Part shown: positions 1-51,111 of the stretch, piece by piece
Layout: the number at the start of each line of letters is the position of its first letter
How positions within the stretch are numbered: the stretch's first letter is position 1
Source of the DNA: Membranihabitans marinus
GTDB taxonomy: Bacteria; Bacteroidota; Bacteroidia; Chitinophagales; Saprospiraceae
Length of the DNA: 51,111 nt
Direction of reading: 5' to 3'
NCBI RefSeq assembly: GCF_021729155.1
Contig: NZ_JAJQYA010000038.1
Coordinates: forward strand, 1-51,111
The notes under the pieces: generated by a model
Told to the model about the DNA's origin: nothing
Database searches by the model: none
Seen by the model: only the letters and a program-made list of their open reading frames with translations
Position numbers and translations under genes: made by a program

Positions 1-23
1 TTATTCATTTACTTCTTTTGAAG

Positions 24-54
24 CAAATTTATAGCCTTTTTATACCCTGATCAA
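24..54 (-). promoter_or_regulatory. Bacteroidota-type promoter reading out of the left edge
   Basis: On the minus strand a TTG (plus coordinates 52-54) lies 20 nt before TAAATTTG (24-31), matching the Bacteroidota TTG-N19/20-TAnnTTTG consensus. A start would fall near position 17. An ATG (minus strand, 6-8) follows 9 nt later and runs off the window, so this probably drives a gene whose body lies left of position 1. The match is seen; use as a promoter is inferred. Confidence 0.5.
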
Positions 55-79
55 TACGTAGTTAGTTGATGGCTTACCG

Positions 80-130
80 GCTATTAGACTACGTCCACTT
101 CGACCAAGCTCAGTGCGCCGCTTTCAGGAC
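80..130. repeat. Short dispersed repeat carrying a 25-nt insertion
   Basis: The segments 80-96 (GCTATTAGACTACGTCC) and 122-130 (TTTCAGGAC) are contiguous in a second copy at 17511-17536, where they form a small GTCC/GGAC hairpin with a TTTCA loop. Here they are separated by 25 nt (97-121) that include TTCGACCAAGCTCAGTGCG. This is either an insertion of a second short repeat here or its loss from the other copy. Confidence 0.6.
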
Positions 131-283
131 TTATTTATAAAGATGTCTGGGTATGACTGAGTATTCTATGATAGAACCTAATTGATTAAGCTGTTCATTT
201 TACAAAAGGTTCCTCTCGATTAATTACTGCATAAAGACGTAATGGCTTGGTCGCTTACCACCATATAACAAACAGAATAAAAA

Positions 284-313
284 AAAACGGTTCCCCACAA
301 TGGGAAACCGTTT
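284..313 (-). terminator. Intrinsic terminator after the SprB-like gene
   Basis: Inverted repeat AAACGGTTCCC (285-295) and GGGAAACCGTTT (302-313) with a single bulged base. On the minus strand it is followed by an uninterrupted U tract (the A run at 278-287). It lies 34 nt past the stop of the minus-strand gene ending at 348. Confidence 0.85.
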
Positions 314-347
314 TCTATATCTTCGATTTATAGTCGATCTACAACTC

Positions 348-3300
348 TTATTTTATCAACATTACATCTTCACGTCGCTGAACTACTTCGCCATCTATAA
401 ACTCTACTTGTACTAAGAATACATATAAGCCAGCATTGGCATCCTTGCCATTTTGTACACCGTCCCATCCCGATACATTTGCCTGACTGGGATTGATATT
501 CTCTTTCTGCCACACTAAAGCACCATATTTGTCATATACTGCCAAAGATTTAATGTTTTGAACACTAGGTCCTGGAATCACCGTCAAAGTTTCATTTTCG
601 CCGTCACCGTTCGGAGTAAATGCATTGGGGATACCCAAATCCCTGGTTTTTCTAACCAATACAAAAACATCTCCTATTCCCATACATCCCCTGGAATCTG
701 TGGCGGTTAAAGTGATGGGTAAATTAGATATCGCGGTAAAACTAACCATGTTGTCCGTAGCCAACATATTGAGCTCGGTAGGCATCCAGTCGTAAGTGAC
801 TATCGGATTTTCTCCCGTTACTCGAGCCGTAATATCTGTAGTCTCACCCAATGAAACCTGAATGGTGTCTCCGGTGTTAAAGGCTACAGAAATAGGATTG
901 GGATCTCTGATGACAATATCTTGATCAGAGGAACAACCATTGGCATCAAAAACCGTAATGGTATGACTTCCTCCTGTAATGTCTATGGTGCCACCCAGAG
1001 GACTTGGAATGCCGCCATTGATAGCAAATTGGTAATCAGTGCCCGCTCCACCCATGGCACTAGTAATGGAAACTGTTGTAGTATATCCTGCACATAACGG
1101 CTCTTCAATCGGTGGAATGTTAAACGATATGGCTTCTGGTTCCATTAAAGTATAAGTGGTATTGGCCTCACAACCTCTGGCGTCGGTAAGTTGAATGGTA
1201 TAATTACTGGCTCTGGCATTGTCTATCGATAATTGGTCAGTAGTCATCGATCCACCAGAAAATGAGTACAATACTTCAATGTCGCCAGGTGTGCCACCTA
1301 TCATTTCCAATGGGATCATACCATTGGAATCTCCAGGGCAGGTAGGCATCACTACTTGATCGGTTAATACCGCTACACTTAATGCTGCTGGTTCGGTTAT
1401 GGTGAAACTTAAATTTATAGCTGGACATGGACTGGCAGTAGGTGGCGATAAATCCATGATTTGTAAATCGTAAGTGCCAGGTCCTAAACTATTGAGTGAT
1501 CGATAGCTAATGGGACTTGGTCCACCCGGAATATGTGACCATTGGTAACTAAAGCCTGCACCTCCTCCACCAGTAGTGAAGACATCGATGCTTCCATCGT
1601 TGGCTCCATTGCAACTAATATCTGTGACTACACTGTCAATTTTTATAAGCCCCATGAAGTCAACTGAAAAGGTGGTATCCAAGGCTACACAATTGTCTTT
1701 GTATATCTTTAGGTTATGGTCTTCATCATCGTATACCCTGTAGTCATTTTTACCTGTCATTAATGGGCCATCATCCCATGAAAAGTCAACATCGGTTAAT
1801 GGAACATTGAGATTGACCGATACAAAGGCATCTGGGGTATTACACTCACTGACAATAGTGGAGTTGAACATGGTAATATCTACACCGCCAGATAAGGACT
1901 CTACTAAGATAGAATCTCTGATGTCGGCACATGTAGCGTCATTTAAGGTAATCGTGAAGGGATAATATCCAGGTGAAGTAGCCGTGATTATTTCTGTAGT
2001 TTCTCCACCGTCCCATGTAATGGTATTGTAATCTGAGGTAATAGTAACCCCTACTGATACCGATGCAGATGGATCACACGGAATGGCTTCTTCTAACTTA
2101 GTATAACTCAAGCCTTCTTGAATGGTATAAGTTCTTTCTAAACTACAATTGGATTCGGGATCCAAGATGGTAACCATATACTCACCAGCGGCCAAGCCAG
2201 TTAAGTCTTCCGTAGTGGCCATATTGGACCAGTCAAAGGTATATGTAGATTTGGCAGGTGTCATGGTGATATCTATACTACCCGTGCCTCCATTACAACC
2301 GATAGGAGTGACCATGGCATCGGCCAAGAAACTATTTCGTAAATCTCTGATCTCAAAATCCACCGCTCTAGATCCACAACTTCCTCTAATCACTATCTCA
2401 TAATCCCCTTCTTCAAGGTCTTGTAGCCAAATAAATCCGGCCAAAGGGTTGACGATCATCGGTTTTAAATAGGGTATGCCATTTCTAAAGACATCAGCAT
2501 CCATAAAATGTTCTCCCGGAATAGTGCTTGTAACATTAATACGAAATCGTCCACCGATAGAATCCACTGCAGAGCCAGGATTAGAACATCTAATATGATT
2601 ATGAAATGATGTGTCAATAGTGAAAGTTTGTGACCCACCTTCATCGGCAAAATCCAATTGAACGGCACAACCATTGATGTCGGCAATCCGATAGGAGTCA
2701 GAATTATAAAAACTTAGGGTATGGCTGCCCAATGTCGTGGCATTATACCCCGTCCGACTAATGGTATAGCCAGGTGTGCCACCGGTTATGGTAATGTCTG
2801 CTTGACCCGGAGCAGAGTTGTCGCAGGCTGCTGCATTGGTAATGTTTACGGTATAATCGAGTTGATTATCCGGAATAACGTCAGATATTGTGGCACTACA
2901 GTTGTTTTGGTCGGTAACCGTCACGGTAAAATTACCGCTTTCAATATTTTTCAATGTGTCCATTCCGTAATAGGTTAATCCGTTGTGGACCCACTCGATA
3001 CTGTAGGCTGTTGGATCGATGTTTTCTAAATAGACTTGCCCCATAGGATTGACATCGGTACAATTGTTGGCGGTAATCATGGGATTGAGAACTATATTAT
3101 TCCCGCTTAAATCTATATTTTTACTCGTCATACTGCCATCGCCATCGGTGATGGTTAAGGTATAGCTACCCGCTAAAAGCCCAGTTAATTGAAAGTTGGG
3201 ACTGGATGTCATACTGGCCTGTGGAGATGGACCTACAAGTCCATAACTGTAAGGGGCAATACCTCCATATATGGTTACGTCCAATGTACTGTTTCCTCCC

Positions 3301-4631
3301 GCGTCTGCACAAGCAGAATAAGAGAAATCTAAACCGGATTGCGGGGCAATGGTTACGCTCCCAGATTCCATGGTATAAGGAATGGGTGTGGATAGTGTAC
3401 CAAAATTAATGGCCGTTGGATTATCTTCAAAGGTCACTGGACTAGACTGACCGGGTTGACCTTTGGCGGTAAAACACACTTCAAACAATGTTTCATCATC
3501 TGGGACGTCGACCAAAGCAGAAGGGGTTAACCAGAGTAGGGTAAGAACTCCGTTTGCCGCATTGTCGGCATTATAAGAACTCAAAGTAAATCCCATCAAA
3601 ATAGGGTTTACATTGCTTATTGTATTGGCCTTGGAATTAGTTGTGTCTAATTCGATGATGCCGGGATTCCATTTTAAGCTAAAAGAAAAATAACCGACAT
3701 CTCTAAACATTTTCGCGGTTACCGGGATACAAAAATTACTGCCTTCGGCTACTTGCATATCGGGAATTGTAGCCACTATGGGTGTCCCGGGCTCAAAAGA
3801 AAGAATAAAGGATCGCTGGCAACCATTGTCATCGGCAATGGTCAACGTATGGGCGGATGAAGGATTTATATTGGCATAGTTAAAGCTAGATCCCGATCCC
3901 GTCAATGGAACATCCATATCGGTATCGTTGTCGGTTAGGGTGACGGTATAATTGCTGCCATCCAATTCTGGTAATCCTCCTGTAACCGTAATGCTTCCAT
4001 CGGTAGTGGAAGATGGTGTATTCGTATAATTTAACTCATTGAGATAGGTAATAGAAAAAGCACTATTGCTATTGATCTGGATACAAGCATCATCAGTCTC
4101 AAAGAAATCTATAGGATTTCCACTAATATTGTGAACCGTGATGGGGGCAAACCACAAAGTCTGCGGACCAGTCAATCCTAATTGCGACAAAAAGCTGCCA
4201 TCGTTATTGGCTATAAAATTGCCATAGGGATCGGCAGAGGCGACAATTAAAGTATCATTTCGTTTTAAAATATTGCTTTCACCCAATAGGTTAGCTTTAT
4301 TAACTACGGCAGTAGTAGTGGGTTGGGCCGTGAATATGGCATAGCGTATTCCTGCTGGTGTGGAGGGATCTGGATCCTCGGTTAAATTATAATTGCCATC
4401 GTGTTGAATTCTTATCGATTGTCCATAACAAAGTGTTACCTCATTGGGGGGTGACGGGGTCACATTGGGGGTCAATGGTTGAAGACTTGCCGTTCCAGCA
4501 TCCATAGAAGGGCAGTTGGCACGGCTCTCTATTACAGGGGATGATGGGATGTGTATAAAATTTACTGTTTGGGCAAAGACCGATTTCGAGGAAACCAATA
4601 AGATGACTAATAATAAATTATGTATTCTCAT
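348..4631 (-). CDS. SprB-repeat/cohesin surface protein with T9SS type B C-terminal domain
   Basis: A predicted secreted protein of 1427 aa. The N-terminus (MRIHNLLLVILLVSSKSVFA) is a signal peptide ending at FAQ. A cohesin-like domain lies at roughly residues 290-430 (begins ATIPDMQVAEGSNFCIPV), followed by many SprB-like repeats of the pattern CxGxxdGsIdi...GGxxxYxyxW...LxAGxYtvtitD. The last ~90 residues (PNAFTPNGDGENETL... to DVMLIK) are the gliding-motility-associated C-terminal domain that directs export and anchoring through the type IX system by the type B route. An in-frame start at 4724 would add 31 residues, but a -7 box at 4660-4667 places transcription start inside that extension, and 4631 gives the clean signal peptide. 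The role is probably adhesin or gliding-associated; the ligand is unknown. A terminator follows at 284-313. Confidence 0.85.
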   Translation of the reverse strand: MRIHNLLLVILLVSSKSVFAQTVNFIHIPSSPVIESRANCPSMDAGTASLQPLTPNVTPSPPNEVTLCYGQSIRIQHDGNYNLTEDPDPSTPAGIRYAIFTAQPTTTAVVNKANLLGESNILKRNDTLIVASADPYGNFIANNDGSFLSQLGLTGPQTLWFAPITVHNISGNPIDFFETDDACIQINSNSAFSITYLNELNYTNTPSSTTDGSITVTGGLPELDGSNYTVTLTDNDTDMDVPLTGSGSSFNYANINPSSAHTLTIADDNGCQRSFILSFEPGTPIVATIPDMQVAEGSNFCIPVTAKMFRDVGYFSFSLKWNPGIIELDTTNSKANTISNVNPILMGFTLSSYNADNAANGVLTLLWLTPSALVDVPDDETLFEVCFTAKGQPGQSSPVTFEDNPTAINFGTLSTPIPYTMESGSVTIAPQSGLDFSYSACADAGGNSTLDVTIYGGIAPYSYGLVGPSPQASMTSSPNFQLTGLLAGSYTLTITDGDGSMTSKNIDLSGNNIVLNPMITANNCTDVNPMGQVYLENIDPTAYSIEWVHNGLTYYGMDTLKNIESGNFTVTVTDQNNCSATISDVIPDNQLDYTVNITNAAACDNSAPGQADITITGGTPGYTISRTGYNATTLGSHTLSFYNSDSYRIADINGCAVQLDFADEGGSQTFTIDTSFHNHIRCSNPGSAVDSIGGRFRINVTSTIPGEHFMDADVFRNGIPYLKPMIVNPLAGFIWLQDLEEGDYEIVIRGSCGSRAVDFEIRDLRNSFLADAMVTPIGCNGGTGSIDITMTPAKSTYTFDWSNMATTEDLTGLAAGEYMVTILDPESNCSLERTYTIQEGLSYTKLEEAIPCDPSASVSVGVTITSDYNTITWDGGETTEIITATSPGYYPFTITLNDATCADIRDSILVESLSGGVDITMFNSTIVSECNTPDAFVSVNLNVPLTDVDFSWDDGPLMTGKNDYRVYDDEDHNLKIYKDNCVALDTTFSVDFMGLIKIDSVVTDISCNGANDGSIDVFTTGGGGAGFSYQWSHIPGGPSPISYRSLNSLGPGTYDLQIMDLSPPTASPCPAINLSFTITEPAALSVAVLTDQVVMPTCPGDSNGMIPLEMIGGTPGDIEVLYSFSGGSMTTDQLSIDNARASNYTIQLTDARGCEANTTYTLMEPEAISFNIPPIEEPLCAGYTTTVSITSAMGGAGTDYQFAINGGIPSPLGGTIDITGGSHTITVFDANGCSSDQDIVIRDPNPISVAFNTGDTIQVSLGETTDITARVTGENPIVTYDWMPTELNMLATDNMVSFTAISNLPITLTATDSRGCMGIGDVFVLVRKTRDLGIPNAFTPNGDGENETLTVIPGPSVQNIKSLAVYDKYGALVWQKENINPSQANVSGWDGVQNGKDANAGLYVFLVQVEFIDGEVVQRREDVMLIK

Positions 4632-4954
4632 AAAGTTGAATATGAAATGTTTAAGAGCACAAATATAGATCAATAGTTTTAATGAACTAAGTAAAAAACG
4701 TGAGTTATTTTTCTTTATTACCAAAAGTTGATTTTTTAATACTTAATAGTTTCAATTTCCAATATCAGTACACGATCTAGGCCCTTAGCGGTTAAATGAT
4801 TTTGAGATATAAAATTATATATTAAACTTATTTATATTTTTACCAATCGTCGATATAATGTGGTGCAGATCAATGCTGACCATTTGAATTTATTGTCCAT
4901 TCTATCCACTAATTTTTATACCTTGCAGGCGTAAAATTAAATCAGTATACAATT
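4632..4954. other. Divergent intergenic region
   Basis: An AT-rich region between the divergent SprB-like gene and fabH. Apart from the minus-strand -7 box I see no ORF, RNA gene or repeat. Upstream of fabH the sequence TATACCTTGC (4917-4926) with TTG at 4893-4895 is a poor promoter match that I do not rely on. Confidence 0.5.
4660..4667 (-). promoter_or_regulatory. -7 box TATATTTG for the SprB-like gene
   Basis: TATATTTG on the minus strand is an exact TAnnTTTG match, 29 nt before the ATG at 4631. The -33 region reads TTAG rather than TTTG, so only half of the promoter is convincing. It supports the ATG at 4631 over the one at 4724. Confidence 0.45.
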
Positions 4955-5953
4955 ATGGCTATATATAAAGCAGCCATTTCAGCAGTAGGTGGCTATGTGC
5001 CAGAGACCAAGTTGACCAATTTTGATTTGGAAAAAATGGTAGATACCAACAATGAGTGGATCATTTCTCGGACTGGAATTAAAGAGCGAAGAATATTAAA
5101 AGAGCCTGGGAAGGCCTCTTCTTTTATGGCCGTAAATGCCGCAAAAGAAGCATTGAAAAAAAATGGAACCGATCCATTGGATATTGAAGTAGTAATATGT
5201 GCTACGGTAACACCAGATATGAGATTTCCGGATACGGCCAATACCATAGCCAAGGAATTGGGAGCAACCAATGCTTGGGGCTTTGATTTGGGAGCGGCAT
5301 GTTCTGGGTTTTTATTTGGATTGACCACGGGATGTAGATTTATAGAATCGGGAGCTTACAAGAAAATATTGGTAATCGGAGTAGATATGATGTCTTCAAT
5401 AATTGATTATGAAGATCGATCTACCTGTATTTTATTTGGAGATGGAGCGGGTTGCGTACTTTTAGAGAGAAGTGAAGACGACAATGGTTTTGTTGATGCG
5501 GATTTACACGGTGATGGCAATGGTGCTCAATATCTCAATATGAGAGGAGGGGGATCATTATTGCCTACCTCAGCAGAGACGGTTAAGAATAAAGATCATT
5601 ATGTGTTTCAAGATGGACGACCGGTTTTCAAAGCTGCAGTAAGTGGTATGAAAACTGCGACGAATACCATCTTAGATCGCAACAATATGACGAAAGAGGA
5701 AATCGATTGGGTAGTACCACATCAGGCCAATATGAGGATAATAAATACCTTGACCGACTTTTTAGAAATACCTAAAGAAAAGGTCATGGTCAATATCGAT
5801 CGATATGGAAATACAACGGCAGCCACATTGCCTTTGTGTTTGTGGGATTATGAGAAACAATTAAAAAAAGGGGATAAGTTGATATTTACCGCTTTTGGTG
5901 GGGGATTTACTTGGGGATCCATTTATTTAACTTGGGCTTATGATTCAAATTAA
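4955..5953 (+). CDS. fabH: 3-oxoacyl-ACP synthase III (KAS III)
   Basis: FabH condenses an acyl-CoA with malonyl-ACP to begin each round of type II fatty-acid synthesis in the cytoplasm. At 332 aa the length is typical. The thiolase-fold triad is visible: nucleophile Cys116 in GAACSGF, His in VPHQANMR (about residue 250) and Asn in DRYGNTTAAT (about residue 280). The C-terminal FTAFGGGFTWGS glycine-rich loop is also intact. It begins a same-strand run with efp, accB and accC, a common Bacteroidota arrangement linking initiation of fatty-acid synthesis with malonyl-CoA supply. Substrate chain preference (straight versus branched starter) cannot be read from the sequence. The start gives the expected N-terminus (MAIYKAAISAVGGYVPE). 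Confidence 0.96.
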   Translation: MAIYKAAISAVGGYVPETKLTNFDLEKMVDTNNEWIISRTGIKERRILKEPGKASSFMAVNAAKEALKKNGTDPLDIEVVICATVTPDMRFPDTANTIAKELGATNAWGFDLGAACSGFLFGLTTGCRFIESGAYKKILVIGVDMMSSIIDYEDRSTCILFGDGAGCVLLERSEDDNGFVDADLHGDGNGAQYLNMRGGGSLLPTSAETVKNKDHYVFQDGRPVFKAAVSGMKTATNTILDRNNMTKEEIDWVVPHQANMRIINTLTDFLEIPKEKVMVNIDRYGNTTAATLPLCLWDYEKQLKKGDKLIFTAFGGGFTWGSIYLTWAYDSN

Positions 5954-5997
5954 TTTATTATTTTGTAACAGTATCAAATAGTATAAACGAAATTTTT

Positions 5998-6564
5998 ATG
6001 GCAAATACATCAGATATTAGGAAAGGTTTATGCCTTGATTTTAACAATGATTTATTTCAAATTATAGATTTTCAGCATGTAAAACCGGGCAAAGGAAATG
6101 CCTTTGTACGAACAAAATTGAAAAGTATAACCACAGGTAAGGTGTTGGATCATACATTTCCTGCTGGTCATTCTGTTGAAGTAGTTAGAGTTGAGCGCAG
6201 AGTATTCCAATATTTATATGAGGATGAATATTCTTATCACTTTATGAATAATGATACTTATGAGCAAGTGGCAATAAATAAAGAAATGGTTGATTATGCT
6301 CATTTTATGAAGGAAGGAATGTCGGTTGATATTTTATTCCATGCTGCTGAAGAACGTCCTTTAGTAGTAGAATTGCCACAAAATGTGGTTTTAGAGATTA
6401 CATATACCGAGCCTGGTGTAAAAGGAGATACCGCAACCAATGCAACCAAACCTGCAAAGGTGGAAACCAATGCCGAGGTTCGCGTTCCTTTATTTATTAA
6501 TCAAGGCGACTTGGTGAAAATTGATACAGCGACTGGAAACTATCTTGAAAGAGTTAAACAATAA
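5998..6564 (+). CDS. efp: Translation elongation factor P
   Basis: EF-P binds the ribosome between the P and E sites and relieves stalling on polyproline stretches. The 188 aa comprise the N-terminal KOW-like domain and two OB folds. The loop that reaches the peptidyl-transferase centre reads HVKPGKGNAF with Lys32 at its tip, the position modified in some lineages; no epmA/epmB homologue is visible nearby, so the modification state is unknown. The signature-like C-terminal segment (FINQGDLVKIDTATGNYLERV) is complete. It lies 44 nt after fabH and 4 nt before accB, suggesting one transcript. Confidence 0.96.
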   Translation: MANTSDIRKGLCLDFNNDLFQIIDFQHVKPGKGNAFVRTKLKSITTGKVLDHTFPAGHSVEVVRVERRVFQYLYEDEYSYHFMNNDTYEQVAINKEMVDYAHFMKEGMSVDILFHAAEERPLVVELPQNVVLEITYTEPGVKGDTATNATKPAKVETNAEVRVPLFINQGDLVKIDTATGNYLERVKQ

Positions 6565-6568
6565 TACT

Positions 6569-7081
6569 ATGAATTACAACGAAATAACAGAATTAATAAA
6601 ATTGATTAGCGATTCTCATCTTTCTGAATTTAAAATGAAAGATGGAGAATTTGAAATAGCAGTCAAGACAGATAAATATCAGAAAAAGACCAAAGAAACA
6701 ACTCCTATTATTCACATGTCTGGTGGTCAAACCAACAACCCATCTCCAGCAGATCAAGTAGTGGCTACTTCAAGCCAAGCTGTAGACCAAGGTGGTAGTG
6801 ATGATAGTGATGGTGGAGAGGCCAAATCTGATGAAAGTAAATTGCTTAAGATAAAGTCGCCTATGGTAGGTACTTTTTACCGCTCTTCTTCACCGGACAA
6901 ACCACCTTTTATTAAGGTAGGAGATCAAATAGAAAAAGGCGGTGTAGTATGTATCGTAGAAGCAATGAAATTGTTTAACGAAATTGAGTCTGAAATCAGT
7001 GGCAAAATAGTAAAAGTCATGATTGAAGATGCAGCGCCTGTTGAATACGATCAGGTTCTTTTCCTTGTAGATCCTAATTAG
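6569..7081 (+). CDS. accB: Biotin carboxyl carrier protein of acetyl-CoA carboxylase
   Basis: AccB carries biotin between the carboxylase and carboxyltransferase halves of acetyl-CoA carboxylase, which makes malonyl-CoA. The 170 aa comprise an N-terminal helical region, a Ser/Gly/Asp-rich linker (about residues 60-95) and a C-terminal biotinyl domain with the EAMKL motif whose Lys is biotinylated. The ATG at 6569 was chosen over an in-frame one at 6521 because the latter lies inside efp and adds non-homologous residues; 6569 leaves a 4-nt gap after efp and gives the usual N-terminus ([13 protein letters not shown]). accC follows after 37 nt. Confidence 0.95.
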
Positions 7082-7118
7082 TGGATCTTGCATATTTTTT
7101 TTAACGAATAACTCTGAT

Positions 7119-8471
7119 ATGTTCAATAAAATTTTGATAGCAAATCGAGGCGAGATCGCTTTGAGAGTGATAAGGACTTGCAAAGAAATGGGGATAAAAA
7201 CCGTAGCGGTATATTCTACGGCTGACAAAGAAAGTCTTCATGTTCGATTTGCCGACGAGGCAGTGTGTATAGGACCTCCTCAAAGCAATTTGTCTTATTT
7301 AAATATTCCCAAGATAATGGCTGCGGTGGAAATAACTAATGCCGACGCCGTCCATCCAGGGTATGGATTTTTGGCTGAAAATGCCGATTTTGCAGAAATA
7401 TGTACCGATTATGGTATCAAATTTATAGGCCCATCTCCCGAACACATTCGATTGATGGGGGATAAAATTACGGCAAAAGAAACCATGAAAAAAGCCAAAG
7501 TGCCCACTATTCCGGGATCTGAAGGCTTGGTGGAATCTGTAGCTGATGGTTTGAAAATATCAGCTGAAATGGGCTATCCCGTAATTGTAAAAGCTACCGC
7601 TGGAGGTGGTGGAAAAGGGATGCGGATAGTCAGATCGGAAGAGGAGTTTGAGGAAAACTTCAATAAAGCAAGACAAGAAGCCGGTGCGGCTTTCGGTAAC
7701 GACGGTATATATATAGAGAAGTTTATAGTAGAGCCTCGTCACATCGAAATCCAGATTATCGGTGATCAATACGGTAAAGTAAGTCATCTTAGTGAAAGAG
7801 ACTGCTCCATCCAACGAAGACATCAAAAACTAGTGGAAGAAAGCCCCAGTCCTTTTATGACTCCTAAGTTGAGAGATCGCATGGGACGTGCTGCCATCAA
7901 AGCGGCCAAAACCATTAATTATGAAGGTGTAGGTACGGTTGAGTTTTTGGTGGACAAAGACCGGAATTTCTATTTTATGGAAATGAATACTAGGATCCAA
8001 GTAGAACATACGGTTACCGAAGAGGTTATCGATCACGATTTGATCAAAGAACAGATTAAAGTGGCCATGGGAGAGAAAATCTCTGGCAAAAACTTTACCC
8101 CTGTTCTTCACGCCATGGAATGTAGGATAAATGCCGAAGATCCTTTTAAAGATTTTCGACCGTGTCCGGGTAAAATTACCGGATTCCACAGTTCCAAAGG
8201 TCAAGGAGTGAGAGTAGACACCCATGTATATGCGGGATATGTAATACCGCCTTACTATGATTCGATGATTGCCAAATTGATTTGCAAAGCACAAACCAGA
8301 GAAGAGTGCATTAAGAAGATGGAGCGTGCTTTGGATGAATTTATTGTAGAAGGGGTAAAGACTACCATACCTTTTCACAAGCAATTGATGAAAGATGAAA
8401 GGTTTAGGGCAGGTGATTTTGATACTGATTTTATGAATCATTTCGAATTGAAACCGGAAGATTCAGAATAA
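7119..8471 (+). CDS. accC: Acetyl-CoA carboxylase, biotin carboxylase subunit
   Basis: AccC carboxylates the biotin of AccB using ATP and bicarbonate. The 450-aa protein has the N-terminal biotin-carboxylase fold starting [20 protein letters not shown], an ATP-grasp domain with the glycine-rich loop [12 protein letters not shown], the metal/catalytic segment [17 protein letters not shown], and the C-terminal domain (INAEDPF...PCPGKIT). All conserved motifs I can check are present and the length is normal. It is paired with accB directly upstream; carboxyltransferase genes are not in this window. Confidence 0.97.
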
Positions 8472-8519
8472 TATCTATCGTTCAATAGTTCTGTAGATAT
8501 GTAAAATGTAAATACCCCA

Positions 8520-10343
8520 GTGAGAAGTGAGCAGAAAGAAATATGGTCTCTGTTAAAACCCTATAGATGGTATTTGGGAGGGCATTTTTTAGCTAATATT
8601 CTGGTTGCGTTGTTTACCGTTGTTAGTATTCCCGTTCTAAAGCCTTTTTTTGATGTTTTATTTGATCAGGTAAATAAAACGGATATCGTTAAGCCAGATG
8701 GTTTCTCGATGGACAATTTAATGCCTTTTATCAATTACCATTTACATGCCTTTATCGAAGCCAATGGCAAAGATCAAGCCCTGCTATTTGTCTGTGGGTT
8801 AATCGTGGTCAATTTTTTGGTGAAAAATGTTTTTAGGTATGTAGCCCTAGTATTTATCGCTATTCTGCGCAATGGTGTGGTTAGAGATTTGAGGAAAAGG
8901 GTATTCGATACTTTGTTGGTAAAACCTTTTAACTTTTACAAGGATGAGCGCAAGGGCAATTTGTTGACCATTATCAGTGGCGATGTAGTGGAGTTTGAAT
9001 CCAGTGTGCTGTCGGTATTGGAAGCCATCATTCGCTCTCCCCTTATTATTATCGGAAGTTTGAGCTATATGTTATATGTCAGTCCGACCCTGACATTATA
9101 CGTATTGATACTTATAGTATTTACTGCCGTAGTTATCGGCGGCTTGAGTAGGAGGTTGAAAAAGGATTCCAAAGGAGCGCAAGATTTAGTGGGTTCCATG
9201 TTGTCTATTACCGAAGAGTCCATCCACGGCATCAAAACCATTCGGGCTTATCACGCTCAGGATTACGTCAATAAATTATTTGCCATCTACAACGAAGGTT
9301 TTCGTGTGTTGCGCAACAAGATATTGTTTCGCAAAGATTTGGCATCGCCATTGTCCGAGTTTTTAGGAGTGTCAGTAGTGGCGGTATTGCTGTATTTGGG
9401 CAGTAGCCAGGTATTTACTGGAGCTATGGAAGCCAGTACTTTTATCACTTTTATCTTCGCGTTTTACAATATAATTGATCCCGCCAAGTCTTTTTCTGCT
9501 GCTTATTATAATTACCAGAAGGGGATGGGAGCATTTTCTAGGATATATGAATTGCTGAAATCCGATCAGGAAACCCAATTGACCAGTGGTGAATTTGAGT
9601 TTGCAGGATTGAAAAATCTGATAACCATCGACGGTGTCAATTTTAAATACCCCAATGAAGAATCCTTTGTATTGCAGGATATTCATTTGGAGATCAATCA
9701 AGGAGAACGAATTGCCTTAGTCGGTGCCTCTGGTTCTGGAAAGACGACTTTAGTGGATTTAATTTGTCGGTTTCAGAAGCCTACTATGGGGCGTATTTTA
9801 TTTGATTATGTAGATATTAAAGAATACAATGAAACCTCGTTTCGTCAAAACATCAGTATCGTATCCCAAGAACCGGTATTGTTTCACGATAGTATTCGCA
9901 ATAATATTTGCTTAAACGATGTACAGCACGACGACCAACGATTGATGAAAGCTTGTCACCAGGCCAATGTGTGGACCTTCGTTAAACATATGGAAAAGGG
10001 CTTAGATACTATTGTTGGAGAAGGTGGTGGAAAGTTGAGTGGTGGACAGAGGCAGCGCATCGTATTGGCACGGGCTTTATATTTTGATGCGCCAATATTG
10101 ATATTGGACGAAGCTACGAGTGCTTTGGATAGTGAGTCTGAGGACACCATTCAAAAAGCTATCGAAAGCTTGGGCGATGATAAGACAATTATAGTGATTG
10201 CCCATCGTTTACAAACTATCAAAAACGTAGATCGAATAGTGGTATTGGAAGAAGGTCGGATAATAGAACAAGGCCGACATGATGATTTGATAGATGCCGA
10301 CGGTGTTTATAAAAAATTTGTTGAACTTCAGAGCTTTAAATAA
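8520..10343 (+). CDS. MsbA-like ABC transporter, fused permease and ATPase
   Basis: A 607-aa half-transporter: an ABC type 1 exporter transmembrane domain with about six helices (residues ~15-320) fused to a nucleotide-binding domain. The NBD shows Walker A GASGSGKTTL, Q-loop SIVSQEP, signature LSGGQRQR, Walker B ILILDEATSALD and the switch His in VIAHR. The family exports lipids, lipid A precursors, peptides or drugs as homodimers; the substrate here cannot be assigned, though an MsbA-like lipid flippase is the common guess for Bacteroidota homologues. The start is GTG at 8520, as no ATG gives the complete first helix. The gene after it may be translationally coupled. Confidence 0.9.
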   Translation: MRSEQKEIWSLLKPYRWYLGGHFLANILVALFTVVSIPVLKPFFDVLFDQVNKTDIVKPDGFSMDNLMPFINYHLHAFIEANGKDQALLFVCGLIVVNFLVKNVFRYVALVFIAILRNGVVRDLRKRVFDTLLVKPFNFYKDERKGNLLTIISGDVVEFESSVLSVLEAIIRSPLIIIGSLSYMLYVSPTLTLYVLILIVFTAVVIGGLSRRLKKDSKGAQDLVGSMLSITEESIHGIKTIRAYHAQDYVNKLFAIYNEGFRVLRNKILFRKDLASPLSEFLGVSVVAVLLYLGSSQVFTGAMEASTFITFIFAFYNIIDPAKSFSAAYYNYQKGMGAFSRIYELLKSDQETQLTSGEFEFAGLKNLITIDGVNFKYPNEESFVLQDIHLEINQGERIALVGASGSGKTTLVDLICRFQKPTMGRILFDYVDIKEYNETSFRQNISIVSQEPVLFHDSIRNNICLNDVQHDDQRLMKACHQANVWTFVKHMEKGLDTIVGEGGGKLSGGQRQRIVLARALYFDAPILILDEATSALDSESEDTIQKAIESLGDDKTIIVIAHRLQTIKNVDRIVVLEEGRIIEQGRHDDLIDADGVYKKFVELQSFK

Positions 10344-10344
10344 T

Positions 10345-11466
10345 TTGAATCGATTTTTACTTATATTATTAATCTTTTCCGTTAGTAAAACTGCGAAGGT
10401 GTTGGCACAGAATTGGATGCCATCATTGGGCGATTCTATGTTTATGCTTGTCGATCGAATTCCGCAAAATATTTTAGTGGGCGATGAGGGACAAAACGCT
10501 ACCTATGATGTGAGTGTTGCCCGAGCTCCTTTTTTGAGACCAGATCAAATACTGTCTCCCAGACAGGGACATTCCTATCAGCAGTTTAAGTCTGCCGATT
10601 TTGTATTGAAAAAATACGATGGCAGGGAATTGTACTTTAAGAATGTCAATAACAATCTATACTTACTCGGAGAATACGGATTCTATATCCAAGGTCAAAT
10701 GATACCGGTAGATGTGATGTACAGCGATCCAGTATTGATGGCCAATTATCCCCATAGGTATCACCAAGAAAAAGAACAACAATACACCGCTACGATCTCT
10801 TTTCCCGTGGAATATCTCAATGGAAGTTTGCGAACTCAATTGCCCGTAGCAGCCGATAGTATAAGGATAGAAATCGAGTCGGAGGATTTTAAAATGATAG
10901 ACGGATTTGGCAGTTTAAAGTATGAATTGTCCTATCAAAATGTATTTAGGGAATGGGTGAGAAGTGATAAAAACTATAAGTTTTTCTTAAAGGTGGGCGA
11001 TAAGGATTGGCAAGATTTTACCCCTTATGTGGATATGGTCAAATTATTTGGGGCCGCCATAAGTACCCATATCAATTTTTATGATCCCGATAAGGCCATG
11101 CCGGTAGCTATGGTGAAGATCAATCCATACGATAGAAAACCCATGTTTTTGGAGTATGAAGTACGTGAATATCTTTCCGAAAAAACTATAGTAAGCAACA
11201 ATTTGCGACCGGATATATACGCCTTCCCCAATCCGGCATTGAGCACGGTAAATATTGAATTGAATCAATTGAAACCCGGACTGTACACCGTGGTTATATA
11301 CAATATTTTGGGGCAGGAGAAATATCGGACCTCAGTAGATGTAATCGGCAACCAAGCCATACAGATCGATGTTTCTAATTTTGAAAAAGGACCCTATCTT
11401 TACGGTTTAGTCGATTCTTATGGTAGACGCATCATTACCAAAAGATTGACTGTGCTCAAGCCGTAA
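10345..11466 (+). CDS. Secreted protein of unknown function with T9SS type A sorting domain
   Basis: A signal peptide (LNRFLLILLIFSVSKTAKVLAQ) precedes a ~280-residue region I do not recognise and a C-terminal ~80-residue Por secretion tail (YAFPNPALSTVNIEL... LYTVVIYNILGQ... ending RLTVLKP), the type A signal for type IX secretion. An ATG at 10294 would add 17 residues encoded within the upstream ABC gene and push the signal peptide inward. The TTG at 10345 lies directly after the ABC stop codon (10341-10343) and gives a conventional signal peptide, so I prefer it; 10294 remains possible. The product is probably exported to the cell surface or medium. Its position suggests co-transcription with the exporter, not a shared function. 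Confidence 0.75.
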   Translation: MNRFLLILLIFSVSKTAKVLAQNWMPSLGDSMFMLVDRIPQNILVGDEGQNATYDVSVARAPFLRPDQILSPRQGHSYQQFKSADFVLKKYDGRELYFKNVNNNLYLLGEYGFYIQGQMIPVDVMYSDPVLMANYPHRYHQEKEQQYTATISFPVEYLNGSLRTQLPVAADSIRIEIESEDFKMIDGFGSLKYELSYQNVFREWVRSDKNYKFFLKVGDKDWQDFTPYVDMVKLFGAAISTHINFYDPDKAMPVAMVKINPYDRKPMFLEYEVREYLSEKTIVSNNLRPDIYAFPNPALSTVNIELNQLKPGLYTVVIYNILGQEKYRTSVDVIGNQAIQIDVSNFEKGPYLYGLVDSYGRRIITKRLTVLKP

Positions 11467-11515
11467 AATTATCGGTAGGAAGATTCCAAGCTATAAATAT
11501 TTTTGCTTTAAGGTT

Positions 11516-11544
11516 ATTGTATATTTAAAAAATAGCTATTTTTG
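11516..11544 (+). promoter_or_regulatory. Promoter of tRNA-Arg
   Basis: TTG (11516-11518), 18 nt, then TATTTTTG (11537-11544), an exact TAnnTTTG -7 box. The predicted start near 11550 lies about 10 nt before the mature tRNA. Confidence 0.65.
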
Positions 11545-11560
11545 CAGAGCTTTCTAAAAC

Positions 11561-11634
11561 GGCCGCGTAGTTCAACTGGATAGAATATCAGATTTCGGCT
11601 CTGAGGGTTGGGGGTTCGAATCCTCCCGCGGTCA
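11561..11634 (+). tRNA. tRNA-Arg (anticodon TCG)
   Basis: A 74-nt cloverleaf. The acceptor stem GGCCGCG/CGCGGTC pairs fully with one G-T and has discriminator A. The anticodon stem TCAGA/TCTGA encloses loop TTTCGGC, giving anticodon TCG, which reads CGA (arginine). The T arm is GGGGG-TTCGAAT-CCTCC. CCA is not encoded (a C then AAAG follows). It has its own upstream promoter and downstream terminator, so it is a single-gene unit. Confidence 0.95.
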
Positions 11635-11635
11635 C

Positions 11636-11674
11636 AAAGAGGTGAAATCGGATAACGGTTTCACCTCTTTTGAT
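11636..11674 (+). terminator. Intrinsic terminator after tRNA-Arg
   Basis: Perfect 12-bp inverted repeat AAAGAGGTGAAA (11636-11647) / TTTCACCTCTTT (11659-11670) with an 11-nt loop, running into a T-rich tail. It begins two bases after the tRNA. Confidence 0.88.
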
Positions 11675-11792
11675 TTTATAGCTAACTATCCACCTCTTTT
11701 GCCTATCGTTATTGTTATATATTTTTTGTTTTTTCTAAATAGTTGTATTATGACTGGCGATAACAATTGGGGACGAAGAATCATATAAATCA

Positions 11793-12374
11793 ATGCAAGA
11801 GTTAATCCAAAATATTAAGCTTTATACTGCTCTAACGGAAGACGAAATATCACTGCTTAAGCAGTCAGTGGTAAAAAAAGAATACCGAAAGAATGAGAAT
11901 ATTTTCACCGAGGGAAAAATATCCAATGAAATATACTTTTTGACCAAAGGTTGTGTTCGGCTTTTTTACAATGTGGACGGAGTTGATAAAACCGCTTTTT
12001 TCTATACAGAAGGGAAGTTTATTTGCGCGGGAGAAAGTTTTACATTCAATGTTCCAGCTCTCGAAAATTATCAAGCCGTAGAGGATAGTGAAATTTTTAT
12101 TTTCGAGAAATCTAAAATTGAAGTTCTGTTAAGAGAGGCTCCCAAGTTTGAAGTAATCGCTAGGATGGCCACCGAAAATGAACTTATCACTTGTCAAAAA
12201 ATCATTGCCTCTTTTGTGACAAAGTCAGCTGAAGAGAGATACCTAGAATTGCTCAGTAATCAGGGGGAATTATTTCATAGAGTACCACAACAGTATATCG
12301 CTTCATACCTTGGCGTTTCACCCGAAGCTTTGAGCAGAATTAAATCGCGCATCAATAAGAAAATGCGATCTTAA
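11793..12374 (+). CDS. Crp/Fnr family transcriptional regulator
   Basis: A 193-aa protein with an N-terminal cyclic-nucleotide-binding fold (residues ~10-120, including KKEYRKNENIFTEGKISNEIYFLTKG split across the typical beta roll) and a C-terminal winged helix (YIASYLGVSPEALSRIKSRI, the recognition helix). No Fnr-type cysteine cluster is visible, so it is not an iron-sulfur Fnr. Many Bacteroidota carry dozens of such single-gene regulators whose ligands are unknown. The next gene starts 51 nt downstream on the same strand and is a plausible target or partner, by position only. Confidence 0.88.
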   Translation: MQELIQNIKLYTALTEDEISLLKQSVVKKEYRKNENIFTEGKISNEIYFLTKGCVRLFYNVDGVDKTAFFYTEGKFICAGESFTFNVPALENYQAVEDSEIFIFEKSKIEVLLREAPKFEVIARMATENELITCQKIIASFVTKSAEERYLELLSNQGELFHRVPQQYIASYLGVSPEALSRIKSRINKKMRS

Positions 12375-12425
12375 CTATGATCAATAGAATTCTTGTCTTT
12401 GCCCAGTATTTTTGTACAAAAAACA

Positions 12426-13289
12426 ATGAATGCGAAAAGAATTTTATTGGCTGGGGCCACAGGCTATTTAGGACAATATCTAGTAAAAGAATTAAAATCA
12501 AGAGGTTATTGGGTTAGGGTGCTAATCCGGAAAGATAGCCAGAAAGAACTATTTAATGATGTGGATGATTTCTTTGTCGGACAAATCACCAATCCCCAAA
12601 GTCTAGTTGGTGTAACTAAAAATATTGATTGGGTGTTCTCTACCATTGGCATTACTCGTCAAAAAGAAGGATTGACTTATATGGATGTGGATTATGAAGG
12701 AAATGCCAATTTGTTGTCCGAGGCCATAGCTGACCATGTATCTTCTTTTCAATACATCTCTGCCATTAATGGGGATAAGCTTAGAAGACTGAAAATATTT
12801 GAAGCAAAGGAAAAGTTTGTAGATAGATTGAAATCCTCTGGTTTAAACTATTGTATTATTCGACCCAATGGATTTTTTTCAGATATGAGAGATTTTCTGG
12901 AAATGGCTAAACGAGGAAGGGTCTTTCTGTTTGGCGACGGACGGTTAAAGCTCAATCCCATTCACGGTGAGGACCTAGCGGTGATTTGTGTTGATAAAAT
13001 GGAGGAAGGAGTATGGGAAGCAAATGTTGGTGGCCTCGATGTTTTAAGCCAAAATCAATTGGCTGCCCTCGCGCTAAAGGCATGGGATAAACCCGTGAAA
13101 ATCATTCATATCCCCGATGGAATTCGCCGAGCTATAATTTGGTTATTAAGAATTTTTACTTCATCTAAAACCTATGGTCCCATAGAGTTTTTTTTATCAG
13201 CTATGGCTATTGATAATATAGCCCCTAAATATGGGAGGCATCGACTGGAGGACTTTTTTAATTCGGAAGTTAAGAGGGTGGAAGGATAA
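12426..13289 (+). CDS. NmrA-like/atypical SDR NAD(P)-binding protein
   Basis: A 287-aa Rossmann-fold protein of the extended/atypical short-chain dehydrogenase group. The dinucleotide motif GATGYLG lies in the first 20 residues; the segment STIGITRQKEG follows the fourth strand, and the family feature NYCIIRPNGFFSD is present. There is no classical YxxxK, consistent with atypical members that act as redox sensors or uncharacterised oxidoreductases. The ATG at 12426 was chosen because GATGYLG then lies at the expected distance. An upstream TTG at 12393 would precede a -7-like box (TATTTTTG, 12407-12414), so translation from it is unlikely. Substrate unknown. Confidence 0.85.
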   Translation: MNAKRILLAGATGYLGQYLVKELKSRGYWVRVLIRKDSQKELFNDVDDFFVGQITNPQSLVGVTKNIDWVFSTIGITRQKEGLTYMDVDYEGNANLLSEAIADHVSSFQYISAINGDKLRRLKIFEAKEKFVDRLKSSGLNYCIIRPNGFFSDMRDFLEMAKRGRVFLFGDGRLKLNPIHGEDLAVICVDKMEEGVWEANVGGLDVLSQNQLAALALKAWDKPVKIIHIPDGIRRAIIWLLRIFTSSKTYGPIEFFLSAMAIDNIAPKYGRHRLEDFFNSEVKRVEG

Positions 13290-13369
13290 AATGAGAAAAA
13301 ATCTCATATTTGGGTAATTTTTTGTTTGAATTGATGTAATTTGTGAATTAATCTCATAAATTATTAAGT

Positions 13370-14662
13370 ATGCTACTCGAATTTTCAGTGGGTAATTTTC
13401 TTTCATTCAAAGTGAAAACAACGTTAAGTCTTGTTGCGACATCAATCAAAGAGCATATTGATGAAAATTTATTTTTAACTAAGAAGACCAAATTATTAAA
13501 AGGAGCTGTTATTTACGGTGCCAATGCCAGTGGTAAAAGTAATTTTATCAAAGCGATGTCTACGATGAGGAGAATGGTATTACATTCTTTCAATCAATCT
13601 TCCATGGATGAGTTGGGGGTAATTCCCTTTTTGTTAAGTACAGAAACAGAAAAATTGCCTTCCCTTTTTGAGGTTATTTTTATTATTGATAATATTCGAT
13701 ATCGATATGGTTTTGAGGTGGATGATGATCAAGTACATTCAGAATGGCTTTTTGAAGCTATTAAAAATGCAGAAAAACCCTTGTTTTTACGAGAGAATGA
13801 TGGAATTGAAGTGATGAATAATTTTCCAGAAGGGAAAGATTTAGAAGAACGAACTAGAGATAATGCACTATTTCTTTCGGTAGTAGACCAGTTTAATGGC
13901 AAAGTGGCTAAAAAGATAATGCATTGGTTTAATAATTTTATTACCATTTCCGGTCTCTCTCATGAAAGGTATAAAAGCGTTACATTCAGAATGTTGGAAA
14001 ACAAAGATACAAATTTTAGGTTGCTCAATTTTTATAATAACCTAGATTTGGGATTTCAGGATGTTGCTATAAATAAAAAGCCTTTTGATCCACAAGAGCT
14101 TCCTAAAGATATGCCCGAAAGTATTGTGAGGCAATTGTTAACTGATCTTGAAGGAGCATTCAAAATCGATATTAAGACTATACATAAAAAGTTTAATGAT
14201 CAAGGCCAAGCGGTAGGTCAGGTAGAGTTCGATATGAGAAGTCAAGAATCATCAGGTACCAATAAAATTTTTAATATTTCCGGGCCAATTTTTGATGTTT
14301 TAAATGAGGGGGGAGTTCTGGTAATTGATGAATTGGATGCTAGTTTACATCCATTGCTAACTTTAGCTGTTACTCGTCTTATACACTCTAAAAAGTTTAA
14401 CCCTAAAAATGCCCAACTTATTTTTGCAACCCATGATACTAATTTATTGAACTATGGTAGCTTTCGAAGAGATCAAATTTATTTTGTCGAAAAGGATCGG
14501 CTTGGGGCTTCGGATATGTATTCATTGGTAGAGTATAAAGAAGAAGGAAAGACAATTCGAAAAGATCGTTCATTTGAAAAAGATTATATTGAAGGACGTT
14601 ATGGAGCTATTCCGTTTATTGGGAATCTTTCAAATATGATAACCGAATGGCAAGAAAAATAA
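13370..14662 (+). CDS. AAA (AAA_15/OLD-like) ATPase, partner of a broken RloB
   Basis: A 430-aa SMC/RecF-like ATPase with N-terminus MLLEFSVGNFLSF, Walker A GANASGKSNF (about residue 50), Walker B VLVIDELDASLHP (about residue 320) and ATHDTNLL as the switch region. This family is the sensor/ATPase half of several two-gene defence systems (PARIS-type AAA_15, RloA, OLD relatives), in which the neighbour supplies a TOPRIM-like nuclease. The next gene overlaps its last 16 nt and is an rloB homologue, which fits. The ATPase has no visible lesion, but rloB is interrupted, so the pair is probably inactive. Defence function is inferred from family and neighbour. Confidence 0.85.
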   Translation: MLLEFSVGNFLSFKVKTTLSLVATSIKEHIDENLFLTKKTKLLKGAVIYGANASGKSNFIKAMSTMRRMVLHSFNQSSMDELGVIPFLLSTETEKLPSLFEVIFIIDNIRYRYGFEVDDDQVHSEWLFEAIKNAEKPLFLRENDGIEVMNNFPEGKDLEERTRDNALFLSVVDQFNGKVAKKIMHWFNNFITISGLSHERYKSVTFRMLENKDTNFRLLNFYNNLDLGFQDVAINKKPFDPQELPKDMPESIVRQLLTDLEGAFKIDIKTIHKKFNDQGQAVGQVEFDMRSQESSGTNKIFNISGPIFDVLNEGGVLVIDELDASLHPLLTLAVTRLIHSKKFNPKNAQLIFATHDTNLLNYGSFRRDQIYFVEKDRLGASDMYSLVEYKEEGKTIRKDRSFEKDYIEGRYGAIPFIGNLSNMITEWQEK

Positions 14663-15735
14663 AAATCCCTAATGAAATTCAAAAGCGGTTTGCACGACAA
14701 GAGCAAAAGCGAAAGATGACCGAGCAAAATCTGAAGGATCAAAGGTCGTAAATCGACCTTTGGCGAGGGAACCGGAACCTCAGCGTTCCGGGTGGAGTTG
14801 GCACTGGGCTGCGACTAGAGTGTATAAAATTCGACAGCGAATTCTCACTGCGCCTAGACGTAATATTTCTAAATATTATCAACGAATGTAATGTTATTTC
14901 GTCATGCTACGGTGAGCATGACTTCTCTCGCCAGAGCCCGATTTACGGGCTCTGGTGCTTTTGTCCACTCACCGGAGGGGTGGGATCCTCGGCTCCTTCA
15001 TCCCCAGCCCTCCCGAAACGCGGAGGTTTCGGCTCCTTCATCAGATGGACATTTAGTCCATTTGGTAGACCTATTGGTCTACTTATTTCAGTCGTATTTA
15101 ACCAATTGGGTTGCACTTCGTGTAACTTCATTCTGTCATGCTCTTTCACCTCCGTGTCGTGGGTGGGTGAGCTTATCAATTATAAATGTAATTCGTATTT
15201 ACCTAAAGGAGTAATGACAGCTTATCAGATTGATGTAAAAGGAACGGGCAGAAATACTCAATCTCTATTAAATGAAGCATTACGGTTACAAAATGAATAC
15301 GAAAAAAATTTTAATAGGAATATAGATCGATTGTGGGTGGTATTTGACCGAGATAGTTTTTCTGCCAACAATTTCAATAGTGCTGTCTACCGCTGTAAAG
15401 ATCATCAACCTGAAATTGGTTGCGCATGGAGTAATGAGGCCTTCGAATTATGGTATTTATTACATTTTCAATACTTAGAAAATGCAATGTCACGTATGGA
15501 TTATCCAAGTTTAATTGAGAATAATCTAAAGCCAATACTTGGCAATGACTACCGATATAAGAAAAATAGTGAGGAAATGTATGCATTATTAAAAGAGTAT
15601 GGTAATCAAGCAAATGCTATTCGCTATGGTAAACGGCTTGCATTATCTTACGGGCAGGGTTGGGATTATGCCAATCAGAATCCATGTACAATGGTGTGGA
15701 AATTGGTGGAGGAATTACTGGAATTGAATGAGTAA
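14647..15735 (+). pseudogene. rloB-like gene interrupted by a hairpin-rich repeat
   Basis: An ATG at 14647 overlaps the ATPase stop and opens a basic N-terminus (MARKIKIPNEIQKRFARQEQ) like that of RloB proteins, but the frame runs into repeat DNA at about 14716 and stops near 14750. RloB homology resumes after 15198: IDVKGTGRNTQSLLNEAL, then WVVFDRDSF (a DxD motif), CAWSNEAFELWYLLHF and a normal C-terminus at 15735. What is lost lies between the two pieces and should include the family segment resembling FLIVCEGxxTExxYF, whose Glu would be a TOPRIM catalytic residue. A downstream ATG (15214), preceded by AAAGGAG, could express a 174-residue C-terminal fragment. The family match is established by motifs; loss of function is inferred. 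Confidence 0.8.
14716..15198. repeat. Hairpin-rich dispersed repeat inserted in rloB
   Basis: About 480 bp of non-coding DNA built from short hairpins: AAAGGTCG/CGACCTTT (14740-14760), CCGGAAC/GTTCCGG (14771-14790), CATGCT/AGCATG (14902-14919), CCAGAGCCCG/CGGGCTCTGG (about 14932-14956), GAAAC/GTTTC, ATGGAC/GTCCAT, GTAGACC/GGTCTAC and GTTGCAC/GTGTAAC. Its left part shares a framework with 17626-17718 and its right part (about 14993-15120) is nearly identical to 17955-18080. The right end is AAATGTAATTCGTAT (15184-15198), a motif also found at the ends of other elements here. GC-richer than the flanks. No ORF that I believe. Confidence 0.75.
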
Positions 15736-15847
15736 TGAGAGAGGGTTAGTGTATAATTTATCATTGTTCCATGTTATTTGACGTCTGATTGTTATATTGT
15801 GAATAGGTGGAGAGGTGTTTTGATAAATTGGATATAACCATAACAAT

Positions 15848-16426
15848 ATGAACTTAATTAAGAGAGTAATCAGTCGAAATATGTCGGCGCCGAAGGTGAT
15901 TGGGCTATTGTTGGTCACCAACATCGTCTATATGATTATGTTGTTTTACTCCATCCCCAAAGTTATGGAGAGTAGTGGAGGGATGAAAATACTAGATATG
16001 ATGCCTTCGGGATATTCACCGGACTACATTAGGTCTTTATTTTCTGCCTTGGGGGAGAATGGTCGTCGTGATTATTTGTTGAGCCAGATCCCTTGGGATA
16101 TGATTTATCCAGGACTTTTTGCCATTAGTTATGCATGGTTAATGGGATATTTACTCTATAGATTGGGCAAACTCGATGGTCCATGGCGGTATTTTTGTAT
16201 ACTTCCCATAATAGCTGGTACGGCGGATTATTTAGAAAATATTTGCATTATTTTATTATTGAATTCATACCCTAATTTGTCGACCTCTACCATGTCGGCA
16301 AGTCATTTTTTTACCATTGTTAAAAGTATGGTAACTACCTTATTTTTTCTTGGATTTATGATGGTTATTGTCCTCTTTATTGTTCAGGCTTTTCGGAAGA
16401 AGAATAATGAGAAACCTATCGGGTGA
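15848..16426 (+). CDS. Four-helix membrane protein of unknown function
   Basis: A 192-aa protein I do not recognise. It has hydrophobic stretches at about residues 17-37 (VIGLLLVTNIVYMIMLFYSI), 82-104, 113-135 and 155-180, so probably four transmembrane helices, and a basic C-terminal tail (RKKNNEKPIG). The second loop contains a conserved-looking GTADYLENICI segment. It stands alone between the broken rloB and another small membrane protein. No enzymatic motif is visible. Confidence 0.7.
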   Translation: MNLIKRVISRNMSAPKVIGLLLVTNIVYMIMLFYSIPKVMESSGGMKILDMMPSGYSPDYIRSLFSALGENGRRDYLLSQIPWDMIYPGLFAISYAWLMGYLLYRLGKLDGPWRYFCILPIIAGTADYLENICIILLLNSYPNLSTSTMSASHFFTIVKSMVTTLFFLGFMMVIVLFIVQAFRKKNNEKPIG

Positions 16427-16556
16427 AGGAGTACGACCGAATTTAATTCGTATAATTAAACTAGTAATACTAAATACATTTGTCATTACAGATGAAAATA
16501 TAACTACTTATGAACAATTTCATAGATAATATTAATCGATCAAATTTTATTGCAAA

Positions 16557-16985
16557 ATGAAAAAAATACTGTCCTATCAACGGGCTATTAAGAGTTGTTT
16601 GGCAATCCTGGGATTATTGGTTTGCTTTCATTTATCAATATTGATAGCCATGATTTTTTTTGATTTTCTACCTCTTGATTTTCTGTGGGGCGGGCGCTTA
16701 AAAACATATTCAGAACTGCGTAATTTTGAAATTATCTCTCTTTTAGTATCCCTCTTGTTTTTTGTATTGGTATGGATGAGATCTCGTGGGGAGAAATACC
16801 GTAAATATCAGCGATATTTGAAGGTTGCCATGTTTGTACTGAGCGGTTATTTTTGTCTAAATACCCTAGGCAATCTTTTGGCAGTGACTCATTTTGAGAG
16901 GATATTTTCTGTAGTGACCTTGGTTTTAGCATTGTTGTTGTGGCGTATAGCGATTGAACCTATTCCGACTAAGGTGGTTTTGTAG
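16557..16985 (+). CDS. Small four-helix membrane protein of unknown function
   Basis: A 142-aa protein with four predicted helices (about residues 12-36, 55-74, 84-106 and 113-132). It contains FFDFLPLDFLWGGRLK between helices 1 and 2 and NTLGNLLA in helix 3, segments I associate with a family of uncharacterised Bacteroidota membrane proteins. A box TACATTTG (16475-16482) lies 75 nt upstream and could be a -7 element, but no TTG is found at the right distance. It is followed by 1.4 kb of repeats. Confidence 0.7.
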   Translation: MKKILSYQRAIKSCLAILGLLVCFHLSILIAMIFFDFLPLDFLWGGRLKTYSELRNFEIISLLVSLLFFVLVWMRSRGEKYRKYQRYLKVAMFVLSGYFCLNTLGNLLAVTHFERIFSVVTLVLALLLWRIAIEPIPTKVVL

Positions 16986-17097
16986 ACCAACCTTATATTG
17001 AGATAAACAAGATTTTATCTCCTTATGTCCAATAACGGTAGGAGGAAATTATATGGGAATTACTAGCTAAAACAAATGATCGAATATCATAAAGCAA

Positions 17098-17260
17098 AAT
17101 TCAGAAACGAAGAGATCATATCTTTTCATTCCCTGTAATAATATAATAGGATAGATTGGGCAAAAAGTGTGACAAATCCATGACCATCACCATACATGGT
17201 GTCATTCAATTCACATCAATCATTGAATTTGATAGAAAAATGATGTTTGCTGACGATATA
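17098..17260. repeat. 100-bp core repeat, copy 1 (X-type left extension)
   Basis: The core begins GGGCAAAAAGTGTGACAAAT (17158) and continues past CATTGAATTTGATAG to TGTTTGCTGACGATA. It contains the inverted pairs CACCAT/ATGGTG and ATTCAAT/ATTGAAT. The 60 bp to its left (ACGAAGAGATCAT...GGATAGATT) are shared only with copy 3. Confidence 0.85.
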
Positions 17261-17310
17261 CTCGGTAATCTAATATTAATACAAATTTCATGGCATATCC
17301 ACCCCCTAAC

Positions 17311-17440
17311 CCCCGCCAGCGGGGGACATAAGAGATGCTGGGCAAAAAGTGTGACAAATCCATGACCATCGCCATACATGGTGTCATTCAATTCACATCA
17401 ATCATTGAATTTGATAGAAAAATGTTGTTTGCTGACGATA
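17311..17440. repeat. 100-bp core repeat, copy 2 (Y-type left extension)
   Basis: The core runs 17340-17440 and differs from copy 1 at few positions (GCCATACATGG, AATGTTGTTT). Its left flank, a CCCCGC-CA-GCGGGG hairpin then ACATAAGAGATGCT, is shared with copy 4 and not with copies 1 and 3. Confidence 0.85.
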
Positions 17441-17451
17441 GAAATGAATTC

Positions 17452-17718
17452 CCTCGTCCCTTCAGGACTTTTTTCTAGGAAGGCATCCTTTTCATAGGGT
17501 TTCACCCTATGCTATTAGACTACGTCCTTTCAGGACTTTTCTCTTGTTATATTAGATTGGTTTGCCCAACGCCAGTGGCTAAACCCTAACGAATTACGGG
17601 GTAATCACGCCATTTTGTAGAGGCATGACCGAATGCAGCTCAAAGAGCCAAATGCCTACTAAAGGCATTTGATGAGGGAACCGAGGGATTATTCCCTCGG
17701 ATGGGTGAGGTGTATTGG
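17452..17718. repeat. Cluster of small hairpins
   Basis: Successive inverted repeats with variable stems: GTCC(C)/GGAC around TTCA (17456-17469), CATAGGG-TTTCA-CCCTATG (17494-17512), GTCC-TTTCA-GGAC (17524-17536), AAATGCC/GGCATTT (about 17649-17670) and CCGAGGGA-TTA-TTCCCTCGG (about 17680-17701). The part from ATGACCGA (about 17626) to TTGGCAT (about 17722) follows the same framework as 14716-14805 but with different stem sequences. Confidence 0.7.
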
Positions 17719-17758
17719 CATCAAACAAAATTGATTTGGCGGACTTTTTGCATTGTCA

Positions 17759-17914
17759 ATCTTCAGACACGAAGAGATCATTTCTTTTCATTCCCTGTAA
17801 TGATATAATAGGATAGATTGGGCAAAAAGTGTGACAAATCCATAAGGATCACCATACATGGTGTCATTCAATTCACATCAATCATTGAATTTGATAGATA
17901 AATGATGTTTGCTG
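17759..17914. repeat. 100-bp core repeat, copy 3 (X-type left extension)
   Basis: Core from 17820, with the variant CCATAAGGATCACCATAC shared with copy 4. The left 60 bp match copy 1 with a few substitutions. Confidence 0.85.
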
Positions 17915-18103
17915 TAGATTTACGGGGCAGTCACGCCTCGGCGCAATGGCCTCGGTTCCTTCATCCCCAGCCCTCCCGAAACGCGGAGGTTTCGGCTCCT
18001 TCATCAGATGGACATTTAGTCCATCTGGTAGACCTATTGGTCTACTTATTTCAGTCGTATTTAATCAATTGGGTTGCACTTCGTGCAACTGCATTCAGTC
18101 ATC
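17915..18103. repeat. Hairpin repeat, second copy of the rloB insert
   Basis: 17955-18080 is nearly identical to about 14993-15120 in the rloB insert, including the ATGGAC/GTCCAT, GTAGACC/GGTCTAC and GTTGCAC/GTGCAAC hairpins. The last is perfect here and has one mismatch in the rloB copy. It sits between the X and Y core copies, in a position that is only 50 nt long in the other block. Confidence 0.8.
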
Positions 18104-18226
18104 CCGCCAGCGGGGAACATAAGAGATGCTGGGCAAAAAGTGTGACAAATCCATAAGGATCACCATACATGGTGTCATTCAATTCACATCAATCATTGAA
18201 TTTGATGGTAAAATGTTGTTTGCTGA
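18104..18226. repeat. 100-bp core repeat, copy 4 (Y-type left extension)
   Basis: Core from 18131 to TTTGCTGA at 18226. The left flank (CCCGC-CA-GCGGG hairpin, ACATAAGAGATGCT) matches copy 2, while the internal ATAAGGATCACC matches copy 3, so variants are mixed between copies. Confidence 0.85.
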
Positions 18227-18443
18227 CCATATACCGTGTTATCACACCACCCCGTAAAGACAGGACTGAAAGATTACCTTAAATTATTAATGTAATTCGT
18301 ATCACTCATCGTGAGGCTATTTTTTTAAAGGAGAATGCCTATTTGTTGGGTTGTTTTTACGTTGTGCAAATATTTATTTGCTATATTGCTCTGATGCCTT
18401 ATGTTAATCATGGGTTATTTGTATATTAATAGCCGCGATTACA

Positions 18444-19568
18444 ATGAAAATTTCCAAAAAATTAATTGTCATGATGAAATTTATATATACCACTGCATTG
18501 TTCTTTACATTTAATGTGGTGGCATTAATTGCTCAAACCAATCACCATACCGAAGACTACCTTTCTCTGAGTTGGGATTATGTGGCTAGCAAAATGCCAG
18601 CAGAGTGGTATAGTTCCGCTCAAGCTCTTGCAGTAGCAGACAATTTGTTGGTGGCGCAAAAAGATGTCGGTGGCTGGCCGAAAAATCAGCCTTTTCACCA
18701 TGAATTCACCGATGAACAGAAGTCTGATTTCTATTCGGGAAAATCCGAAATTGGGGCCACATTTGACAATGGAGCAACCATTACCGAATTGCGTTTTTTG
18801 GCCAAGGTTTTCAGTCATCACAAATACCATGAATATCGAAAAGCTATTGAAAATGGCATAGAATATATTTTGGAGGCACAATACGAAAACGGGGGTTGGC
18901 CTCAGTTTTTTCCCTCTAGGCGTGCAGATGAGGTAACCTATTCTGACCATATCACCTACAACGATAATGCCATGGTGAATATCATGTATTTTTTAAGAGA
19001 TATTATCGAGGACGCTAAAGATTTAAAAGAATTGCGTTTAAATCCATTTGTAAAACGCAGAGTGCAGCAGGCCTATGACTTGGGTATAGAATGTATACTG
19101 AATACACAGATTGTCGACCGCGGCCAACCTACGGTATGGTGCGCTCAGCACGATGCAGTAACCTTGGCTCCAGCCAAAGCCAGAAGCTATGAGTTGGAGT
19201 CGTTTAGTGGGGCCGAATCTATTCGAATTATCAAGTTTTTAATGAGTATCGATCAACCATCAGATAGGATTGTCGCCGCCATAGATGGAGCTATTCAATG
19301 GTTGGAAGATGTTAAAATAGAGGGAGTGAAGGTGGAAAAAATAAGGAATAAGGATGGAGAATTAGATCGATTTGTTTTTAGCGATCCCAATGCCAAACCA
19401 TTATTGGCCAGATTCTATGATTTGAAAACCCGTAAACCTTTTTTCTGCGATAGAGATGGAGTCAAAAAGCACAGGTTAGCTGATATTGGTTATGAGAGAA
19501 GGAATGGCTATAGTTGGTATACTTCCTATCCGAGTGAATTGGTGAGTGAATGGAAAAATAGACCATAA
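18444..19568 (+). CDS. pelA: Pectate lyase, polysaccharide lyase family 10
   Basis: A 374-aa secreted enzyme of the PelA/PL10 type, which cleaves polygalacturonate by beta-elimination. A signal peptide (KFIYTTALFFTFNVVALIA, cut near Gln) precedes an alpha/alpha-type catalytic domain. Visible family segments are KDVGGWPKNQPF, GATFDNGATITELRFLA, YENGGWPQFFP, ITYNDNAMVNIM, WCAQHDAVTLAPAKARSYE and the C-terminal RFYDLKTRKPFFCDRDG...YSWYTSYP. The motifs and length fit PL10 well. It has no T9SS tail, so it is probably periplasmic or exported another way. No SusC/SusD pair or other pectin genes lie nearby, so it is an orphan rather than part of a polysaccharide utilisation locus. It directly follows the repeat region. 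Confidence 0.9.
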   Translation: MKISKKLIVMMKFIYTTALFFTFNVVALIAQTNHHTEDYLSLSWDYVASKMPAEWYSSAQALAVADNLLVAQKDVGGWPKNQPFHHEFTDEQKSDFYSGKSEIGATFDNGATITELRFLAKVFSHHKYHEYRKAIENGIEYILEAQYENGGWPQFFPSRRADEVTYSDHITYNDNAMVNIMYFLRDIIEDAKDLKELRLNPFVKRRVQQAYDLGIECILNTQIVDRGQPTVWCAQHDAVTLAPAKARSYELESFSGAESIRIIKFLMSIDQPSDRIVAAIDGAIQWLEDVKIEGVKVEKIRNKDGELDRFVFSDPNAKPLLARFYDLKTRKPFFCDRDGVKKHRLADIGYERRNGYSWYTSYPSELVSEWKNRP

Positions 19569-19694
19569 ATCGGCTAAATATAAGACTATGAAGATCAAAT
19601 GTTGCCTGTATGAGGAAGGAAATGGTGGAATAGGTGATATTTTGAAGTAAATTGTTGTCGTTGAATATTTGTAAGTAAATTAAAATCAGGCGTC

Positions 19695-20045
19695 ATGGCA
19701 TATGATAGGCATTTAGCGGACAAGATTACCTTGTATATGGAACGTAAAAAGGTAAATTTTTATGAAAAAGAAATGATGGGAGGAATAACTTGGATGGTGG
19801 ATGAAAAGATGAGTATTGGCATTTTCAAAGGGGGATTAATGGCTCGGGTAGGTATTGAAAATTTTGATGAATTGGTACAAAAACCAGGTGCTTCACAAAT
19901 GATCAATGGCAGTCGTCCCATGAAAGGATATCTAACTATAACTGAAGAGGGATTTGATATGGATAAAGATTTAGAATTTTGGATCGAAAAATGTCTTGAA
20001 TTTAATCCAAAAGCAAAATCGAGTAAAAAGAAGAAAAAATCCTAA
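19695..20045 (+). CDS. TfoX N-terminal domain protein
   Basis: A 116-aa protein consisting of one TfoX/Sxy N-terminal domain (MAYDRHLADKI...KEMMGGITWMVDEKMSIGIFKGGLMARVG...SRPMKGYLTI) and a Lys/Ser-rich tail ending in a run of lysines. In Enterobacteria the two-domain protein activates competence genes; single-domain forms in Bacteroidota are common and uncharacterised, so a competence role is not implied. It stands as a small gene in the accessory stretch. Confidence 0.85.
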   Translation: MAYDRHLADKITLYMERKKVNFYEKEMMGGITWMVDEKMSIGIFKGGLMARVGIENFDELVQKPGASQMINGSRPMKGYLTITEEGFDMDKDLEFWIEKCLEFNPKAKSSKKKKKS

Positions 20046-20149
20046 TCATTACAATTGACTATGGTGATAGGAATAAAAATATGGGCAGTGACAGGGATTA
20101 AAGGACGTTGTCTACCCACAGAACTGCTTGAAATATCTAGGTGTTAATT

Positions 20150-20650
20150 ATGGAGGAATATAATAAGGCCGATATTCTCGAATATCGACGACAAGTAGAA
20201 GTAGGACAAATTCAAAGAGGGTATAGACAACTTATGGATTATTTGGCGTCTTTAAGAACTGAACTTATCCATCGATATCCCGAAGATTATGTAGTGGGTA
20301 ATTTGTATCAAGGGTATATGGATATGAGTTATTTTTCATTTACCCCTAAGGATTTTAAACCCAAGGGATTGAAATTGGCCATAGTCTTTAACCACAGGGC
20401 TTGGCGATTCGAAGTATGGTTGGTCGCTAGAAATAAAAACTATCAACGCAAATATTGGCAGGACTTAAAAAAACGCAATTTTAATATATTTCCACTCTGT
20501 CTGGATCCTCAACACGCCATTATCCAATATTTCTTGGTGGAAAATCCCAATTTTTCTAAAAAAGATGAATTAACCGATACCATTGATAAGAGCCTCGTAC
20601 TGTTTGTGGAAGAAATACATCACAGTATGGGAGATTTACAACATGGATAA
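20150..20650 (+). CDS. DUF7000-like protein of unknown function
   Basis: A 166-aa soluble protein rich in aromatic and basic residues (GYMDMSYFSFTPKDFKPKGLKLAIVFNHRAWRFEVWL is the most distinctive region, about residues 58-95). It resembles small Bacteroidota/Firmicutes proteins now grouped as DUF7000; I am moderately sure of the family and know no function. The ATG at 20150 was preferred over a GTG at 20141 that adds three residues. The next gene begins 24 nt downstream. Confidence 0.7.
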   Translation: MEEYNKADILEYRRQVEVGQIQRGYRQLMDYLASLRTELIHRYPEDYVVGNLYQGYMDMSYFSFTPKDFKPKGLKLAIVFNHRAWRFEVWLVARNKNYQRKYWQDLKKRNFNIFPLCLDPQHAIIQYFLVENPNFSKKDELTDTIDKSLVLFVEEIHHSMGDLQHG

Positions 20651-20674
20651 GATAATTAGAATAAAAATACAAAT

Positions 20675-21043
20675 ATGAAAAACGCTGTTAATTGGTTTGA
20701 AATACCAGTAAAGGACTTTGATAAAGCAAAAGAATTCTATGAGACAATATTGGGGAAGGAGATGCAGGTGATGGAAATGGCCGGAATGAAGTCGGCTTTT
20801 TTTGCAGCAGATCTCCAAAATGGGATAGGTGGATGTATCGTTCAATCCCAAGGATATGAGCCATCGATGAAAGGTTCTTTAATCTATCTCAATGGGGGAG
20901 AGGATTTGAGTGGCCCACTTTCCAAAGTAGAGGCTGCTGGAGGAGAGGTTTTGCTTCCTAAGACATCGATTGGAGCCAACGGTTTTATGGCTCATTTTAA
21001 AGATTGTGAGGGGAATAAGGTGGGATTACATTCGGAGAAATAG
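20675..21043 (+). CDS. VOC family (glyoxalase-like) protein
   Basis: A 122-aa single vicinal-oxygen-chelate domain: NWFEIPVKDFDKAKEFYETILG at the start, GGCIVQ in the middle and HFKDCEGNKVGLHS at the end. Such proteins include glyoxalase I, extradiol dioxygenases and resistance proteins. The first metal-ligand position (usually His or Gln in the first strand) reads Glu in NWFEIPV, so metal binding is uncertain. Function unassigned. Same strand and close spacing with the DUF7000 gene. Confidence 0.88.
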   Translation: MKNAVNWFEIPVKDFDKAKEFYETILGKEMQVMEMAGMKSAFFAADLQNGIGGCIVQSQGYEPSMKGSLIYLNGGEDLSGPLSKVEAAGGEVLLPKTSIGANGFMAHFKDCEGNKVGLHSEK

Positions 21044-21236
21044 ACTTCGAAGATCTTGGGAATTAGGGCGGACAATGGCATCAATGGGGTATAGGTATAA
21101 ATCAATTGATGATTTATTAACCTATTTTTTAATTATATTTTTTACTACATTTTCGTATAATTATATTTATAAACTCTGAATAGAGTGGGGAGTTATGGAA
21201 TAGACTTTTATAGAAATTGAAGTAAAATATTAGAAT

Positions 21237-21665
21237 ATGACTAGAGATTCCTATTTGGATGCTAGCCAAGAGGCAGGCATTGAATTTTACAGAAGGGGCA
21301 TTAAAGGCGAAGTAGTAATGCTCAATTTATTAAAATTTGCAGAGGTGGCAGATTATAGTCAATCTCCTAAATTGGCAAATCAATCGCCTCGGTCCGGTCA
21401 AGAAGCCTATCAATTGTATATGGATCATACCATGCCATTTTTAGAAAAAGCCGGCAGTGAAGTGTTGTTTTATGGCAAAGCGGGACCTTTTCTCATTGGC
21501 CCAGCAGCAGAAGATTGGGATGCTGTATTGTTGGTGAAACATGCCAGTGTGGCTGCATTTATGGAATTTGCCCAAAACGAGGAATATTTAAAAGGAGTAG
21601 GTCATCGCAATGCTGCGCTCGTCGATTCAAGATTGTTGCCCATTGAGGAATTGTCATTTCCATAA
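21237..21665 (+). CDS. DUF1330 domain protein
   Basis: A 142-aa protein with a ferredoxin-like DUF1330 fold: VVMLNLLKF near residue 25, AYQLYMDHTMPFLEKAGSEVLFYGKA in the middle and WDAVLLVKHASVAAFMEFAQNEEYLKGVGHR towards the C-terminus. These dimeric alpha/beta-barrel proteins resemble small monooxygenases and dehydratases but have no assigned reaction. The 161-bp palindromic element follows 40 nt after its stop. Confidence 0.82.
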   Translation: MTRDSYLDASQEAGIEFYRRGIKGEVVMLNLLKFAEVADYSQSPKLANQSPRSGQEAYQLYMDHTMPFLEKAGSEVLFYGKAGPFLIGPAAEDWDAVLLVKHASVAAFMEFAQNEEYLKGVGHRNAALVDSRLLPIEELSFP

Positions 21666-21705
21666 AACGGCCTTGGATATAATATTTAAGTCAATGCTAG
21701 GTTTA

Positions 21706-21866
21706 ATACGAATTACATTTATAATTGACGGTAATCTTTCGATTTATTAGAAGTTTTACTTCGTTTAAAATACTCGCCGTAGCTACGGCTATGCCTGTGT
21801 TTTTAGCCTCGTCAAACTTCAAATACTCTCAAAATCTTTTCCGTCATTATAAAATGTAATTCGTAT
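21706..21866. repeat. 161-bp element with 26-bp inverted ends
   Basis: The left end ATACGAATTACATTTATAAT... (21706-21731) and the right end ...ATTATAAAATGTAATTCGTAT (21841-21866) are inverted copies with small indels, both ending in GACGG/CCGTC on the inner side. The interior is also loosely self-complementary, around the palindrome GCCGTAGCTACGGC (about 21776-21789), so the whole element could fold as one long hairpin. It resembles a MITE-type non-autonomous element. No ORF inside. Confidence 0.7.
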
Positions 21867-21928
21867 AATACTTTATCGAATACCTATATTTATTTCAAAT
21901 AGTATTATAGAATAGATAGCTAACCGCA

Positions 21929-22741
21929 GTGAAAGAATTTGAATTATTAAGGCATTATTATAAACCGGTTCAGCCTACCATATTGGCCACCGATGAATGG
22001 GTGTCTTACCATGAAATACTGCCTCAGCCCAGTTTGCAAAATTCGATTTATTGTTTTTGGCAGCTCAAGACGACGAAGCCCCTATCTAATCCCTTTGTAT
22101 ATAGAGTGGTCGCCGATGGGTGCATCGATATTTTTTTTGACAATACCTGTCCGGAGGAGAGTTTTGTCATGGGGTTTTGTAAAAAATATACTGCATTTCC
22201 ACTACAGCCTTCCTTTGACTATATAGGGATTCGATTTTTCCCTTCTATGCTGCCTCAAATTTTTAATGTAAATGCATCTGAATGGAGTAATAAAACAGTG
22301 GAATTGGCCAGTGTTTTACCTCAAATTTCAACGGCTTTAAAACAAAGACTTTCTGGAGGTCAGGATTTTGTCGCCGTCACTGAAGCATTGAATCAAATCT
22401 TTTATGAGGCACTGGCGGTAGCCGACCTCAAATACGATATGCGATTCTATGAAGCCCTGCACCTCATCTTAAAGAAATACGGGGTAGTAGAAACCGAATC
22501 CGATCTAAACACCGGCTTAAGTAATCGTCAAATGAGGAGGATTTTTAACCAATATATAGGTACATCACCCAAAACTTTTAGCAAAGTGATCCGGTTTCAA
22601 AATATTCTTCACGCCAAACCTTCTGCTCAAAGTTTAAAGCACAATAAATTGTTTTACGGTTTAGGCTACTATGATCAAGCTCATTTTATCAAGGATTTTA
22701 AAAGTCTATACGGTGTCACTCCTATGCAGGCCTTTCGGTAA
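21929..22741 (+). CDS. AraC family transcriptional regulator
   Basis: A 270-aa protein with an N-terminal DUF6597-like sensing domain (QPSLQNSIYCFWQLKT... VVADGCIDIFF... YIGIRFFPS) and a C-terminal AraC double helix-turn-helix: LSNRQMRRIFNQYIGTSPKTFSKVIRF, then FYGLGYYDQAHFIKDFKSLYGVTPMQAFR. The signature is intact. The GTG at 21929 is the start because no ATG precedes the sensing domain. The effector is unknown; the neighbouring VOC and DUF1330 genes are candidate targets by position only. Confidence 0.88.
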   Translation: MKEFELLRHYYKPVQPTILATDEWVSYHEILPQPSLQNSIYCFWQLKTTKPLSNPFVYRVVADGCIDIFFDNTCPEESFVMGFCKKYTAFPLQPSFDYIGIRFFPSMLPQIFNVNASEWSNKTVELASVLPQISTALKQRLSGGQDFVAVTEALNQIFYEALAVADLKYDMRFYEALHLILKKYGVVETESDLNTGLSNRQMRRIFNQYIGTSPKTFSKVIRFQNILHAKPSAQSLKHNKLFYGLGYYDQAHFIKDFKSLYGVTPMQAFR

Positions 22742-22794
22742 AATGTCCGATTTTTACAATGGTAGACTGATTCCCCCATTTAACTTTGAAGTAT

Positions 22795-22809
22795 AAATGT
22801 ATTTCGTAT
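22795..22809 (+). repeat. Solo copy of the AATGTAATTCGTAT end motif (variant)
   Basis: AAATGTATTTCGTAT differs by one base from the right-end motif at 15184-15198. No partner inverted copy is visible next to it. Confidence 0.5.
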
Positions 22810-22920
22810 AAATCCACCTTGATGGCGGTTTAGGAATTCGATAAGGTTGGATGAATACCAAATGCATTTGGTAAAATAATTGATAATTTAAATTTTATGT
22901 AAAATTAAAACCACTTAAAG

Positions 22921-23304
22921 ATGAAGTTAAATGCAGGAATTGTAACCGAGAAATTAGAAGAAACTAAGAATTTTTATATCAAAGAATTAAATTTTGGGGT
23001 CAGCTTCGAAAATGAGTTCTATTTGCTGTTGCACAATGAAAATAAACAGGCAGAACTCGCTTTTTTAAAACCTCACCATCCCAGTCAACAACCCATTTTT
23101 CAACAACCATTTAGTGGGCAAGGAATGTTCTTGACTATCGAAGTCGACGATGTCGATCGCTATTACCAGAAATTCCAGGAGAGAGGGATTCCCATTGAGG
23201 TGAGTTTGCGCGATGAAGCTTGGGGAGATCGACATTTTTCCATTGTCGATCCCAATGGTATCGGAATTGATATTGTGTCTTATACAGCGCCGGAAGAGAG
23301 CTGA
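22921..23304 (+). CDS. VOC family protein
   Basis: A 127-aa glyoxalase/bleomycin-resistance-type domain: KLNAGIVTEKLEETKNFYIKELNF at the start, MFLTIEVDDVDRYYQKFQERGI in the middle and WGDRHFSIVDPNGIGIDIVSY at the end (the typical DPxGxxxxh C-terminal motif). It is not a close copy of the other VOC gene at 20675. The AraC regulator upstream is on the same strand, 179 nt away. Substrate unknown. Confidence 0.86.
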   Translation: MKLNAGIVTEKLEETKNFYIKELNFGVSFENEFYLLLHNENKQAELAFLKPHHPSQQPIFQQPFSGQGMFLTIEVDDVDRYYQKFQERGIPIEVSLRDEAWGDRHFSIVDPNGIGIDIVSYTAPEES

Positions 23305-24078
23305 ATATAACGATGAATCATTTTAAATATCTTTGATCTTAATTGGGGGAATATTGGAAGGCTGATCAATCGAAGTCCAATATTCCCTCGACTTATAACC
23401 TACACTTTCATTGGTTGTAGTCAGCCTGGTCCAATTAGGACGTAGGGAAAATCTACGGTAAATCTACGGAAAATCTCAAGCTGGCCCAAGGCTAACATTT
23501 ATTTCTTGACCTGGTATAGAGATTAGTGGAAAATCCCGATCCAGCCTTTACCTAACACTCCAATGGATGGAATCATATTATTAGGTTGCTATTCCAGACC
23601 ATAGAATTGGTGGTAATCATTTTTCAACTTGTAGAATTGTAAAATATTGATTAAATTTAGGATTGAAATATTTTTCATCCCAATACTTTATTGCGGTGAG
23701 AGATATCGATCAAATCTATCCCCAATAGACTTATACGAAATACATTTCGTATAGAATACCGTGATCGTGAAGCCGACTCTATATATGTCTCATTCGGTCA
23801 TGTGTTGGATTCATTATCCTCGTAATTTTAATTGGTTATTTTAAGACTTATACCGAAGGTTACGAAGTATACTGAACCATGAACTTTTTGAAGACAAAGT
23901 ATTTTTTATTGCACATTTTACAATGAAGTTGTCCTCGGTGATTTCCATTTTTATATTCTAAAATTTTGGAATTAGTTAAGGGCGAATCTAATAATAAAGG
24001 CATAAGGTATCATTCGTATTAGATGTCCAAGACCGACTTTATTGTAATTATTATATCACTTTAGTAAACATTGACCCA
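23305..24078. other. 774-bp gene-free stretch with a palindrome
   Basis: No convincing ORF or RNA gene. It holds a small tandem repetition (AAATCTACGG, about 23448-23480) and a 22-bp near-perfect palindrome (23732-23753). The rest is unremarkable AT-rich sequence, possibly decayed. Confidence 0.5.
23732..23753. repeat. Palindrome built from the ACGAAATACAT end motif
   Basis: TATACGAAAT-AC-ATTTCGTATA is palindromic apart from the central AC. Each arm matches the outer end of the 161-bp element and of the rloB insert, so it looks like two element ends fused head to head with no interior. Confidence 0.6.
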
Positions 24079-24600
24079 ATGAAGTATGCGACGCAATATT
24101 ATATCAAATTTTTTATCCTAACTGCGGTTAGTTATTTTATCATTTCATGGTTGTTTGACATAGTGCTGGCCAATGAAATAAATTTTTTGGTATTGATGAT
24201 ATCCTCTATCGTTTTTGGAATATTACTATCATTGATATTGGGCTTTGTGTATCAATCAGATATTAAATCATTGAGTATGAAAGATCCAGTGGCCGCAGAA
24301 TTATCTGCCAATCAGGGGCTTCGGATTAGTTCGCATTACAATTTGATGACATTAAAAGAAAAATTGCAATCTAATCCCCTAACTCAGTCCATGAAAATAA
24401 TTGATAACGAGAATGAAATTCAGTTAAAAGTGAAGTCGACATGGAAATCATGGGGTGAAAAGATAAAAATAGATCTTCTAACCCAAAGTGATGAGGGATA
24501 CTTATATCGTTTGACTAATAATTCAAAATGGTATTCTATGGTTAATTTCAATAAAAACTATAAAAACTTTCTCCTATTAAAAGATATTCTTTCTGCATAG
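24079..24600 (+). CDS. Membrane-anchored protein of unknown function
   Basis: A 173-aa protein. Two hydrophobic helices (about residues 10-30 and 35-58) are followed by a ~115-residue soluble part (DIKSLSMKDPVAAELSANQG to the end) with alternating polar/hydrophobic strands. I do not recognise a family and see no catalytic motif. It stands alone between a gene-free stretch and the GGGP synthase gene. Confidence 0.6.
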   Translation: MKYATQYYIKFFILTAVSYFIISWLFDIVLANEINFLVLMISSIVFGILLSLILGFVYQSDIKSLSMKDPVAAELSANQGLRISSHYNLMTLKEKLQSNPLTQSMKIIDNENEIQLKVKSTWKSWGEKIKIDLLTQSDEGYLYRLTNNSKWYSMVNFNKNYKNFLLLKDILSA

Positions 24601-24802
24601 CTTTCGAAGTTGTTTGAATGATATAGATAAATCTGTCTTTGAAATAAAATCCAGATGTCGAGGTTTTATACTGTATCAATATATAATTAGAAAATTGGAA
24701 TTGCAACCATAGTAGACCAAGACCAGTGCAGTGTAATATATCGATATCGAATTTCCTCAATATATATTATAGGGGAGTTATTTTTACAATCACATTTTTA
24801 TC

Positions 24803-24810
24803 TATCTTTG
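24803..24810 (+). promoter_or_regulatory. -7 box TATCTTTG upstream of the GGGP synthase gene
   Basis: An exact TAnnTTTG match 6 nt before the ATG at 24817, implying a nearly leaderless mRNA. No TTG sits 17-21 nt upstream (the sequence is TTATTTTT), so the -33 is weak. It makes the TTG codon at 24808 an unlikely start. Confidence 0.4.
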
Positions 24811-24816
24811 ATTTAT

Positions 24817-25584
24817 ATGAAAAGTAAGATACTGGAAGATTTAAACATGCATAGGCGCAATAATAAAAAGTGCTTTGCTTTGTTGATCGACCCCGATAAA
24901 TTGGGGAGTTCAGATTTAGATTTATTGATCGGTCAAATTAGATTATATCCAGTTGATTATATTTTTATGGGGGGAAGTCTAATGGTTCAAAACAATATGG
25001 ATATTTGTATAGAAAAGATCCAATCTCAACTATCCATTCCCATTATTATATTTCCAGGAGATACCTATCAGCTGTCTCGTCATGCCGATGCCGTCTTATT
25101 GTTGTCCCTAATATCGGGACGCAATCCCGAATTGTTGATTGGTAAGCAGGTTATTGCTGCTCCATATCTGAAGCAGAGCAATCTAGAAATTTTACCGACA
25201 GGATATATGTTGATTGACGGTGGTAAGCCCAATTCTGTATCCTATATGAGCAATACTTTTCCCATCCCGAGAGACAAAGAAGATATAGCGGCCTGTACGG
25301 CACTGGCGGGGGAACAACTGGGTTTGAAGATTATATATCTGGATGCCGGTAGCGGAGCCTTGGACTCCATCCCTGTATCAATGGTTAAGCGAGTGAGACA
25401 AGAAATCGACCTGCCCATCATTGTCGGTGGAGGCATTCGAAGTGCAGAACAAGCCATTGACATCTGTAGAGCCGGAGCTGATATAATTGTAGTAGGCAAT
25501 GCCATTGAAAGTAATCCAGAGTTTTTAAAGGAAATGTCCACTGCGATGGAAATTTTAAACGATAAAATTTCACTACCAAAATAG
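24817..25584 (+). CDS. Geranylgeranylglyceryl phosphate synthase family protein (PcrB-like)
   Basis: A 255-aa TIM-barrel prenyltransferase that joins a prenyl diphosphate to sn-glycerol-1-phosphate. Family motifs visible: LLIDPDKL near residue 25, DYIFMGGSL (about 50), IIIFPGDTYQLSRHADAVLLLSLISGRNPELLIG (about 75-108), then YLDAGSGA, IIVGGGIRS and ADIIVVGNAIE in the phosphate-binding region. Bacteroidota homologues belong to the group that uses longer prenyl donors, but the product here is not determinable. The stop is 3 nt before rsgA, so the two are probably co-transcribed. Confidence 0.92.
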   Translation: MKSKILEDLNMHRRNNKKCFALLIDPDKLGSSDLDLLIGQIRLYPVDYIFMGGSLMVQNNMDICIEKIQSQLSIPIIIFPGDTYQLSRHADAVLLLSLISGRNPELLIGKQVIAAPYLKQSNLEILPTGYMLIDGGKPNSVSYMSNTFPIPRDKEDIAACTALAGEQLGLKIIYLDAGSGALDSIPVSMVKRVRQEIDLPIIVGGGIRSAEQAIDICRAGADIIVVGNAIESNPEFLKEMSTAMEILNDKISLPK

Positions 25585-25587
25585 AAT

Positions 25588-26556
25588 ATGAAGGAGGGTG
25601 TGGTAATAAAATCAACCGGTAGCTGGTATACGGTTTCAGTGAATGAGGAATTGTATCAATGCAGGATAAAAGGGAAGTTTCGATTAGATGGACAAAAATT
25701 GACCAATCCTGTGGCCGTAGGCGATAAGGTAATGATAGAAATAGAGAATGTAGAGGAAGAGAGTGGAGTCATTGTTTCTATTTTGGAACGAAAAAATTAT
25801 ATTTTACGTCAAAGTCCGCGAAAGAAGCATTTTATGCATTTGATGGCGGCCAATATTGACCAAGCCATCCTTATCGTAACTATTAAAAATCCTGAACTAA
25901 AGCCGGGATTTATCGATCGATTTTTATTGGTAACCGAGCCACATAATATACCAGTTGTCATCGTATTCAATAAGTCGGATTTGTATTCTGCTGAAGATTT
26001 AGAGGTCTTGGAAGTCTTGGAAGAAGTCTATCAACAGATCGGATATCAAACCATGGCCGTCTCTGCAAAGACAGGTAATGGAATGGATCAATTGAAGGAA
26101 GCCCTACTGAATAAGACATCGGTGATAAGTGGTCAATCCGGAGTAGGTAAAAGTTCTATTCTCAATTATCTCGCCCCAGAATTGACACTGCGAGAGGGGG
26201 ATTTGTCCGATTATTCGGGCAAAGGTCAACATACTACTACATTTGCAGAGATGTACAGCCCTGATTTCAAAGAAAATACCCATGCGGGCTCTACCAAATT
26301 TATCGATACTCCAGGGATAAAGACCTTGGGATTTAACAACTTAGAGGTTCAGGATGTAGCTCATAATTTTAGAGAGTTTTTTGTTTATTCTCAACAATGT
26401 CGATTTTCGAATTGCGTCCATCGCCAAGAACCGGGTTGTGCCGTTAAAGAAGCCATAGAAAATGGTTATATCTCTGTCATTAGATACGATAATTATTTGG
26501 CCATTTTAGACGAAATAGAAGATCAAAACTATTGGGAGCGACATACCCATTATTGA
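25588..26556 (+). CDS. rsgA: Ribosome small subunit-dependent GTPase A
   Basis: RsgA is a late 30S assembly factor that checks the decoding centre. The 322 aa comprise an N-terminal OB fold (MKEGVVIKSTGSWYTV...), a circularly permuted GTPase domain with G4 FNKSDL before G1 GQSGVGKSSILN, the catalytic loop GKGQHTTT, G3 DTPGIKTLG, and a C-terminal zinc module (CRFSNCVHRQEPGC). All motifs are present in the permuted order diagnostic of the family. It starts 3 nt after the GGGP synthase gene and converges on the flippase gene with a 6-nt gap. Confidence 0.96.
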   Translation: MKEGVVIKSTGSWYTVSVNEELYQCRIKGKFRLDGQKLTNPVAVGDKVMIEIENVEEESGVIVSILERKNYILRQSPRKKHFMHLMAANIDQAILIVTIKNPELKPGFIDRFLLVTEPHNIPVVIVFNKSDLYSAEDLEVLEVLEEVYQQIGYQTMAVSAKTGNGMDQLKEALLNKTSVISGQSGVGKSSILNYLAPELTLREGDLSDYSGKGQHTTTFAEMYSPDFKENTHAGSTKFIDTPGIKTLGFNNLEVQDVAHNFREFFVYSQQCRFSNCVHRQEPGCAVKEAIENGYISVIRYDNYLAILDEIEDQNYWERHTHY

Positions 26557-26562
26557 AAAATC

Positions 26563-28059
26563 CTATAGTTTGCCTTTAAGGATCTGTATAATTTGTTCCC
26601 TGTCCCAGTAAGCGTAGATGATGAGGGGGATGAAGAAAAATACTATGCGCATTGCCATCCACCATCCAGAGTCAAATGTCGAGTGATGCCATAATATTTC
26701 ATATATCAAATACGATCCAAAGGTGAGAAACAGAATAAAGCCAATTTTGGGAAATTCAATCGCGAATGGATAGTGTTTTCTACCCATAATAAAACTAATG
26801 ACTGTCATAGCGGCGTAGCAAAGAAGGGTGGTAAAGGCCGAACCCATATATCCGATTATGGGAATCAATACAATATTGCCCACAATGGTAATGGCCGCTC
26901 CTATCAATGATATCACCATTCCATAATGGGTCTTATCGGTTAATTTATACCAAACACTGAGATTGTAATAAATGCCCAAAAACAGATTGGCCAACAGGAT
27001 GACAGGTGTTACCCAATAGCCGGATTTGTAGTCGGGTTTGTCCAGCATAAAATCCTGAAGCCAAGGAAGGGTAAGACCGACGGCTAAAAAACCAAAGGCC
27101 GTAAAAATTGTGTAATAGGTGGTGATTTTGCCGTAAAGAATGTTGGAGTCGGATTTGTATTGTTGTTGGAAGAAGAAGGGTTCTGCAGCATAGCGGAAAG
27201 CCTGGGTAAACAGGGCAATAAACATGGCTATTTTATAATTTCCGGAGTAAATACCGATGATCTCATAGACGGTTTCACTGTCATAGGGTAGTATTTTGCG
27301 CAGAAATATTCGATCTGTGGTTTCATTGATGATACCCGCCAATCCCACGATGGTCAATGGCAGGGAATACTTAAGCATTTTCTTGATGATACTGATATTC
27401 AGCTCTAGGACAAAAGACTTCCACTGGGACCACAACAGGATAAAGGCAAAAAAACTAGAAGCGACATTGGCGCCAAATAGATAAGCCATATTGTGCTCGG
27501 GACGATAGATTTTTTCAAATCCGGTATATCCCGCATCGATGAGGGCTGGGCAGATCTTAAATAAAAAGACAATGATAAAGACGTTGACCAATATCATGGT
27601 GATTTTGATAAAGGCAAAACGACGAGGTCTACTCTCCAATCTCAGTTTGGCAAAAGGAATTTCATTGATGGCATCAAATAGTAATATGATGGCCAACATC
27701 TGGACAAATGGACTATAAGACAGTGGTAGTCCAAGTACGGCGGCTATCGGTGTAGCAAATACAAATATCAATCCACTCAATATCATCGAAAGTCCAGCAA
27801 TCACTATAAGGGATTGACTGTAGTGACTATTTTCTTTGCTCGGATTTTTTTCAAACCTAAAATAGGCCGTTTCCAATCTTAAGGTATACATGACAAAGGC
27901 AACGGCTACGAAGGAATAGAGATAACTATAACTCCCAAACTCGGCAACAGACAGCGCTCCGGTGATTATGGGAAAAAGTAAAATATTGATGGCACGTCCT
28001 ACCATGCTGCTCAGTCCATACCACATGGTATCGCTTGCGAGTCGTTTTATTGTTGCCAT
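26563..28059 (-). CDS. Polysaccharide biosynthesis/flippase-type membrane protein
   Basis: A 498-aa integral membrane protein with about 14 hydrophobic helices, of the MOP superfamily (Wzx-like oligosaccharide flippases). It begins MATIKRLASDTMWYGLSSMVGRAINILLFPIITG, the family's typical first helix, and ends in a basic tail (REQIIQILKGKL). Members move lipid-linked sugars across the inner membrane. No glycosyltransferase genes lie nearby, so the substrate cannot be guessed. The ATG at 28059 was chosen over an upstream TTG at 28083 because the family motif starts directly at it. Divergent from the M42 peptidase gene. Confidence 0.88.
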   Translation of the reverse strand: MATIKRLASDTMWYGLSSMVGRAINILLFPIITGALSVAEFGSYSYLYSFVAVAFVMYTLRLETAYFRFEKNPSKENSHYSQSLIVIAGLSMILSGLIFVFATPIAAVLGLPLSYSPFVQMLAIILLFDAINEIPFAKLRLESRPRRFAFIKITMILVNVFIIVFLFKICPALIDAGYTGFEKIYRPEHNMAYLFGANVASSFFAFILLWSQWKSFVLELNISIIKKMLKYSLPLTIVGLAGIINETTDRIFLRKILPYDSETVYEIIGIYSGNYKIAMFIALFTQAFRYAAEPFFFQQQYKSDSNILYGKITTYYTIFTAFGFLAVGLTLPWLQDFMLDKPDYKSGYWVTPVILLANLFLGIYYNLSVWYKLTDKTHYGMVISLIGAAITIVGNIVLIPIIGYMGSAFTTLLCYAAMTVISFIMGRKHYPFAIEFPKIGFILFLTFGSYLIYEILWHHSTFDSGWWMAMRIVFFFIPLIIYAYWDREQIIQILKGKL

Positions 28060-28151
28060 AGAATTTTCTGATCTGTGAACCAAATGCGAAGATAGTATTT
28101 CGTTTTAAAAGATAAGGATTCTTATCTTTAGCCTTCTAAAAATTATAATAG

Positions 28152-29201
28152 ATGACTGATTTTGAAATTTTAAAAAAAATTTCTGAGTGTCCTGGAGTAC
28201 CGGGTTATGAACAAGCCATTCGGAAAATGATTATAGCTGAGATTACCGATTTAGTGGATGAAGTATATGTCGACTCTATGGGTAGTGTGATCGGGAAGAG
28301 AAAGGGAAAAGAGGCAAAGGCTGTAATGGTTACCGCCCATATGGATGAGATTGGTTTTATGGTTTCCCATATCGATGACCAAGGATTTATTAAATTCCAA
28401 CCCTTGGGTGGTTTTGATCCCAAGACACTGACCTCTCAACGAGTAATTGTCCATGGCCGCGAAGATGTAATTGGGGTAATGGGGACGAAACCCATCCACA
28501 TTATGAGTCCAGAGGATCGCAATAAGGCGCCTAAAATTGAAGATTATTTTATAGATACTGGTCTTAAACCAGAAGAAGTCAAGGCGAAGATAAGAGTAGG
28601 AGATACCATAACACGGGAGCGTGAACTGATTTTGATGGGAGATTGTTACAATGGTAAGTCCCTGGATAACCGGGTATCGGTCTTTATATTGATTCAATGT
28701 CTTAGGGCTTTGAAGGGTAGGGAATTGCCCTATGATGTTTATGCGGTATTTACGGTTCAAGAGGAAGTGGGCTTACGAGGTGCTATCAATGCTGCAGGTC
28801 ACATTGATCCCGCATTTGGATTCAACTTAGACGTGACTATTGCATACGATGTGCCGGGCTCTCAACCTCATGAGAATGTTACTCAATTGGGTAAAGGGAC
28901 GGCTATAAAAATATTAGACGGCAGTGTGATCTGCGACTATAGAATGGTGAGCTTTTTGAAAGAAGCGGCCGATGCACAAGGCATTAAATGGCAAAATGAA
29001 ATATTGCCTGCAGGAGGAACGGATACGGCAGCTATTCAAAAATTTGGGAAGATGGGAGCCATTACTGGTGGAATATCAATCCCGCTTCGCAATATGCACC
29101 AAGTTATTGAGACCGTTCATATCGACGATGTCAATGCTTCCATTGAATTGCTAAAACAAGCATTGACGACTTTGGATCAGTACGACTGGTCGTTTGTGTA
29201 A
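28152..29201 (+). CDS. M42 family metallopeptidase
   Basis: A 349-aa cytoplasmic aminopeptidase of the M42 (glutamyl aminopeptidase/FrvX/YsdC) family that forms tetrahedral dodecamers. Two-metal ligands are visible: His in VTAHMDEIGFMV (about residue 65), Asp in GKSLDNRVSV (about 175), the catalytic/ligand Glu pair in VQEEVGLRGA (about 205-210), Asp in NLDVTIAYDVPG and His in PLRNMHQVIETVH near the C-terminus. GGTDTAAIQ is the conserved glycine loop. Intact. Substrate preference is unknown. The pterin dehydratase gene starts 35 nt downstream. Confidence 0.93.
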   Translation: MTDFEILKKISECPGVPGYEQAIRKMIIAEITDLVDEVYVDSMGSVIGKRKGKEAKAVMVTAHMDEIGFMVSHIDDQGFIKFQPLGGFDPKTLTSQRVIVHGREDVIGVMGTKPIHIMSPEDRNKAPKIEDYFIDTGLKPEEVKAKIRVGDTITRERELILMGDCYNGKSLDNRVSVFILIQCLRALKGRELPYDVYAVFTVQEEVGLRGAINAAGHIDPAFGFNLDVTIAYDVPGSQPHENVTQLGKGTAIKILDGSVICDYRMVSFLKEAADAQGIKWQNEILPAGGTDTAAIQKFGKMGAITGGISIPLRNMHQVIETVHIDDVNASIELLKQALTTLDQYDWSFV

Positions 29202-29236
29202 AAGAAATATTTTAATTAACCGATAAATCCATAACG

Positions 29237-29494
29237 ATGAGCTGGCTAGAAAAAGAAGAATACCTTTCGAAAACATTCGAATTTGCCGATTTTATTCAAG
29301 CTTTTGGATTTATGACAAAGGTGGCTATAATAGCGGAAAAACTCAATCACCATCCCGATTGGCGCAATGTGTACAACAAGGTTTTATTTAAATTGAGTAC
29401 CCATGAAGCTGGTAATAAAGTGACCCAGAAGGATAGAGATCTTGCGGACGCCATTTCAAAGCTATATCTCGAAGAAAAATCTCAGTCGGTATAG
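29237..29494 (+). CDS. 4a-hydroxytetrahydrobiopterin dehydratase (PCD-like)
   Basis: An 85-aa PCD/DCoH-like protein that dehydrates 4a-hydroxytetrahydropterin, regenerating the cofactor of aromatic amino-acid hydroxylases. The active-site core [16 protein letters not shown] is intact, followed by [20 protein letters not shown]. It is slightly shorter than the usual ~95-110 aa, missing N-terminal residues rather than the active site. No phenylalanine hydroxylase gene is in the window. The last 13 nt overlap the convergent comF gene. Confidence 0.9.
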
Positions 29495-30204
29495 TCTTTA
29501 TAGGCTAGGGTGCAGGCGGATATTTTAGCTGAGGGATAGCGTTGATGAATGCAGATGGCAGCTTCGGAAAGAGTGATGCCGGTAGTGAGTACGTCGTCTA
29601 TTAAGAGAAAATGAGGCTGTTCGGTGATGGCTAGATTCCGTCGTCGAAGCCCGAAAGCGTTTTTCATATTCTGTAATCGCTCTGTCTTATTGAGTTTGGT
29701 TTGTGATTTCGTATTCTTTTTTCGATACAGCCAATTCACGATCATTGGAATATTGGTAGATTCGGACAAGCCCTGAGTAAGAGGTATACATTGATTGTAT
29801 CCTCGAGACAGTTGCTTGCGCCAGTGAATGGGGATGGGGATAAGATGGGATATTTCAAGGGATAACAATTTGGATTGAATAATGTGACCGTAGTGAAGGC
29901 CTTCGATATAGCCGATGTAATTGAGATTTTTGTATTTAAAATGGTAGATCAATTCCTTTACTTTGCTGAGATTGGGAAATCTATACTTGCAAAACACCCA
30001 TTCAAAACTATAATAATCATTCATTCTTTCCATGAGGTCGCGGTGTAGGACAATGTGGGTGTCGGAATAGCGCAAATGGGCCCTGCATAATGGGCAAAGA
30101 ATTTCCTCCTTCCTGTATTGTAAATCTTCAGAGCAAAATAGACAGACAGGAGGAAATAAAATATCTTGTACGCCACGCCATATATTCCATGAAGGAGTAT
30201 TCAT
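29482..30204 (-). CDS. ComF family amidophosphoribosyltransferase-like protein
   Basis: A 240-aa protein with an N-terminal zinc-finger pair (CLFC...CPLC, about residues 20-48) and a C-terminal phosphoribosyltransferase fold whose PRPP loop reads [18 protein letters not shown]. ComF/GntX homologues are needed for DNA uptake in some competent bacteria; the role in Bacteroidota is not established. The ATG at 30204 was chosen over a TTG at 30243 that would add 13 residues ahead of the zinc-finger domain. Downstream of the Deg protease gene on the same strand, 73 nt away. Confidence 0.9.
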
Positions 30205-30236
30205 TGGAACACAGATTAAAATTGACAAAATATATC

Positions 30237-30250
30237 TGGTCAAATGACCA
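30237..30250. promoter_or_regulatory. 14-bp palindrome upstream of comF
   Basis: TGGTCA-AA-TGACCA lies in the gap between the Deg protease stop and the comF ATG. It could be an operator for a dimeric regulator. No promoter is confidently seen beside it, and no second copy in the window. Confidence 0.3.
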
Positions 30251-30277
30251 GCATTCAGTAGACTAGACGGTATGGAT

Positions 30278-31444
30278 CTAAATCGGTATTTTTATTTTTA
30301 TTATATCTCCTTTTCGATTGATGATAAGTTCTAAATTGCCTTCAGTCACAGTATCCAATTCTCGCAAGAAGTCATTGTTAGATTCCATTTTATTGGAATT
30401 CGCTGCCAAAATGATATCTCCTTTTTGGATGCCTGCTTTATCTGCTGGTCCTTCCTTGTCTACCTCGTACACAAATAAGCCATAATCGCTAGGCAACTTG
30501 TAATAGGCACTTACTTCAGGGGTAACGGGTTCCAATTCGAAACCTATATAGGGACGACCAGTGGTTTCACCGGTTATCACTTTAGGGGCCTTCCCGGAGA
30601 TAATATCTTCGATTACTTGTCGAGCAATATTGATGGGAATGGCAAAAGCGTATCCAGCATAGAGTCCATCTGGAGAGGCTATGGCAGTATTGATGCCTAT
30701 AAGTTCTCCGTAGGCATTGACGAGGGCTCCTCCAGAATTGCCGCGATTGACTACGGCATCGGTTTGGATAAAATCCTCGATGGCGTTTTCGCGTTCTATT
30801 ATGTTGCTTCTCCCTTTGGCACTAATGATACCGGCGGTTACGGTAGAGGTTAGGTCAAATGGATTGCCTACGGCCAATACCCATTCTCCGATTTTGACAT
30901 CGTCGGAGTTGCCCAATTCGATGGCATCAAACTTTTGATCTGATTCAATTTTTAATACCGCCAAGTCGACATCGGGATCTCTTCCGATGACAGTTGCCGT
31001 ATATGTCATCTTATCGTTCATGGTGATTTCAAAATGGTCGGCGAATTCTATGACGTGATCATTGGTCACGATATAGCCATCTTCTTGGATGATGACTCCA
31101 GAGCCGAAACCTACCTTTGGTCCTCTAAAAGGTTCATTGAAAAAGAATCTAAAAGGATCGTTGTATCGCTGCCTGTTTTTTTCGTTGTATCGCTGCTTGG
31201 CTTTGTCTTCGCTCTCCGCCGCTTTGATATGGACTACCGTAGGCATGGCTTTGGCCGCTGCTACCGTCAGATCTCGATCCATATTTTGAGGACTCCGCTG
31301 ACTGACAGGGGTCGTAGGGAAAGTAAAATCTTTTTTTATTTCTTCAATTTGTTTTGGTTTACTGGGGTGTAAATAGTGATCACCTGCCAATACCAGTAAA
31401 CCACCCAAAATTCCGGCAAGAATAAATCCTCCAAATTTTTTCAT
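30278..31444 (-). CDS. Deg/HtrA serine protease with one PDZ domain
   Basis: A 388-aa envelope protease. An N-terminal membrane anchor or signal (MKKFGGFILAGILGGLLVLAG) is followed by a trypsin-like domain with the triad His in VTNDHVIE, Asp in DVDLAVLKI and Ser in NRGNSGGALVN, then a single PDZ domain (YGLFVYEVDKEGPADKAGIQKGDIILAAN). HtrA proteins degrade or refold damaged periplasmic proteins. Two further in-frame starts (31453 and 31483) lie close upstream; a -7 box at 31490-31497 puts the transcript start near 31484, which excludes 31483 and favours 31444. Regulation may involve the inverted repeat at 31512-31556. Confidence 0.92.
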   Translation of the reverse strand: MKKFGGFILAGILGGLLVLAGDHYLHPSKPKQIEEIKKDFTFPTTPVSQRSPQNMDRDLTVAAAKAMPTVVHIKAAESEDKAKQRYNEKNRQRYNDPFRFFFNEPFRGPKVGFGSGVIIQEDGYIVTNDHVIEFADHFEITMNDKMTYTATVIGRDPDVDLAVLKIESDQKFDAIELGNSDDVKIGEWVLAVGNPFDLTSTVTAGIISAKGRSNIIERENAIEDFIQTDAVVNRGNSGGALVNAYGELIGINTAIASPDGLYAGYAFAIPINIARQVIEDIISGKAPKVITGETTGRPYIGFELEPVTPEVSAYYKLPSDYGLFVYEVDKEGPADKAGIQKGDIILAANSNKMESNNDFLRELDTVTEGNLELIINRKGDIIKIKIPI

Positions 31445-31489
31445 AAAAACCATATTTATTTGTTCTTTTTTCAAATAATACAACTGTTA

Positions 31490-31497
31490 CAAAGATA
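31490..31497 (-). promoter_or_regulatory. -7 box TATCTTTG of the Deg protease gene
   Basis: An exact TAnnTTTG match on the minus strand, 45 nt before the ATG at 31444. The -33 position (about 31517-31520) reads TGGT rather than TTTG and lies inside one arm of an inverted repeat. Confidence 0.5.
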
Positions 31498-31511
31498 CAT
31501 TATTACATTAA

Positions 31512-31556
31512 AGTATACCATACATTCAATGGTAATGACGATGGTCTTGGTATACT
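31512..31556. promoter_or_regulatory. Inverted repeat overlapping the Deg protease -33 region
   Basis: AGTATACCA (31512-31520) and TGGTATACT (31548-31556) are perfect 9-bp inverted copies separated by 27 nt. The proximal arm covers the predicted -33 element, as an operator for an activator or repressor would. No U tract follows, so it is not a terminator. Confidence 0.4.
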
Positions 31557-31606
31557 ATGATAACATTTTTTTCTGTAAAATGATTTTAGAAAAATGTAAT
31601 TTGTTA

Positions 31607-32170
31607 TTATTCAACAGGTTGGAATTTGAAGGCTTGAATTTCTTTTGGTGTAGAGAGATAGGGAATGTCTTTGCCTATGAGCAATATAGTTATTTGGTCT
31701 TGCCTGGTTTCGTTGTAAAAACTTCTGGCATAGGCAGTATGGTTCTCGTATTCTTTGGGTTTGAACCTTGCATCATTGGCCCAATTGGCGTGGAGAACGG
31801 TTGCTATAAAGATGGGATCTAGTGTATAAAAGGCTGTGGAATTACTTTCTGTATTTTCCATAACATTGGTCACCAAATGTGAAAAGTGAATAGGAGGGTG
31901 ATTGGAGTTGGGGTGATATTTTACATATACAATGTTTTGTTCCCCGGCATGAGTCAATACAAGATCCCATTCATTTCCAAATAGTTGATTTTGGTTGGAT
32001 AAAACATAGCCTTTAAGTGAATCTATTTCAATATTTAAGCCTACTTTTTTTACTAAACTGGAAAAATATTCGTTGAAATAAAAATCGCTATCTTTGTTTT
32101 GTGAGAAACATATTTGTGAAAGAAGTACAGCCAGGGCTGAAAGAATTATTTTATTTTTTAACCACATCAT
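31607..32170 (-). CDS. Secreted protein of unknown function
   Basis: A 187-aa protein. The signal peptide (WLKNKIILSALAVLLSQICFS, cut before Gln) precedes a ~165-residue domain without motifs I recognise. It contains NQNQLFGNEWDLVLTHAGEQNIVYVKYHPNSN in the middle and a Tyr/Phe-rich last third. It is not a lipoprotein (the Cys of ICFSQ is followed by FSQ, not at a lipobox). Two adjacent ATGs (32170 and 32167) are equivalent. Divergent from the PorU2-like gene, with 63 nt between the start codons. Confidence 0.7.
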   Translation of the reverse strand: MMWLKNKIILSALAVLLSQICFSQNKDSDFYFNEYFSSLVKKVGLNIEIDSLKGYVLSNQNQLFGNEWDLVLTHAGEQNIVYVKYHPNSNHPPIHFSHLVTNVMENTESNSTAFYTLDPIFIATVLHANWANDARFKPKEYENHTAYARSFYNETRQDQITILLIGKDIPYLSTPKEIQAFKFQPVE

Positions 32171-32233
32171 TTGTCTTTCTCACTTTCAAAGGATTATGAA
32201 ATTACTTTTTTGAATATTCCAAATGAAATATTG

Positions 32234-35200
32234 ATGAAGATAAAGAATTTTTTTGGTATTGCAATGTTTCTGTTCGCAGTGGTTTATGGCAATGCTCAAA
32301 TTGTTAGTCCAGGCCAACAAACCTTGTATGGCAATGAGTGGATTGACTACGATCAGACTTATTACCGAATCCCTGTGGGGGAAGATGGTTGGAAAAAAAT
32401 CAGTTACGAAGCCCTCTCCAATTTGGGGATAGAAGAAGATGAGCTATTAAGTCAAAATGTGCGATTGCATCACAATGGTGAGGAAGTTCCCGTATTTATC
32501 AGTTCCGATGGGGGATTGAATCCCGGTGATTATATATTGTTTTACGGTCAGCAAAACCGGGGCTACAATGAAGAATTTATGTTTGAGGATGTCTCCACCG
32601 AATTGCTCAATCCCGAATACAGTCTGTTTTCCGACACCAGTGTTTATTTTTTGAGTTTTGAAAGCCAAGGGATCGGGCGTCGATATTCCATATCAGAATT
32701 GAATGGCGGCATGGAACGATCTAGGGTAAATGTTATCTCTACTACCGTTTTTTCTGATCGACATTATACCGAAGCCTACTCCGGTGTTTTTGAACCCGAT
32801 TTTATAGATTTAGAAGGCTATGCCAGTATTTTCCGAAAAGACAATTCAGTCAATGTTTCCATCCCGGTAAGCAATATCTCAAGCGATAGTGTAAGGATAG
32901 AAATAGGCACTGCGGGAGATATCCGAACCAGTGTATACGATGTGTATTTACAAGATAAATGGGTGACCAAGGTAGAAAACAACAGACCTCAGCAAGTAAA
33001 AAAGGTAAATTTAACCCTGTCAGCGTCAGAACTAACCTCCACTACCAAACTTCGATTGCTTTGTGAGCTTTCTACAGAACGAGCTGGCTTCTCCTATTTT
33101 AAGGCCCATTATGAAATGGATTCAGAAAAATATTCGAGTAGTCAACATCAAGTCTTTTCATTGGGAGATATTGCGGGCTTACAAGATCTGACCTTTGGAA
33201 TGGAATATGCCGATGAATTGTTGTTTGATTATGTGAATGGTCGAGCTTATAGAGGTCGAATCAGTGATGATATTGTGGTGTTTACTGTCGACAATCAGCC
33301 GAATGCAGTATATGGTTTTGGCAACCATGCTGTAACAACTGAATCTATACAGCCAATAAATTTTGAAAATTATTTAATCGAGGATTTTGATTATTTAATC
33401 ATTACCAATTCCGTGTTGCGGGAAGAGACCAGTGGTGGAGATGCTGTTCAGGCCTACGCCGATTATAGATCGTCTACCATTGGGGGGGGATACAAAGTGT
33501 TGATTGCCGATATCGATCAGTTGCGAGATCAGTTTATATATGGTATAGAAGGGAATCCCTACGCGATTAGAAATTTTATTCAATCTATTTCCAACAACAA
33601 CCTACCCCTGCGCTTTGTCAATATTATTGGGAAAGGGGTGACCTATAGCTATGCTCGCAAGACCAGCGAATACAAGGAAGTGAAAAATACAGTGCACTTT
33701 GTCCCTACTTTTGGATATTATGGCTCGGATAACTTATTGGTTTCTGATCGGTTTAATCCTATCCCCCTATATGCTGTAGGAAGAATTCCAGTAGTGAGTC
33801 CAGATGAGATATTGACTTATCTCGAAAAGATAAAGCAGTATGAATCTGTAGTCAACCATCCAGAGAATATAGAAGACCGAAGGTGGTTGAAAAAAATATT
33901 TCATTTCAATGGAGGTGATCGCGGAATATATGCAACGATAGCCAGAACTATGGATACTGTGGGCGAAAAGATTGAACAGGATTCTTTCGCTGCCAATGTC
34001 GTTTCCTATTACAAGAGTAGTTTTGGTACAGATGAATCTCCGGAACAAGAAGAAATCTATGAGCAAATCAATGGGGGAGGAGCTCTAATATCATTTTTGG
34101 GACACAGTGCTTCATCCGCTCTGGATTTTGATATCGACAATATTGGAGAGTATGAAAATCAAGGGAAATTGCCCATTTTTGTTGCCCTAGGATGCTCGAG
34201 TGGAAATATATTTTTAAAGACCAAAAACTTATCTGAGTTATTTGTTCTCACTCCAGATATTGGATCTATTGCATTCTTAAGTACGGCGAGTTCAGAATAC
34301 TTACATACGCTTCAAAATTTTGCCAATGTCTTTTACGACGAATTTGGCGGCAATATGTACGGTCAATCATTGGGGGAAATATTGGCCACTACCCATTCCA
34401 AACTGGGGTTGAGCCATAGTCATTTAATATCGGTATTTACTTTTTGTGGTGATCCAGCTCTCAAATCCTATCACGCTACAGGCCCCGATTATGCTTTTAA
34501 TGAAAATTCTGCATCTATTGAGCCAGAGATCCCATCATTATTGGACGAAAAAATTGAATTGACGATTTCAGTTCAAAATTTGGGAATCAATCGCAATGAT
34601 TCCATCGGTATGGCAGTAGAAGTCCAGTTGCCCAATGGTCAGCGAATAGTAGTAGATACGGTAAAGTTTGTGGCTGATGGTTACGATAATTATGTGACGA
34701 TAGATATTCCGGTATTAGATAATATGGAGGGAAGGAATTTGGTTTTCTTAACTCTAGATCCCAATAAGGAAATCGCTGAATTTCCCAGTATTGGGGGAGA
34801 GCAAAACAATGTATTATACGTTGAAAATAAATTGGGGTATGAGATCTATGTTCGCAATTCAGCTCTACAACTGGTGTATCCCTACCACGAATCCATTGTG
34901 CCGACAACCGGTCCTAGTTTCGTATTTTTTAATGGGAATATAGGACAGTCAGAGGTTAATTATCTTTTAGAAATAGATAGCATTCCAACTTTTAATTCCA
35001 GTTTTAAAAAATCAATTGAAAAGTCTTCCGATTTGGCTACGGTATCCTTTGACAATCCATTGACATTTGAGGAAAACAAAGTTTACTATTGGCGAGTATC
35101 TGGAGTTTCAGATTCGCTCTTTAGTGCCACTCATTCCTTTGTATGTATCAATGGACAGACGGGATGGAACCAATCTCACTTCGGTCAATTTGCAGAGGAT

Positions 35201-37117
35201 AGTTTGTTTCAAATGACGATTGACAATGAGGGTTTTCATTTTGAAACCATAAAAAATGAGTTGTATTTAATACACGGGCCTTTTAAGGCCGATGCTACGT
35301 ACAATGCCGAGATAAGTAGGACGTATTCCCGAATGATAGGTCCTGGAATCAACGTATCTATTTTTAGACCGTCCATCAATGATTTTGTCGAGAATCCTCA
35401 CCCTGGACTGTACAATAGTTATCATCCTTTAGAGAGTGATGGTATCCTTAAAACATTTTGCTTTATAGTATCTGAGGAAGATCAGAGAAGTTCACTTATC
35501 GATTTAATCAAAACAGAATCTCAACCGGGCGACCTGGTGCTAGTGTGGAATAGTACAGAAGGTGATTCCCCTCAAGGAAATACTTGGGCATTGGATTCTG
35601 TGAATCATCAGGGCGTCAATCTTTTTAATTTTTTCGAATCCAAGGGATCTAATTTAATTAGAGAATTGGAAAAAGATGATCGCAAAACTTTTACTTTTAT
35701 GTATCGCGAAGGCGGGGAAGTCCTTTACGAAGGTTTGTTGAATGCCGGAGAGGCTTTTAATGATATATTGATATTCGAAGCACCTCATACCGACGCCAGT
35801 ATGTCCTCCTCTTACGTATCTTATCTGGATAATATAACTGAAATATCTCTTCAGAATACCAACGGTGAAGAGAGTGATCTGGTCAAATACACAGGTGTCA
35901 TTGAGGTAAGAGATGGACAGCCGCAGTCCTTAAACTATGAAAATTCAACGACTTTGAATCAGTTGGAATATGAAAATATTGATCGCTTCAGATGGGCTGC
36001 GGAGATAAGTGATTTTGCCCTTCGGTCTATTCCCAGTATTCAGCACTGGCGAGTTAGGGGGGATTACAAGATTGATTTAAGTGTCAGCAATGTTGACAAA
36101 ACCCCATTGTATAGTGAAGAAGCTCTAGCTAAGCGAAAGTTATATGTGGCTTATCAACTAATCGGGATAGAGGATGTAGAAGCTGATTCTATTGAAATTG
36201 GATATGAAATCATCACCCAGAGTTATCACTGGGAACAGACCTTGGTATTGAGCACGGATGAGCTGTCTCCCTATCGAGCATTTGAAATTGATTTAGCTTC
36301 AGAAATTAATTCTGACTTTATTTTTAAGATAGTGGTAGATCCATCCAATAAGATTGATGAGGCGGTGGAATATAATAATTCAATCCTCACAGTGGTTAAG
36401 CTCAATAAAGATATTTTGGCGCCAAAAATTGAAGTGACTTTTGACAATCAATATATACTCAATCGCGATATAGTATCTCCCAAAACAGTGATTGTCGCGG
36501 AAATTGCAGAAATAGGGGAAAATAATTTAGGTCAGCCATTGGCTTTTGATTTTAGCATTCAATACCCCAATGGATCTCAAGTCAATATATTGGAGTCCGA
36601 TCCCAAATTAGATGTCGACTATTTAGATGATCGTGTTGTATTGAAATATTATTCAGAATTTAGTGAGGATGGCATATATAGCCTACAATTACGAGCTAGG
36701 GATGAATACAATAATTCTGAAGATGCAGATTACAGTATTGAATTCGAAATAATCAATGAAAGTAGGATAAGTAGATTTTTGCCTTATCCCAATCCCTTTG
36801 TCAATTCCATGAGATTTGCCTATACTTTGACTGGTACTGTAGAACCCGAGTATTTTTCAATATTGATTTATACGCCGAGTGGACGTTTGGTTAAGGAAAT
36901 CACCAAGCAGGAGTTTGGAACGATGAACATTGGCAGTCATTTATCGAATTATGTGTGGGATGGAAAAGATAATTACAATCAGAATCTGGCTCCAGGCATC
37001 TATTTGTATAAGGTGATTGTTCGAGATATGGAAAATTCGAATTTTACCGAACATCAGATATCGGAAGTGGATCAATATTTTAAAGACAATATTGGTAAAA
37101 TTGTTAAGTTGAGATAG
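32234..37117 (+). CDS. PorU2-like C25 family cysteine peptidase (T9SS sortase-related)
   Basis: A 1627-aa secreted protein. The signal peptide MKIKNFFGIAMFLFAVVYGN is followed by a gingipain-type propeptide region, a C25 peptidase domain (about residues 370-740) with catalytic His in ISFLGHSAS and Cys in VALGCSSGN, CARDB-like beta domains, and a C-terminal FlgD-like Ig fold (YPNPFVNSMRF...GIYLYKVIV). The architecture matches proteins called PorU2, relatives of the sortase PorU that cleaves T9SS C-terminal signals and attaches cargo to lipopolysaccharide. Sortase activity is inferred. The ATG at 32234 was chosen over one at 32171 because it begins the signal peptide. No other T9SS machinery gene is in the window; it could process the two CTD cargoes found here. 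Confidence 0.85.
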   Translation: MKIKNFFGIAMFLFAVVYGNAQIVSPGQQTLYGNEWIDYDQTYYRIPVGEDGWKKISYEALSNLGIEEDELLSQNVRLHHNGEEVPVFISSDGGLNPGDYILFYGQQNRGYNEEFMFEDVSTELLNPEYSLFSDTSVYFLSFESQGIGRRYSISELNGGMERSRVNVISTTVFSDRHYTEAYSGVFEPDFIDLEGYASIFRKDNSVNVSIPVSNISSDSVRIEIGTAGDIRTSVYDVYLQDKWVTKVENNRPQQVKKVNLTLSASELTSTTKLRLLCELSTERAGFSYFKAHYEMDSEKYSSSQHQVFSLGDIAGLQDLTFGMEYADELLFDYVNGRAYRGRISDDIVVFTVDNQPNAVYGFGNHAVTTESIQPINFENYLIEDFDYLIITNSVLREETSGGDAVQAYADYRSSTIGGGYKVLIADIDQLRDQFIYGIEGNPYAIRNFIQSISNNNLPLRFVNIIGKGVTYSYARKTSEYKEVKNTVHFVPTFGYYGSDNLLVSDRFNPIPLYAVGRIPVVSPDEILTYLEKIKQYESVVNHPENIEDRRWLKKIFHFNGGDRGIYATIARTMDTVGEKIEQDSFAANVVSYYKSSFGTDESPEQEEIYEQINGGGALISFLGHSASSALDFDIDNIGEYENQGKLPIFVALGCSSGNIFLKTKNLSELFVLTPDIGSIAFLSTASSEYLHTLQNFANVFYDEFGGNMYGQSLGEILATTHSKLGLSHSHLISVFTFCGDPALKSYHATGPDYAFNENSASIEPEIPSLLDEKIELTISVQNLGINRNDSIGMAVEVQLPNGQRIVVDTVKFVADGYDNYVTIDIPVLDNMEGRNLVFLTLDPNKEIAEFPSIGGEQNNVLYVENKLGYEIYVRNSALQLVYPYHESIVPTTGPSFVFFNGNIGQSEVNYLLEIDSIPTFNSSFKKSIEKSSDLATVSFDNPLTFEENKVYYWRVSGVSDSLFSATHSFVCINGQTGWNQSHFGQFAEDSLFQMTIDNEGFHFETIKNELYLIHGPFKADATYNAEISRTYSRMIGPGINVSIFRPSINDFVENPHPGLYNSYHPLESDGILKTFCFIVSEEDQRSSLIDLIKTESQPGDLVLVWNSTEGDSPQGNTWALDSVNHQGVNLFNFFESKGSNLIRELEKDDRKTFTFMYREGGEVLYEGLLNAGEAFNDILIFEAPHTDASMSSSYVSYLDNITEISLQNTNGEESDLVKYTGVIEVRDGQPQSLNYENSTTLNQLEYENIDRFRWAAEISDFALRSIPSIQHWRVRGDYKIDLSVSNVDKTPLYSEEALAKRKLYVAYQLIGIEDVEADSIEIGYEIITQSYHWEQTLVLSTDELSPYRAFEIDLASEINSDFIFKIVVDPSNKIDEAVEYNNSILTVVKLNKDILAPKIEVTFDNQYILNRDIVSPKTVIVAEIAEIGENNLGQPLAFDFSIQYPNGSQVNILESDPKLDVDYLDDRVVLKYYSEFSEDGIYSLQLRARDEYNNSEDADYSIEFEIINESRISRFLPYPNPFVNSMRFAYTLTGTVEPEYFSILIYTPSGRLVKEITKQEFGTMNIGSHLSNYVWDGKDNYNQNLAPGIYLYKVIVRDMENSNFTEHQISEVDQYFKDNIGKIVKLR

Positions 37118-37144
37118 CGGACCATTACCATGTCCTAACAATGG

Positions 37145-37969
37145 TTATTCTGTACAATTGAGCCAACAATCGATAAGGGATAGGATATCTGATTTTTTAT
37201 CTTCAATCGATTGTAAAAATTCTTGCATGGAAAAGACGTGCATAGATTGTATGTCTGAGATATCATTGGATACCATGGATAGAGCGGTTACGGATTTGTT
37301 CATATGACGTGCTGCGATGACTTCAGGGATGGTGGACATGCCAATGATATGAGCTCCTAATTTGTGAAAAAGTTGGTATTCGGCTTTGGTCTCCAATTGC
37401 GGACCGGACACTCCAAGATAAATGCCGGAATGCAATTGGATATGGTGATGCGCAGCAAATTTTAATAATACTTTGCGATATTTTTCATCATAGGCATCCA
37501 ACATTTGCGGATATCTGGGTCCCAAGGTCGCTTCATTTTCTCCGATTAAAGGACTGGGCAAGGACCAGTTGATATGATCATCGATCAATACCAAGCTGCC
37601 TTTGGAGATTTGTGGGTCAACACTTCCCGAAGCATTGGTCAATAAAAATCTATCACATCCGCCATAGGCTAGAAGTCGAATAAGAAAGGTGATTTCTTCA
37701 CCACTGTATCCTTCATAATGGTGTATTCTGCCACCGACAATCCAACAGAGTTTATGTGATATCGTAGCCAAATACAGGCCATTGTCCATGTGTGAAAGGT
37801 TGGCGACAGCATGGAATGGAAGGTCGGTTAATGGAATTTTTTTATGTATTTCAAAATCTTTAATGAGGGCTGAAAGGCCAGATCCTAGCCAAATTGCTTG
37901 CTTGGGCCATTGATTTATTCGAGTTTGGATGATGGTTTGAGCCATTTGAAGTTTTGAAATCAGTGACAT
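37145..37969 (-). CDS. Purine-nucleoside phosphorylase
   Basis: A 274-aa trimeric-type PNP that splits inosine and guanosine with phosphate in purine salvage. Motifs: phosphate-binding WLGSGLSAL near residue 30, GRIHHYEGYSGEEITF (about 78), TNASGSVDP (about 115), then GPQLETKAEYQ and IIGMSTIPEVIAARH with the purine-binding Glu/Met, and VSNDIS holding the base-contacting Asn. Length and order fit the low-molecular-mass family. It converges with the PorU2-like gene (27-nt gap) and diverges from the rimP promoter. Confidence 0.94.
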   Translation of the reverse strand: MSLISKLQMAQTIIQTRINQWPKQAIWLGSGLSALIKDFEIHKKIPLTDLPFHAVANLSHMDNGLYLATISHKLCWIVGGRIHHYEGYSGEEITFLIRLLAYGGCDRFLLTNASGSVDPQISKGSLVLIDDHINWSLPSPLIGENEATLGPRYPQMLDAYDEKYRKVLLKFAAHHHIQLHSGIYLGVSGPQLETKAEYQLFHKLGAHIIGMSTIPEVIAARHMNKSVTALSMVSNDISDIQSMHVFSMQEFLQSIEDKKSDILSLIDCWLNCTE

Positions 37970-37982
37970 ATATATTTTATTT

Positions 37983-38012
37983 TTGGTTTTTCGTTGTTTT
38001 TCAGTACTTTTG
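37983..38012 (+). promoter_or_regulatory. Promoter of the rimP-nusA-infB operon
   Basis: TTG (37983-37985), exactly 19 nt, then TACTTTTG (38005-38012): a full match to the Bacteroidota consensus. The start is predicted near 38019. Confidence 0.75.
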
Positions 38013-38024
38013 CACTGTAGTAGG

Positions 38025-38051
38025 AGAGGGAACCTGGTGTTCCCTCTTTTT
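38025..38051 (+). terminator. Terminator-like hairpin in the rimP-nusA-infB leader
   Basis: Perfect 9-bp stem AGAGGGAAC (38025-38033) / GTTCCCTCT (38039-38047) with loop CTGGT, then a run of T. It lies between the promoter and the rimP ATG (38063), so it would stop transcription about 30 nt after the start unless read through: a candidate attenuator. Confidence 0.7.
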
Positions 38052-38062
38052 AATTATATAAT

Positions 38063-38521
38063 ATGGATGAAGATAAAATAAGAAAGGTTATCGAAGAAAA
38101 GATAATGGAACCTGATTTTCAAGATTGTTTTGTCACAGAGATTAAATACAATGCGGGAGGAAATTATCTAACAGTTTATATGGATAGTGATTCAGGAATG
38201 ACCCTTCCTAAGTGCAAGGCTTTTAGCCGTCAAATTGAGTCGTATCTAGACGATACGTTGTTATTGGGAGAACATTATGGTTTGGATGTATCATCACCGG
38301 GATTAGATAGGCCATTGACCATGGTTCGACAATATAAAAAGAACATTGGACGAGAATTAAAAGTGGATTTAGTGGACGGACGGACCCTAATCGGAGAATT
38401 AGTGTCGGTTCAGCCAGAGGAAATTGTTTTAAATATTCAAAAATCAAAGCGAGAAGTAGCGACAGAGACCTTGTCCTTTGATGTGATTCAAAAATCATTA
38501 GTACAAATTAAATTTAAATAA
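38063..38521 (+). CDS. rimP: Ribosome maturation factor RimP
   Basis: A 152-aa 30S maturation factor. The N-terminal alpha/beta domain contains VYMDSDSGMTLPKCKAFSRQIESYLD and the linker ends in the family hallmark GLDVSSPGLDRPLT (about residues 73-86). The C-terminal SH3-like domain contains GRELKVDLVDGRTLIGELVS. First gene of rimP-nusA-infB, the standard bacterial order; nusA starts one base after its stop. Confidence 0.95.
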   Translation: MDEDKIRKVIEEKIMEPDFQDCFVTEIKYNAGGNYLTVYMDSDSGMTLPKCKAFSRQIESYLDDTLLLGEHYGLDVSSPGLDRPLTMVRQYKKNIGRELKVDLVDGRTLIGELVSVQPEEIVLNIQKSKREVATETLSFDVIQKSLVQIKFK

Positions 38522-38522
38522 A

Positions 38523-39764
38523 ATGGTCAATTTAGTTGATACTTTTTCCGAGTTTAAGACGGGAAGGAATATAGACAGACCTACGATGGTCAGAGTGTTG
38601 GAAGATGTTTTCCGAACATTGATCAAAAAGAAATATGGATCTGATGAGAACTTCGATATCATTGTCAATACAACGAAAGGAGATTTAGAGCTGTGGAGGG
38701 TGAGACAGATTGTACCCGATGGTGAGGTGACAGATGAACAAACGGAGATATCTATTACCGAAGCCAAAAGTTTTGAAGAAGATTATGAGATAGGGGAAGA
38801 ATGTTATGAACAAATTCACCTAATTGATTTTGGTCGAAGAGCTATTATGGCTGCCAGACAAACCTTGATCTCCAGAATTATGGAGCTCGAAAAAGATGAT
38901 ATTTTCAATAGATATCAAGAGCGTGTAGGAGAGATGATTAACGGAGAAGTGAATCAAATCTTGAAGAGAGAATTGTTGATATTTGACGATGCCACAGGAT
39001 ATGAACTGATATTACCCAAGAGCGATATGATTAAGGGAGATTTCTTCCGAAAAGGCGATATGGTAAAAGCAGTTGTAAAAAAAGTGGATGTGCGGAACAA
39101 CAATCCCGCTGTAATTGTTTCACGTACTGACAATATGTTCTTAGAGCGATTGATGGAACAAGAAGTGCCAGAGATAGAAGATGGTTTGATTACCATTAAG
39201 AACATAGTAAGACTACCTGGAGAGCGTGCCAAAGTGGCGGTTGAGTCCTATGACGATAGAATCGATCCAGTAGGGGCATGTGTAGGGATGAAAGGATCTA
39301 GAATTCACGGTATTGTGCGTGAATTGAGAAATGAGAATATTGATATTGTAAACTTTACCAATAATACGGTATTGTTTATCCAGCGTTCACTGACGCCAGC
39401 GAAGATTACCAGTATCGATTTGGATCAAGAAAAAATGCGAGCTTCGGTATATTTGAAGCCCGATCAGGTATCATTGGCCATTGGTAGAGGAGGATATAAT
39501 ATTAAATTAGCCTCTAAATTGACCGGATACGAAATTGATGTATATAGAGATGTCGAAGAATTTGAAGTGGACGATGTCGACTTGGACGAATTTGTAGATG
39601 AAATAGAAGAGTGGGTAATCGATGAATTGAAAGGCATCGGTTGTGATACTGCTCGAAGCGTATTGAACTTAAGTACCGAAGAATTGGTGAGAAGGACAGA
39701 CTTAGAACAAGAAACGGTAGAAGAAGTCATTAAAATATTGGAAGCTGAATTTGAAGAAGAATAA
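38523..39764 (+). CDS. nusA: Transcription termination/antitermination factor NusA
   Basis: A 413-aa RNA-polymerase-associated factor controlling pausing, termination and antitermination. The order is an N-terminal RNAP-binding domain (residues 1-~125), S1 domain (~130-200), KH1 with VGACVGMKGSRIHGIVRELRN and KH2 with VSLAIGRGGYNIKLASKLTG, then an acidic linker and a short C-terminal helical domain (IGCDTARSVLNLSTEELVRRTDLEQETVEEVIKIL). It lacks the two full AR repeats of E. coli NusA, as usual outside Gammaproteobacteria. In other bacteria NusA feeds back on its own operon, which is relevant to the leader hairpin at 38025-38051. Confidence 0.95.
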   Translation: MVNLVDTFSEFKTGRNIDRPTMVRVLEDVFRTLIKKKYGSDENFDIIVNTTKGDLELWRVRQIVPDGEVTDEQTEISITEAKSFEEDYEIGEECYEQIHLIDFGRRAIMAARQTLISRIMELEKDDIFNRYQERVGEMINGEVNQILKRELLIFDDATGYELILPKSDMIKGDFFRKGDMVKAVVKKVDVRNNNPAVIVSRTDNMFLERLMEQEVPEIEDGLITIKNIVRLPGERAKVAVESYDDRIDPVGACVGMKGSRIHGIVRELRNENIDIVNFTNNTVLFIQRSLTPAKITSIDLDQEKMRASVYLKPDQVSLAIGRGGYNIKLASKLTGYEIDVYRDVEEFEVDDVDLDEFVDEIEEWVIDELKGIGCDTARSVLNLSTEELVRRTDLEQETVEEVIKILEAEFEEE

Positions 39765-39817
39765 ATAGGTTTTGGCTTCCACTTTTATTATTTTGCAGGA
39801 TAAATATAACAAACTGA

Positions 39818-42800
39818 ATGTCTAAAAGATTAGTAAAAATTGCTAAGGAATTAAATGTTGGTACCGGATCCATTGTAGATTTTTTATCTAACAAGGGATT
39901 TGATATCGATAATAAGCCGACGGCAAAGGTTTCCGACGAAATGTATGATTTGCTTGTGCATGAATTTCAGGGCTCAATGGCCGTGAAAGAACAAGCTGAT
40001 CAGTTGATAATCGGGACCAATAGACAACATAAAGACGAAGTAGAAAAAGAGGTGGAAGCAAAAGTAACTCCACCAGCTCCTAAACCAAGTCCAGTGGATC
40101 CTGTACTACCTAAAAAAGAAGTACCGCCAGCTCCACCCAAAGAAGAAGTTGTGGAAGTAATCCAAGAACCTGTAGCTGAAGAACCAGTAGTTGAGCAAGA
40201 AGTCCCAGTCGTGGAAGAAAAAGCTCCTGAGGTTCCAGTGGTAGAAGAAGTAAAGCAGGAAGAAGTAGCTCCAGTAAAAGAGGAGGTAGCCCCTGTTATT
40301 GAGGAAAAAGAAGAGAAGAAGGAAGAGGAGGAAGAAGTCAAAAAACCGGTAGAGTCAGGCCCAGAAAAAATGGGATTGAAAGTTGTAGGTAAGATTGATC
40401 TCACTCCTAAGAAGAAGGCGAAAAAGACAGAGAAGTCTGTCGAAACTCCGCCTGCTAAGCCGGATTCCAAAGAGGAAAAAGTGGCCAAAGAGCCAGTAAA
40501 ACCCAAGGAAGAAGTAGCGGCAAAAGAAGTGTCTGAAAAACCAAAGGCAGACGTAGTGGTTGAAAAACCAGCAGCGGATAAGCCAGAAGTCAAAAAGGCC
40601 GGTACAGCGGATAAAGCTGAATCAAAACCAGTCGAAAAAGTCGAGCAAGAAAAGCCTGCAGCAGAAGAAGCTGCCAAGGCCGATGAAGAGAAATCTGAAG
40701 ATGGAGGGTTAATTCGCGCCAATGCTCCACAGTTGAAGGGATTGAAGATTATGGGTAAGATAAATACTGCCCAATTCGAAAAGCCTAAAAAATCCAAAAA
40801 GGATTCTCGCAAAAAAGATGTAAAAACAGATACTACCAAGAAGGCTGATGGAACAGCTAAAGAGGGAAGTAAAGAGGCTGATGAAGCAGCTACGCGCAAG
40901 AAAAGAAGACGTCGTACTAAAGTGGTGACCCAAGATAACAAATCTGGTGGAGGTGCTAACAGAAAGACGACTAGAGGAGGTAGACCATCTAAGTCAAAAC
41001 AAGAAGAACAAAAAGAAGTTACCCACAAAGAAATTGAAGACCAAATTAAGGCTACAATGGCCAGGTTGAACAATTCTGGTAAGAATAAGCGACAAAAAAC
41101 ACGTCGCGACAAGCGGGAGAATATTCGAGAGAAAGAGGAGTTAAAGCAACTGCAAGAAGAAGACGTGAAGTTGGAAGTGACTGAGTTTATCTCAGTTCAA
41201 GAGTTGGCCAACCTAATGAATGTATCGGCTACCGATGTGATTATGACCTGTATGAATATGGGGGTAATTGTATCTATCAATCAGCGATTGGATGCTGAAA
41301 TCATTGAATTGGTTGCCGAGGAATACGGACACGAGTTGACTTTTGTGGATGCGGAAGAGAAGATCGATATTGAGGACGAATTCATAGACAATCCCGAGGA
41401 TATAGAATCACGTGCACCGATAGTGACTGTTATGGGACACGTGGATCACGGTAAGACCTCATTACTGGATTATATTCGAAAGGAAAATGTTGCCGGTGGT
41501 GAAGCCGGTGGTATCACCCAGCACATTGGAGCCTACGAGGTAGTGGTGGGAGAAAATAATAAAAAAATAACATTCTTAGATACACCGGGTCACGAAGCCT
41601 TTACCGCTATGCGGGCAAGGGGTGCTAAGGTGACCGATGTTGCAGTGATTATAGTAGCGGCCGACGATAGAATAATGCCTCAAACCAAGGAGGCCATTAG
41701 TCACGCTCAAGCAGCTGGTGTACCTATAATATTTGCCATCAATAAGATTGATAAACCTGGAGCTGATCCAGAACGAATCAAGCAAGAATTGGCATCAATG
41801 AACTTTTTGGTTGAGGACTGGGGTGGAAAATTCCAATCACAGGAAATTTCTGCCAAAAACGGTACCAATATCGATTTGTTGCTCGAGAAAATATTGCTGG
41901 AGTCAGAATTGCTCGAGTTGGAAGCCAATCCCAATCGACCAGCTTACGGTACTGTAATAGAAGCATCCTTGGATAAAGGACGTGGATATGTATCGAAAAT
42001 GTTGGTTCAAAATGGTACTTTGAAAATCGGAGATGCCATGGTAGCTGGGGAACACGCTGGTAAGGTAAAAGCGATGTTTAACGAGAATGGAAAGAGAGTT
42101 AAAACGGCTGGACCTTCACGACCTGTATTGGTATTGGGTCTTAGTGGAGCACCTCAAGCCGGTGAGAAATTTAAGATATTAGAGTCGGAGCAAGAGACCA
42201 AACAATTGGCCGCCAAACGTGCTCAGATCATTAGAGAACAAACCAATAGAGCCTCCAAACGTATTAGTTTGGATGAGATCGGACGACGATTGGCCTTGGG
42301 TAACTTTAAAGAACTCAACCTTATTGTCAAAGGGGATGTGGATGGATCAGTAGAGGCATTGGCAGATAGTTTGATCAAATTGAGTGTAGAGACTATCCAG
42401 GTAAATGTAATACACAAAGGCGTTGGTCAAATCATCGAATCAGATGTATTGTTGGCGACGGCTTCCGATGCCATCATCATCGGTTTCCAAGTTCGACCTT
42501 CCTTGAACGCCAGAAAATTGGCAGAACAAGAAGGTGTGGAAATCAAGACATACTCTATCATTTACAATGCCATCGAAGAGATTACCATGGCCATGGAGGG
42601 TATGTTGGAGCCGACGAAGGAGGAGAAAATTACTGCTCAACTCGAAGTGCGTGAAACCTTTAAAGTATCCAAAATTGGAACCGTTGCCGGTTGTTATGTA
42701 TTGGAAGGTACGGTTAACAGAAACAACTTTATCCGAGTCATACGGGATGGAATTGTTGTTTATCCGTCCAAAGAAGGAGCGGTTGCGGAGATTAGCTCAT

Positions 42801-42940
42801 TGAAACGATACAAGGAGGATGTTAGAGAAGTGAAGACCGGTATCGAGTGTGGGGTTACCGTGAAAAACTTTAATGATCTCAAACCTGGGGATAATTTGGA
42901 AACCTACGAAGTAATCGAGGTTAAACAAACTCTAAACTAA
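39818..42940 (+). CDS. infB: Translation initiation factor IF-2
   Basis: A 1040-aa GTPase that delivers initiator tRNA to the ribosome. Order: IF2_N module ([23 protein letters not shown]), a ~350-residue low-complexity region rich in Glu, Lys, Pro, Val and Ala, a second IF2_N ([19 protein letters not shown]), the G domain with [11 protein letters not shown], the switch [10 protein letters not shown] and NKIDKP, then domains II-IV ending in [13 protein letters not shown]. All G motifs are intact. The long charged linker explains the length and is common in Bacteroidota. It ends the operon unless the TIGR02757 gene 5 nt downstream is also included. Confidence 0.97.
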
Positions 42941-42945
42941 GGTCT

Positions 42946-43725
42946 ATTACAGATATAAAACAAAGATTAGATCAAGCGGCACTGCATTACGAGACATCTC
43001 GTTTCTGTGCCGACGATCCTATTCAAGTCCCGCATCGGTTTACACTAAAGCAGGATATTGAAATAGCTGGATTCTTTACGGCTATCCTATCATGGGGTTT
43101 GCGCAAGACTATTATCAATAAATCACTGTTGTTGATGGAAATGATGGACAATTCTCCCTATGATTTTATTAAACATCACGAAGAAGGCGATTTACAGACC
43201 TTGGAAAAGTTTAAACACAGAACTTTTCAGCCCGCTGATACCCTTTATTTTATTCATTTTCTCAAAGAGTTTTACGCCGAACATCAAAGTTTGGAATGGG
43301 CTTTTAGAGATGAGAACGATGAGTTTACTGGGGTGAAAAATGGTTTTATAGGTTTTCGGCAGCGATTTTTTAATTCCGAATATGCCTTGGATCGTACGAA
43401 AAAGCACGTACCAACACCGGCCAAGAATTCTGCATGTAAAAGGCTGAATATGTTTTTTAGGTGGATGGTCAGATCCAATGAAAACAATGTAGATTTCGGA
43501 ATATGGCAAGAATTTTCTCCTCGGCAATTGTATATCCCTCTGGATGTACACGTTCACCGCATCGCTTTGCAGTTGGGTTTGTTGACACGGACCAAGGCGG
43601 ATTGGACCTCGGTAGAGCTACTCACCGATGAGCTCCGAAAGATGGATGCCGATGATCCTGTGAAATACGATTTTGCTTTATTTACCATGGGTATGGAGCA
43701 AAAGAATAAACCTTTCGACCAGTAA
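42946..43725 (+). CDS. TIGR02757 family protein, non-canonical start
   Basis: The protein is 260 aa from 42946. Residues from about 20 match the family throughout (DPIQVPHRFTLKQDIEIAGF, then AILSWGLRKTIINKSL, MDNSPYDF, a central region, and VHVHRIALQLGLL). The first usual start codon in frame is TTG at 43099, which would remove about 51 homologous residues. Upstream, the frame is open back to a stop at 42922 and holds no ATG, GTG or TTG; the best candidate is ATT at 42946 (MTDIKQRLDQAALHYE), 5 nt after infB. Either a rare start, coupling to infB, or a sequence error is involved. The function of the family is unknown; it is remotely related to helix-hairpin-helix DNA glycosylases in my memory, which I would not rely on. 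Confidence 0.8.
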   Translation: MTDIKQRLDQAALHYETSRFCADDPIQVPHRFTLKQDIEIAGFFTAILSWGLRKTIINKSLLLMEMMDNSPYDFIKHHEEGDLQTLEKFKHRTFQPADTLYFIHFLKEFYAEHQSLEWAFRDENDEFTGVKNGFIGFRQRFFNSEYALDRTKKHVPTPAKNSACKRLNMFFRWMVRSNENNVDFGIWQEFSPRQLYIPLDVHVHRIALQLGLLTRTKADWTSVELLTDELRKMDADDPVKYDFALFTMGMEQKNKPFDQ

Positions 43726-43850
43726 TACGAAGTCCATTTATAGCCCTCATTTTGAAATCTATTGGGTATGAATTCTCATCGGTATTGGAGGTTCGATCCA
43801 TCTTCCTGTGGCTATTATAATCATGGCTTTATCCCTACTCAATTACCTCA

Positions 43851-44549
43851 TTATCTAGGGGACAGCGTATGGTTTTTCTGCACTTCCACTACGTTTGGCA
43901 TTTGTTTGATCTGCTCTAGGGCAGCCTCCACCTTATTTTTGGGCAGTATCATTTTATATAGTGCGATATCTTGGCCCAATGATTTTAGATAGAACAGTGA
44001 AAAGGTTTTGTATTCGCCGTTGATGGTATGCAAGTCTTGGTTGGGTTTTATTTGTACGATAATTTCTTCTTGGACGATGGCGGTTTCTCCATTGCCGGGG
44101 ATGTATTCCAATTCTTTTAATCTCCGATCTACGATGGCGGTTAATGCTTTAATAGATGGTGGGATTATTCCTTTGATCAATCCTTCTTTATTCATTACAT
44201 GGTCTTTGAAATAGAGACTGGCGGCATCTACGATGATCTGATCAGATTCGGTAATGGAGAGGTCGATATATTCTTGAGATTGGCGAATGGTTTCTATTTC
44301 CGCCAATGAGGGGGGACTGAGTTCGAAGTCCATGCTATCCATGATGGATACGTATCGTTGTCCAATAAACTGACCTTGACCATTTTTTTTGATTTCCACC
44401 TGGTAGACAGGGCAAAATCCGTAACAGCCATTGCGGTGATAGGTAAGGAGGACAGTGTCCTTGGTTGATGTATTTTGCATGGATCGTTGACTAGTACAGG
44501 CTGTAAGTATGGACAATAGGGTGATGGTGAGTATGGTATAGGCTTGCAC
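43851..44549 (-). CDS. DUF6438-type lipoprotein
   Basis: A 232-aa protein with a lipoprotein signal peptide (MQAYTILTITLLSILTAC, lipobox LTAC), so probably anchored in the outer or inner membrane. The first ~115 mature residues carry the DUF6438 pattern YHRNGCYGFCPVYQVEIKKNGQG; the two Cys in CYGFC are typical. The last ~75 residues (VQIKPNQDLHTI...MPNVVEVQKNHTL) form a separate alpha/beta unit. Function unknown. A possible -7 box TACTTTTG lies at 44624-44631 on the minus strand, without a -33. Confidence 0.78.
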   Translation of the reverse strand: MQAYTILTITLLSILTACTSQRSMQNTSTKDTVLLTYHRNGCYGFCPVYQVEIKKNGQGQFIGQRYVSIMDSMDFELSPPSLAEIETIRQSQEYIDLSITESDQIIVDAASLYFKDHVMNKEGLIKGIIPPSIKALTAIVDRRLKELEYIPGNGETAIVQEEIIVQIKPNQDLHTINGEYKTFSLFYLKSLGQDIALYKMILPKNKVEAALEQIKQMPNVVEVQKNHTLSPR

Positions 44550-44991
44550 GAGGGGATATTAGGATGAAAAAATTGGTTTATGTCAGCGAAAACTGACGCT
44601 TTCATTTTCTTGCACTTCTAGCTCAAAAGTAACGGAATCTTATAGGAGAGGGCGAATTAAGATCCCTACAACCCAACTGACATAAACCACTATCTAGTAT
44701 TTAGGTTAACCGGAAATGATTAAAAAAAGTTTGTTTAACCGCCATTTTTTTTCAAAAATCCTTAAATGATAAGCCTTGTTTTAATTTGCAATCATATGTT
44801 TTTATTATTTGGTAAAAATTGCTTTCTGTAGAGATATTAATTATATTAGTGTTTAATAACTTAGTGATAATGCGGGTGTGTTATATTATTTCGATATTTT
44901 AAGTTTTTTAATTCGGTGTTGGGGATAATAAAATTCGTCAATATGGTCAAATATAGACGAGAATTAAAAAAAGGGAAAAAAAAATGTAGGT
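44550..44991. other. AT-rich intergenic region before the CRISPR locus
   Basis: No ORF or RNA gene that I can support. It contains poly-A/T runs and several near-matches to -7 boxes, for example TTAATTTGC (about 44780), but no full promoter for cas9. Confidence 0.45.
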
Positions 44992-44997
44992 AAACAA

Positions 44998-45085
44998 AAT
45001 AAAAATGCCCCGAAATATAAGACGAGGCGACTTAAATGTTTTCACAACGGAATAATCCTTATTGTGAATTGCTTAAAGATTTGTA
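44998..45085 (-). ncRNA. tracrRNA of the type II-C CRISPR system
   Basis: The plus-strand segment 45061-45085 is the reverse complement of the 5' part of the CRISPR repeat, so the minus-strand RNA starts with an anti-repeat: UACAAAUCU pairs 9 bp and AAGCAAUUCACAAU pairs 14 bp (one G-U), separated by a 2-nt bulge. It continues into an AAGGAUUAUUCC segment and UUGUGAA, and ends in GCCTCG-N10-CGGGGC (45007-45028) with an AT-rich U tract (44992-45006), a convincing terminator. A consensus promoter precedes it (45089-45119). The RNA is about 88 nt and is transcribed away from cas9. Confidence 0.85.
45007..45028 (-). terminator. tracrRNA terminator hairpin
   Basis: Minus strand GCCTCG / CGGGGC (6 bp with one T-G pair) followed by ATTTTTATTTTG. 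In other Cas9 systems this 3' hairpin also contacts the protein. Confidence 0.7.
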
Positions 45086-45088
45086 AGC

Positions 45089-45119
45089 CAAATATATGAA
45101 TTTATAATTAAAGAATCAA
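45089..45119 (-). promoter_or_regulatory. tracrRNA promoter
   Basis: Minus strand TTG (45117-45119), 20 nt, TATATTTG (45089-45096). The start is predicted near 45083-45085, exactly where the anti-repeat begins. The TTG ends 2 nt before the cas9 ATG on the other strand. Confidence 0.75.
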
Positions 45120-45121
45120 TA

Positions 45122-48100
45122 ATGGGGAAGAAAATTTTGGGTTTAGATTTAGGTACCACTTCTATTGGATGGGCTCTGGTTGAAGAAGCCGATAGAGAAG
45201 GTGAAAATTCAAGAATAATAAAATTAGGAGTAAGGGTAAATCCTTTGAGTGCAGATGAACAAAGTGATTTTGAAAAAGGGAATCCTTTGTCATTAAATGC
45301 TGATCGCACACTTAAACGAGGGGCCCGCAGAAATCTTCAACGATTCAAGTTACGAAGAAAAAACCTCATAGAAGTAATGGCAAATGCAGGTTGGATAGAC
45401 TCTAACTTTCATTGGGCAGAAACGGGGAAGAACACCACATTTGAGAGTTTAAAAATAAGAGCTAAGGCCGCATCTGAAAAAGTAAGTCTAGAAGAATTGG
45501 CTAGAGTCCTACTATCTATTAATAAAAAGCGTGGCTACAAGAGTAGCCGTAAAGCCAAAAACGAAGAGGAGGGAAGTCTAATCGATGGAATGGCTGTAGC
45601 TAAGGAAATGTATGAAAATAATCTTTTGCCTGGACAATATGTTTATAACCAATTAAAGTCTGGAAAACAATATATCCCTGATTTTTATAGATCCGATTTA
45701 CAACGTGAATTGGATGCAGTCTGGGAATTTCAAAAGGAATTTCATCCAAATATTCTCACTGATGAATTTAGAATGGCTATTGCTGGTAAGGGGCAGAAAG
45801 CTACGGCAGCTATGTGGTGGCATCAATATCAATTTAATACAGCAGAGAATAAGGTAGGATCTCGTGAAGATAAAAAGTTGCAAGCTTATAAGTGGCGGAA
45901 TGATGCTTTACATATGGCTTTAACAAGAGAGGAGGTGGCCTATGTCATTACAGAGATAAATCATAACCTTAATAGTTCTAGTGGTTATCTTGGGGCAATA
46001 AGTGATAGGAGTAAAATATTGTATTTTAACGATTTAACTTTTGGACAGTATTTATATCAACAAGTATGTGAGGATTCTCATACTCGATTAAAAGGTCAAG
46101 TTTTCTATCGGCAGGATTATCTCGATGAATTTGAAAAAATATGGTCAACCCAACAAAAGTACTATCCTCAATTAAATGAGGATTTGAAATCGGAAATTCG
46201 AGATGTAGTCATTTTTTATCAACGTCGGTTAAAATCTCAGAAAGGTTTGATTGGTTTATGTGAATTTGAACAAAAGACGATTACTATTACAAAAGATGGA
46301 AAAGAGAAAAAGAAAATTATCGGCCCAAGAGCTATTCCAAAATCATCACCGCTGTTTCAAGAATTTAAAATAAGACAACAAATCAATCTGCTGGAATTAA
46401 GGAATAATACTACAGGGGAGAAGTATAAACTAAATGCAAGCGAAAGAGAAGCTTTGTTTGAAGAATTGTTTTTGAGGGGGAATATGAAGAAATCTCAATT
46501 ATTTAAATTCTTTAATTGGAAAGAGAAGGATTGGACAATAAATATAAAATCTGACATAGAGGGCAATCGAAGCAATCAAGCTCTCTTCAATGTATATCAA
46601 GCGATTGCTGAAATGGAGGGATATGGTTTTGATTGGGCGAAGAAAAAAACCTCAGAGATTTTGGAGGAATTAAAAGCTGTTTTTCCTGTGATTGGTATTG
46701 ATCCTTCTGTATTAGATTATGACTCTAGTTTAGAAACAAAAGAATATCAAAAACAGAAAAGTTTTCAACTATGGCATTTGTTATATTCTGCAGAAGATGA
46801 TATGGGAAAGATCGCAGTTGAGGATGTTGAAAAATATGGACAATCCAGTGTGGCATTAAAGAAAGTATTACATCAAAAATTTGGATTTAAGATTGACCAT
46901 ACTCACTTGTTGGCTCAAGTGGTTTTTCAAAATGATTATGGTAATTTGAGTTCTAAAGCTATTCGGAAAATTTTGCCTGGTCTTAAGCAGGGGTTGTTGT
47001 ATTCCGATGCTTCAAAATTAGCTGGTTATAATCATTCTAATTCTTTGAATAAAGAGGAAAGAGCGCAACGAGTATTATCTGATTATCTTGAAATATTGCC
47101 TAAGAATAGTTTGCGTAATCCAGTAGTGGAAAAAATACTGAATCAAATGGTAAACTTGGTCAATCAAGTCATTGATACTTATGGGAAACCAGACGAAGTA
47201 AGGATAGAATTGGCTCGTGAATTGAAAAAATCAGCGAAAGAGCGATCTGAAATGACAAAAAATATCAATGCGGCTAAAAGGCTGCATGAAGATTATGTCA
47301 AAACCCTACGTAAACCTCCCTTTAATATAGCCAATCCTACACGGGGCGATATAATAAAGTATAAGCTTTATTTGGAATTGAGTGGTTTGAGATATTATAC
47401 TATATACACCAATAAACACATTGAACCTGAGATGTTGTATAGCAAGGACGTGGAAATAGAGCACATCATTCCTCAATCTCGATTATTTGATGATTCATTT
47501 GCCAATAAAACCTTGGCCTTTAGTAAAATTAATCGAGAGAAAGGTAATATGACAGCTTTAGATTATATCGAAAAAATTAAGACTCAAAACTTAGATGGCT
47601 ATTTGTCCAGGGTGGAATTGCTCTACAGTCTTCAAAAAATTAGTCGAACTAAATATCGCAAATTGATTATGAGACAGGAAGACATTCCGAAAGATTTTAT
47701 TGAAAGGGATTTGAGAAATAGCCAATACATAGCAAAGAAAGCCAAAGAAATGTTGGAGGAAGTAATAGACACTGTGAATACTTCTACTGGCAAAATAACG
47801 AGTTTGTTGAGAGAAGATTGGAATCTGATCAATGTAATGAAGGAATTAAATCTACCAAAATACCGCGCTGCAGGTCGAACTTCAATGGAGGAGAGAAAAT
47901 ATGGTCAAAAAGTAGAAAAAATCGAGGATTGGACGAAACGCAACGATCATAGACATCATGCATTAGATGCTTTAACCGTGGCATTTACGACATACAACCA
48001 TGTGCAATATATTAACAATTTAAATGCTGACTCTAATAGGGATCATAGTTTTGAGGGTAAAAAAAATATAATCACAAAAAATTATGTAAATGGTAAGGGG

Positions 48101-49267
48101 CATCAAAAACGGAAGTTTATTCCTCCGATGGAAAATTTTAGACAAGAAGCCAAACGCCATTTAGAAGGTGTCCTAGTATCTTTTAAAACTAAGAATAAGG
48201 TGGTAACACGTAATTTTAACAGGGTGAAAGGATGCGAGGAAGACCAGCTGACGCTTACCCCACGGGGGCAATTGCATAAAGAAACAATCTACGGACGTAA
48301 GTTGCGACCTGTGGTCAAGGAAGAGAAAATAGGGACTAAGTGGGATATGGAAAAAATTTCGCAAGTAACCAATCCGGTTTATCGAAATGCTTTAGAACGA
48401 TGTTTATTTGAAAATGATGAGAATCCCAAGAAAGCTTTTGGTGGTAAAAACTCACCAACAAAAAAACCAATAGTTACGGAGAATAATGAAGTCATACCTG
48501 AAAAAGTGAAGACGGTTAGTATGGAAACCTATTATACGATTCGAAAGGAAGTGGCACCCGATTTGAAAATAGATAAGGTGGTAGATGATAAGATTAAAAA
48601 ATTGTTGAATGATCACTTAGCCACTTGTAATAACGATGCCAAATTAGCTTTTGGAGATCTAGAGAAGAACCCCATTTGGCAGAATAAAGAAAAAGGTATT
48701 GCTATTAAACGAGTAACGATTACTGGAGTTAAGGAAGTTGAATCATTGCATCAGAAAAAAGATCATTTGGGTCAATTGATCTTAGATGAAGATCAGCGAC
48801 CACAGCCAGTAGATTTTGTGAGTACAGGCAACAATCACCATGTAGCCATCTACAGAGATGATAAAGGAAAACTCCAGGAGAAGGTGGTTTCATTGTATGA
48901 GGCTGTAGCTCGAGTAAATGAGGGATTACCTGTCGTTGACCGGGATTGGAAGGCAGATGAAGGTTGGGAGTTTTTATTTACATTGAAGCAAAACGAGATG
49001 TTTCTTTTTCCCACGGAGGAGTTTGATCCCCACGAAGTGGATTTATTTGATCCTCAAAACTATGGATTGATAAGTCCACATTTATTTCGAGTTCAGAAGA
49101 TAACTAGTAAGGATTATTTTTTTAGGCATCATTTAGAAACTAATGTTGAAACTATAAAAGAATTACATTGGAAAACTTGGATTAGAACAGGATTAGTCAA
49201 TATTGGCAATATTATTAAAATTAGAACAAACCATTTAGGAGATATCGTTCAAATCGGGGAATATTGA
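45122..49267 (+). CDS. cas9: Cas9 RNA-guided endonuclease, type II-C
   Basis: A 1381-aa effector nuclease. RuvC-I has Asp9 in GLDLGTTSIGWAL; the Arg-rich bridge helix follows (RTLKRGARRNLQRFKLRRKN, about residues 62-81); a large alpha-helical recognition lobe spans about 85-680; RuvC-II has Glu696 in VRIELAREL; HNH has His781 in EIEHIIPQ and Asn795 in FANKTL; RuvC-III has His946 and Asp949 in HRHHALDA; the C-terminal PAM-interacting region follows. Every catalytic residue is present, so it should cut both strands. Length and gene set (cas9-cas1-cas2 without csn2 or cas4) place it in the long II-C group seen in Bacteroidota. cas1 starts one base after its stop. PAM cannot be predicted here. 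Confidence 0.97.
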   Translation: MGKKILGLDLGTTSIGWALVEEADREGENSRIIKLGVRVNPLSADEQSDFEKGNPLSLNADRTLKRGARRNLQRFKLRRKNLIEVMANAGWIDSNFHWAETGKNTTFESLKIRAKAASEKVSLEELARVLLSINKKRGYKSSRKAKNEEEGSLIDGMAVAKEMYENNLLPGQYVYNQLKSGKQYIPDFYRSDLQRELDAVWEFQKEFHPNILTDEFRMAIAGKGQKATAAMWWHQYQFNTAENKVGSREDKKLQAYKWRNDALHMALTREEVAYVITEINHNLNSSSGYLGAISDRSKILYFNDLTFGQYLYQQVCEDSHTRLKGQVFYRQDYLDEFEKIWSTQQKYYPQLNEDLKSEIRDVVIFYQRRLKSQKGLIGLCEFEQKTITITKDGKEKKKIIGPRAIPKSSPLFQEFKIRQQINLLELRNNTTGEKYKLNASEREALFEELFLRGNMKKSQLFKFFNWKEKDWTINIKSDIEGNRSNQALFNVYQAIAEMEGYGFDWAKKKTSEILEELKAVFPVIGIDPSVLDYDSSLETKEYQKQKSFQLWHLLYSAEDDMGKIAVEDVEKYGQSSVALKKVLHQKFGFKIDHTHLLAQVVFQNDYGNLSSKAIRKILPGLKQGLLYSDASKLAGYNHSNSLNKEERAQRVLSDYLEILPKNSLRNPVVEKILNQMVNLVNQVIDTYGKPDEVRIELARELKKSAKERSEMTKNINAAKRLHEDYVKTLRKPPFNIANPTRGDIIKYKLYLELSGLRYYTIYTNKHIEPEMLYSKDVEIEHIIPQSRLFDDSFANKTLAFSKINREKGNMTALDYIEKIKTQNLDGYLSRVELLYSLQKISRTKYRKLIMRQEDIPKDFIERDLRNSQYIAKKAKEMLEEVIDTVNTSTGKITSLLREDWNLINVMKELNLPKYRAAGRTSMEERKYGQKVEKIEDWTKRNDHRHHALDALTVAFTTYNHVQYINNLNADSNRDHSFEGKKNIITKNYVNGKGHQKRKFIPPMENFRQEAKRHLEGVLVSFKTKNKVVTRNFNRVKGCEEDQLTLTPRGQLHKETIYGRKLRPVVKEEKIGTKWDMEKISQVTNPVYRNALERCLFENDENPKKAFGGKNSPTKKPIVTENNEVIPEKVKTVSMETYYTIRKEVAPDLKIDKVVDDKIKKLLNDHLATCNNDAKLAFGDLEKNPIWQNKEKGIAIKRVTITGVKEVESLHQKKDHLGQLILDEDQRPQPVDFVSTGNNHHVAIYRDDKGKLQEKVVSLYEAVARVNEGLPVVDRDWKADEGWEFLFTLKQNEMFLFPTEEFDPHEVDLFDPQNYGLISPHLFRVQKITSKDYFFRHHLETNVETIKELHWKTWIRTGLVNIGNIIKIRTNHLGDIVQIGEY

Positions 49268-49268
49268 T

Positions 49269-50168
49269 ATGATAAAGCGCACCATATTTTTTGGGAATCC
49301 CGTCTATTTGCGGACTGAGCAACAGCAGATGGTCGTAGATTATAAAGATTCAAAAAAGAAGGCCGCAAGACTGCCTATTGAAGATATAGGCATTATCGTA
49401 TTAGAACATCCACAGATTACTTTGACCCATGGACTGATGCAGCGATTAACAGCGCAAAAGGTAGTGTTGATTACTTGTGATCAGCGCCATATGCCTTGTG
49501 GTTTGATGCTCGCGGTGGAAGGACATAGTGAACAGAGTCAGCGTTTACAAATTCAGGTTGAAGTCAGTAAGCCACTCAAGAAACAGTTGTGGCAGCAGAC
49601 GGTGAGGACGAAGATTCGGAATCAAGGCTTGGTGCTAGAAAGATTAGGCAAAGATGGTCGAACATTGGAGTATTGGTCTAAGCAAGTACAGAGCGGTGAT
49701 GCGAAAAACCACGAAGCATTTGCAGCGGCTCATTATTGGCAGCATTTGTTTGGTATAGATGAATTTCAACGAGACCGTGATGGTCTTCCTCCTAATAATT
49801 TGCTAAATTATGGGTATGCGATTTTAAGGGCGATTGCGGCTCGATCTTTGGTAGCTACTGGTCTACACCCTGGTTTAGGTATTTTTCATAAAAATAAATA
49901 CAATGCTTATTGTTTGGCGGACGACATTATGGAGCCTTATCGGCCCATGGTGGATCGCTTGGTCACCGAATTAGTGGATGAAATTGGGTATAATTTTATT
50001 TTGGATACTGGTATAAAGCGGCAGCTGTTACAAATCCCTATGATGGATGTGTTGATAGATGGAAAGCGTAGTCCACTAATGAACGCCATGTTGCGCACCT
50101 GTCATTCTCTTTATCGATGTTATGAAGGGAAGAAACGAAAAATCCTTTATCCCAGCCTTTATGACTAA
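49269..50168 (+). CDS. cas1: CRISPR integrase Cas1, type II
   Basis: A 299-aa subunit of the Cas1-Cas2 complex that inserts new spacers. The N-terminal beta domain ([23 protein letters not shown]) is followed by the helical catalytic domain: metal-binding Glu in [15 protein letters not shown] (about residue 150), [28 protein letters not shown] with the catalytic His (about 205), and Asp in [10 protein letters not shown] (about 220). All are present, so spacer acquisition is plausible. It is one base after cas9 and overlaps cas2 by 8 nt (ATGACTAA). Confidence 0.96.
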
Positions 50169-50502
50169 ATTCCAGAGAATAGGACAATATAGAATTATGT
50201 GGGTTTTTGTATTTTTTGATTTGCCGACGGAGACCAAGCGAGAACGCAGTGTTGCTAATAAGTTTAGGAAAAAATTAATGGCTGATGGTTTTACGATGTT
50301 TCAATTTAGTATTTATTTACGCTGTTGTCCTTCCATTGAAAATGCTAAAGTCCATGTAGAGCGGACGAAGAAAAACCTACCTTCTAATGGCTATGTAGGT
50401 ATTTTGACCGTGACGGATAAACAGTTTGGTAATATGGAATTGTTTTTTGGTAAAAGGGCTACAGCAGTTGAAAATCCTCCTCAGCAGCTAGAAATGTTTT
50501 AA
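50161..50502 (+). CDS. cas2: CRISPR-associated protein Cas2
   Basis: A 113-aa ferredoxin-fold partner of Cas1. After [12 protein letters not shown] comes [17 protein letters not shown] with the family's first-strand Asp; [12 protein letters not shown] is the second conserved block. The ATG at 50161 overlaps the cas1 stop in the usual coupled manner; an in-frame ATG at 50122 would add 13 residues encoded inside cas1 and is less likely. The CRISPR array starts 70 nt downstream. Confidence 0.95.
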
Positions 50503-50531
50503 AATTATGTTGGAATTTAATTTCTAGAACA

Positions 50532-50589
50532 AGATGTTAATTCGCAGTAGATCAATGACTTACATTGGTTCTGCTGCGAATCAGCATCT
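50532..50589. repeat. Degenerate inverted copy of the repeat end, cas2-proximal flank
   Basis: AGATGTTAATTCGCAG (50532-50547) is the reverse complement, with two differences, of CTGCGAATCAGCATCT (50574-50589) inside the first repeat. The 26 nt between them are close to a spacer in length. Read on the crRNA strand, the last repeat and this flank could form a long hairpin at the end of the transcript. Confidence 0.6.
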
Positions 50590-51111
50590 AAAAATACAAA
50601 TCTGAAAGCAATTCACAACGTGCTGGCATGGATTCTATTGCCTTCAATCGCTGCGAATCAGCATCTAAAAATACAAATCTGAAAGCAATTCACAACTTAT
50701 AATCTTGACGGCAATCAAAGGCAACGGCTGCGAATCAGCATCTAAAAATACAAATCTGAAAGCAATTCACAACCGGTTCTCATAGCTTCCTATAATCTTG
50801 CAAGCTGCGAATCAGCATCTAAAAATACAAATCTGAAAGCAATTCACAACACATATTTAATTGCCGCCAGCAATACAGCTGCTGCGAATCAGCATCTAAA
50901 AATACAAATCTGAAAGCAATTCACAACCCCATGCAATGGATTAAGAATGTAAAAAAAGCTGCGAATCAGCATCTAAAAATACAAATCTGAAAGCAATTCA
51001 CAACATGGACGATGCTTGTTGTATTCCATCTTCAGCTGCGAATCAGCATCTAAAAATACAAATCTGAAAGCAATTCACAACGTCCGTGAAATTAGAACCA
51101 AAGTCTACATT
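50573..51111 (-). CRISPR. Type II-C CRISPR array, at least 7 repeats, continues past the window
   Basis: Seven identical 47-bp repeats at 50573-50619, 50650-50696, 50727-50773, 50804-50850, 50881-50927, 50958-51004 and 51035-51081, separated by spacers of exactly 30 bp; the window ends after the seventh spacer-length segment. On the minus strand the repeat begins GTTGTGAATTGCTTTCAG and ends GATGCTGATTCGCAGC; this is the crRNA strand, because its 5' part pairs with the tracrRNA. A small GCTG/CAGC hairpin closes the repeat's 3' end. No spacer matches elsewhere in the window by eye. Lack of repeat decay suggests either recent activity or that the decayed end lies outside the window. Confidence 0.98.

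Follow-up and report, generated by a model that had tools for sequence, protein, structure and literature searches.

How the spacers of the CRISPR array at the end of this contig are transcribed is the question raised by its locus: from one promoter at an end of the array, or from promoters within the repeats, as the initial annotation proposed from the letters of the repeat. The window, a 51,111-nt stretch of Membranihabitans marinus DNA, carries cas9, cas1 and cas2 as one operon, with TIGR01865, TIGR03639 and TIGR01573 all matched above their cut-offs (Table 1). We found no csn2 or cas4 in the operon, no other open reading frame of at least 80 aa between cas9 and the array, and no cas family match for the two neighbours upstream of the operon; the far side of the array was read as sequence only. 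With type II cas9, cas1 and cas2, an anti-repeat near cas9 and neither csn2 nor cas4, the locus is a type II-C CRISPR-Cas system. The repeats recur with a period of 77 bp and, by analogy with Riemerella, new spacers enter at the leader side (PMC6008519). The tracrRNA anti-repeat fixes the orientation, and the crRNA strand is therefore the minus strand, on which the repeat reads GTTGTGAATTGCTTTCAGATTTGTATTTTTAGATGCTGATTCGCAGC. The match of the window repeats to the Rfam family CRISPR-DR50 (RF01363) falls below the gathering score and is on the opposite strand, which suggests that the family model was built from the non-crRNA strand. An inverted repeat, ATTCGCAG ... CTGCGAAT (50540-50581), spans the leader and the end of the leader-proximal repeat and could make a hairpin at the 3' end of an array transcript.

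The array runs on past the contig end. The only other place in the assembly that carries the window repeat is contig C24. It opens with one complete repeat, followed by a spacer and a degenerate repeat; another degenerate copy lies further along. Given the identical repeat, the start of C24 is probably the other end of the array. The flanking DNA beside the second degenerate copy occurs again at about 246-310, a pattern that would fit a tandem duplication of the terminal unit.

Table 1. Features of the type II-C locus and of the promoter-like elements in the window.
Feature	Position	Strand	Remarks
Presumed tracrRNA body and terminator-like hairpin	to ~44990	-	by eye
tracrRNA anti-repeat	45062..45085	-	pairs with repeat positions 2-25, mismatches at 15-16
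Predicted tracrRNA promoter, TTG-N20-TATATTTG	45089..45119	-	full consensus; predicted +1 at 45084
cas9 (type II, 1381 aa)	45122..49267	+	TIGR01865, 496.6 bits
cas1 (type II)	49269..50168	+	TIGR03639, 298.4 bits; also Cas1_II
cas2	50122..50502	+	TIGR01573, 66.1 bits; also Cas2_II; start codon uncertain; overlaps cas1
Leader, 70 bp	50503..50572	.	between cas2 and the first repeat
Seven identical 47-bp CRISPR repeats with 30-bp spacers	50573..51081	-	minus is the crRNA strand
3' tail of repeat 1, TGATTCGCAGC	50573..50583	-	inverted-repeat arm with the repeat head
-7 box TATTTTTA, repeat 1	50589..50596	-	predicted +1 ~12 nt after box start, e.g. 50584
TATTTTTA box, other repeats	50666-50673, 50743-50750, 50820-50827, 50897-50904, 50974-50981, 51051-51058	-	
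TTG (-33-like), repeat 1	50616..50618	-	also within the tracrRNA-pairing region
TTG, other repeats	50693-50695, 50770-50772, 50847-50849, 50924-50926, 51001-51003, 51078-51080	-	

On the crRNA strand all seven repeats read TTG-N19-TATTTTTA, with TTG at repeat positions 2-4 and TATTTTTA at 24-31, so that the letters and the spacing of exactly 19 nt first noted for the repeat are correct in every copy. The window repeat thus has a TTG at one of the two favoured spacings (N19/20) and lacks the full Bacteroidota consensus TAnnTTTG, from which TATTTTTA departs at one base (last G to A); because of this mismatch we call the element promoter-like. A start inside the 3' part of the repeat had been predicted at positions 37-39. 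If the box occupies -12 to -5, the placement mapped in Flavobacterium psychrophilum (PMC9723704), the predicted start moves to about position 36. The pattern TTG-N19-TAnnTTTA has seven matches in the 51-kb window against 1.3 expected, all in the seven repeats; since one sequence has been copied seven times, these count as one event. When positions 16-47 of the repeat were shuffled with dinucleotides preserved, 58% of the shuffles held a box within one mismatch, 18% held it together with a TTG at N18-20 and 12% with one at N19/20. By itself the box of the window repeat is not significant and chance is not excluded. Because any significance has to come from the repeat family, we turned to relatives.

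Three Cas9-guided searches of 395, 396 and 395 partly overlapping genomes, with cut-offs of 1e-3, 1e-100 and 1e-25, matched 66, 43 and 73 genomes, respectively. Not every match was taken: we scanned 140 sources (139 stretches and the window), and 99 of them gave an array of the II-C kind. A second search of named genomes with a Cas9 alignment returned 80 loci, 54 with an array of the same kind; a scan of named genomes with the window Cas9 alone as the query gave no match. Arrays were accepted on the first 16 nt of the repeat, and the box was not used. The final set holds 135 distinct repeats, 111 of 45-50 nt (long repeats) and 24 of 36 nt, and excludes L242 for its uncertain boundary.

The box is conserved in long Bacteroidota II-C repeats: TAnnTTTG with at most one mismatch occurs after position 16 in 104 of the 111, against 42.1 +/- 5.4 in 300 shuffles (maximum 56), and is perfect in 39 (shuffles 3.7, maximum 10). 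On the opposite strand of the same repeats only 14 come within one mismatch and none is perfect. The host housekeeping consensus therefore lies on the crRNA strand of these repeats, the window repeat being within one mismatch of it. The excess is weaker among the 36-nt repeats, 14 of which have the box (shuffles 5.1, maximum 12). Type I-C repeats served as a control and gave the box in 0 of 13 distinct repeats, a weak control because they are GC-rich; for this reason the shuffles and the permuted motifs carry the argument. A gapped 6-mer search of 48 repeats without a preset motif ranked GTAnCTT, GTATCnT and GTATCT at the top.

Relatedness among the repeats could also produce such counts. We considered that the box might be a relic of common descent and AT-rich composition, functionless in arrays served by an outside promoter of another type. 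The repeats are related, about 38% of the long ones would have a one-mismatch box by composition alone, and 7 of the 111 long and 10 of the 24 36-nt repeats manage with no box within one mismatch. The box nevertheless holds in non-redundant sets made by greedy selection: it is present within one mismatch in 20 of 23 repeats at 60% identity (shuffles 8.5 +/- 2.0, maximum 13), in 15 of 16 at 55% (shuffle maximum 11) and in 11 of 13 at 50% (shuffle maximum 10). At each of these levels TAnnTTTG ranks first among its 30 letter permutations, with another permutation equalling it in perfect matches at 50%. Single linkage at 65% puts 105 of the 135 repeats in one group; with one random repeat per cluster, 6 of 10 have the box within one mismatch (shuffles 2.2, maximum 6). 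The long repeats of this set are very coarse material (n=5): four are within one mismatch and none is perfect, permuted motifs do match perfectly, and ATnnTTTG outranks TAnnTTTG by perfect matches. The rest of the 3' half varies, with no letter above 57% in the box-aligned columns +8 to +17, which speaks against common descent. We consider a relic unlikely.

The initial annotation had named, as the outcome that would speak against it, TTG and TAnnTTT varying freely among relatives while the anti-repeat pairing is conserved. The box does not behave in this way, yet its position slides, with starts from 17 to 33 among the long repeats. Of the 104 boxes, 87 start at 23-28 and 73 at 23-26; four start at 17-18, and three of these tie with a box at 25-26.

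The TTG half of the promoter claim is weak. TTG at 2-4 is present in 109 of the 111 long repeats, and this invariance is no evidence by itself because the TTG lies inside the tracrRNA-pairing region. A TTG at N18-20 before the box was found in 76 of the 111 (shuffles 11.7, maximum 23). The boxes at 23-26 use the TTG at 2-4, and eleven boxes starting at 30-33 fit a second TTG at 9-11, which is present in 90 of the 111 repeats. In 14 repeats the best box has a TTG only at N22-23 or N15-16, a poor fit, and two long repeats have none in N15-25. One sub-group (L060, L065, L070, L090, L092, L093, L096, L250, L251, L256 and L276) carries TAGCTTAG/TAACTTAG at 26-28, which places its TTG 2-4 at N21-23; this may be a lineage-specific box.

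Pairing with the tracrRNA could in principle conserve the box as well. Of 99 loci searched with an anchored match, 78 had an anti-repeat copy. Over positions 14-22, to which the match was anchored, repeat and anti-repeat agree in 86-99%, and beyond them agreement falls to 74% at 23, 60% at 24, 54% at 25 and 40-59% over 26-36; a few of the 78 matches are stray full repeats (e.g. L067, L077 and L087), which inflate the agreement past position 23. Because the box usually starts at 23-28, where agreement falls, most of it lies outside the pairing, and by these figures most of the box is not kept by tracrRNA pairing. In some box-less 36-nt repeats the similarity to the copy near cas9 covers most of the repeat, and box-less repeats of this length (L112, L116, L118, L120, L123 and others) sit beside smaller Cas9s.

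The tracrRNA itself has a predicted promoter of the same kind, which served as a positive control; in the window it occupies the space from the anti-repeat to the start codon of cas9, on the strand opposite to cas9. A full TAnnTTTG stands upstream of the tracrRNA in 51 of 121 regions from relatives, compared with 11 on the opposite strand, and a TTG at N18-20 accompanies it in 26 of 34 spacings counted. Measured from the end of the box, the base pairing with position 22 lies 4-7 nt further on in 39 of 54 cases, most commonly 5 nt (18 of 54). With the -12 to -5 placement from F. psychrophilum, the tracrRNA would start where the pairing begins. A tracrRNA promoter with the full box means that the same loci use this grammar and spacing for the partner RNA. 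By eye, the sequences upstream of the tracrRNA look to run into the cas9 start in several relatives.

We then examined this grammar in the genome itself, using 68 regions upstream of genes drawn from the window and from five stretches of 20 kb. TAnnTTTG occurs 27 times in the forward and 7 times in the reverse orientation (30 permutations, median 10), and N19 is the commonest spacing of nearby TTGs, being exact in 5 of 9. TAnnTTTA, the form found in the window repeat, shows no such enrichment, with 20 forward and 24 reverse occurrences in these regions. It is thus conceivable that the box is real in the phylum and TATTTTTA weak or dead here, the array being expressed mostly by read-through or by another sigma factor, the more so as the organism's own tracrRNA promoter has the full TATATTTG. 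However, the eighth base is also A in 23% of the boxes in repeats and in 11 of the 58 counted before tracrRNAs, with no significant link between the two (5/16 versus 6/42, P 0.16), and both degenerate copies at the far end of the array keep the box unchanged. We regard a weak or dead box in this organism as a real but rather small possibility. TAnnTTTA may be a tolerated or tuned-down form, and the activity of the exact TATTTTTA box would be the weakest link in a promoter reading drawn from sequence.

If the arrays depended on a promoter outside the repeats, it might be visible at their flanks, which we searched for the consensus box TAnnTTTG alone among promoter types. Among 85 arrays whose upstream flank was long enough, the full box occurs within 200 nt upstream in 14 in the forward and in 11 in the reverse orientation, hence without excess; at the far end in this genome there is no full box within 200 nt. 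On the leader side of 111 arrays a full box points into the array in one case and away from it in eight. That consensus promoters are not in excess at either flank is a further point against a relic.

The oldest repeat offers another view of what is retained. Oldest-repeat decay is general in CRISPR arrays and in type II-C falls mostly in the first 15 nt, which limits what its pattern can say for a promoter, and a need for this repeat to keep promoter function has already been suggested (PMC12080349). Its pairing half is dispensable because no spacer lies upstream of it. We scored decay by suffix matching; a recognisable truncated copy was absent in 42 of 85 arrays. Among 31 truncated oldest repeats with a box in the consensus, 27 break before the box, four within it and none after it (61% expected with uniform breakpoints, P only 0.0017), and the box is as good as in the consensus in 26. 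With a less strict threshold, passed by chance at 7 of 425 control places, 30 breaks fall before, six inside and two after the box. No TTG at N16-23 is found in 28 of 38 truncated oldest repeats, which counts against a complete promoter with both elements. Both degenerate copies in this genome (L279) keep the box: the one at 375-421 differs at positions 1-4, 6, 8 and 12, and the one at 107-153 differs at 12, with positions 1-8 reading N.

These data also bear on the idea that the box is a motif of the Cas1-Cas2 integrase, a ruler anchor for repeat duplication that only resembles a promoter. The box sits in the middle of the repeat, flanked by the two inverted-repeat arms, and integrases of other CRISPR types rely on motifs within the repeat. 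A start that slides from 17 to 33 is incompatible with a fixed ruler, though, and the letters of the box are those of a sigma box that also stands before the tracrRNA, where no integration happens. The leader-distal repeat, which is not an integration site, mostly keeps it too. An integrase motif appears distinctly improbable to us.

The promoter had further been offered as the reason for the 47-bp repeat length, an explanation that fails because the 36-nt repeats with a box carry it at 21-26. Since most long repeats have it at similar positions, their extra 10-11 nt lie 3' of the box, and we ruled out the promoter as the cause of the length. The predicted start falls 1-4 nt before the spacer in 13 of the 14 boxed 36-nt repeats and 8-13 nt before it in 89 of the 104 boxed long repeats. 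The additional 10-11 nt of the long repeats are complementary to the head of the repeat and make up an inverted-repeat arm. In 49 repeats own tails scored 14.94, compared with 14.07 +/- 0.22 for swapped tails (maximum 14.68 of 500). Complementarity beyond that of swapped tails indicates that the long repeats are imperfect palindromes with the box in the loop.

The window repeat folds with -12 kcal/mol, a stability reached by 8 of 200 shuffles (z -2.0), and many repeats read CTTTCAAA...TTTGA, as would be expected if the conserved stretch were an RNA processing or folding element in which TCAAA (15-19) forms a hairpin with the TTTGA of the box. The stable stem, however, is that of head with tail and leaves the box mostly in the loop. 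Boxes ending in A or standing behind CATTT cannot form the TCAAA/TTTGA stem, and we saw no compensating change. On inspection of the repeats alone we rejected this hairpin as the reason why the stretch is conserved, and consider an RNA element very improbable indeed.

Because the box is phylum-wide, lies mostly outside the pairing and has no counterpart in excess at the flanks, an internal promoter is the best reading. We think it likely that type II-C repeats each carry a Bacteroidota housekeeping promoter with the box TAnnTTTG that would transcribe the next spacer. Of the proposal of an internal promoter in Bacteroidota grammar, the box is well borne out, being conserved, mostly unpaired and without flank excess, and the TTG half is weak. 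The housekeeping sigma factor would recognise the -7 box (TATTTTTA here), with the TTG at 2-4 available as a -33 element, and RNA polymerase would start about 12 nt after the box start, near repeat position 36. The transcript would begin with the final ~11 nt of that repeat, run through the spacer that follows and continue into the head of the repeat beyond it; that head would pair with the tracrRNA. The array would then consist of successive transcription units of one spacer each, all read toward the cas2/leader end, and no outside promoter would be needed. Judging by the repeats, each spacer probably has a small promoter to itself for its transcription, instead of sharing one at the array end.

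We lean, by a modest degree, towards a broader proposal: that Bacteroidota Cas9 arrays re-created the one-promoter-per-repeat design with a composite repeat, whose head pairs with the tracrRNA, whose loop holds a sigma box and whose tail is an inverted-repeat arm. At the front of each transcript this tail could fold back over the spacer onto the following repeat's head, so that initiation and crRNA maturation may be coupled.

If internal promoters of this kind are used, crRNA supply in a large bacterial phylum would be independent of a leader promoter, and old and new spacers should be expressed about equally. Any array fragment would be self-sufficient, including arrays split by insertion elements, as described for a strain of F. 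psychrophilum (PMC10309648). The repeat-internal promoter would be a general type II-C solution, built from whatever host promoter grammar exists, which would argue for convergent selection. The reading gives an exact, testable start position, and it bears on published readings that see only a TTG, or no promoter, in such repeats.

A promoter inside the repeat is an accepted feature of II-C arrays (PMC8092290, PMC12080349, PMC5006608), and the idea is not new to flavobacterial systems: in the II-C arrays of F. columnare and F. psychrophilum a repeat promoter was proposed from the TTG alone, 33-35 bp upstream of each spacer (PMC8092290, PMC10309648). Transcription toward the leader is indicated there by eight array reads in F. 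columnare and by RNA-seq coverage in F. psychrophilum (PMC8092290, PMC10309648). The passages of these papers that treat the array name no -7 box in the repeat and contain no start-site mapping or comparative test, and those of PMC10309648 cite TAnnTTTG for the cas9 gene only. The F. columnare repeats are 36 bp long (PMC8092290), those of the window 47 bp. Riemerella anatipestifer II-C has 47-bp repeats and the same gene order as the window (PMC5006608), and its repeat (L224) reads TTG-N20-TATCTTTG, a full consensus match. In the relevant passages its authors report no promoter in the repeat and predict leader promoters with a general predictor, BDGP (PMC5006608). We found no TAnnTTTG described inside a CRISPR repeat in the open-licence literature, which was covered mostly as passages and listings. 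The paper with the 5'-end data of F. psychrophilum (PMC9723704) has no mention of CRISPR in its main text.

The known decay of the first 15 nt of the extra II-C repeat (Feussner 2025, PMC12080349) differs from our result in that here the retained part is tied to a specific box; the main text of that paper contains none of 'Bacteroid', 'Flavobacter' and 'TAnnTTTG'. In Neisseria and Campylobacter II-C arrays a promoter is described in every repeat, with the motif TAAAT (PMC8092290), in place of the Bacteroidota sigma -7 box seen here; the predicted start in most of the long repeats, 8-13 nt before the spacer, is a further difference. The Bacteroidota repeat box is best read as the counterpart of the Neisseria/Campylobacter repeat-promoter design.
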